A DNA stretch of 64,000 nt from Nitrobacter sp. 62-23 (lineage in GTDB: Bacteria; Pseudomonadota; Alphaproteobacteria; Rhizobiales; Xanthobacteraceae). Made by a program: the position numbers and the translations under genes. Location: the NCBI RefSeq assembly GCF_001897285.1, contig NZ_MKSM01000064.1:72372-136371 (forward strand), given 5' to 3'. The notes below the pieces were generated by a model. It had not been told where the DNA came from. It saw only the letters and a list, made by a program, of their open reading frames with translations, and made no database searches. Numbering within the stretch: the first letter of the stretch is position 1; the number at the start of each line of letters is the position of its first letter. Positions 1 through 64,000 of this stretch are shown piece after piece.

Positions 1-8789: not shown

Positions 8790-10389
8790 CGAGGTCACCA
8801 TCGGAGAATTCAAAAATCTCCGAGATTTGCGCGTCGATTTTGACGAGAGCTCTTCTTGCACCGTGCTGGTTGGTGAGAACGGCGCGGGTAAATCGAATCT
8901 GATCGAGGCCCTGTCGCTGATCTTCCGGAACCTCGATTTGGATCAGGAAGCGCCGTTTGCATACCATCTCAAATATCGCTGCCGCGATCACGATATCGAA
9001 ATTCGCGCCCAGGCAGATCAATATCCACTATTCTGGTCGAAGGAACATTCAGAACAAGAGTACCGTGAACTACCGCGCAAGCGCTTCATGGCGGAAGATC
9101 CGGACGGTCGTCCCCTCTATCGGCCAGCCTTCGTGTTTGGCTATTACTCTGGACCGAGTGACAGGCTTGCCTCGATATATGAGAAGCATCGGGAGCGGTA
9201 CTACAGCTGGATCATTAAAGCCCCTGCCCAACGCGGCAAGAAGTTAGCTGATCCTAACAGCCTACGACGCCTCTTTTACGCGCAAACTCTTCACGGTCAA
9301 TTCGCACTCATCGCGTTCTTCATGGAAATGACGACCGCGTCGGACGACGACCGATCATTCTTGCGCGACCATCTCCAGATCGATGGCCTCGATAGCGTTC
9401 TGTTCGCGCTTAAGCGTCCCCCCTGGAACCGCAAGGGCGGTGATCCACGTTTCTGGAACGCCGTCGGGGAGGTCCAAGAATTCCTCAGCCGTCTCTACGA
9501 AAGAGCTATGTTGCCGATCCGGATGGATCGGCGCATCGCCGTTGACCTCACGAAAAACCCGGCGGTCGAGAGCCTCTATCTTTTCCTGGCCCAACCTGAA
9601 GCACTCGCCGAAGTCTACAAATCCTATGGCAATCAGTACGCATTCTTTACCGCGCTTGAGAGTATGCACCTCTCCAAAGTATTGGGCGAAGTGCGAACGC
9701 GCGTTCGTATGACGCCCGCCGCCGGCGGTGGCGAAGTCACTTATCGCGATCTCAGCGAAGGAGAGCAGCAACTTTTGCTCGTTCTTGGCCTACTGAAATT
9801 CACAGCTCGCGACGAAGCCCTTTTCCTACTGGACGAGCCCGACACTCATCTTAACCCGGCTTGGAGCACACAGTATCTGGCTTTCTTGGACCGCTTCATT
9901 CGCGGCCGGGACAGTTGCCATATCGTCATGTCGACACATGATCCGCTGGTCTTCGCAGGCTTGGAAAGAGCGCAAGTACAGATTTTTCGGCGAGACAGCC
10001 AAGGGCGGGCCATTGCCGAGCTTCCCGACCAAGATCCCCGCGGAATGGGCGTCGCGGCTATTCTGACCAGCGATCTCTTTCGACTGCGATCAACGCTTGA
10101 CCCAAAGACACAGGCTGACCTGGATCGCCAACGTATCCTTGCGATGAAGTCCGAGCTCACACCTGAGGAAGAGGAGGAAATGCGACTCCTAAAGGAGGAT
10201 TTGCGGGGACGCGGCTTTGATCAAACGATTAGAGATCCGCTCTACCATCAATTTCTCAAGGCATGGACTGAACACGAGGATCCAGCCTGGCGGCACGCCG
10301 TTGAATTGACTGCGGAGCAACGTGAGCAACGCGCGCAACTCGCAGCGCGGATCGTCGCCGATCTTCGACGTGAGAATGGGGCGCATTGA
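8779..10389 (+). CDS. ptuA: Septu-like ATPase (PtuA family)
   Basis: 536 residues from the ATG at 8779, which overlaps the end of hsdS. It is an SMC/RecF-like ABC ATPase: Walker A GENGAGKS (32-39), ABC signature LSEGEQ (325-330), Walker B FLLDEPD (about 349-355) and H-loop STHD (385-388). A glutamate-rich helix follows (PEEEEEMRLLKEDL). ATPases of this type pair with an HNH nuclease in the Septu defence system, and here an HNH protein is encoded directly downstream. The gene sits between hsdS and hsdM with overlapping ends, so it is translated with the modification genes. It could also be called an OLD-like ATPase, but no Toprim domain is present. Confidence 0.8.
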   Translation: MRLDEVTIGEFKNLRDLRVDFDESSSCTVLVGENGAGKSNLIEALSLIFRNLDLDQEAPFAYHLKYRCRDHDIEIRAQADQYPLFWSKEHSEQEYRELPRKRFMAEDPDGRPLYRPAFVFGYYSGPSDRLASIYEKHRERYYSWIIKAPAQRGKKLADPNSLRRLFYAQTLHGQFALIAFFMEMTTASDDDRSFLRDHLQIDGLDSVLFALKRPPWNRKGGDPRFWNAVGEVQEFLSRLYERAMLPIRMDRRIAVDLTKNPAVESLYLFLAQPEALAEVYKSYGNQYAFFTALESMHLSKVLGEVRTRVRMTPAAGGGEVTYRDLSEGEQQLLLVLGLLKFTARDEALFLLDEPDTHLNPAWSTQYLAFLDRFIRGRDSCHIVMSTHDPLVFAGLERAQVQIFRRDSQGRAIAELPDQDPRGMGVAAILTSDLFRLRSTLDPKTQADLDRQRILAMKSELTPEEEEEMRLLKEDLRGRGFDQTIRDPLYHQFLKAWTEHEDPAWRHAVELTAEQREQRAQLAARIVADLRRENGAH

Positions 10390-10394
10390 GCAAG

Positions 10395-11243
10395 ATGCGT
10401 TTCATTAATCTCGAGGCGATTCTTCCCCATATCCGTGAACTGTTAGCGGACCTACAGGCCGCTCAACAGACAGTCATGGCTGAAGCGGATCCGAAGCGCC
10501 GTGCCGCACTAATCAACAACCATCAGGCGCGCTGGACAGCGCTCCGCGAGGCGTTCGAAACGGTCTCATTCGGCAAATGCTGGTACACCGAATGCAAGAC
10601 TCCAGGTGCGGACAACGATATCGATCACTTCCGGCCGAAGCTCGCGGTGAAGGAGGATCGAGGACACCCAGGTTACTATTGGCTTGCGTTCGATTGGCGA
10701 AATATGCGCCTCAGCTGTCAACGTGCGAACCGACCGCGGCGCGCGCGGGGCGCGAGAGTCGCCGGCGGCAAAGCCGATCATTTCCCGCTCCTTCCGGCAG
10801 GAGTACGAGCGCTAGCGCCCGTAGACAATTTGAATCTCGAATGTCCGGCGTTGCTCGATCCTACCCATCCGGGCGACCCGATCCTCCTTTCGTTCAAGCC
10901 AAATGGTGAAATCGACCTCTCTCCGGAATACAGAAACAATCCCATCGCCGAAGCCAAGATCGACGCGAGCCGTCTAGGTCTGCATCTCAATTGGCCCAAG
11001 TTCGTAGAAGCCCGCTTGACACTGTACAACCTCATCGAGCGTACCGTTGAAAGAGGCCAGCGTGAGGCTCCTCCCGACTTCAACGGCATGCCCGTGGCCA
11101 GTGAGGCTTTCAAGGATTCCATTCGCGACCTGCATGGCTTTATGAATCAGCGCGAAGAGTATTCGTCTGCGGCCCGAGTATATGTCGAGTCGTTCAAGCA
11201 TGTGTGGTGGGTTCGGGACGTTGTACTGAGGTTACCGCAATGA
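10395..11243 (+). CDS. ptuB: HNH endonuclease, Septu-like (PtuB family)
   Basis: 282 residues from the ATG at 10395; a TTG at 10386 overlapping the ATPase stop is an alternative start. The zinc/HNH core is visible: C62-x4-C67, D77-H78-F-R-P-K, then FDWRN with C108 and N112, and a later DHFP. In Septu, PtuB is the effector that degrades nucleic acid when the PtuA ATPase complex senses infection. It ends in a 4-base overlap with hsdM (ATGA). The tight packing of hsdS-ptuA-ptuB-hsdM argues that all four act together. Confidence 0.8.
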   Translation: MRFINLEAILPHIRELLADLQAAQQTVMAEADPKRRAALINNHQARWTALREAFETVSFGKCWYTECKTPGADNDIDHFRPKLAVKEDRGHPGYYWLAFDWRNMRLSCQRANRPRRARGARVAGGKADHFPLLPAGVRALAPVDNLNLECPALLDPTHPGDPILLSFKPNGEIDLSPEYRNNPIAEAKIDASRLGLHLNWPKFVEARLTLYNLIERTVERGQREAPPDFNGMPVASEAFKDSIRDLHGFMNQREEYSSAARVYVESFKHVWWVRDVVLRLPQ

Positions 11244-12721
11244 CAGACAGCCGCACAGGTACGGAGAGTGCAGCTGCCCTCATCCGCAAGCTCTGGCAAT
11301 ACTGCAACGTTCTACGGGACGATGGCCTCTCTTATCCGGACTACGTTGAACAGCTGACATATCTACTGTTTCTGAAAATGGCAGACGAGCAAGAGGGTGG
11401 GCTTGTTCCGAAGAAATATGGATGGCGCTCGTTGGACGGCCTCGACGCGGAGGCGATGCATCGCCAATACGCCCGCATTTTGGTCGCTCTTGGCAAGCAC
11501 GGCGGCATGCTCGGTCTCATCTTCGGAAATGCGAAGAACAAAATTCGCGATCCAGCAAAACTACGCCTTCTAATCGTTGACTTGATCGGGCAGACCGAGT
11601 GGACCGGGCTATCAACCGATGTGAAGGGCGATGCTTATGAGGGGCTCCTTGAGAAGAACGCACGTGACACAAAAAGCGGTGCCGGCCAATATTTCACGCC
11701 ACGTCCGCTGATCGAAGCCATTGTAGAGTGCGTGAACCCACAACTCGGTGAAGTTATCTGCGATCCAGCATGTGGAACTGCGGGTTTCCTTCTAGCTGCA
11801 CACGATTACCTGCAACGCGAGAATCCGCGGATGACGCGTAGCCAACGAACTAAACTAGCCACCAAATCCATCCGCGGCGTTGAACTCGTCGAGGAGGTTG
11901 CACGGCTCGCTACGATGAACCTTCTGCTTCACGGTGTAGGCGGTAACGACGACAACGAACTGCCGGTGGCGTGCGAAGACAGTTTGAAAGAGCCTCCGAA
12001 AGCCCAGGCCAATATCGTCCTAACCAATCCGCCCTTCGGTACTAAAGGAAGTGTGACTTATGCCCAAGAGCGCCGCGGACCGAGAAACGACGATACGCTT
12101 ACGATTGTCCGCCCCGATTTTTGGGTTCAGACGGCCAACAAGCAACTGAACTTCTTGCAGCACATCTTTGCTGTGCTTAAGCCGGGCGGACGAGCGGCTG
12201 TTGTCGTTCCTGACAATGTCCTCTTCGAAACCGGAGCCGCATCCGCTGTTCGGCGACGCCTCCTTGAATCGTGCCGAATTCATGCTTTGCTTCGTCTTCC
12301 ATCGGGCCTGTTCTATGCTCAAGGCGTCAAATCAAACGTCATATTCTTTGACAAACCGCGCAAGGTCGAAATAGATCGTCCTGCCGAGCAGATCTGGGTC
12401 TACGACCTTCGCTCGGACAAGCGCTTTTCCTTAAAGACGAAGCCCCTACAACGAGAAGATCTAAAAGAATTCGTGACATTGTTCAGGGCAGGATTCCAGT
12501 CCGACGTCCACGTAGCCGGCGCCCAAGCAGCGTCGCGGCTCCGCAGCTTCGGCACGGCCCAGATCTTGTCGACGCCGGATTGTCGTTTGGATCTCGCGTG
12601 GGATGATCCTTTCATGCAGCAGCGGACGCCGGGCTTGGCGCGACTGGAGGAAATTTCGCGACTCGTTACTGAGGACCTCCAGCGAGCGCTAGCTCTGATC
12701 TCCAAGCCGCCGTCCGGTTAA
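11240..12721 (+). CDS. hsdM: Type I restriction-modification methyltransferase subunit
   Basis: 493 residues from the ATG at 11240. HsdM transfers a methyl group from S-adenosylmethionine to adenine in the HsdS target. It has the N-terminal helical domain (to about residue 145), the GQYFTPRPLI segment (149-158), the SAM-binding motif DPACGTAGF (175-183) and the catalytic NPPF (263-266). The length is normal for the family. It is the last gene of the four-gene operon. No hsdR restriction gene follows: the next 279 bases are non-coding and the next gene is an AlbA_2 protein. Confidence 0.92.
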   Translation: MTDSRTGTESAAALIRKLWQYCNVLRDDGLSYPDYVEQLTYLLFLKMADEQEGGLVPKKYGWRSLDGLDAEAMHRQYARILVALGKHGGMLGLIFGNAKNKIRDPAKLRLLIVDLIGQTEWTGLSTDVKGDAYEGLLEKNARDTKSGAGQYFTPRPLIEAIVECVNPQLGEVICDPACGTAGFLLAAHDYLQRENPRMTRSQRTKLATKSIRGVELVEEVARLATMNLLLHGVGGNDDNELPVACEDSLKEPPKAQANIVLTNPPFGTKGSVTYAQERRGPRNDDTLTIVRPDFWVQTANKQLNFLQHIFAVLKPGGRAAVVVPDNVLFETGAASAVRRRLLESCRIHALLRLPSGLFYAQGVKSNVIFFDKPRKVEIDRPAEQIWVYDLRSDKRFSLKTKPLQREDLKEFVTLFRAGFQSDVHVAGAQAASRLRSFGTAQILSTPDCRLDLAWDDPFMQQRTPGLARLEEISRLVTEDLQRALALISKPPSG

Positions 12722-13000
12722 TGGATATAGGCTGATTCTGGGCGCCTTCTGAGGCACACGTGTCACCCCCATTCCACAACGCGTCGGTGCGCTCCTCGAA
12801 GAGCCGTTCGCAGTGATACTCGGCCTGAAAGCGTTCGCTAAACCACTCTGGCGGTCGCCCTGCCCGCCAGCCATATAGATGGTGAACGGGCCGGTGCGAT
12901 ACGTAGTGGCGGATGCCATGCCGATCGATCACGGACATGCTTAAAACGATTTGACAATTGCATTGACGCGGCGCGGCCACTCTATTGCCTCGAGGGAACT
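12722..13000. other. Gap of 279 bases without a confirmed gene
   Basis: On the minus strand a frame spanning 12666-12980 contains a segment rich in aromatic and charged residues (HHLYGWRAGRPPEWFSERF), which might be a decayed gene piece, but it overlaps the end of hsdM and I recognise no family. The promoter for the 13001 gene should lie here. Confidence 0.3.
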
Positions 13001-14410
13001 ATGGCTTCTGTTGACTTATCGGATCTATTAGCGGGGACGAGCGAGAACCTTGGCATTGAGTTCAAGGCGTGGATGGACACGGGGGACGGTGAGGCTCGCG
13101 CAAAGCTTGCCCGTCACATAGCCGCCCTAGCTAATCATGGCGGCGGCTATTTGATTTTTGGCGTGGATGACAAGACAAGAATGCCTCTTGGAAAGACCGA
13201 GCTGGAGCTTAGCCTGTTCAGCCAAGATGCGATCACCGGTATCGTTAAGAAATATCTCGATCCACGGATACAGTTGCTCGTCGAACACGTCGTGCATGAA
13301 GGTGTGACGTATCCGGTCGTTGTGGTTCCGCCACATGGCGCGCGCCCGGTCGTTGCGATAGCTGATGGACCGCAGGATATCCGGCATCGCTCGATTGGCG
13401 TGACCCAGGGAACGATCTATATCCGCGCGCCGGGACCAGAGAGCACGCCCATCCGCAGCCCGGACGACTGGAACGCGCTACTCGATCGCTGCCTCTCTCA
13501 TCGGAGTGATCTTCTCGGCAGTGTGTTGCGCCAGTCGCTTGCTCGACAATCGAAGCCGGGAGAACAGGCTATTGGCCTCCTGCGGGCGGCGCTCGATGAC
13601 ACAGCGCAGGATTTCACGGCGCAGACACGACTTCTGGCAGAGAGGGTTGATCCAGAATACCGGGATGACATTCTGCGAGCTGGCACCAACTACTCGAGTC
13701 TCGGCTACGCACTTGTCGGGAGCGATGGAGCTCTCATCGAAATTCCTAATCCGCGCGCACTGAACGAGCGTGTTTCGATCGAAATGCACCGCTATGCGAA
13801 TTTTGGGTGGAGTTCTTTTCTGCCTCTAAACGTCGCGGAGCGCGCACCGCAGGTTCGTACGTCGACACTGGCGGGCGAGGAGGTAACGTATCTGGAGGGA
13901 ATGCGGGTTGAGAATACCAGCCTGATCTCGAGCGCGTTCGACTACTGGCGAATCTATGAACGTGGAATTTGCGTGAGTGTTGAGTCTTACCGAGATGATT
14001 GGCGACGCGCAGGCGATGAGGCACCACCGCACCTGACACCGATGTGGATCTTGATTACAATACATTCGCTCCTCGCTCATGCCCGCCTCGTCGGGCTGGA
14101 GATCTCGGGGGTGACTCAGGTGGTGATCCGAATGGAGTGGCGTGGCCTAAAGGGCCGAATGCTAGCATGGGACCATTTTCGTCATGTCGCAGGCGGCGGG
14201 ACTTTGGCTGACGATCGCTTCCCAAAGAACATCGTCTTAGACTGGGCGCTGTTACGAGACAGCTACTTTGAAGCGCTGCGTCGGGTTGCCTTGCCCTTCT
14301 TTCAGATTTTCGGCAACGTCGGCTGGTTCAATCCTGACGACTGGCTAACGCGTGAGGCGGTAGAAAGGGAGTTTTCCCGGACCGGAGCGAACACAGTCAA
14401 GTTGCTTTAA
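13001..14410 (+). CDS. AlbA_2 (Schlafen-like) domain protein
   Basis: 469 residues. Residues about 12-60 match the AlbA_2 nucleic-acid-binding domain: SENLGIEFKAW, then ARHIAALANHGGGYLIFGVDD, the usual E...K and ANxxGGxLxxGVxD pattern shared with Schlafen proteins and with several putative transcription factors. The long C-terminal part (about 190-469) is not recognised. The next gene starts one base after its stop (TAA-G-ATG), so the two are translationally coupled and probably form a two-component defence or toxin-antitoxin-like module in this island. Confidence 0.75.
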   Translation: MASVDLSDLLAGTSENLGIEFKAWMDTGDGEARAKLARHIAALANHGGGYLIFGVDDKTRMPLGKTELELSLFSQDAITGIVKKYLDPRIQLLVEHVVHEGVTYPVVVVPPHGARPVVAIADGPQDIRHRSIGVTQGTIYIRAPGPESTPIRSPDDWNALLDRCLSHRSDLLGSVLRQSLARQSKPGEQAIGLLRAALDDTAQDFTAQTRLLAERVDPEYRDDILRAGTNYSSLGYALVGSDGALIEIPNPRALNERVSIEMHRYANFGWSSFLPLNVAERAPQVRTSTLAGEEVTYLEGMRVENTSLISSAFDYWRIYERGICVSVESYRDDWRRAGDEAPPHLTPMWILITIHSLLAHARLVGLEISGVTQVVIRMEWRGLKGRMLAWDHFRHVAGGGTLADDRFPKNIVLDWALLRDSYFEALRRVALPFFQIFGNVGWFNPDDWLTREAVEREFSRTGANTVKLL

Positions 14411-14411
14411 G

Positions 14412-15230
14412 ATGTCAGACGAAGGGGCGCGCTCCATGTACTTTTCCGACGACGCCTTGAAGCAGCTTGCCGACGGCTACGCCGCGTTCGGCGGAAAGCT
14501 CAATGCGCTGCTCGAAAAATACATTCTACTAGAGTTGAAGAACCGACGTGCGCGGGAATTCGCCCAACAAGGATTTCCGCGGCGTTTGAAAGTTATGGCT
14601 CGGTGCATCACCAACGTTTTCGAAGCGATCCCGCCGGACCGAACTGAACTGCCCTCGCGCGATGAACTGACCGACGCAACGATTAATATTCAAAGCTTCA
14701 TTTTCAACGTGTTTGGAGCAATCGATAATCTTGCGTGGATTTGGATGGCGGAGAATGGACAGAAGCGTGCCGACGGTACGCCAATTCGAGACGGTTACGT
14801 TGGCTTGGGGCCTGACAATACGGCAGTCCGCGGCACGCTCTCACAGGAATTGCAGGACTATCTCAAGACGCTTGACGATTGGTTCCGTTATCTCACAGGA
14901 TTGAGGCACGCCCTCGCTCATCGAATTCCGCTCTACATCCCCCCGTACGTGATCGAGGAGAAAGATGAAGCCGCTTACCGCGACTTCGAGGCAAAAATGG
15001 CCGAAGCTGGACGGAATGGCGATTTCAAGGAGTACGATCGGCTATCGGCTGAGCAGCTTCGGCTCGGTCGATTTCGGCCGTGGATACAGCATTCCTTCCA
15101 GGAGAATGCCAAGCCATTAGTTTTCCACGCCCAGATGCTGGCGGACTTCAATACAGTAGACGAAATGGCGCTAAAGATGCTCGGCGAATATGTCTCCTTA
15201 GCGAATGGCGGGTTCACTCGGCTAGCTTAG
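14412..15230 (+). CDS. HEPN-like hypothetical protein
   Basis: 272 residues, all-helical by inspection. Residues 165-170 (R-HALA-H) fit the R-x4-H catalytic motif of HEPN ribonucleases, set in a helix preceded by WFRYLTGL and followed by RIPLYIPPY; an aromatic helix at about 95-112 (FIFNVFGAIDNLAWIW) could be the partner helix. HEPN proteins in defence loci are often toxic RNases controlled by a partner, and the AlbA_2 gene immediately upstream would be that partner. The family assignment is from the motif only. The 3' end overlaps the convergent ietS gene by 4 bases. Confidence 0.6.
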   Translation: MSDEGARSMYFSDDALKQLADGYAAFGGKLNALLEKYILLELKNRRAREFAQQGFPRRLKVMARCITNVFEAIPPDRTELPSRDELTDATINIQSFIFNVFGAIDNLAWIWMAENGQKRADGTPIRDGYVGLGPDNTAVRGTLSQELQDYLKTLDDWFRYLTGLRHALAHRIPLYIPPYVIEEKDEAAYRDFEAKMAEAGRNGDFKEYDRLSAEQLRLGRFRPWIQHSFQENAKPLVFHAQMLADFNTVDEMALKMLGEYVSLANGGFTRLA

Positions 15231-17770
15231 CTGATGGAAACTTGCAGTTCCTTCACCTCGACTTGGGTTGCGATCTCTGAATAGAGATCGACGGCTTGAC
15301 CGGGTGCCGAAATCGAGATGAGCAAGGAATAGCGCGCCTTGTCGGTCACCCGTTTTTGGCCGACGTGCGATTTCCACCATCCCCCAACAGGATACACCGC
15401 AATAGCATCATGCCCGGCGAGCTCGATCGCTGGCCCTCGCCATAGATCGCAGTGAAGCGAACCCGCCTGAATCGCCTTGGGGCCGAGCAACCAGTAGCTT
15501 TTCTCGCCCTCCGACTCGGTCCCGTCCTTGGCCTGGCTCGCGGAGATGCGGCTCTTGAAATGCGCGTCTGTTTCTGTTCGCTTCTTCATGGCGAAGCGAA
15601 GTCCGAATGAGCGATAAGTATCGGGTCGTGTCGCAGCCTTGCCGGTCAGGTTCGGCTCAATGAAATATGAAAGCGTCACCTTCATCATGACGCTCTCGTT
15701 CTCAATTCCCTCCAGCACTGTTTGCGGCCACGGAAGGTCGTAAAAATGCATCTCATTGAAGACGCCGCTCCGACCATCCGCGCTGAACGCGAAAGGTTGG
15801 ATCTCGGCTTCAGCGACGAGCGTGACGTCATTACTTGCTGAAAGGATCGCGCGCTCGATGTCTGGCACGCCGAAACCGACCTCGCGCAAGATTTGCTGTT
15901 TCTCGGCCTTCGATCCGCTCTTCCAGCTCGCGCCACGCCCAATGAATTTTCTCCGGATCGGTTGCGGCCATTGCGCCGAGTCGATCGTGAGGGCGCGATG
16001 CGTCTCGGGCCAATGCGTCGGCAGTGCGGCCTGCAGCCTGCCCATGAAATTGCCGGCCATTCCGATGGCCGCACTCGTCGCCCAGAACGGGACCAGCGGC
16101 TCCGCCACGACGTCGGATCCCGGCGCCAGCAGCGAGACCGACGGTCCCCAGCCGCAAAAACCCGAAGTATCGGAGAGCATGTTGCCGGCCTCGAACAGCA
16201 CTTCCGGCTTAATCGGTGCAAGGTCGTCGGGAAGCAACTGCGAGCCACGGCTGAAGGGGCTGCGATGGTTGGCAGGAACAACCGGCTCAAGGTCTGGCGG
16301 CGGTGCGGGAGGCTGCTCTTTCCGCGTAAAGCCTCCGATGGTCAGCGCGTTCCAGCTCTGCGCCGGATCTTCGAGTGACTGGGACAGTACCACATCCACC
16401 ATCATTCCGCCGGAGACGTTGCCGGTGGCCGTCAGCACCAAACGTTTCGGACGCTCCGATGCAGGGACGCCATTGGCCGGATCACCGGGCATCGACCCGG
16501 CCGCAACTTGATCGAGCGCTCCGCTCCATGTGGACGGACGATCGGGCGGAAAATCGGTGGCCGTGGTGGCGATGCAGAAGCTACGGCGCACATTCGGACG
16601 GGCGATCTCGACCAGGGCGACTGCACCTTGCGTCACGACGCCGTAGCTCGGCGGCGTTGTCGGCGGAAAGCCATTTGGCGGAAGCAGCTTCATGGACTCG
16701 GCGGCGTGAGTGAGCGCTACGGGCTGCGCGTCGTTCATCAGCGGCTCAAGATCGCCATAGAGCACGAGGCCGGCCAGCGGCGTTCCGTGGCCACCATCCG
16801 GATGATGATCATCCACGCTCCACGCTGTGTCGTAGGCCCAGGCACCCGCCAGGCCAGGTGCGATCAACGGATGAGCTGCATTCACGCCGGTATCGAGGGC
16901 GCATATCGCCGGCACGTCCCCGGCCGGCGACGTCACGCGACTGGCAAGCTCCGCCACCCAGTCGTGTTGCCCCAATCCGGTCGCGCCGCGTTCAAGGAAC
17001 GGCTCGATGGTGCCCGTCGCTCGTCTGATCTCGGTGACCGCACCAGGTACGCGCGCCGCAAAGGCAACGAGCGCGGCGGCCGCAGCATGGACAAACAGCA
17101 CTGTGGTATCGGGAAAGACAAGTCGGTCGGCGTGAACATCGAGATTAGCGCCGCGTGCCAGTTCAGCAAGCCGATCCCCGATTACAATCGGTTGGCGAAC
17201 CCAAAGCTCCCACCAGACGAGATCGGGTGCAGCCAGATCGACATCGGCGCTGAAGAGCGAACGGGCTTCGGTCATACGGACGGTTTCGACGGCCTCGAAG
17301 CGATCGACGTGTGGCCGACGCTGATTGCCCGGGTCGCGGCCGTAGTCCGTGATCCGTGTTCGCAGAAACTCACGCGCGTCATCCGGTACGAAAAGGAGCG
17401 CGCTTTCCGTCCTGTCGTCGTTCCGCTCGGAGCGCAACACGACAACATCCTGTGTTGGGAACTCAAGAGTGGACGGCACCTTGATGGCTTTCGTTCGCGA
17501 CCCCTCCGCCGGCGGAACGGTGGTCACTTCAACGATCGTACCGCGCCTCAAGCCAGGGACGGGAAGTCGCGCATCGGCACCCGGTGCTGGCAGATCCCCC
17601 AACGCCACAGCAAGCTGATCGAGAATCGTTGCCGCATGCGCGGCATAGTCCTCGCGCAGCGGTTTGCGTTCCTGATTGCGGACCGGGAACGTGTAAGCCG
17701 CCGTTTCGCGAAAGGCGTTGATTGAAATGTGTGCGCGATTTTTTGCGCCGTAATCGTCAGGCTCCGCCAT
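15227..17770 (-). CDS. ietS: IetS-like subtilisin-family serine protease
   Basis: 847 residues, an S8 peptidase. The catalytic triad is visible: D293 (ALDTGVNAAHP), H328 (GGHGTPLAGL) and S566 (ATSAAIGMAGNFMG), with the oxyanion asparagine N451 (ATGNVSGG). It lacks a signal peptide, so it acts inside the cell. The adjacent upstream gene encodes an AAA ATPase. This pair matches IetA/IetS, described on Agrobacterium Ti plasmids as a stability (toxin-antitoxin) module and later as an anti-phage system. The first 280 residues are a family-specific N-terminal region. Confidence 0.88.
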   Translation of the reverse strand: MAEPDDYGAKNRAHISINAFRETAAYTFPVRNQERKPLREDYAAHAATILDQLAVALGDLPAPGADARLPVPGLRRGTIVEVTTVPPAEGSRTKAIKVPSTLEFPTQDVVVLRSERNDDRTESALLFVPDDAREFLRTRITDYGRDPGNQRRPHVDRFEAVETVRMTEARSLFSADVDLAAPDLVWWELWVRQPIVIGDRLAELARGANLDVHADRLVFPDTTVLFVHAAAAALVAFAARVPGAVTEIRRATGTIEPFLERGATGLGQHDWVAELASRVTSPAGDVPAICALDTGVNAAHPLIAPGLAGAWAYDTAWSVDDHHPDGGHGTPLAGLVLYGDLEPLMNDAQPVALTHAAESMKLLPPNGFPPTTPPSYGVVTQGAVALVEIARPNVRRSFCIATTATDFPPDRPSTWSGALDQVAAGSMPGDPANGVPASERPKRLVLTATGNVSGGMMVDVVLSQSLEDPAQSWNALTIGGFTRKEQPPAPPPDLEPVVPANHRSPFSRGSQLLPDDLAPIKPEVLFEAGNMLSDTSGFCGWGPSVSLLAPGSDVVAEPLVPFWATSAAIGMAGNFMGRLQAALPTHWPETHRALTIDSAQWPQPIRRKFIGRGASWKSGSKAEKQQILREVGFGVPDIERAILSASNDVTLVAEAEIQPFAFSADGRSGVFNEMHFYDLPWPQTVLEGIENESVMMKVTLSYFIEPNLTGKAATRPDTYRSFGLRFAMKKRTETDAHFKSRISASQAKDGTESEGEKSYWLLGPKAIQAGSLHCDLWRGPAIELAGHDAIAVYPVGGWWKSHVGQKRVTDKARYSLLISISAPGQAVDLYSEIATQVEVKELQVSIS

Positions 17771-17823
17771 GAGACCCTACTTGTCGATGAGTTGTTCCTT
17801 CGCCTCCGGTCAGCGGAGCCTCC

Positions 17824-18834
17824 CTAACGACCGGACTGGCGGCGGAACTTTCCCTTGAGGGTCTGTCGGTTATGGAGCGCGTCGCGCAACGCCTCTGCCG
17901 ACACTTTCGCGGCGCCTTCGAGAATTGCGTCTTTGACGACCGCATCGGCGGCACGCACCAGTTCACCCTGACTCAGTCCTTCAAGTGAGGATTCCAGTGT
18001 TGTCCACGATTTCGAGGCGATCTTGAACTTGGCGAGCCGGCTCTCGACGATCGCGCGCGCCGCGGCCACGTCGGGCAATGTGTATTCGATCACTTCATCG
18101 AATCGCCTCGCCAGTGCCTGGTCTAGGATCTCGACGTGGTTGGTGGCGGCTAAGACGAGGCTGTCGGTCGAATTCGGCTCTTCCATGAAAGCGAGAACCG
18201 AATTGAGGACCCGGCGGATTTCGCCGACATCGTTGGGCTCGCCGCGCCGCGCACCGATCGCGTCGAACTCGTCCAGAAGATAGACGCCGCGTGTCTGTGC
18301 GATCTGGTCGAAGAGTAGCCGTAATTTGCCAGCCGTCTCGCCGAAAAAGCGACTGAACAGGGATTCCAGTCGCACGGTGAACAACGGAAGCCGCAGTTCG
18401 CCCGCGAGCGCGGACGCAGTCATCGTCTTGCCGGTACCTGGCGGTCCAACGAGAAGCATATGCGTCGTCGGCGCTTGGCCGTGCTCGCGCAACGTTGCAC
18501 GTTCCTGCTGCTGGCGGACGACCCGGCTCAAACGGGCGCGAACGTCATCGGCCAGAACCATGCTGGCTAAGTTGATTTTTGGATAGGTGCTTTCGACCAG
18601 CCCCTGCAGTTCGCCTCGGGGCCGGGCCAGCGGAATGGGGGTCTGCCCCGCTGCGGGCTTGCCTGACCGTCGTTGATCGCGGGCCTTCTGGACGAGACGC
18701 TTCAGTTTCTCCGCCTCTTCCGCTCGGCCTTGACGGGCCTCTTGGGCTGCGAGCTGGAGCGCGATGGAAAGGAACTGATCGTCGTCGCCCTCGATGTGCG
18801 AATTGAGGAGGGCGAGAAGGTGCTTGGTCGACAT
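17824..18834 (-). CDS. ietA: IetA-like AAA ATPase
   Basis: 336 residues. AAA+ features: Walker A GPPGTGKT (130-137), Walker B YLLDEFDA (about 185-192), sensor AATNH and the arginine-finger region ALARRFD. The N-terminal 60 residues are a helical domain with QEARQGRAEEAEKLKRLVQ. It lies 53 bases upstream of the subtilase gene on the same strand. In the Ti-plasmid IetAS module the ATPase counteracts the protease; in phage defence both are needed. Confidence 0.88.
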   Translation of the reverse strand: MSTKHLLALLNSHIEGDDDQFLSIALQLAAQEARQGRAEEAEKLKRLVQKARDQRRSGKPAAGQTPIPLARPRGELQGLVESTYPKINLASMVLADDVRARLSRVVRQQQERATLREHGQAPTTHMLLVGPPGTGKTMTASALAGELRLPLFTVRLESLFSRFFGETAGKLRLLFDQIAQTRGVYLLDEFDAIGARRGEPNDVGEIRRVLNSVLAFMEEPNSTDSLVLAATNHVEILDQALARRFDEVIEYTLPDVAAARAIVESRLAKFKIASKSWTTLESSLEGLSQGELVRAADAVVKDAILEGAAKVSAEALRDALHNRQTLKGKFRRQSGR

Positions 18835-18980
18835 GCTCGCCTCCTTTCGTCAGTGGGCTGGGAATCAAGATGCCGTATAAGGGCCTAAAATGGCGTAAAG
18901 GCGAACAAAACACTAACGGAATGCGGCCCAGGACGCCATATTTTGTCCCAAGAAGACTGGGGAATTAGCGGCCCGTCCGA

Positions 18981-18999
18981 CCGGGTCAGCTCGACCCGG
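18981..18999. terminator. Stem-loop after the trb operon
   Basis: CCGGGTC-AGCTC-GACCCGG is a perfect 7-base-pair stem with a 5-base loop, 37 bases beyond the stop of the last trb-operon gene (DUF2274, ending at 19036 on the minus strand). There is no T-tract, so it may be a weak terminator or an mRNA 3'-end stabiliser. It also lies in the 5' region of ietA. Confidence 0.35.
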
Positions 19000-19035
19000 A
19001 CCGGGGCCCTACCGACTTGAAATTAGCCGTCTTTT

Positions 19036-19272
19036 TCAGGGCCTGGACGAAGGCAATTGCCCCCTCGCCTTCCGGAACGCCTTGTCTGTCGCCATGAAGC
19101 GCTGAAGCATCGGGGCGACCAGCTTAACGGGATCGGGAGGTGCGGTTTCGCCGGCGGTCCGAGCCAGGATCTCAGCGTAGGCGACGAGATCACGGTGGAC
19201 GGCGGCCGGCAGCTCGACGGTGATCTTGACCGGCTTGTCATCGAGAAGAGCCGAGAGTCTGAGCTTGGTCAT
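19036..19272 (-). CDS. DUF2274 protein
   Basis: 78 residues beginning MTKLRLSALLDDKPVKITVEL. DUF2274 proteins are the usual last gene of alphaproteobacterial trb operons; the N-terminal strand-helix pattern suggests a ribbon-helix-helix-like fold, but the function is unknown. The start overlaps the trbI stop (ATGA at 19269-19272), so it is coupled to trbI. Confidence 0.85.
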   Translation of the reverse strand: MTKLRLSALLDDKPVKITVELPAAVHRDLVAYAEILARTAGETAPPDPVKLVAPMLQRFMATDKAFRKARGQLPSSRP

Positions 19273-20480
19273 GACGGCTCCTTCGCCGCCCCGTAGGGCT
19301 GCAATATCAAGTCTCGATTGACGATCACGCGGACGGGGAAGCCCGGCCGGATCGTGAGGGTCGGCTGAATGTTGAGCTGGCGGCGGATGATCTGGCGGCC
19401 GACATCGGAAGCGGTGTCCTGGCTGCTCTGGCGGATCGCGCGGGCGATCTCGTTCTCATTGTTGCTGGCCCCGATCTCGGTGCCAACACCGAGCAAGGTC
19501 GAGAGGATCGCAGCGCGGAAGAGCTGGCCCCAATGATAATCGACGTCATCCTCGAGGCCGGAATAGCCTTCGGCGTCGGCGCCCGGCTGCCGCTCCAGCA
19601 CGATCGACGTGCCGTTCGGCATGATGATGCGATTCCAGACCAGCAGCACGCGCGACTGCCCGAATGCGACCTGGCTGTCGTACTGGCCGATCAGCCTTGC
19701 GCCCTGTGGGATTAGGAGCTGCTTGCCGGTCGGGGTGTCGTACACCTGCTCCGTCACCTGCGCGGTGATCGTTCCGGGCAAATCGGATTTGATTCCGGTA
19801 ATCAGCGCGGCGGGAATGACAGTGCCGGCCTGCACGACATAGGGCGACGCCTTCTCCTGCACGCGGTCGGGCGTGACGGTGCGCCGATCGACGGCGGCGT
19901 TGACGAAGGCGAGCTTGCGATCCTGCATGTTCTGCGCGGCGCCCGGATCGAGCGGTGGTGTCTCGGCCGGTAGCGTGAGGCCCGTTGTTGGATCGATACG
20001 GCCGACGGCAGCGGCCGTTGGTGTGACCGACGCTTGCACACCGCGGCTGTCGGTGAACACCTTTGCGACGCGCGCGGCTTCGATCTCGGCAAGACGGCGC
20101 TGCTCCGTCGGATCGGCGCGCGGCGTTCTTATGTCCGGCGCGATGACAGGTTTGCCCTCGTCCTGCGCGTGGAGGATCGGTCGGCCCAGGTCGCCCGGCA
20201 GTGCCGGGCCAAGTTTCGGGATGCCGGTGTAATCCTTTGGCAGGCCGGCGAGCCCATCCGCGGGCGGGCGGTTCTCGGTGTTGTAGAGTTCGGTCGGCGA
20301 TTGGCTAGCGCGGCGGTTGGCATCGAGCGCCCAAAACAGCGCGGCCATGATGGCGACAGCGCTGACGCCGCCGAGCGTGATGAGCACCTTGCGCGACAGG
20401 CGCGTGACGCGCGGCTGCTCGGGCCGCAAGCGCAGTTCGGCGCGGATATCGCCGGGAGACGGAGTCGGTGCGCCGGTCAT
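19269..20480 (-). CDS. trbI: TrbI, conjugative channel protein (VirB10 type)
   Basis: 403 residues from the ATG at 20480, which overlaps the trbG stop (TGATG). It spans the periplasm: a short cytoplasmic N-terminus, one membrane segment at about residues 32-52 (VLITLGGVSAVAIMAALFWAL), a proline-rich linker and a C-terminal beta-rich TrbI domain with GTVIPAALITGIKSDLPG and LIPQGARLIGQYDS. It links inner and outer membranes in the type IV secretion channel. Length is normal. Confidence 0.95.
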   Translation of the reverse strand: MTGAPTPSPGDIRAELRLRPEQPRVTRLSRKVLITLGGVSAVAIMAALFWALDANRRASQSPTELYNTENRPPADGLAGLPKDYTGIPKLGPALPGDLGRPILHAQDEGKPVIAPDIRTPRADPTEQRRLAEIEAARVAKVFTDSRGVQASVTPTAAAVGRIDPTTGLTLPAETPPLDPGAAQNMQDRKLAFVNAAVDRRTVTPDRVQEKASPYVVQAGTVIPAALITGIKSDLPGTITAQVTEQVYDTPTGKQLLIPQGARLIGQYDSQVAFGQSRVLLVWNRIIMPNGTSIVLERQPGADAEGYSGLEDDVDYHWGQLFRAAILSTLLGVGTEIGASNNENEIARAIRQSSQDTASDVGRQIIRRQLNIQPTLTIRPGFPVRVIVNRDLILQPYGAAKEPS

Positions 20481-21520
20481 CAAAACAACCTCGCACTGTG
20501 CCCCGGCCGGCCGTCGGTGCGCACGATCCGCACGCGCTTCTCATTGTCTTTGTCGCCAAGCCTGAGTTCCGCGGCGGCAAACAGCCGATCGACGACGTAA
20601 TAGTTCTGACGGGCGCGATAGTTGACCAGTTCGGAGTTGCCGGACGGGCCGATGACGAACAGCGGCGGCATCTCGCCCTGCCCGATACCCGACGGAAACT
20701 CGATATAGACCTTGTTGCCGTCGTCGAAGGCGCGCAGCGGCCGCCACGGCGCGCTGTCGCCCTCGATCTGGTAGCGAAAGTTCAACTTCGAGATGTCGAC
20801 GCCGGACGCGACCGGCTGCATCAGCGCGGCCTGTGCATTCTGGCGGCGCAGCGCGATCAACTGGTCCTGCGGATACTGCCACGACACGGAAGCCATGTAG
20901 GTCTTCTCGGTCGAGCGCAGCTCCATGTGATAGGTGCGCAGGTTGGTGTTGATGACGAGGTTGGTCTGAAGATCCGGCCGCGTCGGCTTGACGAGGATGT
21001 GGACCTGAGCGGTCTGGCCGGTGCCGCTGAGCGTATCGCCGACGATCCAACGCACAGTGTCGCCGGCGGCCACGGGGCCAGCCCCGACAAGCTGCTCGCC
21101 CGGCTGAAGCGCGATGTCCGTCACCTGGCCGGGCGCGGCATAGACCTGATAGAGCGCGCCGACAACGAACGGATAGACCTGCACGGCGTTGATGAAGCCG
21201 TTGCGCACCGGCTGCATCCGCGCCGCCTCATTGGCCTGCACGATGCGGGCTTGGGGATCGGCCGGCTCGGACTTCGTTTTCCCTGCGTTAACGGGTTTCA
21301 ACTGGCCCGGCAGCGGGAGCGGCTTCGGCAGCTCGACGACCTTCACGGGTCCGTCCGGATCGGGCGTCAGCACAGCGGGCGCCGCGTCGTCATACTCAAT
21401 ATCCGGCGGAATGAACTTGTTGGCGCAGCCGGCCAGCGCCGTCGTCGCCAGCATCACGGCGACCAGCGCCGACGACTGACGCCAGCCTCGGCGAGCAGCA
21501 TTCTCTATATTGTCCCCCAT
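20480..21520 (-). CDS. trbG: TrbG, outer-membrane channel protein (VirB9 type)
   Basis: 346 residues. The ATG at 21520 overlaps the trbF stop as TGATG; a GTG/ATG further upstream is less likely. A signal sequence with a lipobox (TTALAGCANKF) marks it as a lipoprotein. A VirB9/CagX domain follows, with AVQVYPFVVGALYQVYAAPGQ and a C-terminal YYVVDRLFAAAELRLG. It forms the outer-membrane ring with TrbI. Confidence 0.95.
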   Translation of the reverse strand: MGDNIENAARRGWRQSSALVAVMLATTALAGCANKFIPPDIEYDDAAPAVLTPDPDGPVKVVELPKPLPLPGQLKPVNAGKTKSEPADPQARIVQANEAARMQPVRNGFINAVQVYPFVVGALYQVYAAPGQVTDIALQPGEQLVGAGPVAAGDTVRWIVGDTLSGTGQTAQVHILVKPTRPDLQTNLVINTNLRTYHMELRSTEKTYMASVSWQYPQDQLIALRRQNAQAALMQPVASGVDISKLNFRYQIEGDSAPWRPLRAFDDGNKVYIEFPSGIGQGEMPPLFVIGPSGNSELVNYRARQNYYVVDRLFAAAELRLGDKDNEKRVRIVRTDGRPGHSARLF

Positions 21521-22206
21521 CACCCCATCTCCTTCGACCAATTGATTGCGTTGACGAACACCCCGAGCGGATTGGAGCGCAGCTTGTCGGCCGTGCGCGG
21601 CTGCTGAATCACGACGGTCAGGATGGCGGTCCAGCGTTCGGTGCCGGCGAGCTGGCCGTTCTCGTAGCGGCGCTCCAGCCAGGCGATGCGAAAGGAGTCC
21701 GGCGAGGCGCGAATGACGCTCGAAATCTCGACGGAGACCTGTTGCTTGCCGACCTTGGTGAAGGGATCGTTGCCGCGCGCGTAATCGTTCAATGCGATGG
21801 CGCCGCGATCGGTCGCGTAGTCATAGGCACGCAACCAGTTCTGCCGCACGATGACGGGATCGGCCGGAATGCTCCGCACCTGTTCGATGAAGCGCGCGAG
21901 ATGCCAGGCGATCTGCGGATCGGTCGGCTTGGAGTCCGCGATGGCGGAGGCCACCGCCTGCGCTTCGCCGAACTTGTCGACCTGCACCACCCAGGGAACG
22001 ACGGTGCCTTGCGTCGATTGCCAAACCAGCGCGGTCGCGAAGCCGCCGGCGAGCGCAAGAGAACCGAACGCCATCAATCGCCAGTTCTTTGCCTGAACGC
22101 GCGCGCTGCCGATGCGCTCGTCCCAGACTTGTGCGGCTTTGAGATACGGGGTTTCGGGTTCGGGGGTGCGCGCGTAGCGCACGGAGGGTCGCCGGAAGAG
22201 ATTCAT
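21520..22206 (-). CDS. trbF: TrbF, inner-membrane channel protein (VirB8 type)
   Basis: 228 residues with one N-terminal membrane helix (about 45-65, LMAFGSLALAGGFATALVW) and a periplasmic VirB8-like domain (WHLARFIEQVRSIPADPVIV, WTAILTVVIQQPRT). Start overlaps trbL by 4 bases. Component of the inner-membrane assembly of the Trb channel. Confidence 0.95.
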   Translation of the reverse strand: MNLFRRPSVRYARTPEPETPYLKAAQVWDERIGSARVQAKNWRLMAFGSLALAGGFATALVWQSTQGTVVPWVVQVDKFGEAQAVASAIADSKPTDPQIAWHLARFIEQVRSIPADPVIVRQNWLRAYDYATDRGAIALNDYARGNDPFTKVGKQQVSVEISSVIRASPDSFRIAWLERRYENGQLAGTERWTAILTVVIQQPRTADKLRSNPLGVFVNAINWSKEMG

Positions 22207-23552
22207 TTGCGGTCATCCTGATCGAGAGAAACGGACATTGAGCCGCCAACGTGATCGCCGGAGCGCATGGCATGGGCGGCGGTGGTGGCGCCGTGGCTCA
22301 TGGTCTGGCCGCGCTTCATGCGCGCGGCCCAGGCCGGCGGCGCGCTGGACGCGGCAGCGGTTTGGGCGGTCGAAGCGCCTGCGGACGCTCCTGCGGGAGA
22401 CTGTCCGCCCGTGGTGGCGGCGCGGCCGGCGGCGTAACTCGATTGGAGGGATGCGGCGGCGCGGGACGCGGCCTGCCGCACGGGCTTTATCGCAGCGGAT
22501 GCTTCGGCCTTCGCGACACCGCCGAGACCGCCAGCCACCGCGCCCATGCCGCTCTGGCCGGATGCGCCGACGCCGTAGACGCCCGACGTGCTGCCAGCAA
22601 GATATGCGCCGCCCCGCGCGGCCGCGGTGGTCATCCGCCCACCGCCGCCAATCGCGCCTGCCGCACCGCCGAGGCCAGCGCGTGCTCCCATGACGCCGGC
22701 CGCACCGATGCCGGCGACGGCCAGGCCTGTGCCGACGGCAGCGCCGGCGCCAAGCTGCGGTGCGCCGGAGACGAGGCCGGTGGCGATGCCGGGGCCGAAG
22801 ATCGATAGCCCCATGAGCGACAATGCGCCGAGCACAAGCGCGAGCGCATCGGTGATGGTCGGCGTACCAGAGAAGCCAGACGTGAGCTCGCTGAACAGGC
22901 CGGAGCCGATGCCGACGATGACGGCGAGCACCAATATCTTGACGCCGGAGGCAACGATGTTGCCCAGCACCTTCTCGGCGAGGAAAGCGGTCTTGTTGAA
23001 CAGCGCGAACGGGATCAGCACAAAGCCCGCGAGCGTGGTCAGCTTGAACTCGATCAGCGTGACGAAGATCTGGACGGCGAGGATGAAGAAGGCGATGAGC
23101 ACGATCGCCCAGGCGATCATGAGCACCATGATCTGCACAAAGTTCTCGAAGAAGGAGACGTAGCCCATCAGGTCGCCGGCCGCCTTGAGGATGGGATTGC
23201 CGGCGTCGATGCCGACCTGTGCGACGCGGCCGGGCTGGAGCAAGGTCTCGGTAGTGAGCGACGATCCGCCGGCCTTCAGGCCGAGGCCGCTGAAGGACTG
23301 GAAGACGATGCCGGCGAGCTTGTTGAAGTTGCCGATGATGACCGCGAAGAAGCCGATATAGAGCGTCTTCTTGATGAGACGCTGAAGCACGTTTTCATCG
23401 GCGCTCCAGGCCCAGAACAGGCCCGCCAGCGTGATGTCGATCACGATCAGCGTAGATGTGAGGAATCCGATCTCGCCGCCGAGCAGACCGAAGCCTGAGT
23501 CGATGTAGCGCGTGAAGGTTTCCAGAAACCGGTCGATGACGCCGGTGTTCAT
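22203..23552 (-). CDS. trbL: TrbL, polytopic membrane channel protein (VirB6 type)
   Basis: 449 residues. The first 270 residues hold at least six membrane segments (for example LVIDITLAGLFWAW, IGFFAVIIGNF, VLMIAWAIVLIAFFILAVQIF). The C-terminal third is a low-complexity alanine/glycine/serine-rich tail, usual for TrbL. The start overlaps the trbK gene by 4 bases. Forms the DNA path through the inner membrane. Confidence 0.95.
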   Translation of the reverse strand: MNTGVIDRFLETFTRYIDSGFGLLGGEIGFLTSTLIVIDITLAGLFWAWSADENVLQRLIKKTLYIGFFAVIIGNFNKLAGIVFQSFSGLGLKAGGSSLTTETLLQPGRVAQVGIDAGNPILKAAGDLMGYVSFFENFVQIMVLMIAWAIVLIAFFILAVQIFVTLIEFKLTTLAGFVLIPFALFNKTAFLAEKVLGNIVASGVKILVLAVIVGIGSGLFSELTSGFSGTPTITDALALVLGALSLMGLSIFGPGIATGLVSGAPQLGAGAAVGTGLAVAGIGAAGVMGARAGLGGAAGAIGGGGRMTTAAARGGAYLAGSTSGVYGVGASGQSGMGAVAGGLGGVAKAEASAAIKPVRQAASRAAASLQSSYAAGRAATTGGQSPAGASAGASTAQTAAASSAPPAWAARMKRGQTMSHGATTAAHAMRSGDHVGGSMSVSLDQDDRK

Positions 23553-23815
23553 GGCCGCGCGGGTCCTGCATTACCGTCAAGGAAATGACGGCGGCTGTCG
23601 GCCCATGCCTTCTTGCAACCTGCATCGTCGAGCGCGGCTGCGCCGATCTCGCGGCAGCGAAGCAATTCGCTGGATGCGGGCTCCTCGCTTCGGGACTCAA
23701 CGGTTTGCTCCGGCGACTGCTCTGGTTCATTCGGGCGCAGCGCGATGGTGCACGCGATCATGACGGCGCCAAATGCGACGACGGCGATGATGCGGGCTGC
23801 TAGCTTCACATGCAT
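23549..23815 (-). CDS. trbK-alt: TrbK-alt, putative entry-exclusion protein
   Basis: 88 residues with a single N-terminal membrane anchor (IIAVVAFGAVMIACTIAL), a short acidic spacer and a cysteine-containing motif (LLRCREIG and GCKKAWADSRRHFL) characteristic of the alternative TrbK family that replaces classical TrbK in alphaproteobacterial trb operons. Located between trbJ and trbL as expected. Its role is to prevent redundant transfer into cells that already hold the element, by analogy. Confidence 0.85.
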   Translation of the reverse strand: MHVKLAARIIAVVAFGAVMIACTIALRPNEPEQSPEQTVESRSEEPASSELLRCREIGAAALDDAGCKKAWADSRRHFLDGNAGPARP

Positions 23816-23825
23816 GCTAACGGCC

Positions 23826-24575
23826 TCAGTCGTGGAACATGCGGACGGGTGTGGGGCTGTATTTGCTTGCCGTCAGGAAGCGGCTTAACTGCTCGCGCGC
23901 CTGCTCATGCGCCGCGGCCTTGCGGGAGTTTTCGAGAGCATCGGCCCGCCCCTGTGCCGCCAGCATCGCGGTGAGATCGGCAAGCTGGCTTGTCTGGACG
24001 CCGAGAAGCTGGTTGCCCGCCTGGGTCGCCTGGAGCATGCCGACGGCCGACTGGCTGGAGTCGACCAGGGTGCTGGTCTGCGCGCGCGTACTATCGAGAT
24101 TCTGTACGGCGACAGCACCGGCCTTCAGCGAGTGCTCATAAGCGGACAGCGATTGCTGCCAGCGGTCGCGCGCGGAGGCGATGAGTTGCGCGTCGGACTT
24201 GCCGACCGCAAAATTCTGGTAGGTCGATGAGAACTGCGCCTCGATATTGCTGACGTTATAGGCAAGCCCCTCCGCCTCGCCCATCAACCGCTTCATCTCG
24301 GCGAAGTTGCCCTCGATCTGGGAGAGAACCGAGGTCGGCAGATTGGCAAGCTGCTTCGCCTGATTGGTGAGCATCTGCGCCTGATTGGCGAGCGAGGCGA
24401 TCTGATTATTGATCTGCTGAAGCGCACGCGCGGCGGTCAGGACATTCTGCGCGTAGTTGGACGGATCGAACACGATCAGCGCCGAGGCCGGCGCGGCGAC
24501 ATATGCAACGCCGAAGGCAAGCGCGCCGGCGGCGAGAGCACGGCGTAGGCGGGCGTGGCGAAACATCTTCGTCAT
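23826..24575 (-). CDS. trbJ: TrbJ, periplasmic pilus-assembly protein (VirB5 type)
   Basis: 249 residues with a signal peptide (residues 1-32, ending about PASA) and a long helical body rich in Q, N and A (QQINNQIASLANQAQMLTNQ). The start overlaps the trbE stop by 4 bases. VirB5-like proteins sit at the pilus tip. The C-terminus ends in LTASKYSPTPVRMFHD. Confidence 0.93.
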   Translation of the reverse strand: MTKMFRHARLRRALAAGALAFGVAYVAAPASALIVFDPSNYAQNVLTAARALQQINNQIASLANQAQMLTNQAKQLANLPTSVLSQIEGNFAEMKRLMGEAEGLAYNVSNIEAQFSSTYQNFAVGKSDAQLIASARDRWQQSLSAYEHSLKAGAVAVQNLDSTRAQTSTLVDSSQSAVGMLQATQAGNQLLGVQTSQLADLTAMLAAQGRADALENSRKAAAHEQAREQLSRFLTASKYSPTPVRMFHD

Positions 24576-27064
24576 GATGAAATCTCCGGTCCGGTTGGGT
24601 TGACGACACCGGACCCAGCCGCTCCCGTGGACGGGTCGATATTGGTGAGGTTCGGAACGAGGTCGGCAGCCCAGGCGAGGTCATTGGCGTAGAGCCAGGC
24701 TTCGAGGAAATACGGCCGCGCGCCGTCGCGCAGCAGCTCATCGATCAGGGCGTGCGCGGCTTTGTCGGATGACGCACAGAGCGCCAGCGCGACCGCTCCA
24801 AGACCAAGCTCGAACAGCCGGTTGCCGCGTCGCGATTGGCAGTAGTAGTCGCGTTTCGGAGTCGCCCGCGCGATGATCTCGATCTGGCGGATATTGAGTC
24901 CAAAGCGCTCATAGACGGCGGTGATCTGCGGCTCGATCGCGCGTTCGTTGGCGAGGAAGATCCGCGTCGGGCAGCTCTCGACCAGCACGGGCGCAATCGG
25001 TGACGCCTCGATGTCGGTAAGCGACTGCGAGGAGAAGACGACGCTGACATTCTTTTTTCGCAGCGTTTTGAGCCATTCCTTGATCTTGTCGGCAAAGCCA
25101 CCATCATCGAGCGCACGCCAGCCCTCGTCGATGACGAGCAGGCTCGGTCGCCCATCGAAGCGGGCCTCAATGCGATGAAACAGATATGAGAGAACGGCCG
25201 GCGCAGCCTTGGTGCCGACAAGTCCCTCGGTCTCGAAGGCTTGGACGTTCGCCGTGCCAAGAAGCTCATGCTCGGCATCAAGCAACCGGCCATGCGCACC
25301 GCCGATGCAGTATGGCCGCAGCGCCTGCTTCAGCACTGAAGACTGCAGCAGCACCGTCAGCCCGGTGATGGTGCGCTCCTCAACCGGCGCCGAGGCGAGC
25401 GAGGTCAGTGCGGCCCAGATATATTCCTTTACCTCCGGGGTGATCGTGACGCCTTCACGCAGGAGAATGTCGACCAGCCAGTCGGCAACCCAGGCCCGCT
25501 CAGAAACATGATGGATGAGGGCTAGCGGCTGGAGCTGAGCGGAAGTTGATTCCGCATCCTCGGTGAGCGAGCCGCCTAGATCCTGCCAATCGCCGCCCAT
25601 CGCCAGCGTCGCGGCGCGAATGCTGCCGCCGAAGTCGAAGACGAAGACTTGAGAATTGCGATAGCGGCGGAACTGGAGCGCCATCAGCGCGAGCAGCACC
25701 GACTTCCCCGCCCCAGTCGGTCCCACGATCATGGTGTGGCCGACGTCTCCGACATGGAGGGCGAAACGGAACGGCGTCGCGCCTTCGGTCTTGGCGTAGA
25801 ACAGCGGCGGGGCGGCGAGATGCTCATCCTTCGCCGGGCCGGCCCAGACCGCCGACAGCGGCATCATGTGCGCAAGGTTGAGAGTCGAGATCGGCGGCTG
25901 GCGGACGTTGGCGTAGGTCTGGCCGGGGATGGAGCCGAGCCAAGCTTCGATGGCGTTGACGCCTTCGACGATGCAGGTGAAGTCGCGGGACTGGATAACC
26001 TTCTCAACCAGGCGCAATCTCTCGTCGGCGATGGCGTGATCGGCGCCCCAAACCGTCACTGTGGCTGTAACGTAGACCTCTCCGACCTGATCGGAGCCGA
26101 GATCCTGCAAGGCAGCATCGGCGTCGGCCGCCTTGTTGGCGGCGTCGGTGTCCATCAATACCGACTGCTCGTTCGTCATCACCTCCTTGAGGATTGCGGC
26201 GACGCTCTTGCGCTTGGCGAACCATTGCCGCCTGATCTTCGTGACGAGACGTGTGGCCTCTAGCTTGTCGAGCATGATGGCGCGCGTCGACCAACGGTAG
26301 ACAAAGGCGAGCCGATTGAGGTCGTCGAGGATTCCAGGGAATGTCGTGGTCGGGAATCCGATGACCGTAACCGTGCGCAGATGGAAGTCGCCAAGCCGCG
26401 GCTCCAGCCCGCCTGCGAGCGGCTGATCGGCCAGCAGCGCGTCGAGGTGCATCGGCGTCTCGGGCATGCGCACTCGATGGCGCTTGGTCGAGACCGTCGA
26501 ATGCAGGTAGGTCAGGGTCTCGCCGTCATCAAGCCAATCGGCTTCCGGCACGAAGCCTTCGACCAGGTTGAGCACGCGGTCAGTGCGATCAACGAAACTC
26601 TTGAGCAGCTCCCAGGGATCAACGCCGCCGTGCTCGCGGCCCTCGTAGAGCCAGGCTTCCATACGCGAGGCTTCCTCGGCCGGCGGCAACCAGAGATAAG
26701 TGATGAAGTAGCTCGACTCGAACAGGACGTCTGAGTCCTCGAACTGCTCGCGTCGTTCGACCTCCACCAGTGCGGAAGCCGGCTCCGGAAACAGGCTTTC
26801 CGGATAGTCGGTGGCGGGATGACGCTGCGCCTCGACGAAGATCGCCCAGCCGGAGCCGAGACGGCGCAGCGCGTTGTTGAGGCGCGCCGTAGTGCTGACC
26901 AGCTCGGCCGGCGTGGCGCTGTCGAGATCGGGACCGCGGAAGCGTGCCGTCCGTTGGAACGATCCGTCCTTGTTGAGGACAACGCCTGGCGCGACCAATG
27001 CCGCCCAGGGCAGGAAGTCGGCAAGCTGCGCGTTCTTCCTGCGGTATTCGGCGAGGTTCAGCAT
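24572..27064 (-). CDS. trbE: TrbE, conjugation ATPase (VirB4 type)
   Basis: 830 residues from the ATG at 27064 (MLNLAEYRRK), 10 bases after the trbD stop; a longer open frame upstream overlaps trbD and is not real. VirB4-type ATPase: Walker A GPTGAGKS (448-455), Walker B LLVIDEGW, and conserved SQSLTDIEAS. It powers pilus assembly and substrate passage at the inner membrane. Full length. Confidence 0.96.
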   Translation of the reverse strand: MLNLAEYRRKNAQLADFLPWAALVAPGVVLNKDGSFQRTARFRGPDLDSATPAELVSTTARLNNALRRLGSGWAIFVEAQRHPATDYPESLFPEPASALVEVERREQFEDSDVLFESSYFITYLWLPPAEEASRMEAWLYEGREHGGVDPWELLKSFVDRTDRVLNLVEGFVPEADWLDDGETLTYLHSTVSTKRHRVRMPETPMHLDALLADQPLAGGLEPRLGDFHLRTVTVIGFPTTTFPGILDDLNRLAFVYRWSTRAIMLDKLEATRLVTKIRRQWFAKRKSVAAILKEVMTNEQSVLMDTDAANKAADADAALQDLGSDQVGEVYVTATVTVWGADHAIADERLRLVEKVIQSRDFTCIVEGVNAIEAWLGSIPGQTYANVRQPPISTLNLAHMMPLSAVWAGPAKDEHLAAPPLFYAKTEGATPFRFALHVGDVGHTMIVGPTGAGKSVLLALMALQFRRYRNSQVFVFDFGGSIRAATLAMGGDWQDLGGSLTEDAESTSAQLQPLALIHHVSERAWVADWLVDILLREGVTITPEVKEYIWAALTSLASAPVEERTITGLTVLLQSSVLKQALRPYCIGGAHGRLLDAEHELLGTANVQAFETEGLVGTKAAPAVLSYLFHRIEARFDGRPSLLVIDEGWRALDDGGFADKIKEWLKTLRKKNVSVVFSSQSLTDIEASPIAPVLVESCPTRIFLANERAIEPQITAVYERFGLNIRQIEIIARATPKRDYYCQSRRGNRLFELGLGAVALALCASSDKAAHALIDELLRDGARPYFLEAWLYANDLAWAADLVPNLTNIDPSTGAAGSGVVNPTGPEISS

Positions 27065-27074
27065 CGGCTTGACC

Positions 27075-27338
27075 TCACACGTCCATGTGCGCCGGATAAC
27101 GCAAATGTCGGCGGCCGACGTCGACGAATTGCGCGTCGCGCTTTGCGGCCCAGACGGCGGCGAAATGCCCGATCGCCCAGATGACGAGGCCGGCGATCCA
27201 CAGGCGCAGGCCGAAGCCGACCGCGCCGGCAAGCGTTCCGTTGGCGATGGCAACCGTGCGCGGCGCACCACCAAGCAGGATCGGTTCGGTCAGCGCGCGA
27301 TGCACCGGCGCGAAGAAGCCTCGGACATCCTCCTCCAT
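27075..27338 (-). CDS. trbD: TrbD, inner-membrane protein (VirB3 type)
   Basis: 87 residues from the ATG at 27338, which overlaps the trbC stop (TGATG). One or two membrane segments (FGLRLWIAGLVIWAIGHFAAVW). VirB3-like proteins associate with the VirB4 ATPase encoded directly downstream. Confidence 0.92.
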   Translation of the reverse strand: MEEDVRGFFAPVHRALTEPILLGGAPRTVAIANGTLAGAVGFGLRLWIAGLVIWAIGHFAAVWAAKRDAQFVDVGRRHLRYPAHMDV

Positions 27339-27673
27339 CACACCAGCGCTCCGCCGCCGAACGAAAAGAAGGACAGGAAGAAGGAAGAGGCTGCGAAGGC
27401 GATCGACAGGCCGAAGACGATCTGCACCAGCCGGCGGAAACCTCCGCTCGTGTCGCCGAAGGCTAGCGTGAGGCCGGTCGTGATGATGATAATGACCGCC
27501 ACGATCTTGGCGACCGGCCCCTCGATAGATTCGAGGATCTTCTGAAGCGGTTCTTCCCACGGCATGGAGGAGCCGGAGGCATGGGCCGGCGCCGCCATCA
27601 GCAGCGTCACCGTGGCTAATGCAGTCGCCTCGGCCAGGTGGCTGCGCAAGCGAAGAAGAACAGACGGGATCAT
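27338..27673 (-). CDS. trbC: TrbC, pilin (VirB2 type)
   Basis: 111 residues: an N-terminal signal (ATALATVTLLMAAPAHA) and two hydrophobic helices (IVAVIIIITTGLTLAFG, FGLSIAFAASSFFLSFF) as in conjugative pilins. The start overlaps the trbB stop by 4 bases. Processed by the TraF peptidase in related systems. Confidence 0.93.
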   Translation of the reverse strand: MIPSVLLRLRSHLAEATALATVTLLMAAPAHASGSSMPWEEPLQKILESIEGPVAKIVAVIIIITTGLTLAFGDTSGGFRRLVQIVFGLSIAFAASSFFLSFFSFGGGALV

Positions 27674-28674
27674 TCAGGATCTCCATTCGACGGGTGTTGA
27701 AGACGGGATGGGAGCAGCGCGTTGAGCGTGCGGTAGTCGCCGGTGGCCGGATCGAGCCCATTGACATGGGCGATCTCGGCGAGGCGGCGCTCAGTGCCGC
27801 GACCGGAGAGAACGGCAATGACGTCGATGGTCTCGGCGATCAGGGCACGGGGGACCGTGACGACGGCCTCCTGCACGAGCTGCTCCAGGCGGCGCAACGC
27901 GCCGAGCGCCGTGTTGGCATGGATGGTGCCGACCCCACCGGGATGCCCGGTGCCCCAGGCTTTGAGGAGATCGAGTGCTTCGCTGCCACGCACCTCGCCG
28001 ACCGGAATGCGATCGGGACGCAAGCGCAGCGACGACTTCACCAGATCGGAGAGCGACGCGACACCATCCTTCGTCCGCAGCGCGACCAGGTTCGGCGCGG
28101 CGCATTGCAGCTCGCGCGTATCCTCGATCAGCACAACGCGGTCGGAGGTTTTCGCCACTTCCGCCAGCAAGGCGTTCGTCAAGGTCGTCTTCCCGGTCGA
28201 GGTGCCGCCGGCAACGAGGATGTTCTTGTGCCGTTCGACCGCGAGCCGCAGCACGTCGGCCTGGCTCTGCGTCATGATGCCGGCCGCGACGTAATCGGCG
28301 AGCGTGAACACGGCGACCGCCGGCTTGCGGATCGCAAAGGTGGGCGCCATCACCACTGGGGGCAACAGGCCCTCGAAGCGTTCGCCAGTCTCGGGCAGCT
28401 CGGCCGAGACGCGCGGTGAGCCGGGATGCACCTCGGCGCCGACATGATGCGCGACCAGTCGCACGATGCGCTCGCCATCGGCCGGGATCAGCACGTCGTC
28501 GGTGGCGACAAGACCTTCGCGCAGCCGGTCGACCCAGAGCCGGCCATCGGGATTCAACATCACTTCGACGACGGCGGGGTCTTCGAGGTAGCGGGCGATC
28601 GCGGGGCCGAGCGCTGTGCGCAGCATGCGCGCACCACGCGACAGTCCTTCGTTGCTGTGATGATGACCCGGCAT
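27670..28674 (-). CDS. trbB: TrbB, conjugation ATPase (VirB11 type)
   Basis: 334 residues from the ATG at 28674 ([10 protein letters not shown]). Hexameric secretion ATPase: Walker A GGTSTGKT (156-163), Asp box [12 protein letters not shown], Walker [16 protein letters not shown] and the His box [12 protein letters not shown]. First gene of the trb operon. Its promoter region holds the CGTAG-repeat motif at 28774-28817. In related elements copG and traG lie immediately upstream; here they are 23 kb away. Confidence 0.95.
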
Positions 28675-28773
28675 CGTGCCCCACTCTGGCCATCCGCGAG
28701 ACGGTTGGATGGCGACGGGGACAATCAAGAAAGGCAAAACTTACGGTCGGGCAACAGGATTTATTTGAAAGTT

Positions 28774-28817
28774 CGTAGTGCGCCGTAGTTCGTCGTAGAG
28801 GGTCGAAAAAATACTTG
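28774..28817 (-). promoter_or_regulatory. CGTAG-repeat promoter motif upstream of trbB
   Basis: On the plus strand CGTAG occurs at 28774, 28784 and 28794, exactly 10 bases apart (one helical turn), followed after 4 bases by TCGAAAAAATACTTG (28803-28817). The same arrangement, CGTAG-N5-CGTAG-N4-TCGAAAAAATACTTG with the same spacing, lies upstream of traG at 54371-54404. Position and conservation point to a shared operator or promoter of the two transfer operons. Confidence 0.55.
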
Positions 28818-28900
28818 AAATACTCGGTCTGGCGGGCCGACGTATTTTTCCGTCCCTCGGACGTCACAGACCAAATCAAACGCAACACTCCGCGCAACAA

Positions 28901-29788
28901 CTAGTTACGCGATCTTAGAGCTTCAAGAAACGTCGTCAGAACTGGGTTTGCATTGTCCGGCTTCCAACAGGCGATGTAGCCAAGTCGCGTGGCACCGTTG
29001 CCGTCATGAAGAGGGCGAAACACGACGCCAAGGCTGGTCAGTCCAGCGGCGGATTCGCACTGAAGGCTGATGCCCTCTCCGCCAGCCACTTCGCTCAGAA
29101 TGCTCTCTCGGCTCAGATAGCGCGTGACGATCTGCGGATGGTCCGACGGCGCGGCGAGATGCTGAACGAGGATCATGCGGATATCGGGACCTGGATCGTG
29201 ATGGCTGACGAGAAAGCGTTCGTCCTTCAGCTCCGGCCAATAGATAAGCGTCTTTTCCGCGAGCGGATGATCGACCGGCAGCGCGACGACGAGATGCTCC
29301 GACCAGAGTGCGATCGACTCGAAGATTGGGCACCTGCCCGCGTCGCCGAGGACAACGGCCAAGTCCACCCTTCCGGAATAAAGACCAGCAATAATCTCGA
29401 TAAAGGGCGCCTCGAGCAACTCGACGTCGATATCCGGATGGCGCCGCCGGAAGGCGCGCACGAGTGCGACCAAAGCACCAGTCGAGAGGGACTTGTAAAA
29501 GCCGACGACAAGATGCCCGCACGTCCCGGCGCCGCAAGCTTTCGTGCGCTCGCAGAGCTGCTCGAAACCATCTACAAGACGGCGTGCCTGGTCAACGAAT
29601 GCTTCGCCAACTCGCGTGAGCCGCGCACCTGACGTCGAGCGCTCAAAAAGGCTGACGCCAAGCTCTTCCTCAGCCTCCTTGATACGCTTGCTGATGATCG
29701 GCTGTCTGACATTGAACTCGTGCGCAGCCGCACTGAAGCTCCCGTTGCGAGCGCTGGCGACGATGTAGCGAAGATGGCGCAGGTCCAA
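28901..29788 (-). CDS. LysR-family transcriptional regulator
   Basis: 295 residues. The N-terminal winged helix is typical (MDLRHLRYIVASARNGSFSA, RQPIISKRIKEAEEELGVSLF); the rest is the substrate-binding effector domain (LVVGFYKSLSTGALVALVRAF). It reads toward trbB on the same strand, 226 bases before it, so it could regulate the trb operon, or be the first gene of the cargo block. Ligand unknown. Confidence 0.9.
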   Translation of the reverse strand: MDLRHLRYIVASARNGSFSAAAHEFNVRQPIISKRIKEAEEELGVSLFERSTSGARLTRVGEAFVDQARRLVDGFEQLCERTKACGAGTCGHLVVGFYKSLSTGALVALVRAFRRRHPDIDVELLEAPFIEIIAGLYSGRVDLAVVLGDAGRCPIFESIALWSEHLVVALPVDHPLAEKTLIYWPELKDERFLVSHHDPGPDIRMILVQHLAAPSDHPQIVTRYLSRESILSEVAGGEGISLQCESAAGLTSLGVVFRPLHDGNGATRLGYIACWKPDNANPVLTTFLEALRSRN

Positions 29789-29946
29789 AAGCTTCCTCCT
29801 GGAGCCACACGCGCCGTATCGTCGTTCTATCCCTTTACCTTCGGTCCCACTTTAAGGTTCACAGGGATGATAGAAGCGACCTAAATCAGATACTGATGGC
29901 GCGATTGTTTCAAAGCAGATTCGTGATCTTCTTGGACGATAAAGTC

Positions 29947-29979
29947 CTTAAGCGCTCCCCTGCTTAAGGCAGTCTTAAG
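29947..29979 (+). promoter_or_regulatory. PmrA/QseB-type response-regulator boxes before a gene relic
   Basis: CTTAAG occurs at 29947, 29963 and 29974. The last two form CTTAAG-N5-CTTAAG (29963-29979), the direct-repeat box of PmrA/QseB-type regulators. The identical arrangement, with nearly the same spacer (GCAGT against GCAGC), lies between dsbD and the response-regulator gene at 39358-39374. Downstream, GGAGGAAAG and an ATG at 30013 start a frame that stops after 11 codons, so the controlled gene has been lost. Confidence 0.55.
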
Positions 29980-30042
29980 GGGGCGGCGGCGGCCCACGCA
30001 ACGGAGGAAAGAATGCAACTCTGCCATCATAGTGATCGTTAT

Positions 30043-30335
30043 TCATGAAGATGCGTTCACAGCTGGCCGCCCACCCGGCAGATCGTGATAACTCGTCCCC
30101 TCATCGCGCAGCGCGCGGTCGATCAGGCCGAAGTAGCGAGTCGGTCCGATGGGATTGATCTGGCCGGTCGAGGTAATGCCAACGAGCAGCCGGCAGCCAG
30201 GCGCGAAGAACTGCTCGGCGACCAGGACGGCGAAGGGTGTTCTGACGACGCAGCCGACGATCCCGACCTCGCCGACGCCGTCGATGTCGAAGGCGAGAAG
30301 CTCTGTGTAGTATAGAAGGCCAAGAACCCTTCATG
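30043..30335 (-). pseudogene. Nucleoside-phosphorylase-like remnant
   Basis: The minus-strand frame ending at TGA 30043-30045 reads without a start codon through GLLYYTELLAFD, GIVGCVVRTPFAVLVAEQFF, GCRLLVGITSTGQINPIG and FGLIDRALRDEGTSYHDL, the N-terminal half pattern of uridine/nucleoside phosphorylase-like proteins. It is truncated at both ends (about 95 codons). Relic of a gene from the same cargo block. Confidence 0.5.
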
Positions 30336-30359
30336 GATACGCCCAATGCCCGTCCGCTT

Positions 30360-30452
30360 GAGACAGCGGACGACGCTGCAGATAGCGACCGGACCGCTAA
30401 GTGATCGCTGGGGACGCAAGGGACTGATCGTCGCGGGCATCTGGGTGCATCT
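30360..30452 (+). pseudogene. Major-facilitator transporter remnant
   Basis: A short plus-strand frame contains IATGPLSDRWGRKGLIVAGIWVH, broken here at position 30452 by loss of frame. GPLSDRWGRK is the loop 2-3 signature of major-facilitator transporters. Nothing else of the gene is recognisable nearby apart from a possible out-of-frame continuation. Deleted or decayed gene. Confidence 0.5.
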
Positions 30453-30656
30453 TCCCGCTGTTCTTCGCGGGGTTCGGTCTCGGTGTCGAGCGGATCGGTC
30501 TCCTCAAGGCAGTCTATCCCGCCAGGTGGAGAACGGCATCCCGTCTCGTCGGTCGCCCGCCTGATGATCGTCAGTCTCGGTCGACCTCGGAGTAGGCACG
30601 GACCGTCTCAATCCCACCTTGGCGAACTCGAAATTACCGCAATTTTGATCGAGCCC

Positions 30657-31436
30657 TCAGCCGACGAGGCCGCGGACGACCACGTAGACGCCAACGCCCG
30701 CGACTATCACGGCGAACACAATAGACAAGGTTCGCTTCTGCCTCGCCAGCCGCGCAGCGAGCCGGCCGCCGAAAAGACTGCCGGCGATGCCGCCCAACAC
30801 AAACATGACGACCAACCGCCAGTCGATTAATCCGGAAAGCGCGTAGTTCGTGGCCGTCGCCAGTCCGAAGGCGAAGACTGATACCAGGGAGGATCCGATT
30901 GCAGCCAGCAAGGGCATTCTCGCCCCGGCAACAAGGCCCGGCACGACCAGGAAGCCACCGCCGATACCGAAGAATCCTGCAAACAGCCCTGCCCCACCTC
31001 CGAAAGCCGCCAGACGCGGAGCAACTGCCGCCACACTTTCCTTCGTCAATGGAACGAATTCCTTGATCTCGCCCTTCGGCTTTCTGAGCGTCAAGAGTGC
31101 GATTGCGATCATCAGCAATCCGAACAGGAAGAGCAGCCGCTGACCATCGAACGACTTGCCGATCGTCGAGCCCAGACTGGCGCCGACAATGCCGCAAGCT
31201 GCGAACACCAGCGCGCAAGGCCAATGCACATTGCCGGCGCGGGCATGAACGACCAGGCTCGATAGCGCACTCAGTGCAACAGCCACCGCGCTAGTCCCAA
31301 TGGCCACGTGCGTTGATTGTACGCCTACCCCGTAGACGAGAAGCGGGACGGCGAGGATAGAACCTCCCCCGCCGATCAGCCCGAGAACGATCCCCACCAG
31401 GGTCCCGGATCCGGCTGCGAGTATGTCATGGATCAT
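30657..31436 (-). CDS. TauE/SafE-family sulfite/sulfur-anion exporter
   Basis: 259 residues from the ATG at 31436. Eight membrane segments with the two family half-repeats, each opening with a glycine-rich stretch (GIVLGLIGGGGSILAVPLL and GLFAGFFGIGGGFLVVPGL). Probably moves sulfite or another sulfur anion out of the cell. Fourteen bases after the SQR gene on the same strand, so it would remove the end product of sulfide oxidation by SQR and persulfide dioxygenase. Confidence 0.9.
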   Translation of the reverse strand: MIHDILAAGSGTLVGIVLGLIGGGGSILAVPLLVYGVGVQSTHVAIGTSAVAVALSALSSLVVHARAGNVHWPCALVFAACGIVGASLGSTIGKSFDGQRLLFLFGLLMIAIALLTLRKPKGEIKEFVPLTKESVAAVAPRLAAFGGGAGLFAGFFGIGGGFLVVPGLVAGARMPLLAAIGSSLVSVFAFGLATATNYALSGLIDWRLVVMFVLGGIAGSLFGGRLAARLARQKRTLSIVFAVIVAGVGVYVVVRGLVG

Positions 31437-31450
31437 AGACGCGCTCGCCC

Positions 31451-33115
31451 TTAGCGCACGTCGGGAGCGGCCATCCACTCTTTACCCTTGAGCATCGCAT
31501 GCCAATAGATCGGCGGCAGGATTCTCTCCTTCAGCCACCAGGCCGCTCGGGTCGGCTTCTTACCATTCAGGATGAAGGCAGGGAAACTCGGCAGAAGCTT
31601 TCCGCCATATCCGAACTCGGCGAGGACAATTTTGCCGCGCTCGACGGTTAACGGACACGATCCATAACCGTCATACACCGCCTGCTTCGCTCGAAGCCCC
31701 AAATCGACGCATATATTCTCGGCAACGATCGGGGCCTGCTTGCGGGCCGCTGCGGCAGTCTTCGCGTTCGGGGCCGAGCATACATCGCCCAGAGACCAGA
31801 TATTGGCGTATGTCTTGTGCCGCAGGGTTCCCTGGTCCACGTCGACCCATCCGGCTGCGTCCGCCAATGGACTTACACGGATAAAGTCTGGCGCGCACTG
31901 AGGCGGTGTCACGTGGATCATGTCGAATTGCACTTCGACGGTCTCTGCCGGACGATCAGAAGAGGTCTTGGTGAAGTACGCCTTCTTTCCGGGACCATCG
32001 ATAGCGACGAGATTATGTTGGAAATTCAGCTTCGCATCATACTTCTTTACGTATTCCATCAAGGCAGGCACGTAATCAGCAACGCCGAACAGCACGCCGC
32101 CCGCGTTATAGAATCCGACGTCGATGTCGCGGAGATGGCCATGGCGATGCCAATGATCGGCCGACAGATACATCGCCTTCTGCGGTGCGCCCGCGCACTT
32201 GATCGGCATCGACGGCTGCGTAAAGACCGCATTTCCTGATTTCAGTGAACGGACGAGTTTCCAGGTATAGGGTGCAAGATCGAAGCGATAGTTGGAGGTC
32301 ACACCGTTGCGGCCGAGTGTTTCGGTCAGTCCATCAACCTTTGCCCAATCGAGCTTCAGGCCGGGGCAGACGACGAGACGGTCGTACTTTACAACGCGGC
32401 AGCCTTCCAGAATGACGGCATTCTCACTCGGCTCGAACGCGGTGACGGCAGCTTTGATCCAGGTCACGTCAGAGGGTACGACCGACGCCATCGTATGGAC
32501 GGTAGTCGTTGCGTCAAAGATACCGGCGCCGACCATAGTCCATCCGGGTTGGTAATAGTGAATGTCGGCGGGATCGATGATAGCGATGTCAAGGTCTGGC
32601 GCGCGCGCCAGAAGACTCGATGCGCAGGCAATACCAGCGGCACCGCCGCCGACGACAACGACGTCATAGCTTGCGTCTGCCAGGTGCCCTGGGGTCTTGC
32701 CGCCGTTGGCAATCCTCCGCGCGATGCCGGACATATCGTAACCGGCTGCTTTGGCCGCTCCGAGAAGTGCCGGAAGGGGTTTCGTGGATGCGTTGGCCAA
32801 ACACCACAGCGACGTGGATCGTGTTCCGGTACGACAGAATGCCAAGGTCGGTTTCGGCAGGCTCTTCGATATCTGTCCAAATTTCACGGCATCGTCATCA
32901 GACATCTTGCCGGAAACAACCGGCAGATGGACGAACTCAAGTCCGCGGGCGGACGCTGCCACTTCCAATTCCCGAGCCGATGGTTGATCGGCGGCCTCAC
33001 CGTCTGGTCGGTTGCAGATGATGGAACGGAAACCGGCCTCCTTCAGCGCGATCATATCCTGCGGCATAATCTGCGCCGACACGCTCAGCTCATCGGATAA
33101 TTTCTTCACATCCAT
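31451..33115 (-). CDS. Blh-type rhodanese/phosphatase domain fused to sulfide:quinone oxidoreductase
   Basis: 554 residues, a fusion. Residues 1-110 are a DUF442 (Blh/PTP-like) domain with the cysteine loop C94-RTGT-R99-S. From residue 150 there is a type II sulfide:quinone oxidoreductase: FAD-binding GGGAAG (156-161), C307 in KCAGAPQKAMYL and C446 in GDVCSAPNAKTAAA, which correspond to the redox cysteine pair of SQR, and HVTPPQ near 401-406. SQR oxidises sulfide to a persulfide and feeds electrons to quinone; the fused domain may handle the sulfane sulfur. Same operon as persulfide dioxygenase (41-base gap). Confidence 0.92.
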   Translation of the reverse strand: MDVKKLSDELSVSAQIMPQDMIALKEAGFRSIICNRPDGEAADQPSARELEVAASARGLEFVHLPVVSGKMSDDDAVKFGQISKSLPKPTLAFCRTGTRSTSLWCLANASTKPLPALLGAAKAAGYDMSGIARRIANGGKTPGHLADASYDVVVVGGGAAGIACASSLLARAPDLDIAIIDPADIHYYQPGWTMVGAGIFDATTTVHTMASVVPSDVTWIKAAVTAFEPSENAVILEGCRVVKYDRLVVCPGLKLDWAKVDGLTETLGRNGVTSNYRFDLAPYTWKLVRSLKSGNAVFTQPSMPIKCAGAPQKAMYLSADHWHRHGHLRDIDVGFYNAGGVLFGVADYVPALMEYVKKYDAKLNFQHNLVAIDGPGKKAYFTKTSSDRPAETVEVQFDMIHVTPPQCAPDFIRVSPLADAAGWVDVDQGTLRHKTYANIWSLGDVCSAPNAKTAAAARKQAPIVAENICVDLGLRAKQAVYDGYGSCPLTVERGKIVLAEFGYGGKLLPSFPAFILNGKKPTRAAWWLKERILPPIYWHAMLKGKEWMAAPDVR

Positions 33116-33156
33116 GCGTTTTCCTTCCCTCTCCTATCGGGCTTGTTGTCCTGCAT

Positions 33157-34044
33157 TTAGAGTGTGTTGATCGGCACCTTCAGAAAGGTCTTTCCACTTT
33201 CGTCCGGTTCAGGCAGGTGTCCCGCGCGCGTGTTGACCTGAAGCGACGGCACGATGAGGCGCGGCATCGAGAGGGTCTTGTCGCGGGCTTCGCGCATTTG
33301 CACGAAGCTATCTTCGCTCACACCATCGCGAACATGGATGTTGTGCATGCGCTCTTCGCGGACAGTCGTTTCCCAGCGAATGTCGCGACCATTGGGTCCG
33401 TAGTCGTGGCATAGAAACAACCGGGTTTCTGGCGGCAATGTCTCAAGGAGCTTCCGAACGGAGCGATAGAGTGTGCGGGCGTCGCCGCCTGGAAAATCAG
33501 CCCGCGCGGTACCTCCATCAGGCATGAACAATGTGTCGCCGGTGAAGGCCGCGTCTCCGACGACGTGGGTCGTGCAGGCCGGCGTATGTCCCGGGGTATG
33601 CATGACAATCGCGGTGATATTGCCGATCGAATAAGTATCGCCATCCTTGAATAGTCGATCGAATTGACTGCCGTCGCGCTTGAACTCGGTGCCTTCGTTG
33701 AAGATTTTTCCGAAGGTCTCCTGCACGGTCAAAATGTGCTCACCGATTCCGAGTTTACCGCCAAGCTGTCGTTGGATGTACGGCGCAGCCGAAAGATGAT
33801 CGGCGTGTGCGTGGGTTTCGATGAGCCAATCGACTTGCAACCTGTTATCACGGATATAGGCGATGATCCGATCTGCCGATGTGTAGCTGATACGGCCAGC
33901 CGCGTAGTCGATGTCCATGACAGAATCGATCACCGCGCAGGACGACGAGGACGGATCCTTGACGACATAGCTGATGGTGTTGGTCTCGGGATCGAAGAAC
34001 GGCGTAACCTCGGGCTTAACCGCGAGATCGATCGGATAGCTCAT
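33157..34044 (-). CDS. Persulfide dioxygenase, metallo-beta-lactamase fold (Blh/ETHE1 type)
   Basis: 295 residues. The iron-binding motif THAHADHLSA follows LIETHAHADH, with further ligands in MHTPGHTPA, FTGDTLF and LFLCHDYGP. This enzyme oxidises glutathione persulfide to sulfite in sulfide detoxification; homologues are controlled by BigR-type repressors. First gene of the operon that continues into SQR and the TauE exporter. Divergent from the peroxiredoxin-ArsR operon across a 308-base A+T-rich region. Confidence 0.9.
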   Translation of the reverse strand: MSYPIDLAVKPEVTPFFDPETNTISYVVKDPSSSSCAVIDSVMDIDYAAGRISYTSADRIIAYIRDNRLQVDWLIETHAHADHLSAAPYIQRQLGGKLGIGEHILTVQETFGKIFNEGTEFKRDGSQFDRLFKDGDTYSIGNITAIVMHTPGHTPACTTHVVGDAAFTGDTLFMPDGGTARADFPGGDARTLYRSVRKLLETLPPETRLFLCHDYGPNGRDIRWETTVREERMHNIHVRDGVSEDSFVQMREARDKTLSMPRLIVPSLQVNTRAGHLPEPDESGKTFLKVPINTL

Positions 34045-34352
34045 GGTGAGACTCCCTGGGTCTTCGACCGCTTCCCGATCATCGTGCCGAGGAACGTCCG
34101 CAGACCCTGCCGAGTTTTTCCGCCCCTGCTGATCAACGTCATCAAATCCATCGGAGAGCCATAGGTTTTGCTGTGGCGGACGGCGGTCACGATATCGACC
34201 CGCCGATCACTTACATAATATTATATATATAACTATGTATGTGTGAAATTGATTGAGTCAAGCGGAAAATCATTGATGTGTACAAATGTGCAGCTATATA
34301 ACCATTTCTATAATTATAAACTTATGTAATTGTATGCACTGCCAGGATCATC
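34045..34352. promoter_or_regulatory. Divergent A+T-rich promoter region of the sulfur locus
   Basis: 308 bases between persulfide dioxygenase (minus) and peroxiredoxin (plus). From about 34210 it is strikingly A+T-rich. ATAATATTAT (34215-34224) is a palindrome and ACATA (34213-34217) with TATGT (34234-34238) forms an inverted repeat with 16 bases between, a size an ArsR-family dimer could bind. The ArsR gene 34994-35389 is the obvious candidate regulator. No coding frame. Confidence 0.5.
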
Positions 34353-34997
34353 ATGTGTGACCCCAAGATGGACCTTCTGATGAACGACGTGACGCCTCGC
34401 CCCACTTCCCCCTTGCGGATGGGGGACGCCGCCCCCGACTTCGAAGCCCGATCCACGAAGGGCCCGATCCGGCTTTCCGACTACAGAGGCCGATGGCTGG
34501 TGTTCTTCTCGCACCCGGCAGATTTTACGCCCGTATGCACGACGGAGTTTGTTGCGCTGGCCAAAGCGCAAGACCACTTCGCCGCGCTGGACTGCGCCTT
34601 GTTGGGCCTTTCGGTTGATAGCCTCTATTCGCACCTGGCCTGGACCCGGACGATCACAGAGCTGTTCGCGGTGGAGATTCCATTTCCAGTGATCGAGGAC
34701 CCGTCGATGATGGTAGGCCGTGCCTACGGCATGATTGACGAAACGGCCGAGAACAGCGCGAGTGTGCGGGCAACCTATTTCATAGATCCCGAAGGTGTCA
34801 TTCGCGCGATTACCCACTATCCGCTAACGATCGGCCGCTCGATCGACGAAATGGTGCGGATGGTGGCGGCGCTGCAGGCAACCATGTCGGGCCAGAAGTT
34901 GGCGCCGGCCAACTGGCAGCCCGGAAGGCCGTTACTCCTGCCCGCCGATGAAAAAACGCAAAAGGATACCAACTGGTTCTGCCGGAGCGCCGCATGA
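34353..34997 (+). CDS. Peroxiredoxin (AhpC/TSA family)
   Basis: Up to 214 residues; an ATG at 34380 (MNDVTPRP) may be the true start. The peroxidatic cysteine is in PADFTPVCTTEF, with the arginine in a later conserved segment, and a second cysteine lies near the C-terminus (NWFCRSAA). It reduces peroxides and possibly persulfides. The stop overlaps the ArsR start (ATGA), so the two are coupled. Divergent to the SQR operon. Confidence 0.9.
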   Translation: MCDPKMDLLMNDVTPRPTSPLRMGDAAPDFEARSTKGPIRLSDYRGRWLVFFSHPADFTPVCTTEFVALAKAQDHFAALDCALLGLSVDSLYSHLAWTRTITELFAVEIPFPVIEDPSMMVGRAYGMIDETAENSASVRATYFIDPEGVIRAITHYPLTIGRSIDEMVRMVAALQATMSGQKLAPANWQPGRPLLLPADEKTQKDTNWFCRSAA

Positions 34998-35389
34998 GGG
35001 CGTTATGGCAATCGCGTGAGCAAGCAGATTCTGCAGCGGACAAATTGCGCAAGTTCGCTCAGCCTCAGCGCCTGATGATCCTTTCGCTCCTGCGGGAAGG
35101 CGAAAAGTCCGTGACGGAAATCGATGTGGCAACCAGGATCGGACAGCCTGCGCTCAGCCAGCAACTCGCGGAACTCCGTAAAGCCGAACTCGTCACGACG
35201 CGGCGCCAGGCGAAACAGATCTATTACAGCCTGGCTCATGAATCAGTGGCGCTGTGTGTTCGCAGCATCGAGGCCGTCTTCAATGCCGGGGATCCGAAAC
35301 AGGTCTTGTTGGACATGGCGAGGCCCGATCTCCGCCTAGAGAGTGAAGGCGTCGTGCGCGGAGCGGCGAATTTCGCGCGACTTCGTTGA
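34994..35389 (+). CDS. ArsR-family regulator, SqrR/BigR-like but without the sensor cysteines
   Basis: 131 residues. A typical ArsR winged helix: FAQPQRLMILSLLREGEKSV, then PALSQQLAELRKAELVTTRR and KQIYYSLAHES. Next to sulfide genes this should be a SqrR/BigR-type persulfide-sensing repressor, but its sole cysteine is C88. The two sensor positions, by alignment from memory with SqrR (RLMILC and FCSGD), are S31 and N97 here. Its signal is therefore unclear: it may sense something else or act constitutively. Confidence 0.88.
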   Translation: MRALWQSREQADSAADKLRKFAQPQRLMILSLLREGEKSVTEIDVATRIGQPALSQQLAELRKAELVTTRRQAKQIYYSLAHESVALCVRSIEAVFNAGDPKQVLLDMARPDLRLESEGVVRGAANFARLR

Positions 35390-35420
35390 TTGTACGGCTG
35401 CAGATTTCAAGGAGGATTCA

Positions 35421-35999
35421 ATGTCGACCGACGACCGTCCCGTCAGCCGCTTCCCTGTCCCCAGCCTTGCCGACATGCCTGCTGACATACGTGAACGCAT
35501 CGAGGCGGTGCAGGAGAAGTCCGGCTTCATTCCCAACGTGTTCTTGGTGCTGGCCCACCGTCCCGAAGAGTTTCGCGCCTTCTTTGCCTATCATGATGCA
35601 CTGATGGACAAGCCCGGCAATCTCAGCAAAGCCGAGCGCGAGATGATTGTCGTGGCGACCTCCAACGTGAACCAGTGCCAGTATTGCGTCGTCGCGCATG
35701 GCGCGATCCTGCGCATCCGCGCCAAGGACCCGCTGATCGCCGACCAGGTCGCGGTCAATTACCGCAAGGCCGACATCACAGATCGGCAGAAGGCGATGCT
35801 CGATTTCGCGATGAAGGTCAGCCAGTCCGCGCAACTGGTCCGAGATGCTGATATTGAGACGCTCAAGACCCATGGCTTCGACGAGGAGGACGCCTGGGAC
35901 ATCGCGGCCATCGCAGCCTTCTTCGGTCTGTCGAACCGTTTGGCGAACGTCACGAGCATGCGCCCGAACGTCGAATTTTATTCTATGGGCCGCGCTTGA
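35421..35999 (+). CDS. AhpD-like / carboxymuconolactone-decarboxylase-fold peroxidase-related protein
   Basis: 192 residues from the ATG at 35421, preceded by AGGAGGA. CQYCVVAH is the CxxC-x3-H active site of the AhpD family, and the helix pattern matches peroxidase-related CMD proteins (SKAEREMIVVATSNVNQC). It probably takes part in peroxide or thiol reduction with the peroxiredoxin 400 bases upstream on the same strand. A longer open frame upstream lacks a ribosome-binding site. Confidence 0.85.
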   Translation: MSTDDRPVSRFPVPSLADMPADIRERIEAVQEKSGFIPNVFLVLAHRPEEFRAFFAYHDALMDKPGNLSKAEREMIVVATSNVNQCQYCVVAHGAILRIRAKDPLIADQVAVNYRKADITDRQKAMLDFAMKVSQSAQLVRDADIETLKTHGFDEEDAWDIAAIAAFFGLSNRLANVTSMRPNVEFYSMGRA

Positions 36000-36163
36000 G
36001 AGAAGAGCTACGAGATATGTGTTCTTGAATTGGCTAGATTCCTTGCGCACGAGCCGCCGCACCGGTGCGGCCGCTCACGGCGCCAATCCAAAGATGGTGG
36101 TCGGTTTTCAGGTACCTGCATCCGAACACGACGCGTGCCGGACGATCATCCGTATAGCTTCCC

Positions 36164-36823
36164 TCAGCGAACCACAACGTTTGCCCCTATGGGCACCCGG
36201 CTATACAAGTCGATCACATCTTGATTTAGCATCCGGATACAGCCGGACGATACGGCATGACCGATCGTTTTCGGCTCGTTGGTGCCGTGAATCCGGAAAA
36301 GCGTATCCTTGCTATCCTTGTAGAGATAGAGAGCGCGCGCACCAAGCGGATTGGCAGCACCGCCTTCCATTCCGCTTGCCCATTTCGCGTATCGATCAGG
36401 CTCACGATGAATCATGTTGGGCGTCGGCGTCCAGTGCGGCCAAGCCGCTTTGCGCCCGACGTTGGCCTTCCCGGTGAACTCGAGTCCCGCCTTGCCCACG
36501 CCGACCCCGTATCGCAGCGCCTCGCCATTTTCCATCACGAGATACAGGAAACGATTGCGTGGATCGACGACGATCGTTCCGGGCGATTCACTCCCTTTAA
36601 AATCGACGAGTTGGCGGACGTACTCAGGGCGCAAGTCGGCTGGATCAATTGCCGCCACATCGAATTTCTCGTTTGGAGAATTGCCGTAGCGAGCTTCGAC
36701 ATTGACCGGAACGAGCGCCGAGGGAGCAGCCGATGGCCCCGTTGCCGTCACGCAACCCGTCAACAAAGCCAGCAACGTCACCGCTAATGCAACGCGGCAG
36801 CACTTCACATCCATACCGGACAT
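36164..36823 (-). CDS. L,D-transpeptidase (YkuD family) lipoprotein
   Basis: 219 residues with a lipobox (LLALLTGCVTATG), so anchored in the periplasm. The YkuD catalytic motif is HAVSSGCIRMLN with the cysteine nucleophile; the domain also has GNRFLYLVMENGEA-like strands and RIHGTNEP. It cross-links peptidoglycan or attaches proteins to it. It is 3 bases downstream of the DsbA-like gene; L,D-transpeptidases have a reactive cysteine that may need periplasmic thiol reduction, which fits the dsbD-dsbA neighbours. Confidence 0.9.
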   Translation of the reverse strand: MSGMDVKCCRVALAVTLLALLTGCVTATGPSAAPSALVPVNVEARYGNSPNEKFDVAAIDPADLRPEYVRQLVDFKGSESPGTIVVDPRNRFLYLVMENGEALRYGVGVGKAGLEFTGKANVGRKAAWPHWTPTPNMIHREPDRYAKWASGMEGGAANPLGARALYLYKDSKDTLFRIHGTNEPKTIGHAVSSGCIRMLNQDVIDLYSRVPIGANVVVR

Positions 36824-36826
36824 CCC

Positions 36827-37468
36827 CTAGCGCCCGGCCTGCCGTTCCCGCGCCTGCGACACAACCTCGCGGAATTTCGCCGCATCAAGGGCTGCCGCCA
36901 CCTTGAACTGCCCGATCAAGTAGACCGGTGTCCCCATCAACCCCATCGATTCCGCCTGGGCGTGCGTGCGGTGAAGCAACCCGCTGATTGCCTCCGCGTT
37001 CGCGTGGATATCGGCCTCCAGCCGTTCCATATCGACCCCAGCGGCCTGGACTGCTTTGGTCATTCCCGCCTTGTCGACTTTCGATCCTGGAATCCTCATC
37101 AGCGCGTCGTGAGCCGCCTGATACCTCCCCTGGTACTTCGCACCCAAGGCAATTTGGGCTCCGTAGACCGACGCCTCGGTCAGGATCGGCCAGTCCTTGT
37201 ACACCAGGCGTATTTTTCCGTCCTCTTTCACAACCTTCTCAAGATCTGGCTCCGCCTTTTTGCAGAACGGACAATTGTAATCAAAGAACGCCACGATCGT
37301 GAGATCGCCTTTCGAGTTTCCGGACTCTGGCGCCTCCGGATCGTGCAGAATTCCATTGACGTCGATTTCCTGGGCCGCCCACGTTTGCTGCGTCACAACG
37401 ACGTTTGCGAGGATAGGCAGCAATCCAACGGCGCCAATGACAAGCGCGTCTCTGCGGGAAATGGGCAT
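36827..37468 (-). CDS. DsbA/ScsC-like periplasmic thioredoxin-fold protein
   Basis: 213 residues. The signal sequence is Tat-like (SRRDALVIGAVGLL). The thioredoxin fold has the active site FFDYNCPFCKKAEPDL (C-P-F-C) and the cis-proline GTPVYLIGQ. DsbA-type proteins oxidise thiols or, in ScsC-type proteins, isomerise disulfides. Located 32 bases downstream of dsbD, which would keep it reduced. Confidence 0.9.
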   Translation of the reverse strand: MPISRRDALVIGAVGLLPILANVVVTQQTWAAQEIDVNGILHDPEAPESGNSKGDLTIVAFFDYNCPFCKKAEPDLEKVVKEDGKIRLVYKDWPILTEASVYGAQIALGAKYQGRYQAAHDALMRIPGSKVDKAGMTKAVQAAGVDMERLEADIHANAEAISGLLHRTHAQAESMGLMGTPVYLIGQFKVAAALDAAKFREVVSQARERQAGR

Positions 37469-37500
37469 GATTTGTCTCCGGAAGCTGTGTGGTTAGAATT

Positions 37501-39309
37501 TCAACGGATCGCGAGATCGATCTTTCGACCGAATTCCGCGACGGAGGTTTCTCCGACCGAACGCGCCGATTTGATTTCTTCGCTATTGCGAGGGCTCACG
37601 AACACCAAGGTCGGCGGTCCCACGACGCCATAGCGGCGCATCAGCTCGACCGTATCCGTGTTGATCGCGGTAACATCCGCACGGATGATCGTGACGCCAT
37701 GGAGCTTTCGCTGAATATCCGGATCGGCAAGGACATTCCTTTCGAAGGTCTTGCATGCCGTGCACCATTCTGCGGCGAAATCGATCATCGCGACGCGGCC
37801 CTGATCGCGCGCGTCGCGTATTGCCTCGTCCAGTGCCGCTGGCGAGTTGATTGTCGTCACGGGCATGACGCGCTGATTGTTCGATCCACCGTTTGCAAAC
37901 GCGAGGGGACGCAAAGGATCGTCCGCACCGGCGGCGGCGCCAACCAAAAGGGTCGCGCCATAGACGACAGCCAGAATGCCGCTTGCCTTTCTCAGGCGAA
38001 CAACCGCACCTGCGCGTTGCCGTAACGAATCGAACGCCCCGAGGAAAACCCCGGCACCAATTAGAAGCGCCGCCCAGATCGCCAGAGACAAGGCCGGCGG
38101 CACGATGCGACCGATGAGAAAAGCTGCTACGCCAAGGAAAAGGACTCCGAACAATTGACGGCTTGCCAACAGCCAGGCGCCCGAACGTGGCAGGATGCCG
38201 GAGCCGAAGGTTCCCACGACGATGAGCGGGAGACCCATGCCCAATCCCAGCGCAAAGAGCGCGGCGGCGCCTCGCGCAACGTCCCCGGTCTGACCCACAT
38301 AAAGAAGAGCCGCCGCAAGAGGTGGGGTCACGCATGGACCAACGATGAGCGCGGATGTAAATCCAAGGATCGCCGCTCCAACAAACGACCCGAGCGCAGT
38401 GCGCGGAGCATTTGACACACGATTCGGCGTTAGTACCGGGATACGCAATTCGAAGAGTCCAAAGCTCGACAAAGCGAGCGCCACATAGATCGCCGCCATG
38501 GATACAAGTGCGTACGGCGTCTGCAGGACGATCTGGAGGTTTTGCCCGGACCAGGCCGCTACGACGCCAAGCCCTGCGTAGGCCAATGCCATGGCCACGG
38601 CGTAGGTCGTCGATAAAGCGAAGCCACGAATCGCGGAAAGAGGTTCACGGGACCGCGACAGCATGCCGGCGAGGATCGGCACCATCGGCAATACGCACGG
38701 CGTAAAAGCAAGCAGCAACCCGAAGCCAAGAAAGCTGATGATCAGCATCCTCCAACCTGCTGGCTGGTCGAAAAAATCCGAAAGGCCTGGCGATTGCGGT
38801 GTTACAGGCCCGTTCGAGGGAGGAGGCTCCCACGCTGTTATGACGGACCCGGACTCCGTCGGTCTGGCGGCACTGCTTCCCGCCTTCACCTGCAACGTCG
38901 CAAGATCGACGATCCTGGTCATGGGAGGAAAACAGATGCCGCGCTCCGAACATCCCTGAAACGTGACACGAACCTCGTCGACTCTTTTCAATGCGCTTCC
39001 TTCGACCGCGGCCTGAAGCGTCCGGTGGTACACTTCGACTGAACCGAAATTGACGTCGTCCTTGACCTTTCCCCTTGGGGTCGAGACCGGAATATCCACG
39101 TTCGACGCGACGACCTTGATTTTGTCACGGTAGAGGTAATTACCATCGCCGATGTTCCACGTGAGAAGCAGGCTTCCATCGTCCCCGCGCCCAGCCTTCA
39201 ACGTGAACGGCGGTCGGCCCGTCTCCGAGGCGACGGCGGGGTTGATCACCCCGAGCGAGATCGAGGACAAGACAGCGAACAGCGCGGCAGGTAACAATCG
39301 AGAGAGCAT
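37501..39309 (-). CDS. dsbD: DsbD, thiol:disulfide interchange protein
   Basis: 602 residues from the ATG at 39309. N-terminal periplasmic domain with its cysteine pair (FQGCSERGICFPP), a polytopic membrane domain with FTPCVLPMVPILAGM and VGPCVTPPLAAAL, and a C-terminal thioredoxin domain with EWCTACKTFE. It passes reducing power from cytoplasmic thioredoxin to the periplasm. First gene of the dsbD-dsbA-L,D-transpeptidase run and divergent from the response-regulator gene, sharing the PmrA-like box at 39358. Confidence 0.93.
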   Translation of the reverse strand: MLSRLLPAALFAVLSSISLGVINPAVASETGRPPFTLKAGRGDDGSLLLTWNIGDGNYLYRDKIKVVASNVDIPVSTPRGKVKDDVNFGSVEVYHRTLQAAVEGSALKRVDEVRVTFQGCSERGICFPPMTRIVDLATLQVKAGSSAARPTESGSVITAWEPPPSNGPVTPQSPGLSDFFDQPAGWRMLIISFLGFGLLLAFTPCVLPMVPILAGMLSRSREPLSAIRGFALSTTYAVAMALAYAGLGVVAAWSGQNLQIVLQTPYALVSMAAIYVALALSSFGLFELRIPVLTPNRVSNAPRTALGSFVGAAILGFTSALIVGPCVTPPLAAALLYVGQTGDVARGAAALFALGLGMGLPLIVVGTFGSGILPRSGAWLLASRQLFGVLFLGVAAFLIGRIVPPALSLAIWAALLIGAGVFLGAFDSLRQRAGAVVRLRKASGILAVVYGATLLVGAAAGADDPLRPLAFANGGSNNQRVMPVTTINSPAALDEAIRDARDQGRVAMIDFAAEWCTACKTFERNVLADPDIQRKLHGVTIIRADVTAINTDTVELMRRYGVVGPPTLVFVSPRNSEEIKSARSVGETSVAEFGRKIDLAIR

Positions 39310-39357
39310 GATCCGGCGAATCTTCCAACAAACCCGCCTCCCAACCGTCTCTCCCAC

Positions 39358-39374
39358 CTTAAGGCAGCCTTAAG
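39358..39374 (+). promoter_or_regulatory. PmrA/QseB-type box between dsbD and the two-component genes
   Basis: CTTAAG-GCAGC-CTTAAG, a direct repeat with 5 bases between, the box architecture bound by PmrA/QseB-type response regulators. It is placed between the divergent dsbD (start 39309) and response regulator (start 39410) and matches the site at 29963-29979. Likely autoregulation plus control of the dsb genes. Confidence 0.65.
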
Positions 39375-39409
39375 CCAAGGCGTCGACCTTGCCTCCGGAG
39401 ACCATTTCG

Positions 39410-40069
39410 ATGCGAATTCTCGTTGTCGAGGACGATCCGATCATTGCTGACGCCGTACGCGTCGGTCTCGCGCTCGGCGGCGCGAGCGTGGACTGCGTAG
39501 GGACCTGCGCGGACGCTCTTGCCGCGGTAAGCACAACGCGCTTCGCCGCAATCGTCCTCGACATCATGTTACCCGACGGCAGTGGTATCGACGTGCTTTC
39601 CGAAATGCGAGCACGCAAGGAGACGATTCCGGTATTGCTCCTGACCGCTCGCGACGAAATCTCCGACCGCGTATCCGGCCTTGACGCTGGGGCCGATGAT
39701 TACCTCGTCAAACCGTTCGATCTGGATGAACTCGCCGCGCGTCTTCGGGCCATCACTCGCCGCAGCGAGGGACGTGCTGATGCTTTTCTCGTTCATGGCG
39801 CCATCCGCGTCGATCCGACTGAAGCCTCCGTTACGGTCGATGGAAGGCTTGTCCAACTGTCGCGGCGCGAATTTGCGGTGCTCGCGGCACTGATGGAACG
39901 TCCCAGAGTGGTCAGGTCAAGGAGCGACCTCGAGGAGAGGCTGTACGGCTGGGATGACGATGTCGAGAGCAATGCCGTGGAAGTGCACATCCATCACCTG
40001 CGCAACAAGATCGGCCGCGAGGCCATCGAAACCGTCCGCGGTCTCGGTTATCGGATGAGGGCCGTCTGA
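39410..40069 (+). CDS. OmpR/PmrA-family response regulator
   Basis: 219 residues from the ATG at 39410. Receiver domain with the acidic pair ED (7-9), phosphoacceptor D51 in VLDIMLP and the lysine of VKPFDLDEL; C-terminal winged-helix with VQLSRREFAVLAALM and VEVHIHHLRNKIG. Paired with the histidine kinase downstream, whose ATG overlaps its stop by one base. Closest in pattern to the QseB/PmrA group, in keeping with the CTTAAG boxes. Confidence 0.93.
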   Translation: MRILVVEDDPIIADAVRVGLALGGASVDCVGTCADALAAVSTTRFAAIVLDIMLPDGSGIDVLSEMRARKETIPVLLLTARDEISDRVSGLDAGADDYLVKPFDLDELAARLRAITRRSEGRADAFLVHGAIRVDPTEASVTVDGRLVQLSRREFAVLAALMERPRVVRSRSDLEERLYGWDDDVESNAVEVHIHHLRNKIGREAIETVRGLGYRMRAV

Positions 40070-41397
40070 TGACGTCACTTCGTCTCCGCCTGTTCATCAT
40101 TCTGATCAGTGCGACCGGCCTGATTTGGCTTGCGGCCGTTTCATGGATCTACATCAGCAGTCAGCGTGAATTAGAACATGTTCTCGATACGCGATTGCAG
40201 GAAGCAGCCCGAATGGTGGCATCACTGGCGGAAGGTCTTGACCGTTCGCCTGTGGATGACACGAATCCGAAAACATTCAATCCGATTCCTTTGTCAGGTT
40301 ACGAACGGCAACTCTCCTGTCAGATCTGGTCGCTCGATGGACAATTGATCGCCAAGTCCAGCGGTGCTCCGGAGGGCGTCCTGACTGATCGCAAATCAGG
40401 ATTTTCCGATCACGAAATCAATGGTGAGGCATGGCGCGTCTATGCCGTCGAGGACGCAAGCAAGGGGGTTCGCGTTCTTGTGGGAGACCGGCTCGGATTT
40501 CGAGAACGCCTGGTTGGCGATCTGGTTAAAGGTCTGCTTTGGCCCGCCCTGCTCATTATCCCCCTGCTCGGCATCCTTATCTGGCTCAGCCTGAATCGTG
40601 GGTTTCGCCCGTTGACGTGGATCACGCACGATCTCGCTCATCGGAAGGTGGACGATATGAGCCCCGTCAATGTGACATCAACGCCTTCCGAGGTTCGGCC
40701 CCTTACCGACGCACTCAACCAATTGTTTGCAAAAATGGACCTGGCCCGGCGTCACGAACGCGATCTGACAGCATTTGCGGCACACGAACTACGCACGCCT
40801 CTGGCAGGCCTCAAAGCTCAAGCCCAGGTTGCGATCGCGGCCGACGATCCACTGGTCATGAAGCGTGCCCTTCGGCAGATTCTCGTTTCAGTCGATCGGA
40901 CGTCACGGTTGGTTCGTCAATTGCTCGCAATCGCGCGACTTGACGCCGGTGTTGAAGATCAAGGTTCCGAGACCATAGCGATCGGTGGCTTGATTGACGA
41001 AATCGCAGCGGCCACGGCAAGGCCTGACGCCGTCACGGTGTCGGTTGATGAACGGCTGGCCACGCTGACGTGGGTGGTCAATCGCGAATGCCTGGAATTG
41101 GCTATTCGCAATCTGCATGAGAATGCGATCCAACATATGCCTTCCGGCAACGTGCGCTGGAGGCTGGGCTCGTCACCGAACGACATCGTCGTCGAGGATG
41201 AGGGCCCCGGCATTCCCGAGAATGAATTGTCCCAAGTTGGCACCCGCTTCTTTCGTGGCCAATTCAAGAGTGCCGTGGGCAGTGGCCTGGGTCTGACGAT
41301 CTCCCAGCTTGCGCTCGAGCGCATCGGCGCACGACTCCTTTTGAAGAATCGAACCGACACCAAAGGCCTTCGGGCCGAAGTTCTGCGTCAAGCCTAA
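40069..41397 (+). CDS. Sensor histidine kinase (QseC/PmrB type)
   Basis: 442 residues. First membrane segment about 9-30, periplasmic sensor to about 155, second membrane segment 157-174, HAMP, then the phosphoacceptor H239 in FAAHELRTPLAGL and the ATPase motifs N (ELAIRNLHENAIQHMP), DEGPGIPE and GSGLGLTISQ. The signal is unknown; its proximity to periplasmic thiol enzymes suggests oxidative or metal stress. Confidence 0.92.
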   Translation: MTSLRLRLFIILISATGLIWLAAVSWIYISSQRELEHVLDTRLQEAARMVASLAEGLDRSPVDDTNPKTFNPIPLSGYERQLSCQIWSLDGQLIAKSSGAPEGVLTDRKSGFSDHEINGEAWRVYAVEDASKGVRVLVGDRLGFRERLVGDLVKGLLWPALLIIPLLGILIWLSLNRGFRPLTWITHDLAHRKVDDMSPVNVTSTPSEVRPLTDALNQLFAKMDLARRHERDLTAFAAHELRTPLAGLKAQAQVAIAADDPLVMKRALRQILVSVDRTSRLVRQLLAIARLDAGVEDQGSETIAIGGLIDEIAAATARPDAVTVSVDERLATLTWVVNRECLELAIRNLHENAIQHMPSGNVRWRLGSSPNDIVVEDEGPGIPENELSQVGTRFFRGQFKSAVGSGLGLTISQLALERIGARLLLKNRTDTKGLRAEVLRQA

Positions 41398-41500
41398 TGC
41401 TGCTTCTTGGCTCCGACGCATCCGGCTGGCAGCACCAGCACCTGGTTATTTCAATGTAAAGTACGCGCGCATTGACAGACAGATTCTGAGCCATATCAGC

Positions 41501-42336
41501 TCAAGGGAAAGCAACATCGTGCTCGAACCGCAAATCAAGTCCAAAGGCTTCTTCGCGCGGAACAATCAGAGCGTTCTTCGCAATCTGAAAATGGACTCCT
41601 GTGTCGTTCAGCAATTGAGCTTGCAAATTGACGTCCGGCAAGGTGATCGTGATGGAGTTCAGCCGCAACTCTGGCTCTCGGGTGGCATCAGCGAGGATTT
41701 TCAGTCGTCCACTGCATAACTTAATCGATAAGTTCGCATCTGGATCGCGCGCCGCTTTCGATCCGCAGAAGGCGGCGAGGAATTTTTGATACATCTCGGG
41801 ATACCCAGCGGTCATGCCGACGGCAGCAATGTTTAGCGCTCCATTATGATGGGATTGGAATTCCGGATTCCAGAAATGTTCCGGGAGGTGCTGTTGACAA
41901 ACAAAGAAGCCGCATTCCGGAGCATTATCGCTGCTGGCAAAGGCAAGCGTGAACGCAACATGGGTTTCACTTCCATCAGGACGCCGGGCTTTTCGTTCGA
42001 AGAAGAACGGTTCGAATCGTCCGATTCCTTCGTGGGCAAACAGCGCCGCGTCGGCTTTCGCATTCTGGCTATCCAGCGCCAGCATCGCCAAACCCTCGCG
42101 GCGACGAAGATAGTCGCGGACGAATGCACCGAAGCTGAACCGCCTAGCCTTATGATTGGGAAGGAACCGACAGCTATCAATTCGATGAACGCGTTATTGA
42201 ACTGGATCAGCCGGTTTTCGGTACCCCAGGGATGGTGGTTGCGTCCACCGACCTGAAAGCCAAGTCTTTGATAGAAGGCTCCTGCGGCATCAAGGTCGTG
42301 GACGGCCACCACCACATGGTCGATCCGGCGAGACAT
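41501..42336 (-). pseudogene. VOC/glyoxalase-like protein, frameshifted
   Basis: The start MSRRIDHVVVAVHDLDAAGAFY at 42336 is a typical vicinal-oxygen-chelate N-terminus. The match continues to about 42150; then the reading frame must shift, because the next frame gives FSFGAFVRDYLRRREG, LAMLALDS and FFFERKARRPDG up to the stop at 41501. The change falls in the stretch 42138-42150. The C-terminal two thirds stay open as a frame of about 196 codons. A sequencing error is possible. Confidence 0.7.
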
Positions 42337-42361
42337 GCATATCACCGCGTCGGCAGATGGC

Positions 42362-43501
42362 TTATCCATGCTGGTCATTGACCTGCAGCTTCGAGAGAAT
42401 TTCTGCGGCGGCTCGCTTCGCCGCCTCCACGGCACCGGCCAAATAGCCAGGCTCGGACGGACTGGTCTCACTGCCAGCCAAAGCAAGCCGTTCTTGCCAT
42501 GGCCGGGACACCCAAACGGCGCCACCGGGCACGAGATGACCGCCCGAACCACGATCCGCCGCCGTCGCGGTCAGAGGATCGGAAGCCCAATCCTTGAGCA
42601 GCGTCGCGCGGGGCACAGATGCCTCCGATCCAAAAATGCGAGCCAACTGGGCGAGACAAGCCCGCGTCAGTTCCTCTTCGCCAAGGGCCGCACGCTGTTC
42701 GGCTCCAACCCCGAGGAACCCAAAAAGCGCGGCGCTGCCGGACGCGGTGGTCGCATCGTGCATTTCGACCATCGGTCCCACCATGCTCTGCGCCGTGCCT
42801 GACAGGTCTGAATCGCGCCAGAACGGACGGTCGTAAAGTGCAAAGAACTTGGCGTGGGGCGCCATCCATGTGGCTGTTTCGCGCCAGAGCTGCGCTGTCG
42901 CCGCTTCTTGGCCCGGTGTGAATACCACAGTTGCCTCAAGCAGCCGGGGCGGCAACGCGGCGATCGCTCTTTGGGCTACATACTTTCTGGTTGCTCCATT
43001 AGCACGCGAGATCGTCAGTTCGACACCGCCGCTGACCAGGGTCATCGCCGTCACGCGCATGCCGAGCAAAAGCTTCTCGGATGGCAACTCAAGCGCGAGC
43101 GCACGCACCAAGGCTGCCGTGCCGCCGACCAAACGTATAGACTGCTGATCTGCGCCAGTTCCCCGATAGCGCTGAGGGGTTTCGCGGGACATCCGCTCAA
43201 AAACCACGTCTCCGTCGCTGTTCTGGTTAAAGGTCGGAAGCCCAAGCTCTTCGACCAGCGCTCCCATCGCAGGCTGCATTTGTGGCCAGTACCAGGATGG
43301 ACCGAGGTCGAATCCATCTTCGCTGGATCGGCCCGACGCATTGACCGAGAGGATTCGGCCACCAAGTCGGTCGCGGGCTTCCAACAAAATAAAATTGACA
43401 CCTGCCTTATGTAACAGACGCGCAGCATAGAGACCGGCCAGGCCGCCACCCACAATAGCAACTTCACTTCTAGTCACATCAAGAACCTTAAGAATAGGCA
43501 A
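42362..43501 (-). CDS. FAD-dependent amine oxidase family oxidoreductase
   Basis: 379 residues. N-terminal dinucleotide-binding motif VAIVGGGLAGLYAARLLHKAG followed by LLEARDRLGGR; the substrate region has RLVGGTAALVRALA and the C-terminus has VSRPWQERLALAGSETSP with a final helix. Flavin monoamine-oxidase type, substrate unknown. Twenty-five bases after the VOC pseudogene start region on the same strand. A degraded paralogue lies at 47560-48115. Confidence 0.88.
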   Translation of the reverse strand: MPILKVLDVTRSEVAIVGGGLAGLYAARLLHKAGVNFILLEARDRLGGRILSVNASGRSSEDGFDLGPSWYWPQMQPAMGALVEELGLPTFNQNSDGDVVFERMSRETPQRYRGTGADQQSIRLVGGTAALVRALALELPSEKLLLGMRVTAMTLVSGGVELTISRANGATRKYVAQRAIAALPPRLLEATVVFTPGQEAATAQLWRETATWMAPHAKFFALYDRPFWRDSDLSGTAQSMVGPMVEMHDATTASGSAALFGFLGVGAEQRAALGEEELTRACLAQLARIFGSEASVPRATLLKDWASDPLTATAADRGSGGHLVPGGAVWVSRPWQERLALAGSETSPSEPGYLAGAVEAAKRAAAEILSKLQVNDQHG

Positions 43502-43741
43502 CCCCAGCCAATTGATTGAAGCCTGAACATCAAATCTCGAATAGCGGCTCTTTAATTTGGGCTATCCTCAGCCGCTGCGCCTCTCCACCGCAAAGCTCCG
43601 CAACGCCACAACTCTTCTCATCAGCAAGAGGGCAGTTTTCGGAAGCTTCGGGGGCCTGCGCTGCCCTGTCTCTGGCAGTGTGGCCGAGTCTAGCGAGCGG
43701 CACTCAGCCCCCGAGGCGGCTGGCATTCAAGTCGGATGCGA

Positions 43742-44584
43742 TCAATCCAACTTGAAGCCGATCTGGCGAACAAATTGCCCAAAGTCGGCGCGTTCCGCGC
43801 GCGCATATTGCCGCGCCTTGTCTTCGGACCAGCCATAACTTTTTGCCATTCCGAACTCCTTCCAAGAGCGTTGTGTCGAATAGGGTTGCGCCATCTCACG
43901 CCGCAAGTCATATGCGCTGATAGCTTCATCCAGCCCGGTTTCAGAATACGCATTGCGGTGCACTGTCACTGAAAGTGGAAGCCGCATGCTCCGTTTCGGT
44001 TCCTCGGCTGGGTACCCTACCGCAAGACCGGCCACTGGAAACACGTGGTCGGGTAGCCTCAATAGCCGGGACACCGCAATCGGTTCGTTTCGAATGGCGC
44101 TGATCGGACAGACTCCCAAACCATCAGCCTCGGCTGCGATGACGAATGCAGACAGTGCGATGCCTGCATCTACAGCGGCATTGAAGAAAGCGTCCAGATG
44201 GTCGTTTGCGAACGGCCTGTCGCGCAGCGCATGGATACGACGTTGTCGCCGATTGTTGCCACAGAAGATGAGTAGGTTCGGTACGTCCACGAGCCACCTC
44301 TGACCGAGAGGTCCCTCAGCGAGGGGCCCTAAAATCTGGGCTCTCAACGAGGGTTCATCAACAATAACGATGTCACGTTGTTGGAGGTCGCTCTTGGTGG
44401 GTGCACACAACGCCAATGCGCAAAGCCGCCTCAAGGTTCGATCCGGAACTGCGTCCGGCCGAAACTTTCGGACGGAACCGCGTCTCGCCAACTGTTGATG
44501 AACGGATTGGACACACTCCCCGCTCTCTGGACTATCGGTATCGGAACCGAAGCGCTCGTGGAGTAGGCTGGTTACTGAGGGCAT
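43742..44584 (-). CDS. Nitroreductase family protein
   Basis: 280 residues from the ATG at 44584. FMN-binding features of nitroreductases: LARRGSVRKFRPDAVPDRTL near the N-terminus and CPISAIRNEP, FPVAGLAVGYPAEEPKRS in the second half. NAD(P)H-dependent reduction of nitro compounds or quinones; substrate unknown. Stands alone, with 240 bases to the amine oxidase. Confidence 0.85.
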   Translation of the reverse strand: MPSVTSLLHERFGSDTDSPESGECVQSVHQQLARRGSVRKFRPDAVPDRTLRRLCALALCAPTKSDLQQRDIVIVDEPSLRAQILGPLAEGPLGQRWLVDVPNLLIFCGNNRRQRRIHALRDRPFANDHLDAFFNAAVDAGIALSAFVIAAEADGLGVCPISAIRNEPIAVSRLLRLPDHVFPVAGLAVGYPAEEPKRSMRLPLSVTVHRNAYSETGLDEAISAYDLRREMAQPYSTQRSWKEFGMAKSYGWSEDKARQYARAERADFGQFVRQIGFKLD

Positions 44585-44797
44585 TCTGAAACTCCGATGT
44601 TGTCGCCACAACGAGAACTACAGGCAATCACGCTAAAGAAAAGCGCCACGGAGCGCGGTCAGGAAGTACGCGGCTAGTTTGACGTTCCGCAGCGAATGCC
44701 TCGAACCGCTGAGCTTGAAGTCATTCCAGGAGTAGCCAGCAAGCGACGCCCGGTATCCTTCTTTTATTCTTTCGAGTGTTGCTTTGGTTTCTCCACA

Positions 44798-46024
44798 TCA
44801 GCTCGCCGCATCTGCGTGGATGGGACGAGGAAACGCCAACACCAATGCCCCGACAGCAAAGATGAGAGGCAGGAACGAGATCCACAAGATTGTGTTCCAG
44901 CCGTACTCCGAGAGAAGTCCTCCCGATACAAACGAGCCGAACGCCATCGCGCCGAACACGATAAAATCGTTCAGCGACTGGACGCGTGCCTTCTCTTCCG
45001 GTCGGTGGCATTCAAGCACCATTGCAGAAGCGCCCACGAAACCGAAATTCCAACCGGCACCCAGAAGGACCAGAGTTGCCCAGAAGTGCGCGACTTCGAT
45101 GCCGAGGAGACCTATCGCCGCCGACGCGGCAATGAGCACCATGCCCGTGGCCACCACCTTCGGCGCGCCGAACCGGATGATCAGCCTACCCGTCCAGAAG
45201 CTCGGGGCATACATGGCTATCACGTGCCATTGCATCCCAAGATTGGCGGATTCCTGCGAGAGATTGCAGAACTTCATCGCAAGCGGCGCAGCCGTCATAA
45301 GAAAGTTCATCAGTAGATAGGACACGACACCGCAGACGACCGCGCCGATAAAGCGCTGCTGCCGCGCAATAACCGAGAGAGGACGACTTCCCTCGGTATC
45401 CGCCGCGGTCGGCATCGGCAGTCGAACACCGATGAGCACCAGTAACGAAAGTGCGGCGAACGCTGCCTGTGCCAGGTAGGTGACGACGAACAGATAGGGT
45501 TGCCACTGGTCCATCGTGTACGTGACGACCTGTGGTCCGATCACGCCCGCAAAGACTCCGCCCGCCATCACCGCCGACAACGCGCGCGGCCGTCGTTCCG
45601 GCGCGGCGCTATCGGTGGCCGCGAAACGAAAGGACAACACAACAGCAGCGTAAATGCCTCCGAGAAAGGCTGACGCACAGAACAACCAGAAAGAGGCATA
45701 CAGGATCGCCAGGGAACCGACCAATCCGGCGAGGACCCCGCATCCCGTCCCGATCATGAAAGTCGTGCGCCGGCCAAAACATTGGGTGATCACTCCGGCA
45801 GGCAATGTGGAAGCGGCCATTCCGACCACAAAAATCGAGATCGGAAGCGTTGCCAGCGCTTTGGCGGGTGCCAGCATATCCCCCACTACCGCACCGGTGG
45901 CGTATATGACGGCGGAATTCGCACCGCCCAGTGCCTGCGCGATCGCGAGTCTCACGACATTGCTGCGCTCGAAACGAAGCACCGGTGTCATCGATCCCTT
46001 CTCGATGACTTGGGAAATTGTCAT
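44798..46024 (-). CDS. Major facilitator superfamily transporter
   Basis: 408 residues with about 12 membrane helices. The loop 2-3 segment CFGRRTTFMIG is a variant of the MFS signature. Probable drug or metabolite exporter; substrate unknown. The start at 46024 touches the relic of the SDR gene, and the LysR gene 46373 reads away from it, which suggests LysR control of the original divergent genes. Confidence 0.88.
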   Translation of the reverse strand: MTISQVIEKGSMTPVLRFERSNVVRLAIAQALGGANSAVIYATGAVVGDMLAPAKALATLPISIFVVGMAASTLPAGVITQCFGRRTTFMIGTGCGVLAGLVGSLAILYASFWLFCASAFLGGIYAAVVLSFRFAATDSAAPERRPRALSAVMAGGVFAGVIGPQVVTYTMDQWQPYLFVVTYLAQAAFAALSLLVLIGVRLPMPTAADTEGSRPLSVIARQQRFIGAVVCGVVSYLLMNFLMTAAPLAMKFCNLSQESANLGMQWHVIAMYAPSFWTGRLIIRFGAPKVVATGMVLIAASAAIGLLGIEVAHFWATLVLLGAGWNFGFVGASAMVLECHRPEEKARVQSLNDFIVFGAMAFGSFVSGGLLSEYGWNTILWISFLPLIFAVGALVLAFPRPIHADAAS

Positions 46025-46242
46025 TTAAGCCTCGATTTGACAGCGTAAACACGTATCGTGTTGTGAAGGGCTGAGGGCGGCGATGATCTAGCGCCTTGCG
46101 GAACTCGCCGGTTCGCATCAAAGCGACTAGCAACATGCCCTCGAGGATCTGCCTCTGCGCGCACCGCTACGGCCGATGTGTGCCACATCTTCCGCTGTGG
46201 GCTCGATCCGCCCGTGATCAGCGCCGTTTTTCCGTACAGCAT
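46021..46242 (-). pseudogene. SDR oxidoreductase remnant, first 14 codons only
   Basis: MLYGKTALITGGSS at 46242-46201 is the N-terminus of a short-chain dehydrogenase (the TGxxxGxG start) and matches the intact SDR at 50687-51433 (MLHGKSALITGGSS). After that the homology stops; the frame continues by chance to 46021. The upstream 100 bases are also duplicated. This is the remains of an SDR gene once divergent from the LysR gene at 46373. Confidence 0.75.
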
Positions 46243-46344
46243 AATTGCAAGCCTTTTTCTCTTTCTTGGCCCGAGTTAGTGGCCCGACACGAGCAACTTC
46301 ACCAGGCAAACGGACGACACCGTAAAGAAAGAAAAACTTTCTCG
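46201..46344. repeat. 144-base direct repeat, copy A
   Basis: Nearly the same as 51389-51532, about 88% by eye and with no length difference. It covers the SDR start and the SDR-LysR intergenic region, and includes the palindrome AGAAAGAAAAACTTTCT (46328-46344), a LysR-type box candidate. In this copy the LysR gene follows intact and the SDR is truncated. Confidence 0.85.
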
Positions 46345-46372
46345 TCTGGCTCGCGCCAGCTATATTGGCGAC

Positions 46373-47326
46373 ATGAGATTTCTGACCCGGTTGAAATCCC
46401 TTCAAGCTTTGGAGGCGTCCGCCCGGCACGGCAGCTTTGTCGGCGCCGCGTCCGAACTCGACGTCACACCCGCCGCTGTCGGTCAGCTCGTGCGCTCGCT
46501 GGAGGACTGGGTGGGCTATCCCCTGTTCCGGCGGACACGCTCCGGCGCTGAGCGCCTGACGCCGGTGGAAGAGGCGCAAGAGGCGTTGGAGGACATCGCG
46601 CAGGGCCTCGACCGACTGGAATCCGGATTGAAGAAACTGCAGGGACGCAAGGCGCGGTCGGTTGTGGTGGTCACAGCTTCTCAGGCGTTGGTGGCCAACT
46701 GGCTTTTGTGCCGGCTCGATGACTTCACGACCACCTATCCAGCGATCGATGTTCGACTCGACGTATCGGATCGCGTCATCGATCTTACGCAAGGCGAAGC
46801 CGACATCGGCATACGCTGTGGCCTAGGATCATGGAAAGGCTTGAAAGCCACCCGCCTCATGGACGAAGAAATCATCGCCGTCTGTCACCACCAGCTACTG
46901 CCGACCGACAGCGAGGTCACAGCAGGCTGGATCGCCGCGCAGACCCTGATCCATGACGCTACCCCGCATCCGGGTGGTGACTTCCCGACATGGCAGGAAT
47001 GGCTGGCTCGCTTGGGCCTGAACCATGCGCCCACGGATCGCGGCCTCAAGATCAATTCCACGGCCGCTGTAATCCACGCTGTGGTTGCAGCGCAAGGTGT
47101 TGCACTCGTTCGCAAGCGCTACGTTACGCAGGAGATCGAAAGCGGACGTCTGATCCATCTGTTACCAGAACATCGTTGGCCGGTGAAATGGGCCTATTAT
47201 GTTGTTGCCGCACCCAAATCGTTGCGGCGCTACGAGGTGAACGCCTTCCACGATTGGCTGCTAAGAATCAGTACAGACGATCCCGACCAAACCGGGTTGG
47301 CTGTTTCGGATAGATCAGACTTTTAG
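46373..47326 (+). CDS. LysR-family transcriptional regulator (GcvA-like)
   Basis: 317 residues. N-terminal winged helix: LKSLQALEASARHGSFVGAASELDVTPAAVGQLVRSLE, followed by the effector-binding domain (RLDDFTTTYPAIDVRLDVSD). GcvA-type LysR members control neighbouring divergent genes; the target here was the SDR gene, now intact only at 51 kb. The repeat upstream holds the candidate binding palindrome. Confidence 0.9.
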   Translation: MRFLTRLKSLQALEASARHGSFVGAASELDVTPAAVGQLVRSLEDWVGYPLFRRTRSGAERLTPVEEAQEALEDIAQGLDRLESGLKKLQGRKARSVVVVTASQALVANWLLCRLDDFTTTYPAIDVRLDVSDRVIDLTQGEADIGIRCGLGSWKGLKATRLMDEEIIAVCHHQLLPTDSEVTAGWIAAQTLIHDATPHPGGDFPTWQEWLARLGLNHAPTDRGLKINSTAAVIHAVVAAQGVALVRKRYVTQEIESGRLIHLLPEHRWPVKWAYYVVAAPKSLRRYEVNAFHDWLLRISTDDPDQTGLAVSDRSDF

Positions 47327-47559
47327 CCCCAAACTTCTAAATCCGGCGTTCCAACAGCATAGTGATGGCAAGTTTTGACATCACCATACGGGTCGGATTC
47401 CCAGATGCATAAAGGTCAAATCGACACCGCCGCGATCCCGACTTACACTGATCCCCCGGTCTACAAGATATCCAAAGGCACGCATTCGCGTCGCGCGTTC
47501 GTAAGCCTGATCTACGCGGATACAACGCTAAAGGAGGTGAAATTTGATCATCCGTGCAA
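47327..47559. other. Gap with a truncated gene start
   Basis: No intact gene. A perfect AGGAGGTGA ribosome-binding site at about 47532-47540 precedes a TTG at 47544 (IIRAISTAQHSRGSEK), but the frame runs straight into the antisense of the amine-oxidase relic and has no recognised family. Probably the start of a lost gene. Confidence 0.3.
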
Positions 47560-48115
47560 TTTCCACCGCTCAACATTCGCGCGGAAGCGAGAAGATGGAA
47601 AGCCCACCCCGATCGAGACGCAGTGCGGCAATGACCTGGGCGGCGGTGAGCGTTTCGACGTTCGATCGGTGCGCGCGATCGTCAGCGCGACCCAGTTCTC
47701 CGCCAGGGTCGCCGCGGTCACGCATACGCCTAGCAAAATCTTCTCCGGCGGCAAATCGCGTGCGAGCGCACGCACCAGCGTGGCGGTTCCGCCCACCAGG
47801 CGTGTCGACTGCTGTTCCTGCCCGACCCCTGATAGCACACGACCCTTCGCCGCGATGTGCGCTCGAATCCCACGTCGCCTTCGCTGTTCTGGCCGAACGC
47901 GGGAAGGCTTAGCTCCCTGACCAGCTCACCGATGGTGGGCTGCATATGCGGCGAATACCAGGACGGACCAAGATCAAAGCCATCGTCGCACTGTGCTCCG
48001 GCCTCGTCGGTTGTGAAGAGCGGCCGCCAAGGCGGCCGCAGGCCTCGATCAGGGCGAAATCGACGGCCGACGCCTGTAACAGACTGGCAACCTCGAGTCG
48101 GTTAAGGCCGCCGTG
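47560..48115 (-). pseudogene. Amine-oxidase relic, paralogue of the 42362-43501 gene
   Basis: In successive minus-strand frames it reads GGLNRLEVASLLQASAVDF and LIEACGRLGGR, then (after a frameshift) DDGFDLGPSWYSPHMQPTIG, ELVRELSLPAFGQNSEGDV, and again (another frame) TRLVGGTATLVRALARDLP and PEKILLGVCVTAATLAENW. These match the amine oxidase at 42362 segment by segment but not closely, so it is a diverged paralogue with at least two frameshifts and no C-terminal half. Confidence 0.75.
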
Positions 48116-48136
48116 AGTCCGACCCGGCAGGCGTCG

Positions 48137-48637
48137 TCACTCCGGCCAGGCGCTCGCCAGCGCTACGGCGGTCGCATACATGCCGAGCCCGAAAATCGAA
48201 TGGCCCACGACGCTCTTGAGCCGCGCCACATTGGGCTTGGGCGTCTTGGAGCCGGCGATGCCTGAACCCATGCCCGGCATCATTATGAAGTAGGGCGCGA
48301 CGAGGAGCGCCCAGGCGAGGGTCATCGGCGGCAGGAGTGTCGGCCGAACGATCCACGGCCGCCCCCAGATAGCGAGCAGGAGCAGGCCGTAACCAATGCC
48401 GATAGCGTAGTGAGCGATCCAGCCGATCGTGGCCTCGCCCTTCACCGGCCGGGCCGCGGCCATGTTTTCCTGGACGAACTGGCCACGCGGCATGTTGCCG
48501 ATCCAGCGGCCGACCATCGGCCAGTTGGTCGCGGGCATCTTGAGCACCCGCGCCATGATCAGCGCCCACAGGTCGAGGACAACAGTGCCGCCGGCTCCGA
48601 TCAGCGCAGCTTTGATGAAGATATCCACTCCGATCAT
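48137..48637 (-). CDS. DUF2938 family membrane protein
   Basis: 166 residues from the ATG at 48637 (MIGVDIFIKAALIGAGGTVV). Four membrane segments (GGTVVLDLWALIMA, IAHYAIGIGYGLLLLAIW, TLAWALLVAPYFIMMPGMG, SIFGLGMYATAVAL). Conserved in Proteobacteria; function unknown. Upstream it carries, in its leader, the remnant of a cupin gene end. Confidence 0.8.
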   Translation of the reverse strand: MIGVDIFIKAALIGAGGTVVLDLWALIMARVLKMPATNWPMVGRWIGNMPRGQFVQENMAAARPVKGEATIGWIAHYAIGIGYGLLLLAIWGRPWIVRPTLLPPMTLAWALLVAPYFIMMPGMGSGIAGSKTPKPNVARLKSVVGHSIFGLGMYATAVALASAWPE

Positions 48638-48649
48638 CCGTCCTCCCGG

Positions 48650-48745
48650 CTTGGGGTTCATTCTCGAGGCGCACACATCGTCGTGGAGCAGCGGCGCGGA
48701 CTTGAACCAGACGCGCGCGTCCTCCGGCCCAACCTTCGCGGTCAG
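48650..48745 (-). pseudogene. Remnant of a cupin C-terminus
   Basis: In a minus-strand frame it reads LTAKVGPEDARVWFKSAPLLH, which closely matches the last 40 residues of the cupin at 49976-50683 (LRATVGPEGARVWFKSAPLL). Only about 30 codons remain, between the DMT transporter stop and the DUF2938 start. It is a second example of duplicated debris in this block. Confidence 0.65.
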
Positions 48746-49800
48746 TGAGGGTGACGTGAATTTCCGTCTCGCAGCAAACGCGACGGGAGCGCCGCAATCA
48801 CGACCGCGAGCAGAGCGATCAAGGATCCGGCGAGCATACCTGGCGTTAGCCCTCCGTGAAGCGGAAGGACCGCTTCGAAGGCTACTGCCGCGACGAGCTG
48901 ACCCACCACGTTCGACATGCTCAGAAGCAGAACGCCCACCGTCCGCACAAGCGTCGCCGCGATCGCGATGAATACCGTTCCGACGAATCCTCCAATGTAG
49001 TACAGGGGCGAACTCGGCCACTCGGCGGGCCACCCGGATACGGCGACGGAGATGAACGCAGCCACCACGAGCACCGCGGTGCCGACGACGAAACTCACAA
49101 AGGTAGCGGCGATCACGCTTCGGGCCGAGGCTCGCAGAAGACCGTTCACCATCGACTGCCAGGCGAGGCCCGCACCGGCCAGAATGGGGAATGCCACAAG
49201 CCACATCGCACGCAGCGCCTGGACGTCAGCGCTTACTGAGACGACTACCGCAACGACCACAAGGGCTGTTCCCACTAGTCGGAGAGCTGTTGGGTTGATC
49301 CGTCCACCTAGCCCCAGTCCGAGACTATCGAGGATCAGGCCCGCAACGACCTGGCCCGCGATGATGCCGACCGTGAAGAGCGCCAATCCGGTGAGCGGCG
49401 CAATGAGCCCCTGCCCCAGCACGAAGAACGCTCCGGCCGCCCCACCGAAGAGCGCCCACACGGGAAGACGATGTACAGTCAGCTCTGTGCGCAGCGTCGC
49501 GAGGCCGCTCCGGCCCTGCCGAGACATCAGCATAGCGACGCACATCACGAGGAGGCCGGCACCGAAAGAGAGGGCAGCAGCCACGTATCCATTGCCGAGC
49601 TCCCTGCCCAACCCGCCGTTGACCCGCGACTGCAGCGCTATAAGCATACCTGCAAACCCGGAGCCGATGAGTGCGACCGACAGCGGAAACCTACTTCGAT
49701 AAAGCAGGATCGACTGCACCACCGGGCGTTGCTTGCCATAGTCACCGACCCGCTCCGTCAACCCGTCGCGACGGGGATTCCAGTCCTGCATCATGAGCAT
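48742..49800 (-). CDS. YdcZ-family DMT transporter, two DUF606 repeats
   Basis: 352 residues from the ATG at 49800 (or 49791). About ten membrane segments with two homologous halves: ALIGSGFAGMLIALQSRVNG in the first, FPILAGAGLAWQSMVNGLL in the second, each ending in an alternation of hydrophobic helices (LTGLALFTVGIIAGQVVAGLI). Substrate unknown. Upstream, 176 bases separate it from the cupin stop. Confidence 0.85.
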   Translation of the reverse strand: MLMMQDWNPRRDGLTERVGDYGKQRPVVQSILLYRSRFPLSVALIGSGFAGMLIALQSRVNGGLGRELGNGYVAAALSFGAGLLVMCVAMLMSRQGRSGLATLRTELTVHRLPVWALFGGAAGAFFVLGQGLIAPLTGLALFTVGIIAGQVVAGLILDSLGLGLGGRINPTALRLVGTALVVVAVVVSVSADVQALRAMWLVAFPILAGAGLAWQSMVNGLLRASARSVIAATFVSFVVGTAVLVVAAFISVAVSGWPAEWPSSPLYYIGGFVGTVFIAIAATLVRTVGVLLLSMSNVVGQLVAAVAFEAVLPLHGGLTPGMLAGSLIALLAVVIAALPSRLLRDGNSRHPH

Positions 49801-49975
49801 AACTTTCCCATTGCTACAAAAGAGATGCCGGCCGCCCGAAGATGGGAGCGCACTGGGTGAAAGAGGCAAAAGTCAGCGCCTCTTCGCCAAGGAAGGGCGG
49901 CTATACATCCGGCGGTTATGCTTTCGTCAGCGCGGTGCGGCCGAAAGACCGAGCTGATGAAGCTCTCCGCATCGT

Positions 49976-50683
49976 TCATTTGTTGGCCTGCTCAGATCGA
50001 GAGGTGTCCTCGAAAGCGCACGCGCTCTCGTGGAGCAGCGGTGCGGACTTGAACCAGACGCGCGCGCCTTCAGGCCCGACCGTCGCGCGTAGCGACTCGC
50101 CGGCCGGCAGGCGTAACCAGCTCCAGCGATTCAGCGGCTCGGCTCCATCCATAAAGCCACCCACCAGAACCAACAGCTCAAGCCCTTCCGGGTTGGACAG
50201 CTCGATGTCCGCGCCGGGCTGCCATTCTTCCATCATCACGCGCTCGCCGGCCCCCTCGAACAAGATCATCGACGACGCCACGCCTGGACGCAGGCCGGCC
50301 ACTGCGCCTTTGCCGGGAAGGCGGACGACCCGCTCGCGATCGTCGGCCCTGAACTGCCACAGCTTGACGAAGATGGTGCATCCGGTCTCGCTGCCGGGGG
50401 CATGTCCGGTCCCCGGCGGATTGCGGACATAGGTGCCGACCGGAAAGTCGCCGGTCTCGTCCTGCAACGTCCCCTCCAGCACGAGGAACTCTTCGCCGCC
50501 GGGATGGCCGTGGCGCGCGAAGTGGCTGCCCGGCGCATAGCGCACGATCGAGGTGGCACGCGCCACCTCATCACCAATGCGAAACAGCATCCGCCGCTTG
50601 ACGCCCTTTGCCGGACTCGGCGCCCAAGCCAGCGCCGCGGCGTGAACAAGGGTACGCCCGGAAAGATCATCGTTGAGCAGCAT
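49976..50683 (-). CDS. ChrR-like cupin protein
   Basis: 235 residues with two cupin folds. First motif YAPGSHFARHGHPGGEEFLVLEG and DFPVGTYVRNPPGTGHAPGS supply the histidine/glutamate metal site; the second half (EWQPGADIELSNPEGLELLVLVGGF) lacks most ligands. ChrR-type cupins bind zinc and sense singlet oxygen when fused to an anti-sigma domain, which is absent here. Three bases after the SDR gene, so one operon. Confidence 0.85.
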   Translation of the reverse strand: MLLNDDLSGRTLVHAAALAWAPSPAKGVKRRMLFRIGDEVARATSIVRYAPGSHFARHGHPGGEEFLVLEGTLQDETGDFPVGTYVRNPPGTGHAPGSETGCTIFVKLWQFRADDRERVVRLPGKGAVAGLRPGVASSMILFEGAGERVMMEEWQPGADIELSNPEGLELLVLVGGFMDGAEPLNRWSWLRLPAGESLRATVGPEGARVWFKSAPLLHESACAFEDTSRSEQANK

Positions 50684-50686
50684 GGC

Positions 50687-51433
50687 TCACAACTCCGCTC
50701 TGCCGCCGTCGACTACGATCTCGGCGCCCAGCATGTAGCTCGATGCGTCGCTCGCGAGGAACAGGACTGCCGCCGCGATCTCTTCCGGCCGACCCATGCG
50801 CCCGAGCGGCACCTGCTTGCCGACACGCTCGACGTAGCTGCGGAACTCCTCCTCGCTCTGATCCTTACCGCGATGAATCGGTGTTTCGATCGTGCCGGGG
50901 CTGACCGTATTGACGCGGATCTTTCGGTCGAGTAGCTCGGCCGACATGGTTCGGGCAAAAGACCGAACGGCCGCCTTGGACGCCGACAGGATCGTGCGAC
51001 CCGGCGCGCCCATCTGGTTGAGCGATGAGCTGTTGAGAACGATGGAACCGCCTTCGCGCATAAGTGGCAGGATCGCCTGAACCGTAAAGAAGACACCTTT
51101 CACATTGACGTCCATCATCCTGGCGTAGCTGGCATCGTCGGTCGTCGCGATCGGTGTGCCGAACGCCACGCCGGCATTGGCGAACAGGATGTCGAGCGTT
51201 CCGAATTCGCTCTTCAGCACTTCCCGCATCCGCGTCAAATCATCGAGCGACGCGACATTACCTTGGATCGCCAGCACATCGCCGCCAAGCTCAGCCAAGG
51301 CGTGGTCGAGATTGTTCTGGGAACTGCCCAGGATGGCGATACGCGCGCCGTTGTCGCGCAGCATGCGCGCGCTGGCGAGACCGATCCCGCTCGAGCCGCC
51401 CGTGATCAGCGCCGATTTTCCATGAAGCATCAT
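50687..51433 (-). CDS. Short-chain dehydrogenase/reductase (SDR)
   Basis: 248 residues. Rossmann motif TGGSSGIG, NAG in LFANAGVAFG, catalytic S-Y-x3-K region seen as LNSSSLNQMGAPG and SASKAAVRSF, in which the usual tyrosine is replaced by G/R neighbours at this position (MGAPGRTILSASKA), so the catalytic tyrosine is not obvious. Cofactor NAD(P)H. The upstream region is copy B of the 144-base repeat. Confidence 0.85.
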   Translation of the reverse strand: MMLHGKSALITGGSSGIGLASARMLRDNGARIAILGSSQNNLDHALAELGGDVLAIQGNVASLDDLTRMREVLKSEFGTLDILFANAGVAFGTPIATTDDASYARMMDVNVKGVFFTVQAILPLMREGGSIVLNSSSLNQMGAPGRTILSASKAAVRSFARTMSAELLDRKIRVNTVSPGTIETPIHRGKDQSEEEFRSYVERVGKQVPLGRMGRPEEIAAAVLFLASDASSYMLGAEIVVDGGRAEL

Positions 51434-51532
51434 CGCAAGCCTTTTTCTCTTTTCTCTGCTGGATTAGTGGGCCGACACGAGCAGCTTCACCAGGCAAACG
51501 GACGACACCGTAAAGAAAGAAAAACTTTCTCG
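51389..51532. repeat. 144-base direct repeat, copy B
   Basis: Counterpart of 46201-46344. In this copy the SDR is intact and the LysR that should follow is missing: after CTTTCTCG at 51532 the sequence changes to the CusF remnant. The palindrome AGAAAGAAAAACTTTCT lies at 51515-51531. Confidence 0.85.
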
Positions 51533-51655
51533 ACTTTCCTTCCTGCATTTTGACGACGGTGATGCTGGAGGCCGTTCGTTCGGCTTCGACTGCACCTCGT
51601 CCCCGACCTTAACCTGCTTCAGCATCATCCTGAACGCGGGCTGGCTACGAGGCTC
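51530..51655 (-). pseudogene. CusF-like copper-binding protein C-terminal remnant
   Basis: The minus-strand frames give FRMMLKQVKVGDEVQ and, shifted by one base, VEAERTASSITVVKMQEG, which together match the C-terminal end of CusF/copper-chaperone domains (MLKQVKVGDKVKF...ADRVNGQITVTKIQ pattern). About 40 codons with a frameshift, cut at both ends. It lies at the right-hand edge of the cargo block. Confidence 0.6.
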
Positions 51656-51803
51656 GGCACTGTTCGGGCTGTCCCTTGCATCTGACAGCCAGCGCGTCAC
51701 GCGCCTGGCCGCAAGTCGAGAAAATGCTGGCGTCAATCCGGCTTACCGAGGGACCGGAAATAGTCCGCAACGCCGGACAAGATAACTGCAGATCGATTGC
51801 AGC

Positions 51804-52262
51804 CTATAAGCCGAGCTTTCCTGCCTCGTCGCGAATATCTTCCGGCACTTCTTGTCGCAAGCGTGGCCCCTTGGCGAGGCGCCGGCCGAGCGCTTCGAGG
51901 AATTTGTCATAGCGCTCGCCACCCTTTGCGCGGGCGGCGCCCTGGGCGGTTTCCGGCAAGGACGCGGTCGACGTCAGCCAGGAGCGAATGAAGATGGCGA
52001 GTGCCTCATTGGTGATGCCGATGTCGCGCTCAAGCCGTTGAATGATGCGATCGATCCGATCGAGACGCTTGACGATCGCGGCTTCCCGACGCTCTTCGGC
52101 GTCGGGCGACAGGAAGGAGACGATAGCCGCCTCAGCAATCATGGAGCGCGACTGCTCACGGCGATCGGCGTGGTCGTCGAGGCGCAGTGAGATGTCCGGA
52201 TCGAGATAGACGGACAGCCGCCTCTTCTTGCCGGGCCGCCCGGCTTTGGGAGGCTGCGACAC
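51804..52262 (-). CDS. CopG-family ribbon-helix-helix protein of the tra operon
   Basis: 152 residues. The basic N-terminus RRLSVYLDPDISLRLDDHADRREQSRSMIAEAAIVSFL is a ribbon-helix-helix DNA-binding domain, followed by a helical tail. This CopG protein normally lies between traG and trbB. The stop of traG is 3 bases away. It may repress the tra genes or be a relaxosome accessory protein; a candidate binder of the CGTAG motif. Confidence 0.88.
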   Translation of the reverse strand: MSQPPKAGRPGKKRRLSVYLDPDISLRLDDHADRREQSRSMIAEAAIVSFLSPDAEERREAAIVKRLDRIDRIIQRLERDIGITNEALAIFIRSWLTSTASLPETAQGAARAKGGERYDKFLEALGRRLAKGPRLRQEVPEDIRDEAGKLGL

Positions 52263-52265
52263 GAC

Positions 52266-54269
52266 TTACAGCTCCATGCCGTCGCCGGGGTCCATCGCGA
52301 TCCGCCGCGCCATCAGCCGCATGTCGCGGGTGAGCACGCGGTTCGCGACAACCTCACGCTCGGGCTCCTCGGCATCGGGATCAAACTCGTTGGCAGAAGG
52401 CCTCACCGTATCCGGCGCAATATCCTTATGCCGCTCAAGCCCAGGTTCGCGGCGAAGACCGGAATTGGCGGAATCGTCATCCGGCCTGGCCGCGCTATTC
52501 GTCACGGGCGCAGCTCGCGGCGCGACGGTGTTCTTGCTCGCCGGCGCCAGCGCCGCGACGGGCTTCAACGCTGACCAATCGTCGGGCTTCGGCACCATGC
52601 CGGCTTTCGGGTTCTGCGGGACAGCAAGCAGGCGTTGCTTGAACCGTGCGTCCTCGAAATAGCGCGCCTTCTTGGCGCGGACAGGCGGAATGCCGGCGAC
52701 CATGACGATCTCGTCGTCGGGCGGAAGCTGCATCACCTCGCCTGCGGTGAGCAGCGGCCGCGCCGTCTCGGAGCGCGAGATCATCAGATGCCCGAGCCAG
52801 GGCGCGAGACGATGGCCGGCATAGTTCTGCATGGCGCGCATCTCAGTGGCGGTGCCAAGCGCATCACTTACTCTTTTCGCTGTCCTTTCGTCGTTGGTCG
52901 CGAAGCTGACCCTGACGTGGCAGTTATCGAGGATGGAATTGTTCTGCCCGTAGGCTTTCTCGATCTGGTTCAGCGACTGCGCAATCAAAAATGCCTTGAT
53001 GCCGTAGCCCGCCATGAAGGCGAGCGCTGACTCAAAGAAGTCGAGCCTGCCGAGCGCCGGAAATTCATCGAGCATCAACAACAGACGGTGTTGCCGATCC
53101 TTCGCATGAAGATCCTCGGTCAACCGCCGGCCGATCTGGTTGAGCACGAGGCGCACCAGCGGCTTCGTCCTGCTGATGTCGGAGGGCGGCACGACGAGAT
53201 AGAGCGTTGTGGGTTTCGCGCCCGCCACAATGTCGGCGATGCGCCAGTCGCAACGGGCCGTGACGGCTGCTACGACGGGATCGCGATAGAGACCGAGGAA
53301 CGACATGGCGGTTGAAAGCACGCCAGAGCGCTCATTGTCCGACTTGTTGAGCAGTTCGCGTGCTGCGCTGGCGATGACGGGGTGCGGCCCCTTCTCGCCG
53401 AGATGCGGCGTGGTCATCATAGCGGACAGGGTCGATTCGATCGGCCGCCCTGGATCGGACAGAAAGGCCGCGACGCCGGCGAGCGTTTTGTCTGTCTCGG
53501 CATAGAGGACATGGAGGATCGCACCGACCAGCAGCGAATGGGACGTCTTCTCCCAATGATTGCGCTTCTCCAACGAGCCTTCCGGATCGACCAGCACCTC
53601 GGCGACGTTCTGAACGTCGCGGACTTCCCACTCGCCTTTGCGCACCTCGAGCAGCGGATTGTAGGCGGCCGAGTTCGCATTGGTCGGATCGAACAGCAGC
53701 ACGCGACCGAAGCGCGCGCGAAAGCCCGCGGTCAGCTCCCAGTTCTCTCCCTTGATGTCATGAACAATCGACGCGCCGGGCCAGCTGAGTAGCGTCGGCA
53801 CCACCAAGCCGACGCCTTTGCCGGAACGTGTCGGCGCGAAGCACAGCACATGCTCCGCGCCGTCGTGTCTCAGATAGTTGCGGCCGAGGCGGCCAAGAAC
53901 AACTCCATCGTCACCGAGAAGGCCCGCGGATTTGATCTCATGCGGATCGGCCCAACGGGCTGAGCCGAAGGTGCGCACATCCTTGGCTTCGCGCGCCCGG
54001 TAGATCGACATGAGGATGGCGACGGCGATCGCGACGAGGCCGCCCGAAGCGGCAATCCCGGCGCCCTCCAGAAAGATGTGCGGCGCGTAGGCGTCGTAGA
54101 AGAACCACCACCAGAAGAAGGCGGGCGGCGGATAGACCGCCAATCCGGCCAGCGAAAACCAGGGCGAGCCGAGCTGCGCCTGAAAGCCGAGCCGCCACGC
54201 GATCCACTGCGTCGCGATCCAGACCGCGAGCAGCACGATCGCGAACACGACGACGATCTGTTTCCACAT
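52266..54269 (-). CDS. traG: TraG, type IV coupling protein (VirD4 family)
   Basis: 667 residues from the ATG at 54269. N-terminal membrane segments (about 5-22, 38-60, 72-89), then Walker A APTRSGKG (145-152) and Walker B LLLMLDEFPALG, with RxxR-like ARWADP and the C-terminal variable tail. It recruits the relaxase-DNA complex to the Trb channel. Promoter motif upstream at 54371-54404. Confidence 0.95.
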   Translation of the reverse strand: MWKQIVVVFAIVLLAVWIATQWIAWRLGFQAQLGSPWFSLAGLAVYPPPAFFWWWFFYDAYAPHIFLEGAGIAASGGLVAIAVAILMSIYRAREAKDVRTFGSARWADPHEIKSAGLLGDDGVVLGRLGRNYLRHDGAEHVLCFAPTRSGKGVGLVVPTLLSWPGASIVHDIKGENWELTAGFRARFGRVLLFDPTNANSAAYNPLLEVRKGEWEVRDVQNVAEVLVDPEGSLEKRNHWEKTSHSLLVGAILHVLYAETDKTLAGVAAFLSDPGRPIESTLSAMMTTPHLGEKGPHPVIASAARELLNKSDNERSGVLSTAMSFLGLYRDPVVAAVTARCDWRIADIVAGAKPTTLYLVVPPSDISRTKPLVRLVLNQIGRRLTEDLHAKDRQHRLLLMLDEFPALGRLDFFESALAFMAGYGIKAFLIAQSLNQIEKAYGQNNSILDNCHVRVSFATNDERTAKRVSDALGTATEMRAMQNYAGHRLAPWLGHLMISRSETARPLLTAGEVMQLPPDDEIVMVAGIPPVRAKKARYFEDARFKQRLLAVPQNPKAGMVPKPDDWSALKPVAALAPASKNTVAPRAAPVTNSAARPDDDSANSGLRREPGLERHKDIAPDTVRPSANEFDPDAEEPEREVVANRVLTRDMRLMARRIAMDPGDGMEL

Positions 54270-54362
54270 GACGCGGCTGGCGGACACAGCGAGCAAACCT
54301 CCCCGCGCGTTTCAATCCTCCGAAGAAGAGCCAGGAATGTGGAGGTTTCAACTGCGCAGGTG

Positions 54363-54752
54363 TCAGTCATCGTAGAGCAGCGTAGGCGATCGAAAAAATA
54401 CTTGCGCGCTGCGGTATTTGAAATTGCTACGCAACAACTTCGGCCGCTTCGACCGATCGGACGTAAAACTCTCTTCTCCGTCGGGCTCGATCATTCCGAG
54501 CACTTGGCGCGAGCGCACGGAGCATCGCGGTCCGCCGTTGAGCAGCTTGAGCAAGCGACGGAGGTCGAGCGGTGCGATTTCTACTCCCGGAATCGGGTGC
54601 GCCGGGCCCTCGGCACCGGTTTCGTACCCCTCGTGTAGCTTGCGGTTTATCTGCACCGCCGCATCGCGTGCCTCGCCCTCGGTATCGAAGAACTCGTAAT
54701 CGTCGTCACCGAACCAGATCGCGTAGAATGCCGTCGTGAGAGTTTCGGGCAT
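54363..54752 (-). CDS. Hypothetical protein of the tra region
   Basis: 129 residues from the ATG at 54752 with GGAGGATATGAA-type upstream signal. It begins MPETLTTAFYAIWFGDDDYEFF and is acidic. No family recognised. Its 3' end overlaps the CGTAG promoter motif of traG, so part of the motif is also coding sequence (QVFFRSPTLLYDD). Located between traG and vapC. Confidence 0.6.
   Translation of the reverse strand: MPETLTTAFYAIWFGDDDYEFFDTEGEARDAAVQINRKLHEGYETGAEGPAHPIPGVEIAPLDLRRLLKLLNGGPRCSVRSRQVLGMIEPDGEESFTSDRSKRPKLLRSNFKYRSAQVFFRSPTLLYDD
54371..54404 (-). promoter_or_regulatory. CGTAG-repeat promoter motif upstream of traG
   Basis: CGTAG at 54371 and 54381 (10 bases apart), then after 4 bases TCGAAAAAATACTTG (54390-54404). 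The spacing is identical to the trbB motif at 28784-28817. Between AAATAC and GTATTT on the minus strand there is also an inverted repeat. It lies about 100 bases upstream of the traG start. Confidence 0.55.
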
Positions 54753-54848
54753 TTCATATCCTCCATTAGTGCTCGGAGGATGATGGGCAAAGCGCGCCGA
54801 CATGCACCCCGTCATATCTGACAGGTCATTTCGGCGGCGCGCAGCGTC

Positions 54849-55286
54849 CTAGGCCGGCGGCAGTTGCTCCAAGGGATTGAGGTGCGGCACGCCGAGCGGC
54901 GCGAAATGGCGCTCGTTGGCGGTCAGGACGGTGAAGCCGCGCGCGGTCGCCGTGGCGGCAATCGCGATGTCTTCGAAGCCGGGATCATGTGACCGCGCAC
55001 GATCGAGGATGGCGCCGGCATGGCGAGCATCCTCAATGCCGAACGCCAAGATACGGCCGGCGTAGAAGTGCTCGACAGCCGCGAGCCACCTGCGGAGGCG
55101 CTCGGCCTTCGTCGTCGCGCCGATGCGAATGGCGCGGGCAATGCCGGCCTCGATCTCGGCGATGGTCACGGTCGAGATGTAGAGCTGATCGCCATGCTCG
55201 CGCACCCAGGCGGCGAAGGCGTCCGGTCCGACCTGCCGCTTGGCCGGGGCATCGGCCGAGACGATGTTGGTGTCGAGCAGATACAA
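54849..55286 (-). CDS. vapC: PIN-domain toxin, VapC family
   Basis: 145 residues from a TTG at 55286 (no ATG available upstream). PIN ribonuclease with the acidic triad D5 (YLLDTN), E44 (TIAEIEAGI) and D106 (EDIAIAATA). VapC toxins cleave tRNA or rRNA. The antitoxin gene ends 2 bases upstream. The pair lies inside the conjugation operon, where it may stabilise the element. Confidence 0.9.
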   Translation of the reverse strand: MYLLDTNIVSADAPAKRQVGPDAFAAWVREHGDQLYISTVTIAEIEAGIARAIRIGATTKAERLRRWLAAVEHFYAGRILAFGIEDARHAGAILDRARSHDPGFEDIAIAATATARGFTVLTANERHFAPLGVPHLNPLEQLPPA

Positions 55287-55287
55287 G

Positions 55288-55539
55288 TCAGAGGCCGGTA
55301 TCGCTCAACGCGCGCGCGGGCTTGCGGCGCCGCTCGGGAATGTCAGCAGGCTCGCCGGGGAACGCGAGCAGCAAGTCGGCGAAGCTCGGCACCTTGGAGA
55401 CGCGCTCCCATTCCTCGAACGACACAAGCACCGCTTCCTTACGGCCGTGCCGGGTGATGACGGTCGGCTCACCTGCCACGGCGCGATCGACCACGGCCGA
55501 CAGAGTCGCCTTGGCGTCCTTGAGCTGGATTTCCTTCAT
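55288..55539 (-). CDS. Phd/YefM-type antitoxin
   Basis: 83 residues from the ATG at 55539 (MKEIQLKDAKATLSAVVDRA). N-terminal Phd fold, with GEPTVITRHGRKEAVLVSFEEWE, then a flexible toxin-binding tail. Directly upstream of the PIN toxin, forming a VapBC-like module of the Phd-PIN arrangement. It should autoregulate the pair. Confidence 0.88.
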   Translation of the reverse strand: MKEIQLKDAKATLSAVVDRAVAGEPTVITRHGRKEAVLVSFEEWERVSKVPSFADLLLAFPGEPADIPERRRKPARALSDTGL

Positions 55540-55625
55540 GGCGGCATTCCTAATATGACTACCGATAGTCATATATAACTCCTCTCAGCGGAGGGCAAGC
55601 CCGGCGACCCGTTGCGCACCGGGCG

Positions 55626-57362
55626 TCATAACCCCAGCCCCCGCTTGCGGCCGAACGACCAGTCGACGCCACCGTCGGCGCGTGCCACCCCCGAGATGTG
55701 CTGCCCGATGTGCTTGTCGATCGACGGGGTCCAGGGCACGAGCTTGAAGCCCAGGCCATCGTCGATCATGGCGAAGCGGCCGGACGCCAGCGCGAAGCGC
55801 CGGCTGTAAATGCCGATGACAAACTCCCCGGCGGCAGATTTCTGGAACGGCATGCCCGTCTCGGCCGCGAGCTTGTCGCCGAGGGCGTCCAGCTCGCGTT
55901 GCCGGAGTGTGCCGATGAGATTTCGGCTGAACACGAGGCGCTCGTTCTCACGCTGTGCAAGCCCTTCTTGAATCAGGTGCCCCGCGCGGGCCTCCATGGC
56001 CTGCTTCACCTCCAGGCCGAAGCCGCCGCCGAGATCGACGGGATCGCGGGCCACGAGCTGGCGATCGAGCCAGGTCGCACCATTCGCCGTGGTCTGGGCT
56101 TCAATCGACAGATCGGAGCGTATCGCCAACGCCACGCGCCGCTCGCCGCGTGCATCCTCGAAGGATCGCAATTCGACGATCGAGCCCGGCGCACTGTCGC
56201 TGGCCGAGTCGATGTCCGGCAGCTTGATGTGGTGCGTGCGGCCATCGATGCCGTCCACGACGGCATAAGCCGTTCCCCACAGTTCGTTGTCGAGGCCGCG
56301 TTCGACCAGCCGGCCGATGATCGGGGAGCCATGCGCCTCGCCTGCCAAGACATAGTCGGCCGTGCCACGTGCGATGCCTTGTTCGTTGAGCGCGCGGTGC
56401 ATGCGCTTGATGATGTCGTTGCGCTGGCCAAGTTCGCGCAGGTTGGATTCCGCCTTTTTGGTGATGACCCACTGGCCAGGGCCGATAGTCTCGGCGAGGC
56501 CGAGGTGTTCCAGGTGGCGCAATCGTCCGACCTTCTGCGTCAGGTATTCGTCGGGCTGGCGGTCCGGTAACGGCGCCACGTCAATCACGCCATGTTCGTT
56601 GGCGTCGCGGATAAGCTGTCGGTCGAGCTGCGTCCAGCGCTCGACCTCGACCTGCCGCTCCAGCGCGCGGCTGATGTCGAGATCGGAGCGCGGACCGAGT
56701 TCCTGCGTAATGAGATCCTGCGCACGATCACGCATCCCGCTCTTGATGTAGTCGCGGTCGATCACGAGGTCGCGGCCATCATCGGCGCGACCGCGCACGA
56801 TGACATGGACGTGGGGGTTGTCCGTGTTCCAGTGATCGACGGCGATCCACTCGAGTTTTGTGCCGAGGTCCTTTTCAGCTTGGGTCATCAGTTCGCGCGT
56901 GAACCGCTTCAGGTCTTCCATGTCGGTCGCGTCCTCGGGGGACACGATGAAGCGGAAGTGGTGACGGTCATCCTTGCAACGCTCGGAGAACTCCTTGGCG
57001 TCCGCGTCGTCGGTCCCGGAACCGAACATGCGCGCCTTCTCGCCATCGCGCGTGACGCCATCGCGGCGGAGGTAGTTGAGGTGACGGGAGAGCGGACCGC
57101 GCTGACCCTTGTTGCGGACCACGAGCGCCTTGACGGTGCAGAAGCGTGTGCGGCTGGTGATGAGGCGATTGGCGCGGATGCTGGCCACACGGCCGCGGGC
57201 GAAGTGAGGTCCACGGCTAGAGGTGATCTTGCCGGAGCGCGAGATGCAACCACCAGCCTTCTGTGCGGCGGCGAGCGCCTGAGCGACGAAGGGCAAGGCG
57301 CGCTGCGCCCTCGATGAGCGGATGCGACCTGGGCGGACGCGGAAATCATCATCGCGTTTCAT
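55626..57362 (-). CDS. Relaxase, VirD2-like with DUF3363 domain
   Basis: 578 residues. The relaxase domain has Y97 in SRHLNYLRRDGV, FRFIVSPEDA (137-146) and the metal-binding H177, H184, H186 in WNTDNPHVHVIV. The C-terminal two thirds are the DUF3363 domain (GIARGTADYVLAGEAHGSPI, ALDRQLVA-type repeats). It nicks at oriT and pilots the strand through TraG and Trb. The length is normal for the family. The candidate oriT lies directly upstream. Confidence 0.93.
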   Translation of the reverse strand: MKRDDDFRVRPGRIRSSRAQRALPFVAQALAAAQKAGGCISRSGKITSSRGPHFARGRVASIRANRLITSRTRFCTVKALVVRNKGQRGPLSRHLNYLRRDGVTRDGEKARMFGSGTDDADAKEFSERCKDDRHHFRFIVSPEDATDMEDLKRFTRELMTQAEKDLGTKLEWIAVDHWNTDNPHVHVIVRGRADDGRDLVIDRDYIKSGMRDRAQDLITQELGPRSDLDISRALERQVEVERWTQLDRQLIRDANEHGVIDVAPLPDRQPDEYLTQKVGRLRHLEHLGLAETIGPGQWVITKKAESNLRELGQRNDIIKRMHRALNEQGIARGTADYVLAGEAHGSPIIGRLVERGLDNELWGTAYAVVDGIDGRTHHIKLPDIDSASDSAPGSIVELRSFEDARGERRVALAIRSDLSIEAQTTANGATWLDRQLVARDPVDLGGGFGLEVKQAMEARAGHLIQEGLAQRENERLVFSRNLIGTLRQRELDALGDKLAAETGMPFQKSAAGEFVIGIYSRRFALASGRFAMIDDGLGFKLVPWTPSIDKHIGQHISGVARADGGVDWSFGRKRGLGL

Positions 57363-57600
57363 GGCTGTGTTCGCGACGTGCGATATACGCTGAAATCATT
57401 CGCGAAATGGGAGACGGGCACATCGCAACGACGATCCGCGATGTGCAGGAAATCGGAAAAAGCGGAAACAAAACAACCGACCGTCCAAGCCGCGATGTGC
57501 GGCTTTTTATCTTGCCTTCGCTCGGTCGTTGCCAGGGAGCACTCACGGCTCCCTGCATATTCTACGATTGCGCACGCCGCGAAGCGTGGAAACACGATAC
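57363..57600. other. Candidate oriT region upstream of the relaxase gene
   Basis: 238 bases between the relaxase and transglycosylase genes, non-coding. It contains a perfect 7-base-pair stem AAGCCGC (57487-57493) / GCGGCTT (57499-57505) with a 5-base loop, and 3 bases further TATCTTG (57508-57514) followed by C, which fits the P-type nick consensus YATCYTG/Y. A second perfect stem CAGGGAGC-ACTCACG-GCTCCCTG follows at 57533-57555. The layout of a hairpin beside a nick sequence upstream of the relaxase is that of IncP-type oriT. Confidence 0.55.
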
Positions 57601-58359
57601 TCATCGCTGTTCTCCATCTGCGTGTGGTCTTCGCACGAAGATGCCATCGGAGGGCGGCACAAGCGCTGACAGATCGACAATCGCAGGTGCGCTCGAAGGT
57701 CCGCCGGAAGGATAATCGACTGTCGCAGAAGCGTCGTTGTAATGGAATCCGGATCGTCCGGCAAAGAGCGGCGCACGCGACCATGACAGTCGCGATGATG
57801 CGCTTGCGAAACGCATGACAGGGACTTTGCCGTCGATCATGGGGGCGATCTTCGCGACGTAATCGACGGTCTCAGCCGGCAACGCGCGACCGTTCGCCAG
57901 ATGCTTATCGTAGCGCGCTGGCCCAGCGTTATACGCGGCGAGCATCGCGGCGATCGAGCCGTAACGATCGTGCATTTCACGCAGGTAAGCCGCGCCGGCC
58001 AGAATGTTGGCGCGCGGCTGCCAGGGGTCGCTGCCGAGTCCGTAGCGCGCGCGCAGTTCGTTCCAAGTCTCCGGCATGATCTGCATCAGGCCGATCGCGC
58101 CCTTGGGCGAGACCGCGTTCCGGTCGCCAGTGCTCTCGACGGCCATCACCGCGCGTATCCATCGCTCGGGAATGGCGAAGCGCCCGGCCGCCTCGGTGAC
58201 GTGCGCGGCCCACGGATCGGATGGTGGAGCGATCGCCTTACGAGGTGGAGGTGGATCGGCGTGAACGGGAGGCGTGAGGACGACGATCACGGCACATGCG
58301 GTCAGCATGACCATGATCGACGACAGGATGGTGCAAAGTCCGCCTTTCCGAGGCGCCAT
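57601..58359 (-). CDS. Lytic transglycosylase of the tra region
   Basis: 252 residues from the ATG at 58359. Signal peptide (TILSSIMVMLTACAVIVV, to about VHA), then the transglycosylase fold with catalytic E75 (AVMAVESTGD), GAIGLMQIMPETW and AAMLAAYNAGP. It opens peptidoglycan for the conjugation channel, as VirB1-like proteins do. Confidence 0.92.
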   Translation of the reverse strand: MAPRKGGLCTILSSIMVMLTACAVIVVLTPPVHADPPPPRKAIAPPSDPWAAHVTEAAGRFAIPERWIRAVMAVESTGDRNAVSPKGAIGLMQIMPETWNELRARYGLGSDPWQPRANILAGAAYLREMHDRYGSIAAMLAAYNAGPARYDKHLANGRALPAETVDYVAKIAPMIDGKVPVMRFASASSRLSWSRAPLFAGRSGFHYNDASATVDYPSGGPSSAPAIVDLSALVPPSDGIFVRRPHADGEQR

Positions 58360-58540
58360 CAGCCTGCCATCGTGCTCGCTTCGGTCAAGGACAAGGCTGC
58401 GCCGGCCGCAATGCGGCCGCCCTTGACCTGTGCTGCGCGCGACGGCCGCCTGACAGGCGATCGGGTCGGAGGGATGATCCGCGATCCGATCGATCAGAGG
58501 GATGACGGCAGACAAGAATCGGAGTGGCGCGCGCATCGTC

Positions 58541-58780
58541 TCAACCGTGCCTGTCCGGTTTTCCCGCACGGCTCGTCTTGCCGTTGGCGAGATCGACGAT
58601 GAACCCATTGGCCAGACGCACACCGATCACCACGTCGTCCAATCGGTAGTAGTTGTTGTTGCCTCTGAGGCCATAGCCGGCGTCCTCGACGACACGCACG
58701 TCGAACCATTGATGAGGTGCGGTCTGGCCCCAGTATTTGCTCCGTCGCTTGATGCGCGCTATGAGCTGCTGATCATTCAT
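58541..58780 (-). CDS. Small conserved hypothetical protein
   Basis: 79 residues, MNDQQLIARIKRRSKYWGQT, with RGNNNYYRLDDVVIGVRLANGF. Found beside DUF736 and traF in related elements by pattern of gene order; function unknown. A gap of 181 bases (58360-58540) to the transglycosylase gene holds nothing recognised. Confidence 0.6.
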   Translation of the reverse strand: MNDQQLIARIKRRSKYWGQTAPHQWFDVRVVEDAGYGLRGNNNYYRLDDVVIGVRLANGFIVDLANGKTSRAGKPDRHG

Positions 58781-58819
58781 GTCAGTCTCCGTTTGGGTGA
58801 AAATCGGACAGGAATGGCC

Positions 58820-59149
58820 TCAACTCTTGTCGTCGCGCTTCGATGGCCGGCTCCACATCATGTTCCAGACCTTGGCATCGGCCTCGGACTGAAAGAGCGC
58901 GGCACGTAGCGGCTGCGTGAACGTCGGATCGTCGATGGTGATCGAGAGATAGTCGCCGGCCCTTTCGCCGCTGCGGCTCCAGGCGGCGCCAACCTCGATG
59001 TCTTCGGCCGTGAAGATGCGGTGGTCCGGCGCGTTCTCAGCGTCGGATTTCTCGGCCGGACGGATGGTCAGCTCGACGTCGAGCGCGAGGGTGCGGATGC
59101 GACCGCTGAAGCCGGTCTTGGTCTTCGTGAAAGTGCCAATCTGCGTCAT
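58820..59149 (-). CDS. DUF736 protein
   Basis: 109 residues from the ATG at 59149 (MTQIGTFTKTKTGFSGRIRT). DUF736 proteins are small conserved members of alphaproteobacterial conjugative elements, next to traF; the repeated strands suggest a beta-barrel, and some bind single-stranded DNA. Function unproven. Confidence 0.88.
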   Translation of the reverse strand: MTQIGTFTKTKTGFSGRIRTLALDVELTIRPAEKSDAENAPDHRIFTAEDIEVGAAWSRSGERAGDYLSITIDDPTFTQPLRAALFQSEADAKVWNMMWSRPSKRDDKS

Positions 59150-59184
59150 ACTGATAATCCTTTCTTGGCTTGAGAAGCGAGCCG

Positions 59185-59745
59185 TCACGGCTCGTCGGAC
59201 ACCGGCTCGCGGAGGGATTCCGTGGCCGGATCGGTGCCGTCGGCGGTCCAGACGGGAATGGCGCGACCGACGATGGTGCTGACGGGAAGCGGCCCGAAGT
59301 AGCGGCTGTCGAAGCTGTCGGGGCTGTCCCAATTCATGAAGAAAGCTTCGCCATCATGGAGCGTGCGGCAGCCCTGCCAGTCGGGTAGCGGTCGGCCGCG
59401 CGTATCGCGCGCGAGCGCCTGTCCGTAGATTCCGTCATAGGCAATGATGACGCTGCCGCGCCGGCAGACGGTCGTGCCGCCGAGCGCCAGTACGCGCTTG
59501 ATGAGTGGCAAGCCGCGCGGCAGATAGCGGCGCTCGTCGAGGAAGGACGCCAGCTCGGCGGGCGGCATGACGACGGCGAGATCGGTGACGTCGACATGAT
59601 TGCCGGGCACTATGCGGTAGAGCCCAATCGGCACGCTGGCGGATGCGTTCCAGATGAAGCGGATGTCGGGCCGGCCCCAGGCTGAGGCGACGATCAACGC
59701 CGTACCGGCGAGCATCGACAGGAGCGTTGTGCGGCGCGCAATCAT
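59185..59745 (-). CDS. traF: TraF, signal-peptidase S26-type pilin-processing protease
   Basis: 186 residues from the ATG at 59745. N-terminal membrane anchor (LLSMLAGTALIVASAWG), then S37 (SASVPIGLY) and K83 (LIKRVLALGG), the Ser-Lys dyad of S26 peptidases, and GRPLPDWQGCRTL. TraF matures and cyclises the TrbC pilin. The start overlaps DUF2840 by 4 bases. Confidence 0.92.
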   Translation of the reverse strand: MIARRTTLLSMLAGTALIVASAWGRPDIRFIWNASASVPIGLYRIVPGNHVDVTDLAVVMPPAELASFLDERRYLPRGLPLIKRVLALGGTTVCRRGSVIIAYDGIYGQALARDTRGRPLPDWQGCRTLHDGEAFFMNWDSPDSFDSRYFGPLPVSTIVGRAIPVWTADGTDPATESLREPVSDEP

Positions 59746-60236
59746 CGCAGCACCTCGCGGCGGCGCAGCCAAGCGCGATGCTGCTCGGTCGAATAGACGC
59801 GGAACGGCTCGTTGACACTGATGCGATGGTTGAGATGCCGCCAGTGCTCGGGCGCGACGTCGGCGGCGTCGATGCCGAGGGATTCGATCGCATCGACCGC
59901 GGCAAGCACACGCTCGACTTTCGGCCAGCCGCTGATCCGCAACAAAATCTCGCCGCCGGGGCGCACGAAGGGCAGTGTCTGATACGGCTCGCCAACTCCA
60001 ACAGATCGAACGATGTCGATCCGGGAAATGATCGTGCCGTATTCGTTGGCGGCCCAGCGGACGAAGGCAAAGACGCTGCAAGGTGCGAAGCTGACGATGC
60101 GCCGATGGCGGTCGAGACGGTGTTCGTCGACGATCCGGCCAAAGCGAATGCGGTGCTCGATGCGCTTCTCGCGCCAGGTCAATTCGACCAGCGTGTGGTC
60201 GGCCGGTTGACCGATCGCGCGTAGCCCCGCCGTCAT
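59742..60236 (-). CDS. DUF2840 protein
   Basis: 164 residues from the ATG at 60236 (MTAGLRAIGQPADHTLVELTW). DUF2840 genes precede traF in these elements. Alpha/beta, no motif known. Overlaps the methyltransferase relic and traF by 4 bases each. Confidence 0.85.
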   Translation of the reverse strand: MTAGLRAIGQPADHTLVELTWREKRIEHRIRFGRIVDEHRLDRHRRIVSFAPCSVFAFVRWAANEYGTIISRIDIVRSVGVGEPYQTLPFVRPGGEILLRISGWPKVERVLAAVDAIESLGIDAADVAPEHWRHLNHRISVNEPFRVYSTEQHRAWLRRREVLR

Positions 60237-60600
60237 GGCTGCGCTCCTTCGGCGAATGGCAGCACCGATGCGATGCGCACCCGCGCAAGCTCGGCCATGC
60301 CGGCGTCGATCCCGCAGCCGAGATAGCGGCGACCGGAGAGCCGGCAGGCCTCGCCGGCGGTACCCGATCCGGCGAACCAGTCGCCGACCAGGCCACTTTG
60401 CGGGCAACTCGTGCGGATCAGAATCTCGATCAGGCTGGAGGGCTTCTCGGTCGGAGGGATCGCCATGCCGTGGCAATTACTCGCGTAGATCTCCGACGTC
60501 TTCCGACCGCCCGACGCTCGGCGCGCGCTGATGCGGTGCGGTCGTCCACAATGCCGCGACTTGCCGGGTCGCGTTAGCAAGAGTCCGAAGGACTCTGAGT
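60233..60600 (-). pseudogene. Adenine-specific DNA methyltransferase C-terminal fragment
   Basis: The minus-strand frame ending at 60233 reads SGGRKTSEIYASNCHGMAIPPTEKP, then VGDWFAGSGTAGEACRLSGRRYLGCGIDAG and ELARVRIA, the last third of a DNA methyltransferase (FAGSGT SAM motif). There is no N-terminal target or NPPY motif; the frame continues upstream into the iterons without homology. An ATG at 60466 could start a 77-residue protein. Relic or domain gene. Confidence 0.6.
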
Positions 60601-60660
60601 TAGGAGAGTTAGAGGGGGACGAATCCGCTTTATCGCGCCAGATGGTTACGGGGCGCGCGC

Positions 60661-60724
60661 GTTCCCAATAGTACGGGACTCGCGTTCCCGAAAGTACGGG
60701 TGTCAGCGTTCCCAATAGTACGGG
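60661..60724. repeat. Three 17-base iterons beside repA
   Basis: GTTCCCAATAGTACGGG (60661-60677), GTTCCCGAAAGTACGGG (60684-60700) and GTTCCCAATAGTACGGG (60708-60724), spaced 23 and 24 bases start to start. Each is partly palindromic. They lie 36 bases past the end of the replication-initiator gene (60760), as iterons do at plasmid origins. An A+T-rich or palindromic segment (GAGTCCGAAGGACTC at 60581-60595) is near by. Candidate origin of replication. Confidence 0.7.
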
Positions 60725-60759
60725 TCCATCAACACCTTTTGCAGCGGGGCAAGACATGC

Positions 60760-61623
60760 TCATCGCACGCCCCCCCGCCGCCGACGCGGCGTGACCACGC
60801 AATCGGAATCCGTCGGTCGGAAAATCAGGCGCTGCCGTTCATCGGGATCGTCGATCAATGCCAGGTGGTAGCCGGGCAAAGGCTGGCGCTGGACGATGGC
60901 GCGCAGCTCGAAGCGGAAGCGGCGCAGCGGCGACAGGCTGCCGGACTTCAGGTGGAGGTGCGGGAGGTCAAAGCTCCAGCCATGCGTCTGTCGGCCGCCA
61001 TGCTTGCGCACGAGGCGATACAGCCATCGCTCGAGCCCGCCGGTCAGATGGAAATAGGCGCGATCGATGGTGAGGATCAGCGCATCGTCGAGCACACCGG
61101 CATAGAACCAGTCCGGCAGGATCAGTTCGATGCCGAGCGGCCGGCCAGTCGCGTCAAGACGCTCTTTCCACTCGTTGATCCAGGAGAAGCGATGCCGCCG
61201 CCGCTCGGACGGCTGGCGGATCGAGGTGACGACGGTGGTGGACTGCAATCGGTCGAGTGCGGCCTTCAGCCGGTCGTAGCTCAGTCCGGAATCGCTGCGG
61301 CCGACAAAAGTGAGGATCTCATAGGGGGTGGCGGCCATCAGGCGCGACGTCGGCAAGCCGCGGTCGCGCGCATCGACGATCTGGCTGGCGGCCCAGATCA
61401 GGATATCGGCGTCCCAGATCGTGGCCATGCCGTGCTCGGCGGTCGCCTCGACGCGGATCGACACCTCGCCCAAGCGGAAGTCGATCGGCGTCACGCGACG
61501 GATTTTGGCAAGCGAGAAGAACGGCCAAGACATGAGGTCCTGTGCGTCGCGTGCGGCGATGTCGCCGGCGCGCGCCCGGAACAGTTCGAGCTGTTGATCG
61601 TCGTATGGGCGGCGCGCCGACAT
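60760..61623 (-). CDS. repA: Replication initiator protein A (RepA/RPA family)
   Basis: 287 residues, MSARRPYDDQQLELFRARAGD. Matches the replication-initiator RPA family of broad-host plasmids and ICEs, with PFFSLAKIRRVTPIDFRLGE, ILTFVGRSDSGLSYDRLK and GLERWLYRLVRKHG. Expected to bind iterons and open the origin. The start is 9 bases after the excisionase-like gene. Confidence 0.85.
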   Translation of the reverse strand: MSARRPYDDQQLELFRARAGDIAARDAQDLMSWPFFSLAKIRRVTPIDFRLGEVSIRVEATAEHGMATIWDADILIWAASQIVDARDRGLPTSRLMAATPYEILTFVGRSDSGLSYDRLKAALDRLQSTTVVTSIRQPSERRRHRFSWINEWKERLDATGRPLGIELILPDWFYAGVLDDALILTIDRAYFHLTGGLERWLYRLVRKHGGRQTHGWSFDLPHLHLKSGSLSPLRRFRFELRAIVQRQPLPGYHLALIDDPDERQRLIFRPTDSDCVVTPRRRRGGVR

Positions 61624-61631
61624 GGCGACGA

Positions 61632-61874
61632 TCAGCGCGAGGTGCCGGCCGCACGGGCGGCCGCGGATTCAGCCGTGGACTGCCGCACGCAGGCGTCGAT
61701 CCATGCCTCGAGATCGGCGATGGTGTAGACGACGCGACCGCCGAGCTTGTGATAGACCGGCCCCGTGCCGTCGCAGCGATGTTTCTCAAGCGTGCGCGGG
61801 GACAGACCGAGAAGGCGCGCGGCCTCTGGCGTTCGCACGAAACGCGGCCAAGTCTTCTCGGTCTTCTCCGGCAT
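61632..61874 (-). CDS. Excisionase-like AlpA/MerR helix-turn-helix (RdfS candidate)
   Basis: 80 residues, MPEKTEKTWPRFVRTPEAAR. A winged HTH of the excisionase type: VRTPEAARLLGLSPRTLEKHR, then GGRVVYTIADLEAWIDACVR. In ICEMlSym the recombination-directionality factor RdfS is such a protein, placed upstream of the traF region and switched on by FseA. Same strand, 8 bases before repA. Predicted to promote excision. Confidence 0.8.
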   Translation of the reverse strand: MPEKTEKTWPRFVRTPEAARLLGLSPRTLEKHRCDGTGPVYHKLGGRVVYTIADLEAWIDACVRQSTAESAAARAAGTSR

Positions 61875-61992
61875 TGCGGGCCTCCATCGCAGCCGCCGTC
61901 AGAGCGGCGAGTCGGGTGCGACGATGGCGAAAAATCCGCGGTCCGGCGGAGTGACAAAAATCGGGGGCCTCTAAGGAAATGTCCCCCTCCCG

Positions 61993-62613
61993 TCAGCGGC
62001 CGGGTTGCGCGAGCCAGCGCAGATAGCCGCCGTCAATCATATCGCGGCAGGCTTTCAGGATGCGCGCGAGCTGACGCCGTTCGGGCGCGTTCTTCCAGTC
62101 GATGGCGCGCAGAGCCTCGACGTTCCTGTTGAGCAGGATGCCGGCGACGATGCGACGCGACGCACCGGATTCGACGCCGTCCCAGGCGCGCAGCATCAGT
62201 GCTGCGCGATGGAGCTGGAAGGCGGATAGTCGCTGTTCACGCGGCCAACGGCCCGCGCGCTTTCCCTCCAGCCGTCGCACCAAGCGCCCGGCATTGCGAT
62301 GGCGCCACCAGAAATACCGATCGACCGGAAGCAGGATCGCCGCGTGGACCGGCTCCGCGCCGGTGTCGAACCAGAGCTGGTGATCGCCCTCGCCATCTGT
62401 GGCGATGGCGTGCAAACCATTGCCGGTCAATTCACCGAGGATGGGCAGAGACCGCGGATCAGGCAGCGAGGAAGCCGCGAAGCCATCCGGGGCAGCAGTG
62501 ACAATCAGCGTGGCAGGGAAGCATTGCGCCCGCCACACAGGATGGGCCTTCACTGCCGATGCAGAAGGGTCGGCTGGGAAACGCCAACCCCCAACGGCGC
62601 GAGAGTCGGGCAA
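61993..62613 (-). CDS. DUF2285 protein, C-terminal half of an FseA-like activator
   Basis: 206 residues as an independent frame (ATG 62613) containing DUF2285, with WRAQCFPATLIVTA, LWFDTGAEPVHAAIL and RILKACRDMIDGGYLRWLAQ at the end. It overlaps the DUF6499 frame in the +1 frame, and a shift at TTT-CCC (62581-62576) would give RRWGLAF-PADPSASAV, a continuous DUF6499-DUF2285 protein of 262 residues. In ICEMlSym this fused product is FseA. Confidence 0.85.
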   Translation of the reverse strand: MPDSRAVGGWRFPADPSASAVKAHPVWRAQCFPATLIVTAAPDGFAASSLPDPRSLPILGELTGNGLHAIATDGEGDHQLWFDTGAEPVHAAILLPVDRYFWWRHRNAGRLVRRLEGKRAGRWPREQRLSAFQLHRAALMLRAWDGVESGASRRIVAGILLNRNVEALRAIDWKNAPERRQLARILKACRDMIDGGYLRWLAQPGR

Positions 62614-62782
62614 TAGCTTCCGTCCTCGTCGTGCCGCCGGCGGCGATCTCCATCAGCGCTGTTGCGTAGTCCTGCCGGTATTGCCTGTTGCGGCGGAGAA
62701 ACTCGAAACTCACGCCACCACGATCAAGGCGGCCTAACTCATCCTCGAATTGCGATGATCGCCAGTCTTGAAGGGGCTCCAT
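62459..62782 (-). CDS. DUF6499 protein, N-terminal half of an FseA-like activator
   Basis: 107 residues from the ATG at 62782 (MEPLQDWRSSQFEDELGRLD). The DUF6499 domain occupies the first 65 residues and includes FLRRNRQYRQDYATALMEIA. Without a frameshift the frame runs 39 further codons without homology (FCIGSEGPSC) and stops at 62459. The slip site F68 is TTT followed by CCC. Encodes the N-terminal part of the frameshifted excision activator. Confidence 0.85.
   Translation of the reverse strand: MEPLQDWRSSQFEDELGRLDRGGVSFEFLRRNRQYRQDYATALMEIAAGGTTRTEAIARLSRRWGLAFPSRPFCIGSEGPSCVAGAMLPCHADCHCCPGWLRGFLAA
62576..62581 (-). promoter_or_regulatory. Putative +1 ribosomal frameshift site
   Basis: TTT CCC on the minus strand (62581-62576). 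A +1 slip from TTT to TTC moves the ribosome from DUF6499 frame to the DUF2285 frame exactly where the two homologies join. The site lies in a run of proline/phenylalanine codons, similar in kind to known +1 sites. Confidence 0.6.
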
Positions 62783-62929
62783 GTTGTTTCCTTCCGGCCC
62801 GGTCTTTGGGGATGATTCGAGTATCGGAGCGGTCGGAAACGCTGGAAGGTAGATAATCGGAATACGAAACCATCGCTGGCGTAGCAATCGTGAGTTGCAT
62901 ACTTTATGAAAGTTTGATCGGAGCGCGGC

Positions 62930-63193
62930 TTATTGCATCCGCGGCTGGAGAAGGTGCCGGTAGCCGTGCTCTGTCATCCAGCGCGCACGCGCCAAGTGAC
63001 TATCGTGCATGTGCTTCGCGCGCTGCGGATCGGCGTCAACGTCGAGGCCGAACACGATCTTGACCACCTCGCGCCAATCGGCGCCCTCCTCGGCCGCGTC
63101 GAGCAGCCGAAGATAGGTGGCGAGATGTGCTTCATCGTAGGCGTTCACCCGATCGGTCAGCGGCGGGCTGTCCTTGAAGGTGGGCTTGCTCAT
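62930..63193 (-). CDS. Small DUF2285-like protein, QseM-type antiactivator candidate
   Basis: 87 residues from the ATG at 63193 (MSKPTFKDSPPLTDRVNAYD). The second half WREVVKIVFGLD and HLARARWMTEHGYRHLL has the helix-turn-helix pattern of DUF2285, and resembles the end of the FseA-like protein (RDMIDGGYLRWL). In ICEMlSym the antiactivator QseM is such a DUF2285 protein and binds FseA and TraR. Divergent from the XRE gene 63423, as qseM is from qseC. Confidence 0.7.
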   Translation of the reverse strand: MSKPTFKDSPPLTDRVNAYDEAHLATYLRLLDAAEEGADWREVVKIVFGLDVDADPQRAKHMHDSHLARARWMTEHGYRHLLQPRMQ

Positions 63194-63373
63194 CAACGTG
63201 TTTCCAAACCCCGTCGATTTAGAATCAAAATAGATTATGCGCGCCGACCGCAACAGGTTTTGAACAACATTCCCGTTGCGGACTTGGAATAGCGCCATGC
63301 CGTCGGCGCGATAGCAGGACCGGACATCACAATCATCCTCCTGTCGGAACCGATCTCCCTTCTATATCGAATA

Positions 63374-63402
63374 GGAACAATCGTTCCTAGAACGATCGTT
63401 CC
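63374..63402. promoter_or_regulatory. Two palindromic operators before the XRE gene
   Basis: GGAACAATCGTTCC (63374-63387) and AGAACGATCGTTCC (63389-63402), each a near or perfect palindrome, with centres 15 bases apart, 21 bases upstream of the XRE start. Position and form are those of repressor operators O1 and O2 in a divergent qseM-qseC region. Confidence 0.65.
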
Positions 63403-63422
63403 GATTCTGGCTCCGATGCGTC

Positions 63423-63638
63423 ATGGACCTTAAGGAGGTCATGGCGATCAACATGCGTCGGCTGCGCTATGACAAGAAACTGACGCAAGAGGAGCTGGCT
63501 GCGCGCTCGGGCTTGAGCATGCGCTATGTCGGCTCGATCGAGCGCGGCGCTGTGTCGGCGAGCGTCAGTGTCCTGGGCAAGGTCGCGGAGGCGCTCGACG
63601 TCGATCCCTGCGATCTAATCCGGCTGCCGAAGCGCTGA
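63423..63638 (+). CDS. XRE-family repressor, QseC-like
   Basis: 71 residues. Helix-turn-helix: NMRRLRYDKKLTQEELAARSGLSMRYVGSIERG, then SVSVLGKVAEALDVDP. A second ATG at 63441 follows AAGGAGG but with only two bases of spacing, so the start is uncertain. The only plus-strand gene of the right end. Probably represses itself and the divergent antiactivator gene through the palindromes at 63374-63402. Confidence 0.85.
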   Translation: MDLKEVMAINMRRLRYDKKLTQEELAARSGLSMRYVGSIERGAVSASVSVLGKVAEALDVDPCDLIRLPKR

Positions 63639-63715
63639 CGGTCACGGCCTCAAGCTCGCGCGTCGGCGCGACGTTTCCGATCGGGATGATTGGCAAGTTT
63701 GTGTGTGGATCGCGA

Positions 63716-63793
63716 GCCGGGCGCAGCCCGGCGAGCGGCGGCCGTGCCGTTGCGGCGCGGCCGCGCCGCCGATCCGGGTTCGCGGATCGGCGG
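63716..63793. terminator. Two GC-rich stem-loops between convergent genes
   Basis: GCCGGGC-GCA-GCCCGGC (63716-63732) and CCGCCGATCC-GGGTTCGC-GGATCGGCGG (63766-63793), stems of 7 and 10 base pairs. They lie between the convergent XRE gene (ends 63638) and the partial gene at the right edge (ends 63849), and could stop transcripts from both sides. No T-tract. Confidence 0.4.
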
Positions 63794-63848
63794 AAAATTC
63801 CGGGAATGGAAGCCGCGCGGCCGAAGGTCGACCGCGCGGGCTATCGGG

Positions 63849-64000
63849 CTATGTCGCCTTCTCCAGCAGCGTCCTCGCCTTCCCCTCCAGTTCAAGGCGC
63901 GTATCCTGATGGGCCTTGGTGCGGGCGTGCGCCGTCATGCCCTGCACAAAGTCAAAGATGCTTTCCGGTGGGCGGCCCTCTTCCTGCAATACGGCCTCGA
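63849..64000 (-). CDS. Partial gene running off the right edge, C-terminal end
   Basis: Only the last about 50 codons are in the window, stop TAG at 63849-63851: EAVLQEEGRPPESIFDFVQG, then MTAHARTKAHQDTRLELEGKARTLLEKAT. This tail is reminiscent of plasmid/ICE DUF932 proteins, but with so little sequence I cannot assign it. It is on the minus strand like the regulatory genes. Confidence 0.5.
   Translation of the reverse strand, partial: EAVLQEEGRPPESIFDFVQGMTAHARTKAHQDTRLELEGKARTLLEKAT

Follow-up and report, generated by a model that had tools for sequence, protein, structure and literature searches.

The DNA analysed here, referred to as the window, is a stretch of 64,000 nt from Nitrobacter sp. 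62-23 (GCF_001897285.1, contig NZ_MKSM01000064.1, 72,372-136,371 of the forward strand). It carries an fseA-like gene written in two reading frames, together with putative regulatory partners and the backbone of a conjugative element (Table 1).

Table 1. Features of the two-frame gene and of its neighbourhood, in window coordinates.
Feature	Position	Strand	Basis
fseA-like gene, predicted DUF6499-DUF7012-DUF2285 fusion, 262 aa, one base skipped	61993..62782	-	domains, alignment, RovC profile
0-frame ORF, free DUF6499 product of 107 aa if unshifted	62459..62782	-	PF20109, E 1e-18
+1-frame part, DUF7012 middle and DUF2285 DNA-binding domain	61993..62577	-	domain matches
Predicted shift codon UUU; skipped base C 62578	62579..62581	-	sequence
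GGGGGU, Shine-Dalgarno-like, 5 nt upstream of the shift codon	62587..62592	-	sequence, anti-SD duplex
Codon preceding the shift codon: GCG (Ala) in the window, CGA in 105/184 relatives	62582..62584	-	
QseM-like putative antiactivator, lone DUF2285, 87 aa, net charge -2	62930..63193	-	solved QseM 7UQT, E 1.8e-15
Divergent XRE-type HTH, QseC-like by family and position only	63423..63638	+	HTH_3, E 2.3e-13
RdfS-like excisionase/recombination directionality factor	61632..61874	-	solved RdfS 8DGL, E 5.7e-8; HTH_17
Candidate regulatory block GGGGGACA...TGTCACTCCG, between the fseA stop and rdfS	61947..61987	-	common to near relatives, spacing varies
Replication initiator protein A	60760..61623	-	PF10134, E 9.9e-89
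Conjugation backbone: DUF2840, traF-like S26 peptidase, SLT transglycosylase, DUF736, DUF3363 relaxase, traG-like coupling protein	52266..60476	-	

The 0-frame ORF opens with the ATG at 62782, and the domain found in it, PF20109, is presumably DUF6499. The second ORF, ending at 61993, matched PF22792 (DUF7012, E 2.6e-10) and, at its C-terminal side, PF10074, which we take to be DUF2285 (E 4.9e-22); NCBIfam gave no match for either half. These ORFs and domain matches bear out the original prediction that the two frames stand in the +1 relation. The slip had been placed at TTT-CCC, 62581-62576, and these coordinates are right, with UUU at 62581-62579 followed by the skipped C, while in silico translation through UUU-C-CCA yields the 262-residue fusion that had been proposed. 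The DUF6499 part contains FEFLRRN, corresponding to the LRRN-type motif of the FseA family, and the C-terminal DUF2285, the arrangement of two ORFs in the +1 relation and the conserved shift site are further hallmarks of this family that are present in the gene. Judged by these sequence features, the gene is a well-preserved member of the FseA family, for which the +1 frameshift has been published, and a slip of the ribosome by one base very probably links its two halves into a single activator of excision and transfer.

Upstream of the fseA-like gene, the longer ORF that includes the QseM-like protein (62930-63298) matched PF10074 with an E value of 1.7e-8. The net charge of the QseM-like protein contrasts with that of FseA residues 192-262, the DUF2285 region, which is +7. 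An adjacent lone DUF2285 protein with a negative surface, as belongs to a QseM-FseA module, is thus indicated by the match to 7UQT and by the net charge of the sequence; direct BLASTP comparison of the QseM-like protein with the fusion showed no similarity (E 0.80). Downstream, an rdfS-like gene was found in 146 of 184 related contexts, 179 of which offered more than 400 nt of searchable sequence. The candidate block that follows the fseA stop codon, ahead of rdfS, is possibly a local activator site. An FseA box consists of two inverted hexamers 15-16 bp apart. No clear box of this kind was seen in the window, and across 144 upstream regions a spacing of 16 topped the hexamer repeats in raw counts (288 versus 219-267).

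The wider neighbourhood is that of a conjugative element. About 7 kb past the end of the window there is an integrase match, and a search for the element ends found no tRNA, either within the window or over the 19.8 kb that follow it. In addition, a PIN toxin/Phd antitoxin pair (54849-55572) is located between the relaxase and coupling protein genes, and an ORF resembling an N6_N4 DNA methylase (60233-60802) between the DUF2840 and replication initiator genes. The same genome contains two further fseA-like loci: on contig C26 (549-2244), the DUF6499 and C parts are split by a transposase ORF (1249-2028, + strand), and on contig C96 there is a further copy of the +1 type.

The distribution of this gene type was examined in other genomes. 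Among the matches listed, DUF6499 was present in 107 of 296 genomes of the window's family, 58 of 199 of a second family, 17 of 289 at the level of the class, 43 of 398 at that of the phylum and 10 of 229 in another class. Examination of 243 records gave 236 pairs of a DUF6499 and a C part at 235 places, the window and one listed locus (L001) being the same place; 6 further DUF6499 matches had no C part within reach. Among the matches listed, 204 pairs stood in the +1 relation, 31 in the same frame (30 of them as one open ORF) and 1 at another offset (L049), and because these loci are score-ranked matches weighted to Rhizobiales, the ratio of 204:31 is no estimate of frequency. The FseA family and its PRF have been described before, with about 61% PRF among 4709 homologues according to the available text of PMC10359603. 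The expectation that relatives would include no single-frame version did not hold, as 30 loci carry one, all of them distant. In a FastTree tree of 184 +1 rows and 29 single-frame rows (one single-frame locus, L072, was dropped), 7 changes between the two kinds are required; the starred sets closest to the window, of 7, 11 and 14 rows, consist entirely of +1 rows. A neighbouring QseM-like gene within 1.4 kb upstream was found in 130 of 184 PRF contexts versus 0 of 30 single-frame loci; these are raw counts, and on the tree only 4 independent starred pairs are available, without significance, so that an association of PRF with an adjacent qseM is unproven. Furthermore, a Bradyrhizobium plasmid carries separate annotation entries for DUF6499 and DUF2285 in the same order, an example in which automatic annotation has again split these genes.

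Homology runs through the junction. No gap opens at the junction when eight single-frame homologues are aligned to the window fusion together with 10 other +1 fusions, as in RWGLAFPADP of the window versus RWGLYAFADP of a single-frame protein. The predicted joining of RRWGLAF to PADPSASAV is therefore matched by natural single-frame homologues aligned across that very point. A family profile built from 19 rows reached the solved RovC structure 6XZ5 (E 1.7e-21), its best stretch (profile 23-115) crossing the junction and a second matching stretch lying in DUF2285. In a single-sequence PDB search, the window fusion alone did not retrieve RovC, the sole match being uridine phosphorylase at E 0.15.

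The slip site was compared across 184 distinct contexts, obtained from the 204 +1 loci by removing 5 without the W-x3-Phe pattern (L013, L014, L015, L022 and L057) and 15 of the remaining 199 as duplicate 300-nt contexts; L049 and L182 were left out. The shift codon was UUU in 184/184 contexts of this set, which was filtered for TTT or TTC. The next base was C in 172 and U in 12, and the in-frame codon after UUU was CCC in 83, CGC in 64, CGU in 11 and another in 26. Of the TTT CCC that relatives were predicted to conserve, TTT is thus found throughout, while conservation of CCC is ruled out by its presence in just 83/184 contexts; the conserved site is UUU_Y rather than UUU-CCC. With the pattern filter removed, 201 of the 203 +1 loci had UUU_Y at the slip, all but L015, with UUU one codon later, and L057, with UGU.

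Codon choice before and at the slip departs strongly from that elsewhere in these genes: UUU was used in 184/184 cases versus 0.270, GGG in 129/183 versus 0.112, UUG in 99/164 versus 0.104 and, among arginine codons, CGA in 105/118 versus 0.095. In 188 column-residue tests these were the four strongest synonymous-codon biases, CGA being the strongest of all, with binomial p values that ignore relatedness. On the tree, GGG changed at least 30 times and CGA at least 16 times, and both are still preferred, so that the bias does not reflect one frozen ancestor. The leucine codon upstream of the slip took a form beginning with U in 110 of 164 cases. The protein sequence accounts for some of the GGGG core, since the Trp-Gly pair from which it derives is kept in single-frame homologues too, which leaves only the fifth G and the U after it as specific to the context; GGG was used in 5 of the 20 single-frame loci that have a WG[LVI]-type motif. 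Over the 15 nt upstream of UUU, the anti-Shine-Dalgarno duplex reached -9.6 kcal/mol in the window and averaged -8.41 kcal/mol over the 184 contexts, versus -6.04 kcal/mol upon synonymous resampling. Downstream of the slip, a stabilising RNA structure was sought in the 184 contexts without a sign of one (mean z +0.54), and a stimulatory structure there was rejected. The 0-frame tail was somewhat shorter than in codon-shuffled controls (median 19 versus 25 codons, p 0.0013 ignoring relatedness), a weak effect.

The window has GCG in place of CGA, the commonest pre-slip codon. For other residues at this position, codons ending in A were not favoured (4 of 49, with 7.5 expected), which suggests that the CGA codon is selected rather than the base. 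A +1 cassette of the FseA type, distinct from that of RF2, might accordingly be imagined with three parts, namely GGGGGU, a weakly decoded, inosine-read CGA in the E site and UUU_Y, although this reading is less likely than not. The FseA frameshift was reportedly published by Ramsay in 2015. The main text of PMC10359603 contains neither CGA nor UUU. CGA in the E site could be an unreported third part, its novelty being uncertain. The conserved site, comprising UUU_Y, the G-rich upstream element and the favoured CGA, is open to base-by-base testing.

These comparisons also bear on other explanations of the two frames. It is quite improbable that DUF6499 and DUF2285 are translated from separate starts, without a frameshift, and work together as two proteins. 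For Azorhizobium, the text of PMC9601964 argues for two homologous genes with their own starts and no PRF. Counted from the first base of the shift codon, the C frame of the window offers TTG 32 nt upstream and GTG 28 and 43 nt downstream. A start-type codon lies between the slip and C-domain position 15 in 113 of 184 contexts, but it is missing there in 71, which makes independent starts unlikely in general, and in 23 it is missing throughout the C frame. Homology, moreover, extends to the slip on both sides, and two separate proteins would give no role to the invariance of UUU_Y or to the synonymous bias. Still less credence attaches to a broken gene or an assembly error, with a single-base indel in a once single-frame gene. 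Indels are common, and the genome does hold an fseA-like copy interrupted by a transposase ORF; yet 204 of the 236 pairs among the matches listed share this offset and its location, all 21 loci from L023 to L043 with a DUF6499 part are of the +1 type, and the domains on both sides are intact, for which reasons this explanation is strongly disfavoured.

A subtler alternative, judged unlikely, follows the Ty3 element of yeast: the ribosome would slip at the preceding codon, GCG or CGA, while this occupies the P site, and tRNA-Phe would enter the A site by pairing with the out-of-frame UUC. The resulting protein is identical and hence uninformative between the two models, and the GGGGGU element would lie 2 nt from the slipping codon. 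A spacing of 2 nt to the slipping codon is the geometry of RF2. For Ty3, poor inosine pairing at the P-site codon has been discussed in the text of PMC5009743. An earlier slip would, however, leave the first U of UUU free, yet this base was U in 184/184 contexts filtered for TTT or TTC and in 201/203 unfiltered loci, and its invariance is evidence against a slip one codon earlier.

A slip on UUU itself is therefore retained, and the best reading of the domains, gene order, junction alignment and nucleotide constraint at the slip is the FseA-like activator made by +1 frameshifting that was originally proposed. With high probability, the locus holds a functional fseA-type gene at the regulatory head of a conjugative element, where the +1 slip would produce a fused activator of rdfS and the transfer genes under restraint by the QseM-like protein. 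The majority of ribosomes would read DUF6499 and stop at 62459. In a minority, tRNA-Phe on UUU in the P site would move +1 onto UUC, with CCA to follow, so that DUF6499 is continued by the middle domain and DUF2285; the Shine-Dalgarno-like GGGGGU upstream may aid the slip-prone UUU_Y tetranucleotide. By analogy with work on R7A, from which the making of the fused product, its DNA target, excision and antiactivation are carried over, the 262-aa protein would dimerise, bind beside the rdfS promoter and turn on rdfS together with the downstream transfer genes, and the QseM-like protein encoded upstream would restrain it. More speculatively, free DUF6499, the frequent unshifted product, could soak up QseM and sharpen the switch. 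In FseA, the DUF6499 part is described as binding QseM as strongly as the whole protein (PMC10359603, available text).

Control by quorum sensing appears to differ. The genome gave 0 Autoind_bind matches for a TraR-type receptor in a search that detected its positive control, and quorum-sensing control of the R7A type is therefore unsupported here; the trigger of the fseA-like gene is probably not TraR as in R7A. One match resembling an AHL synthase was observed on contig C112 (775-1296) of the same genome, in which no Autoind_bind receptor was found. The locus confirms that the predicted frameshifted activator, its putative antiactivator and its excisionase target also move as a group on conjugative elements beyond the symbiosis islands, in this case in a genome with no detected TraR.

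Several known systems can be set beside the window gene. Single-frame FseA homologues and RovC (6XZ5) have the domain order of the window fusion and align with it through the junction, but unlike the window gene they consist of one open frame without a PRF site. In prfB (release factor 2), the Shine-Dalgarno-like element is spaced one codon closer than the GGGGGU of the window, which accordingly lies one codon further upstream. The slip sequence also differs, being UUU_Y (UUU_CCC) in the window versus CUU_U in prfB, and the A site holds a sense codon rather than a stop, which places the site outside the RF2 type. What both share is a +1 slip, predicted in the window, with a Shine-Dalgarno-like GGGGG upstream (PMC5009743, available text, for prfB). 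The closest likeness is to ICEMlSym R7A, in which FseA (msi172-msi171) shares DUF6499 and DUF2285 in two ORFs with the +1 relation, the frameshift in the window being predicted. The likeness extends to the qseM/qseC-like neighbours and to the nearby rdfS, traF, transglycosylase and relaxase genes (PMC10359603; PMC8627217, as far as their available text goes). In contrast to R7A, fseA lies directly upstream of rdfS in the window, and the genome has no detected TraR-type receptor, unlike the quorum-sensing setting of fseA in R7A. The window also has rep and DUF2840 genes, which the ICESyms lack in the available text of PMC8627217; according to the same text, ICEs that do not belong to the ICESym group have a Rep initiator and DUF2840 in the interval from rdfS to traF. 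The +1 frameshift mechanism and its spread are already published, and the window gene is a new, well-preserved example.
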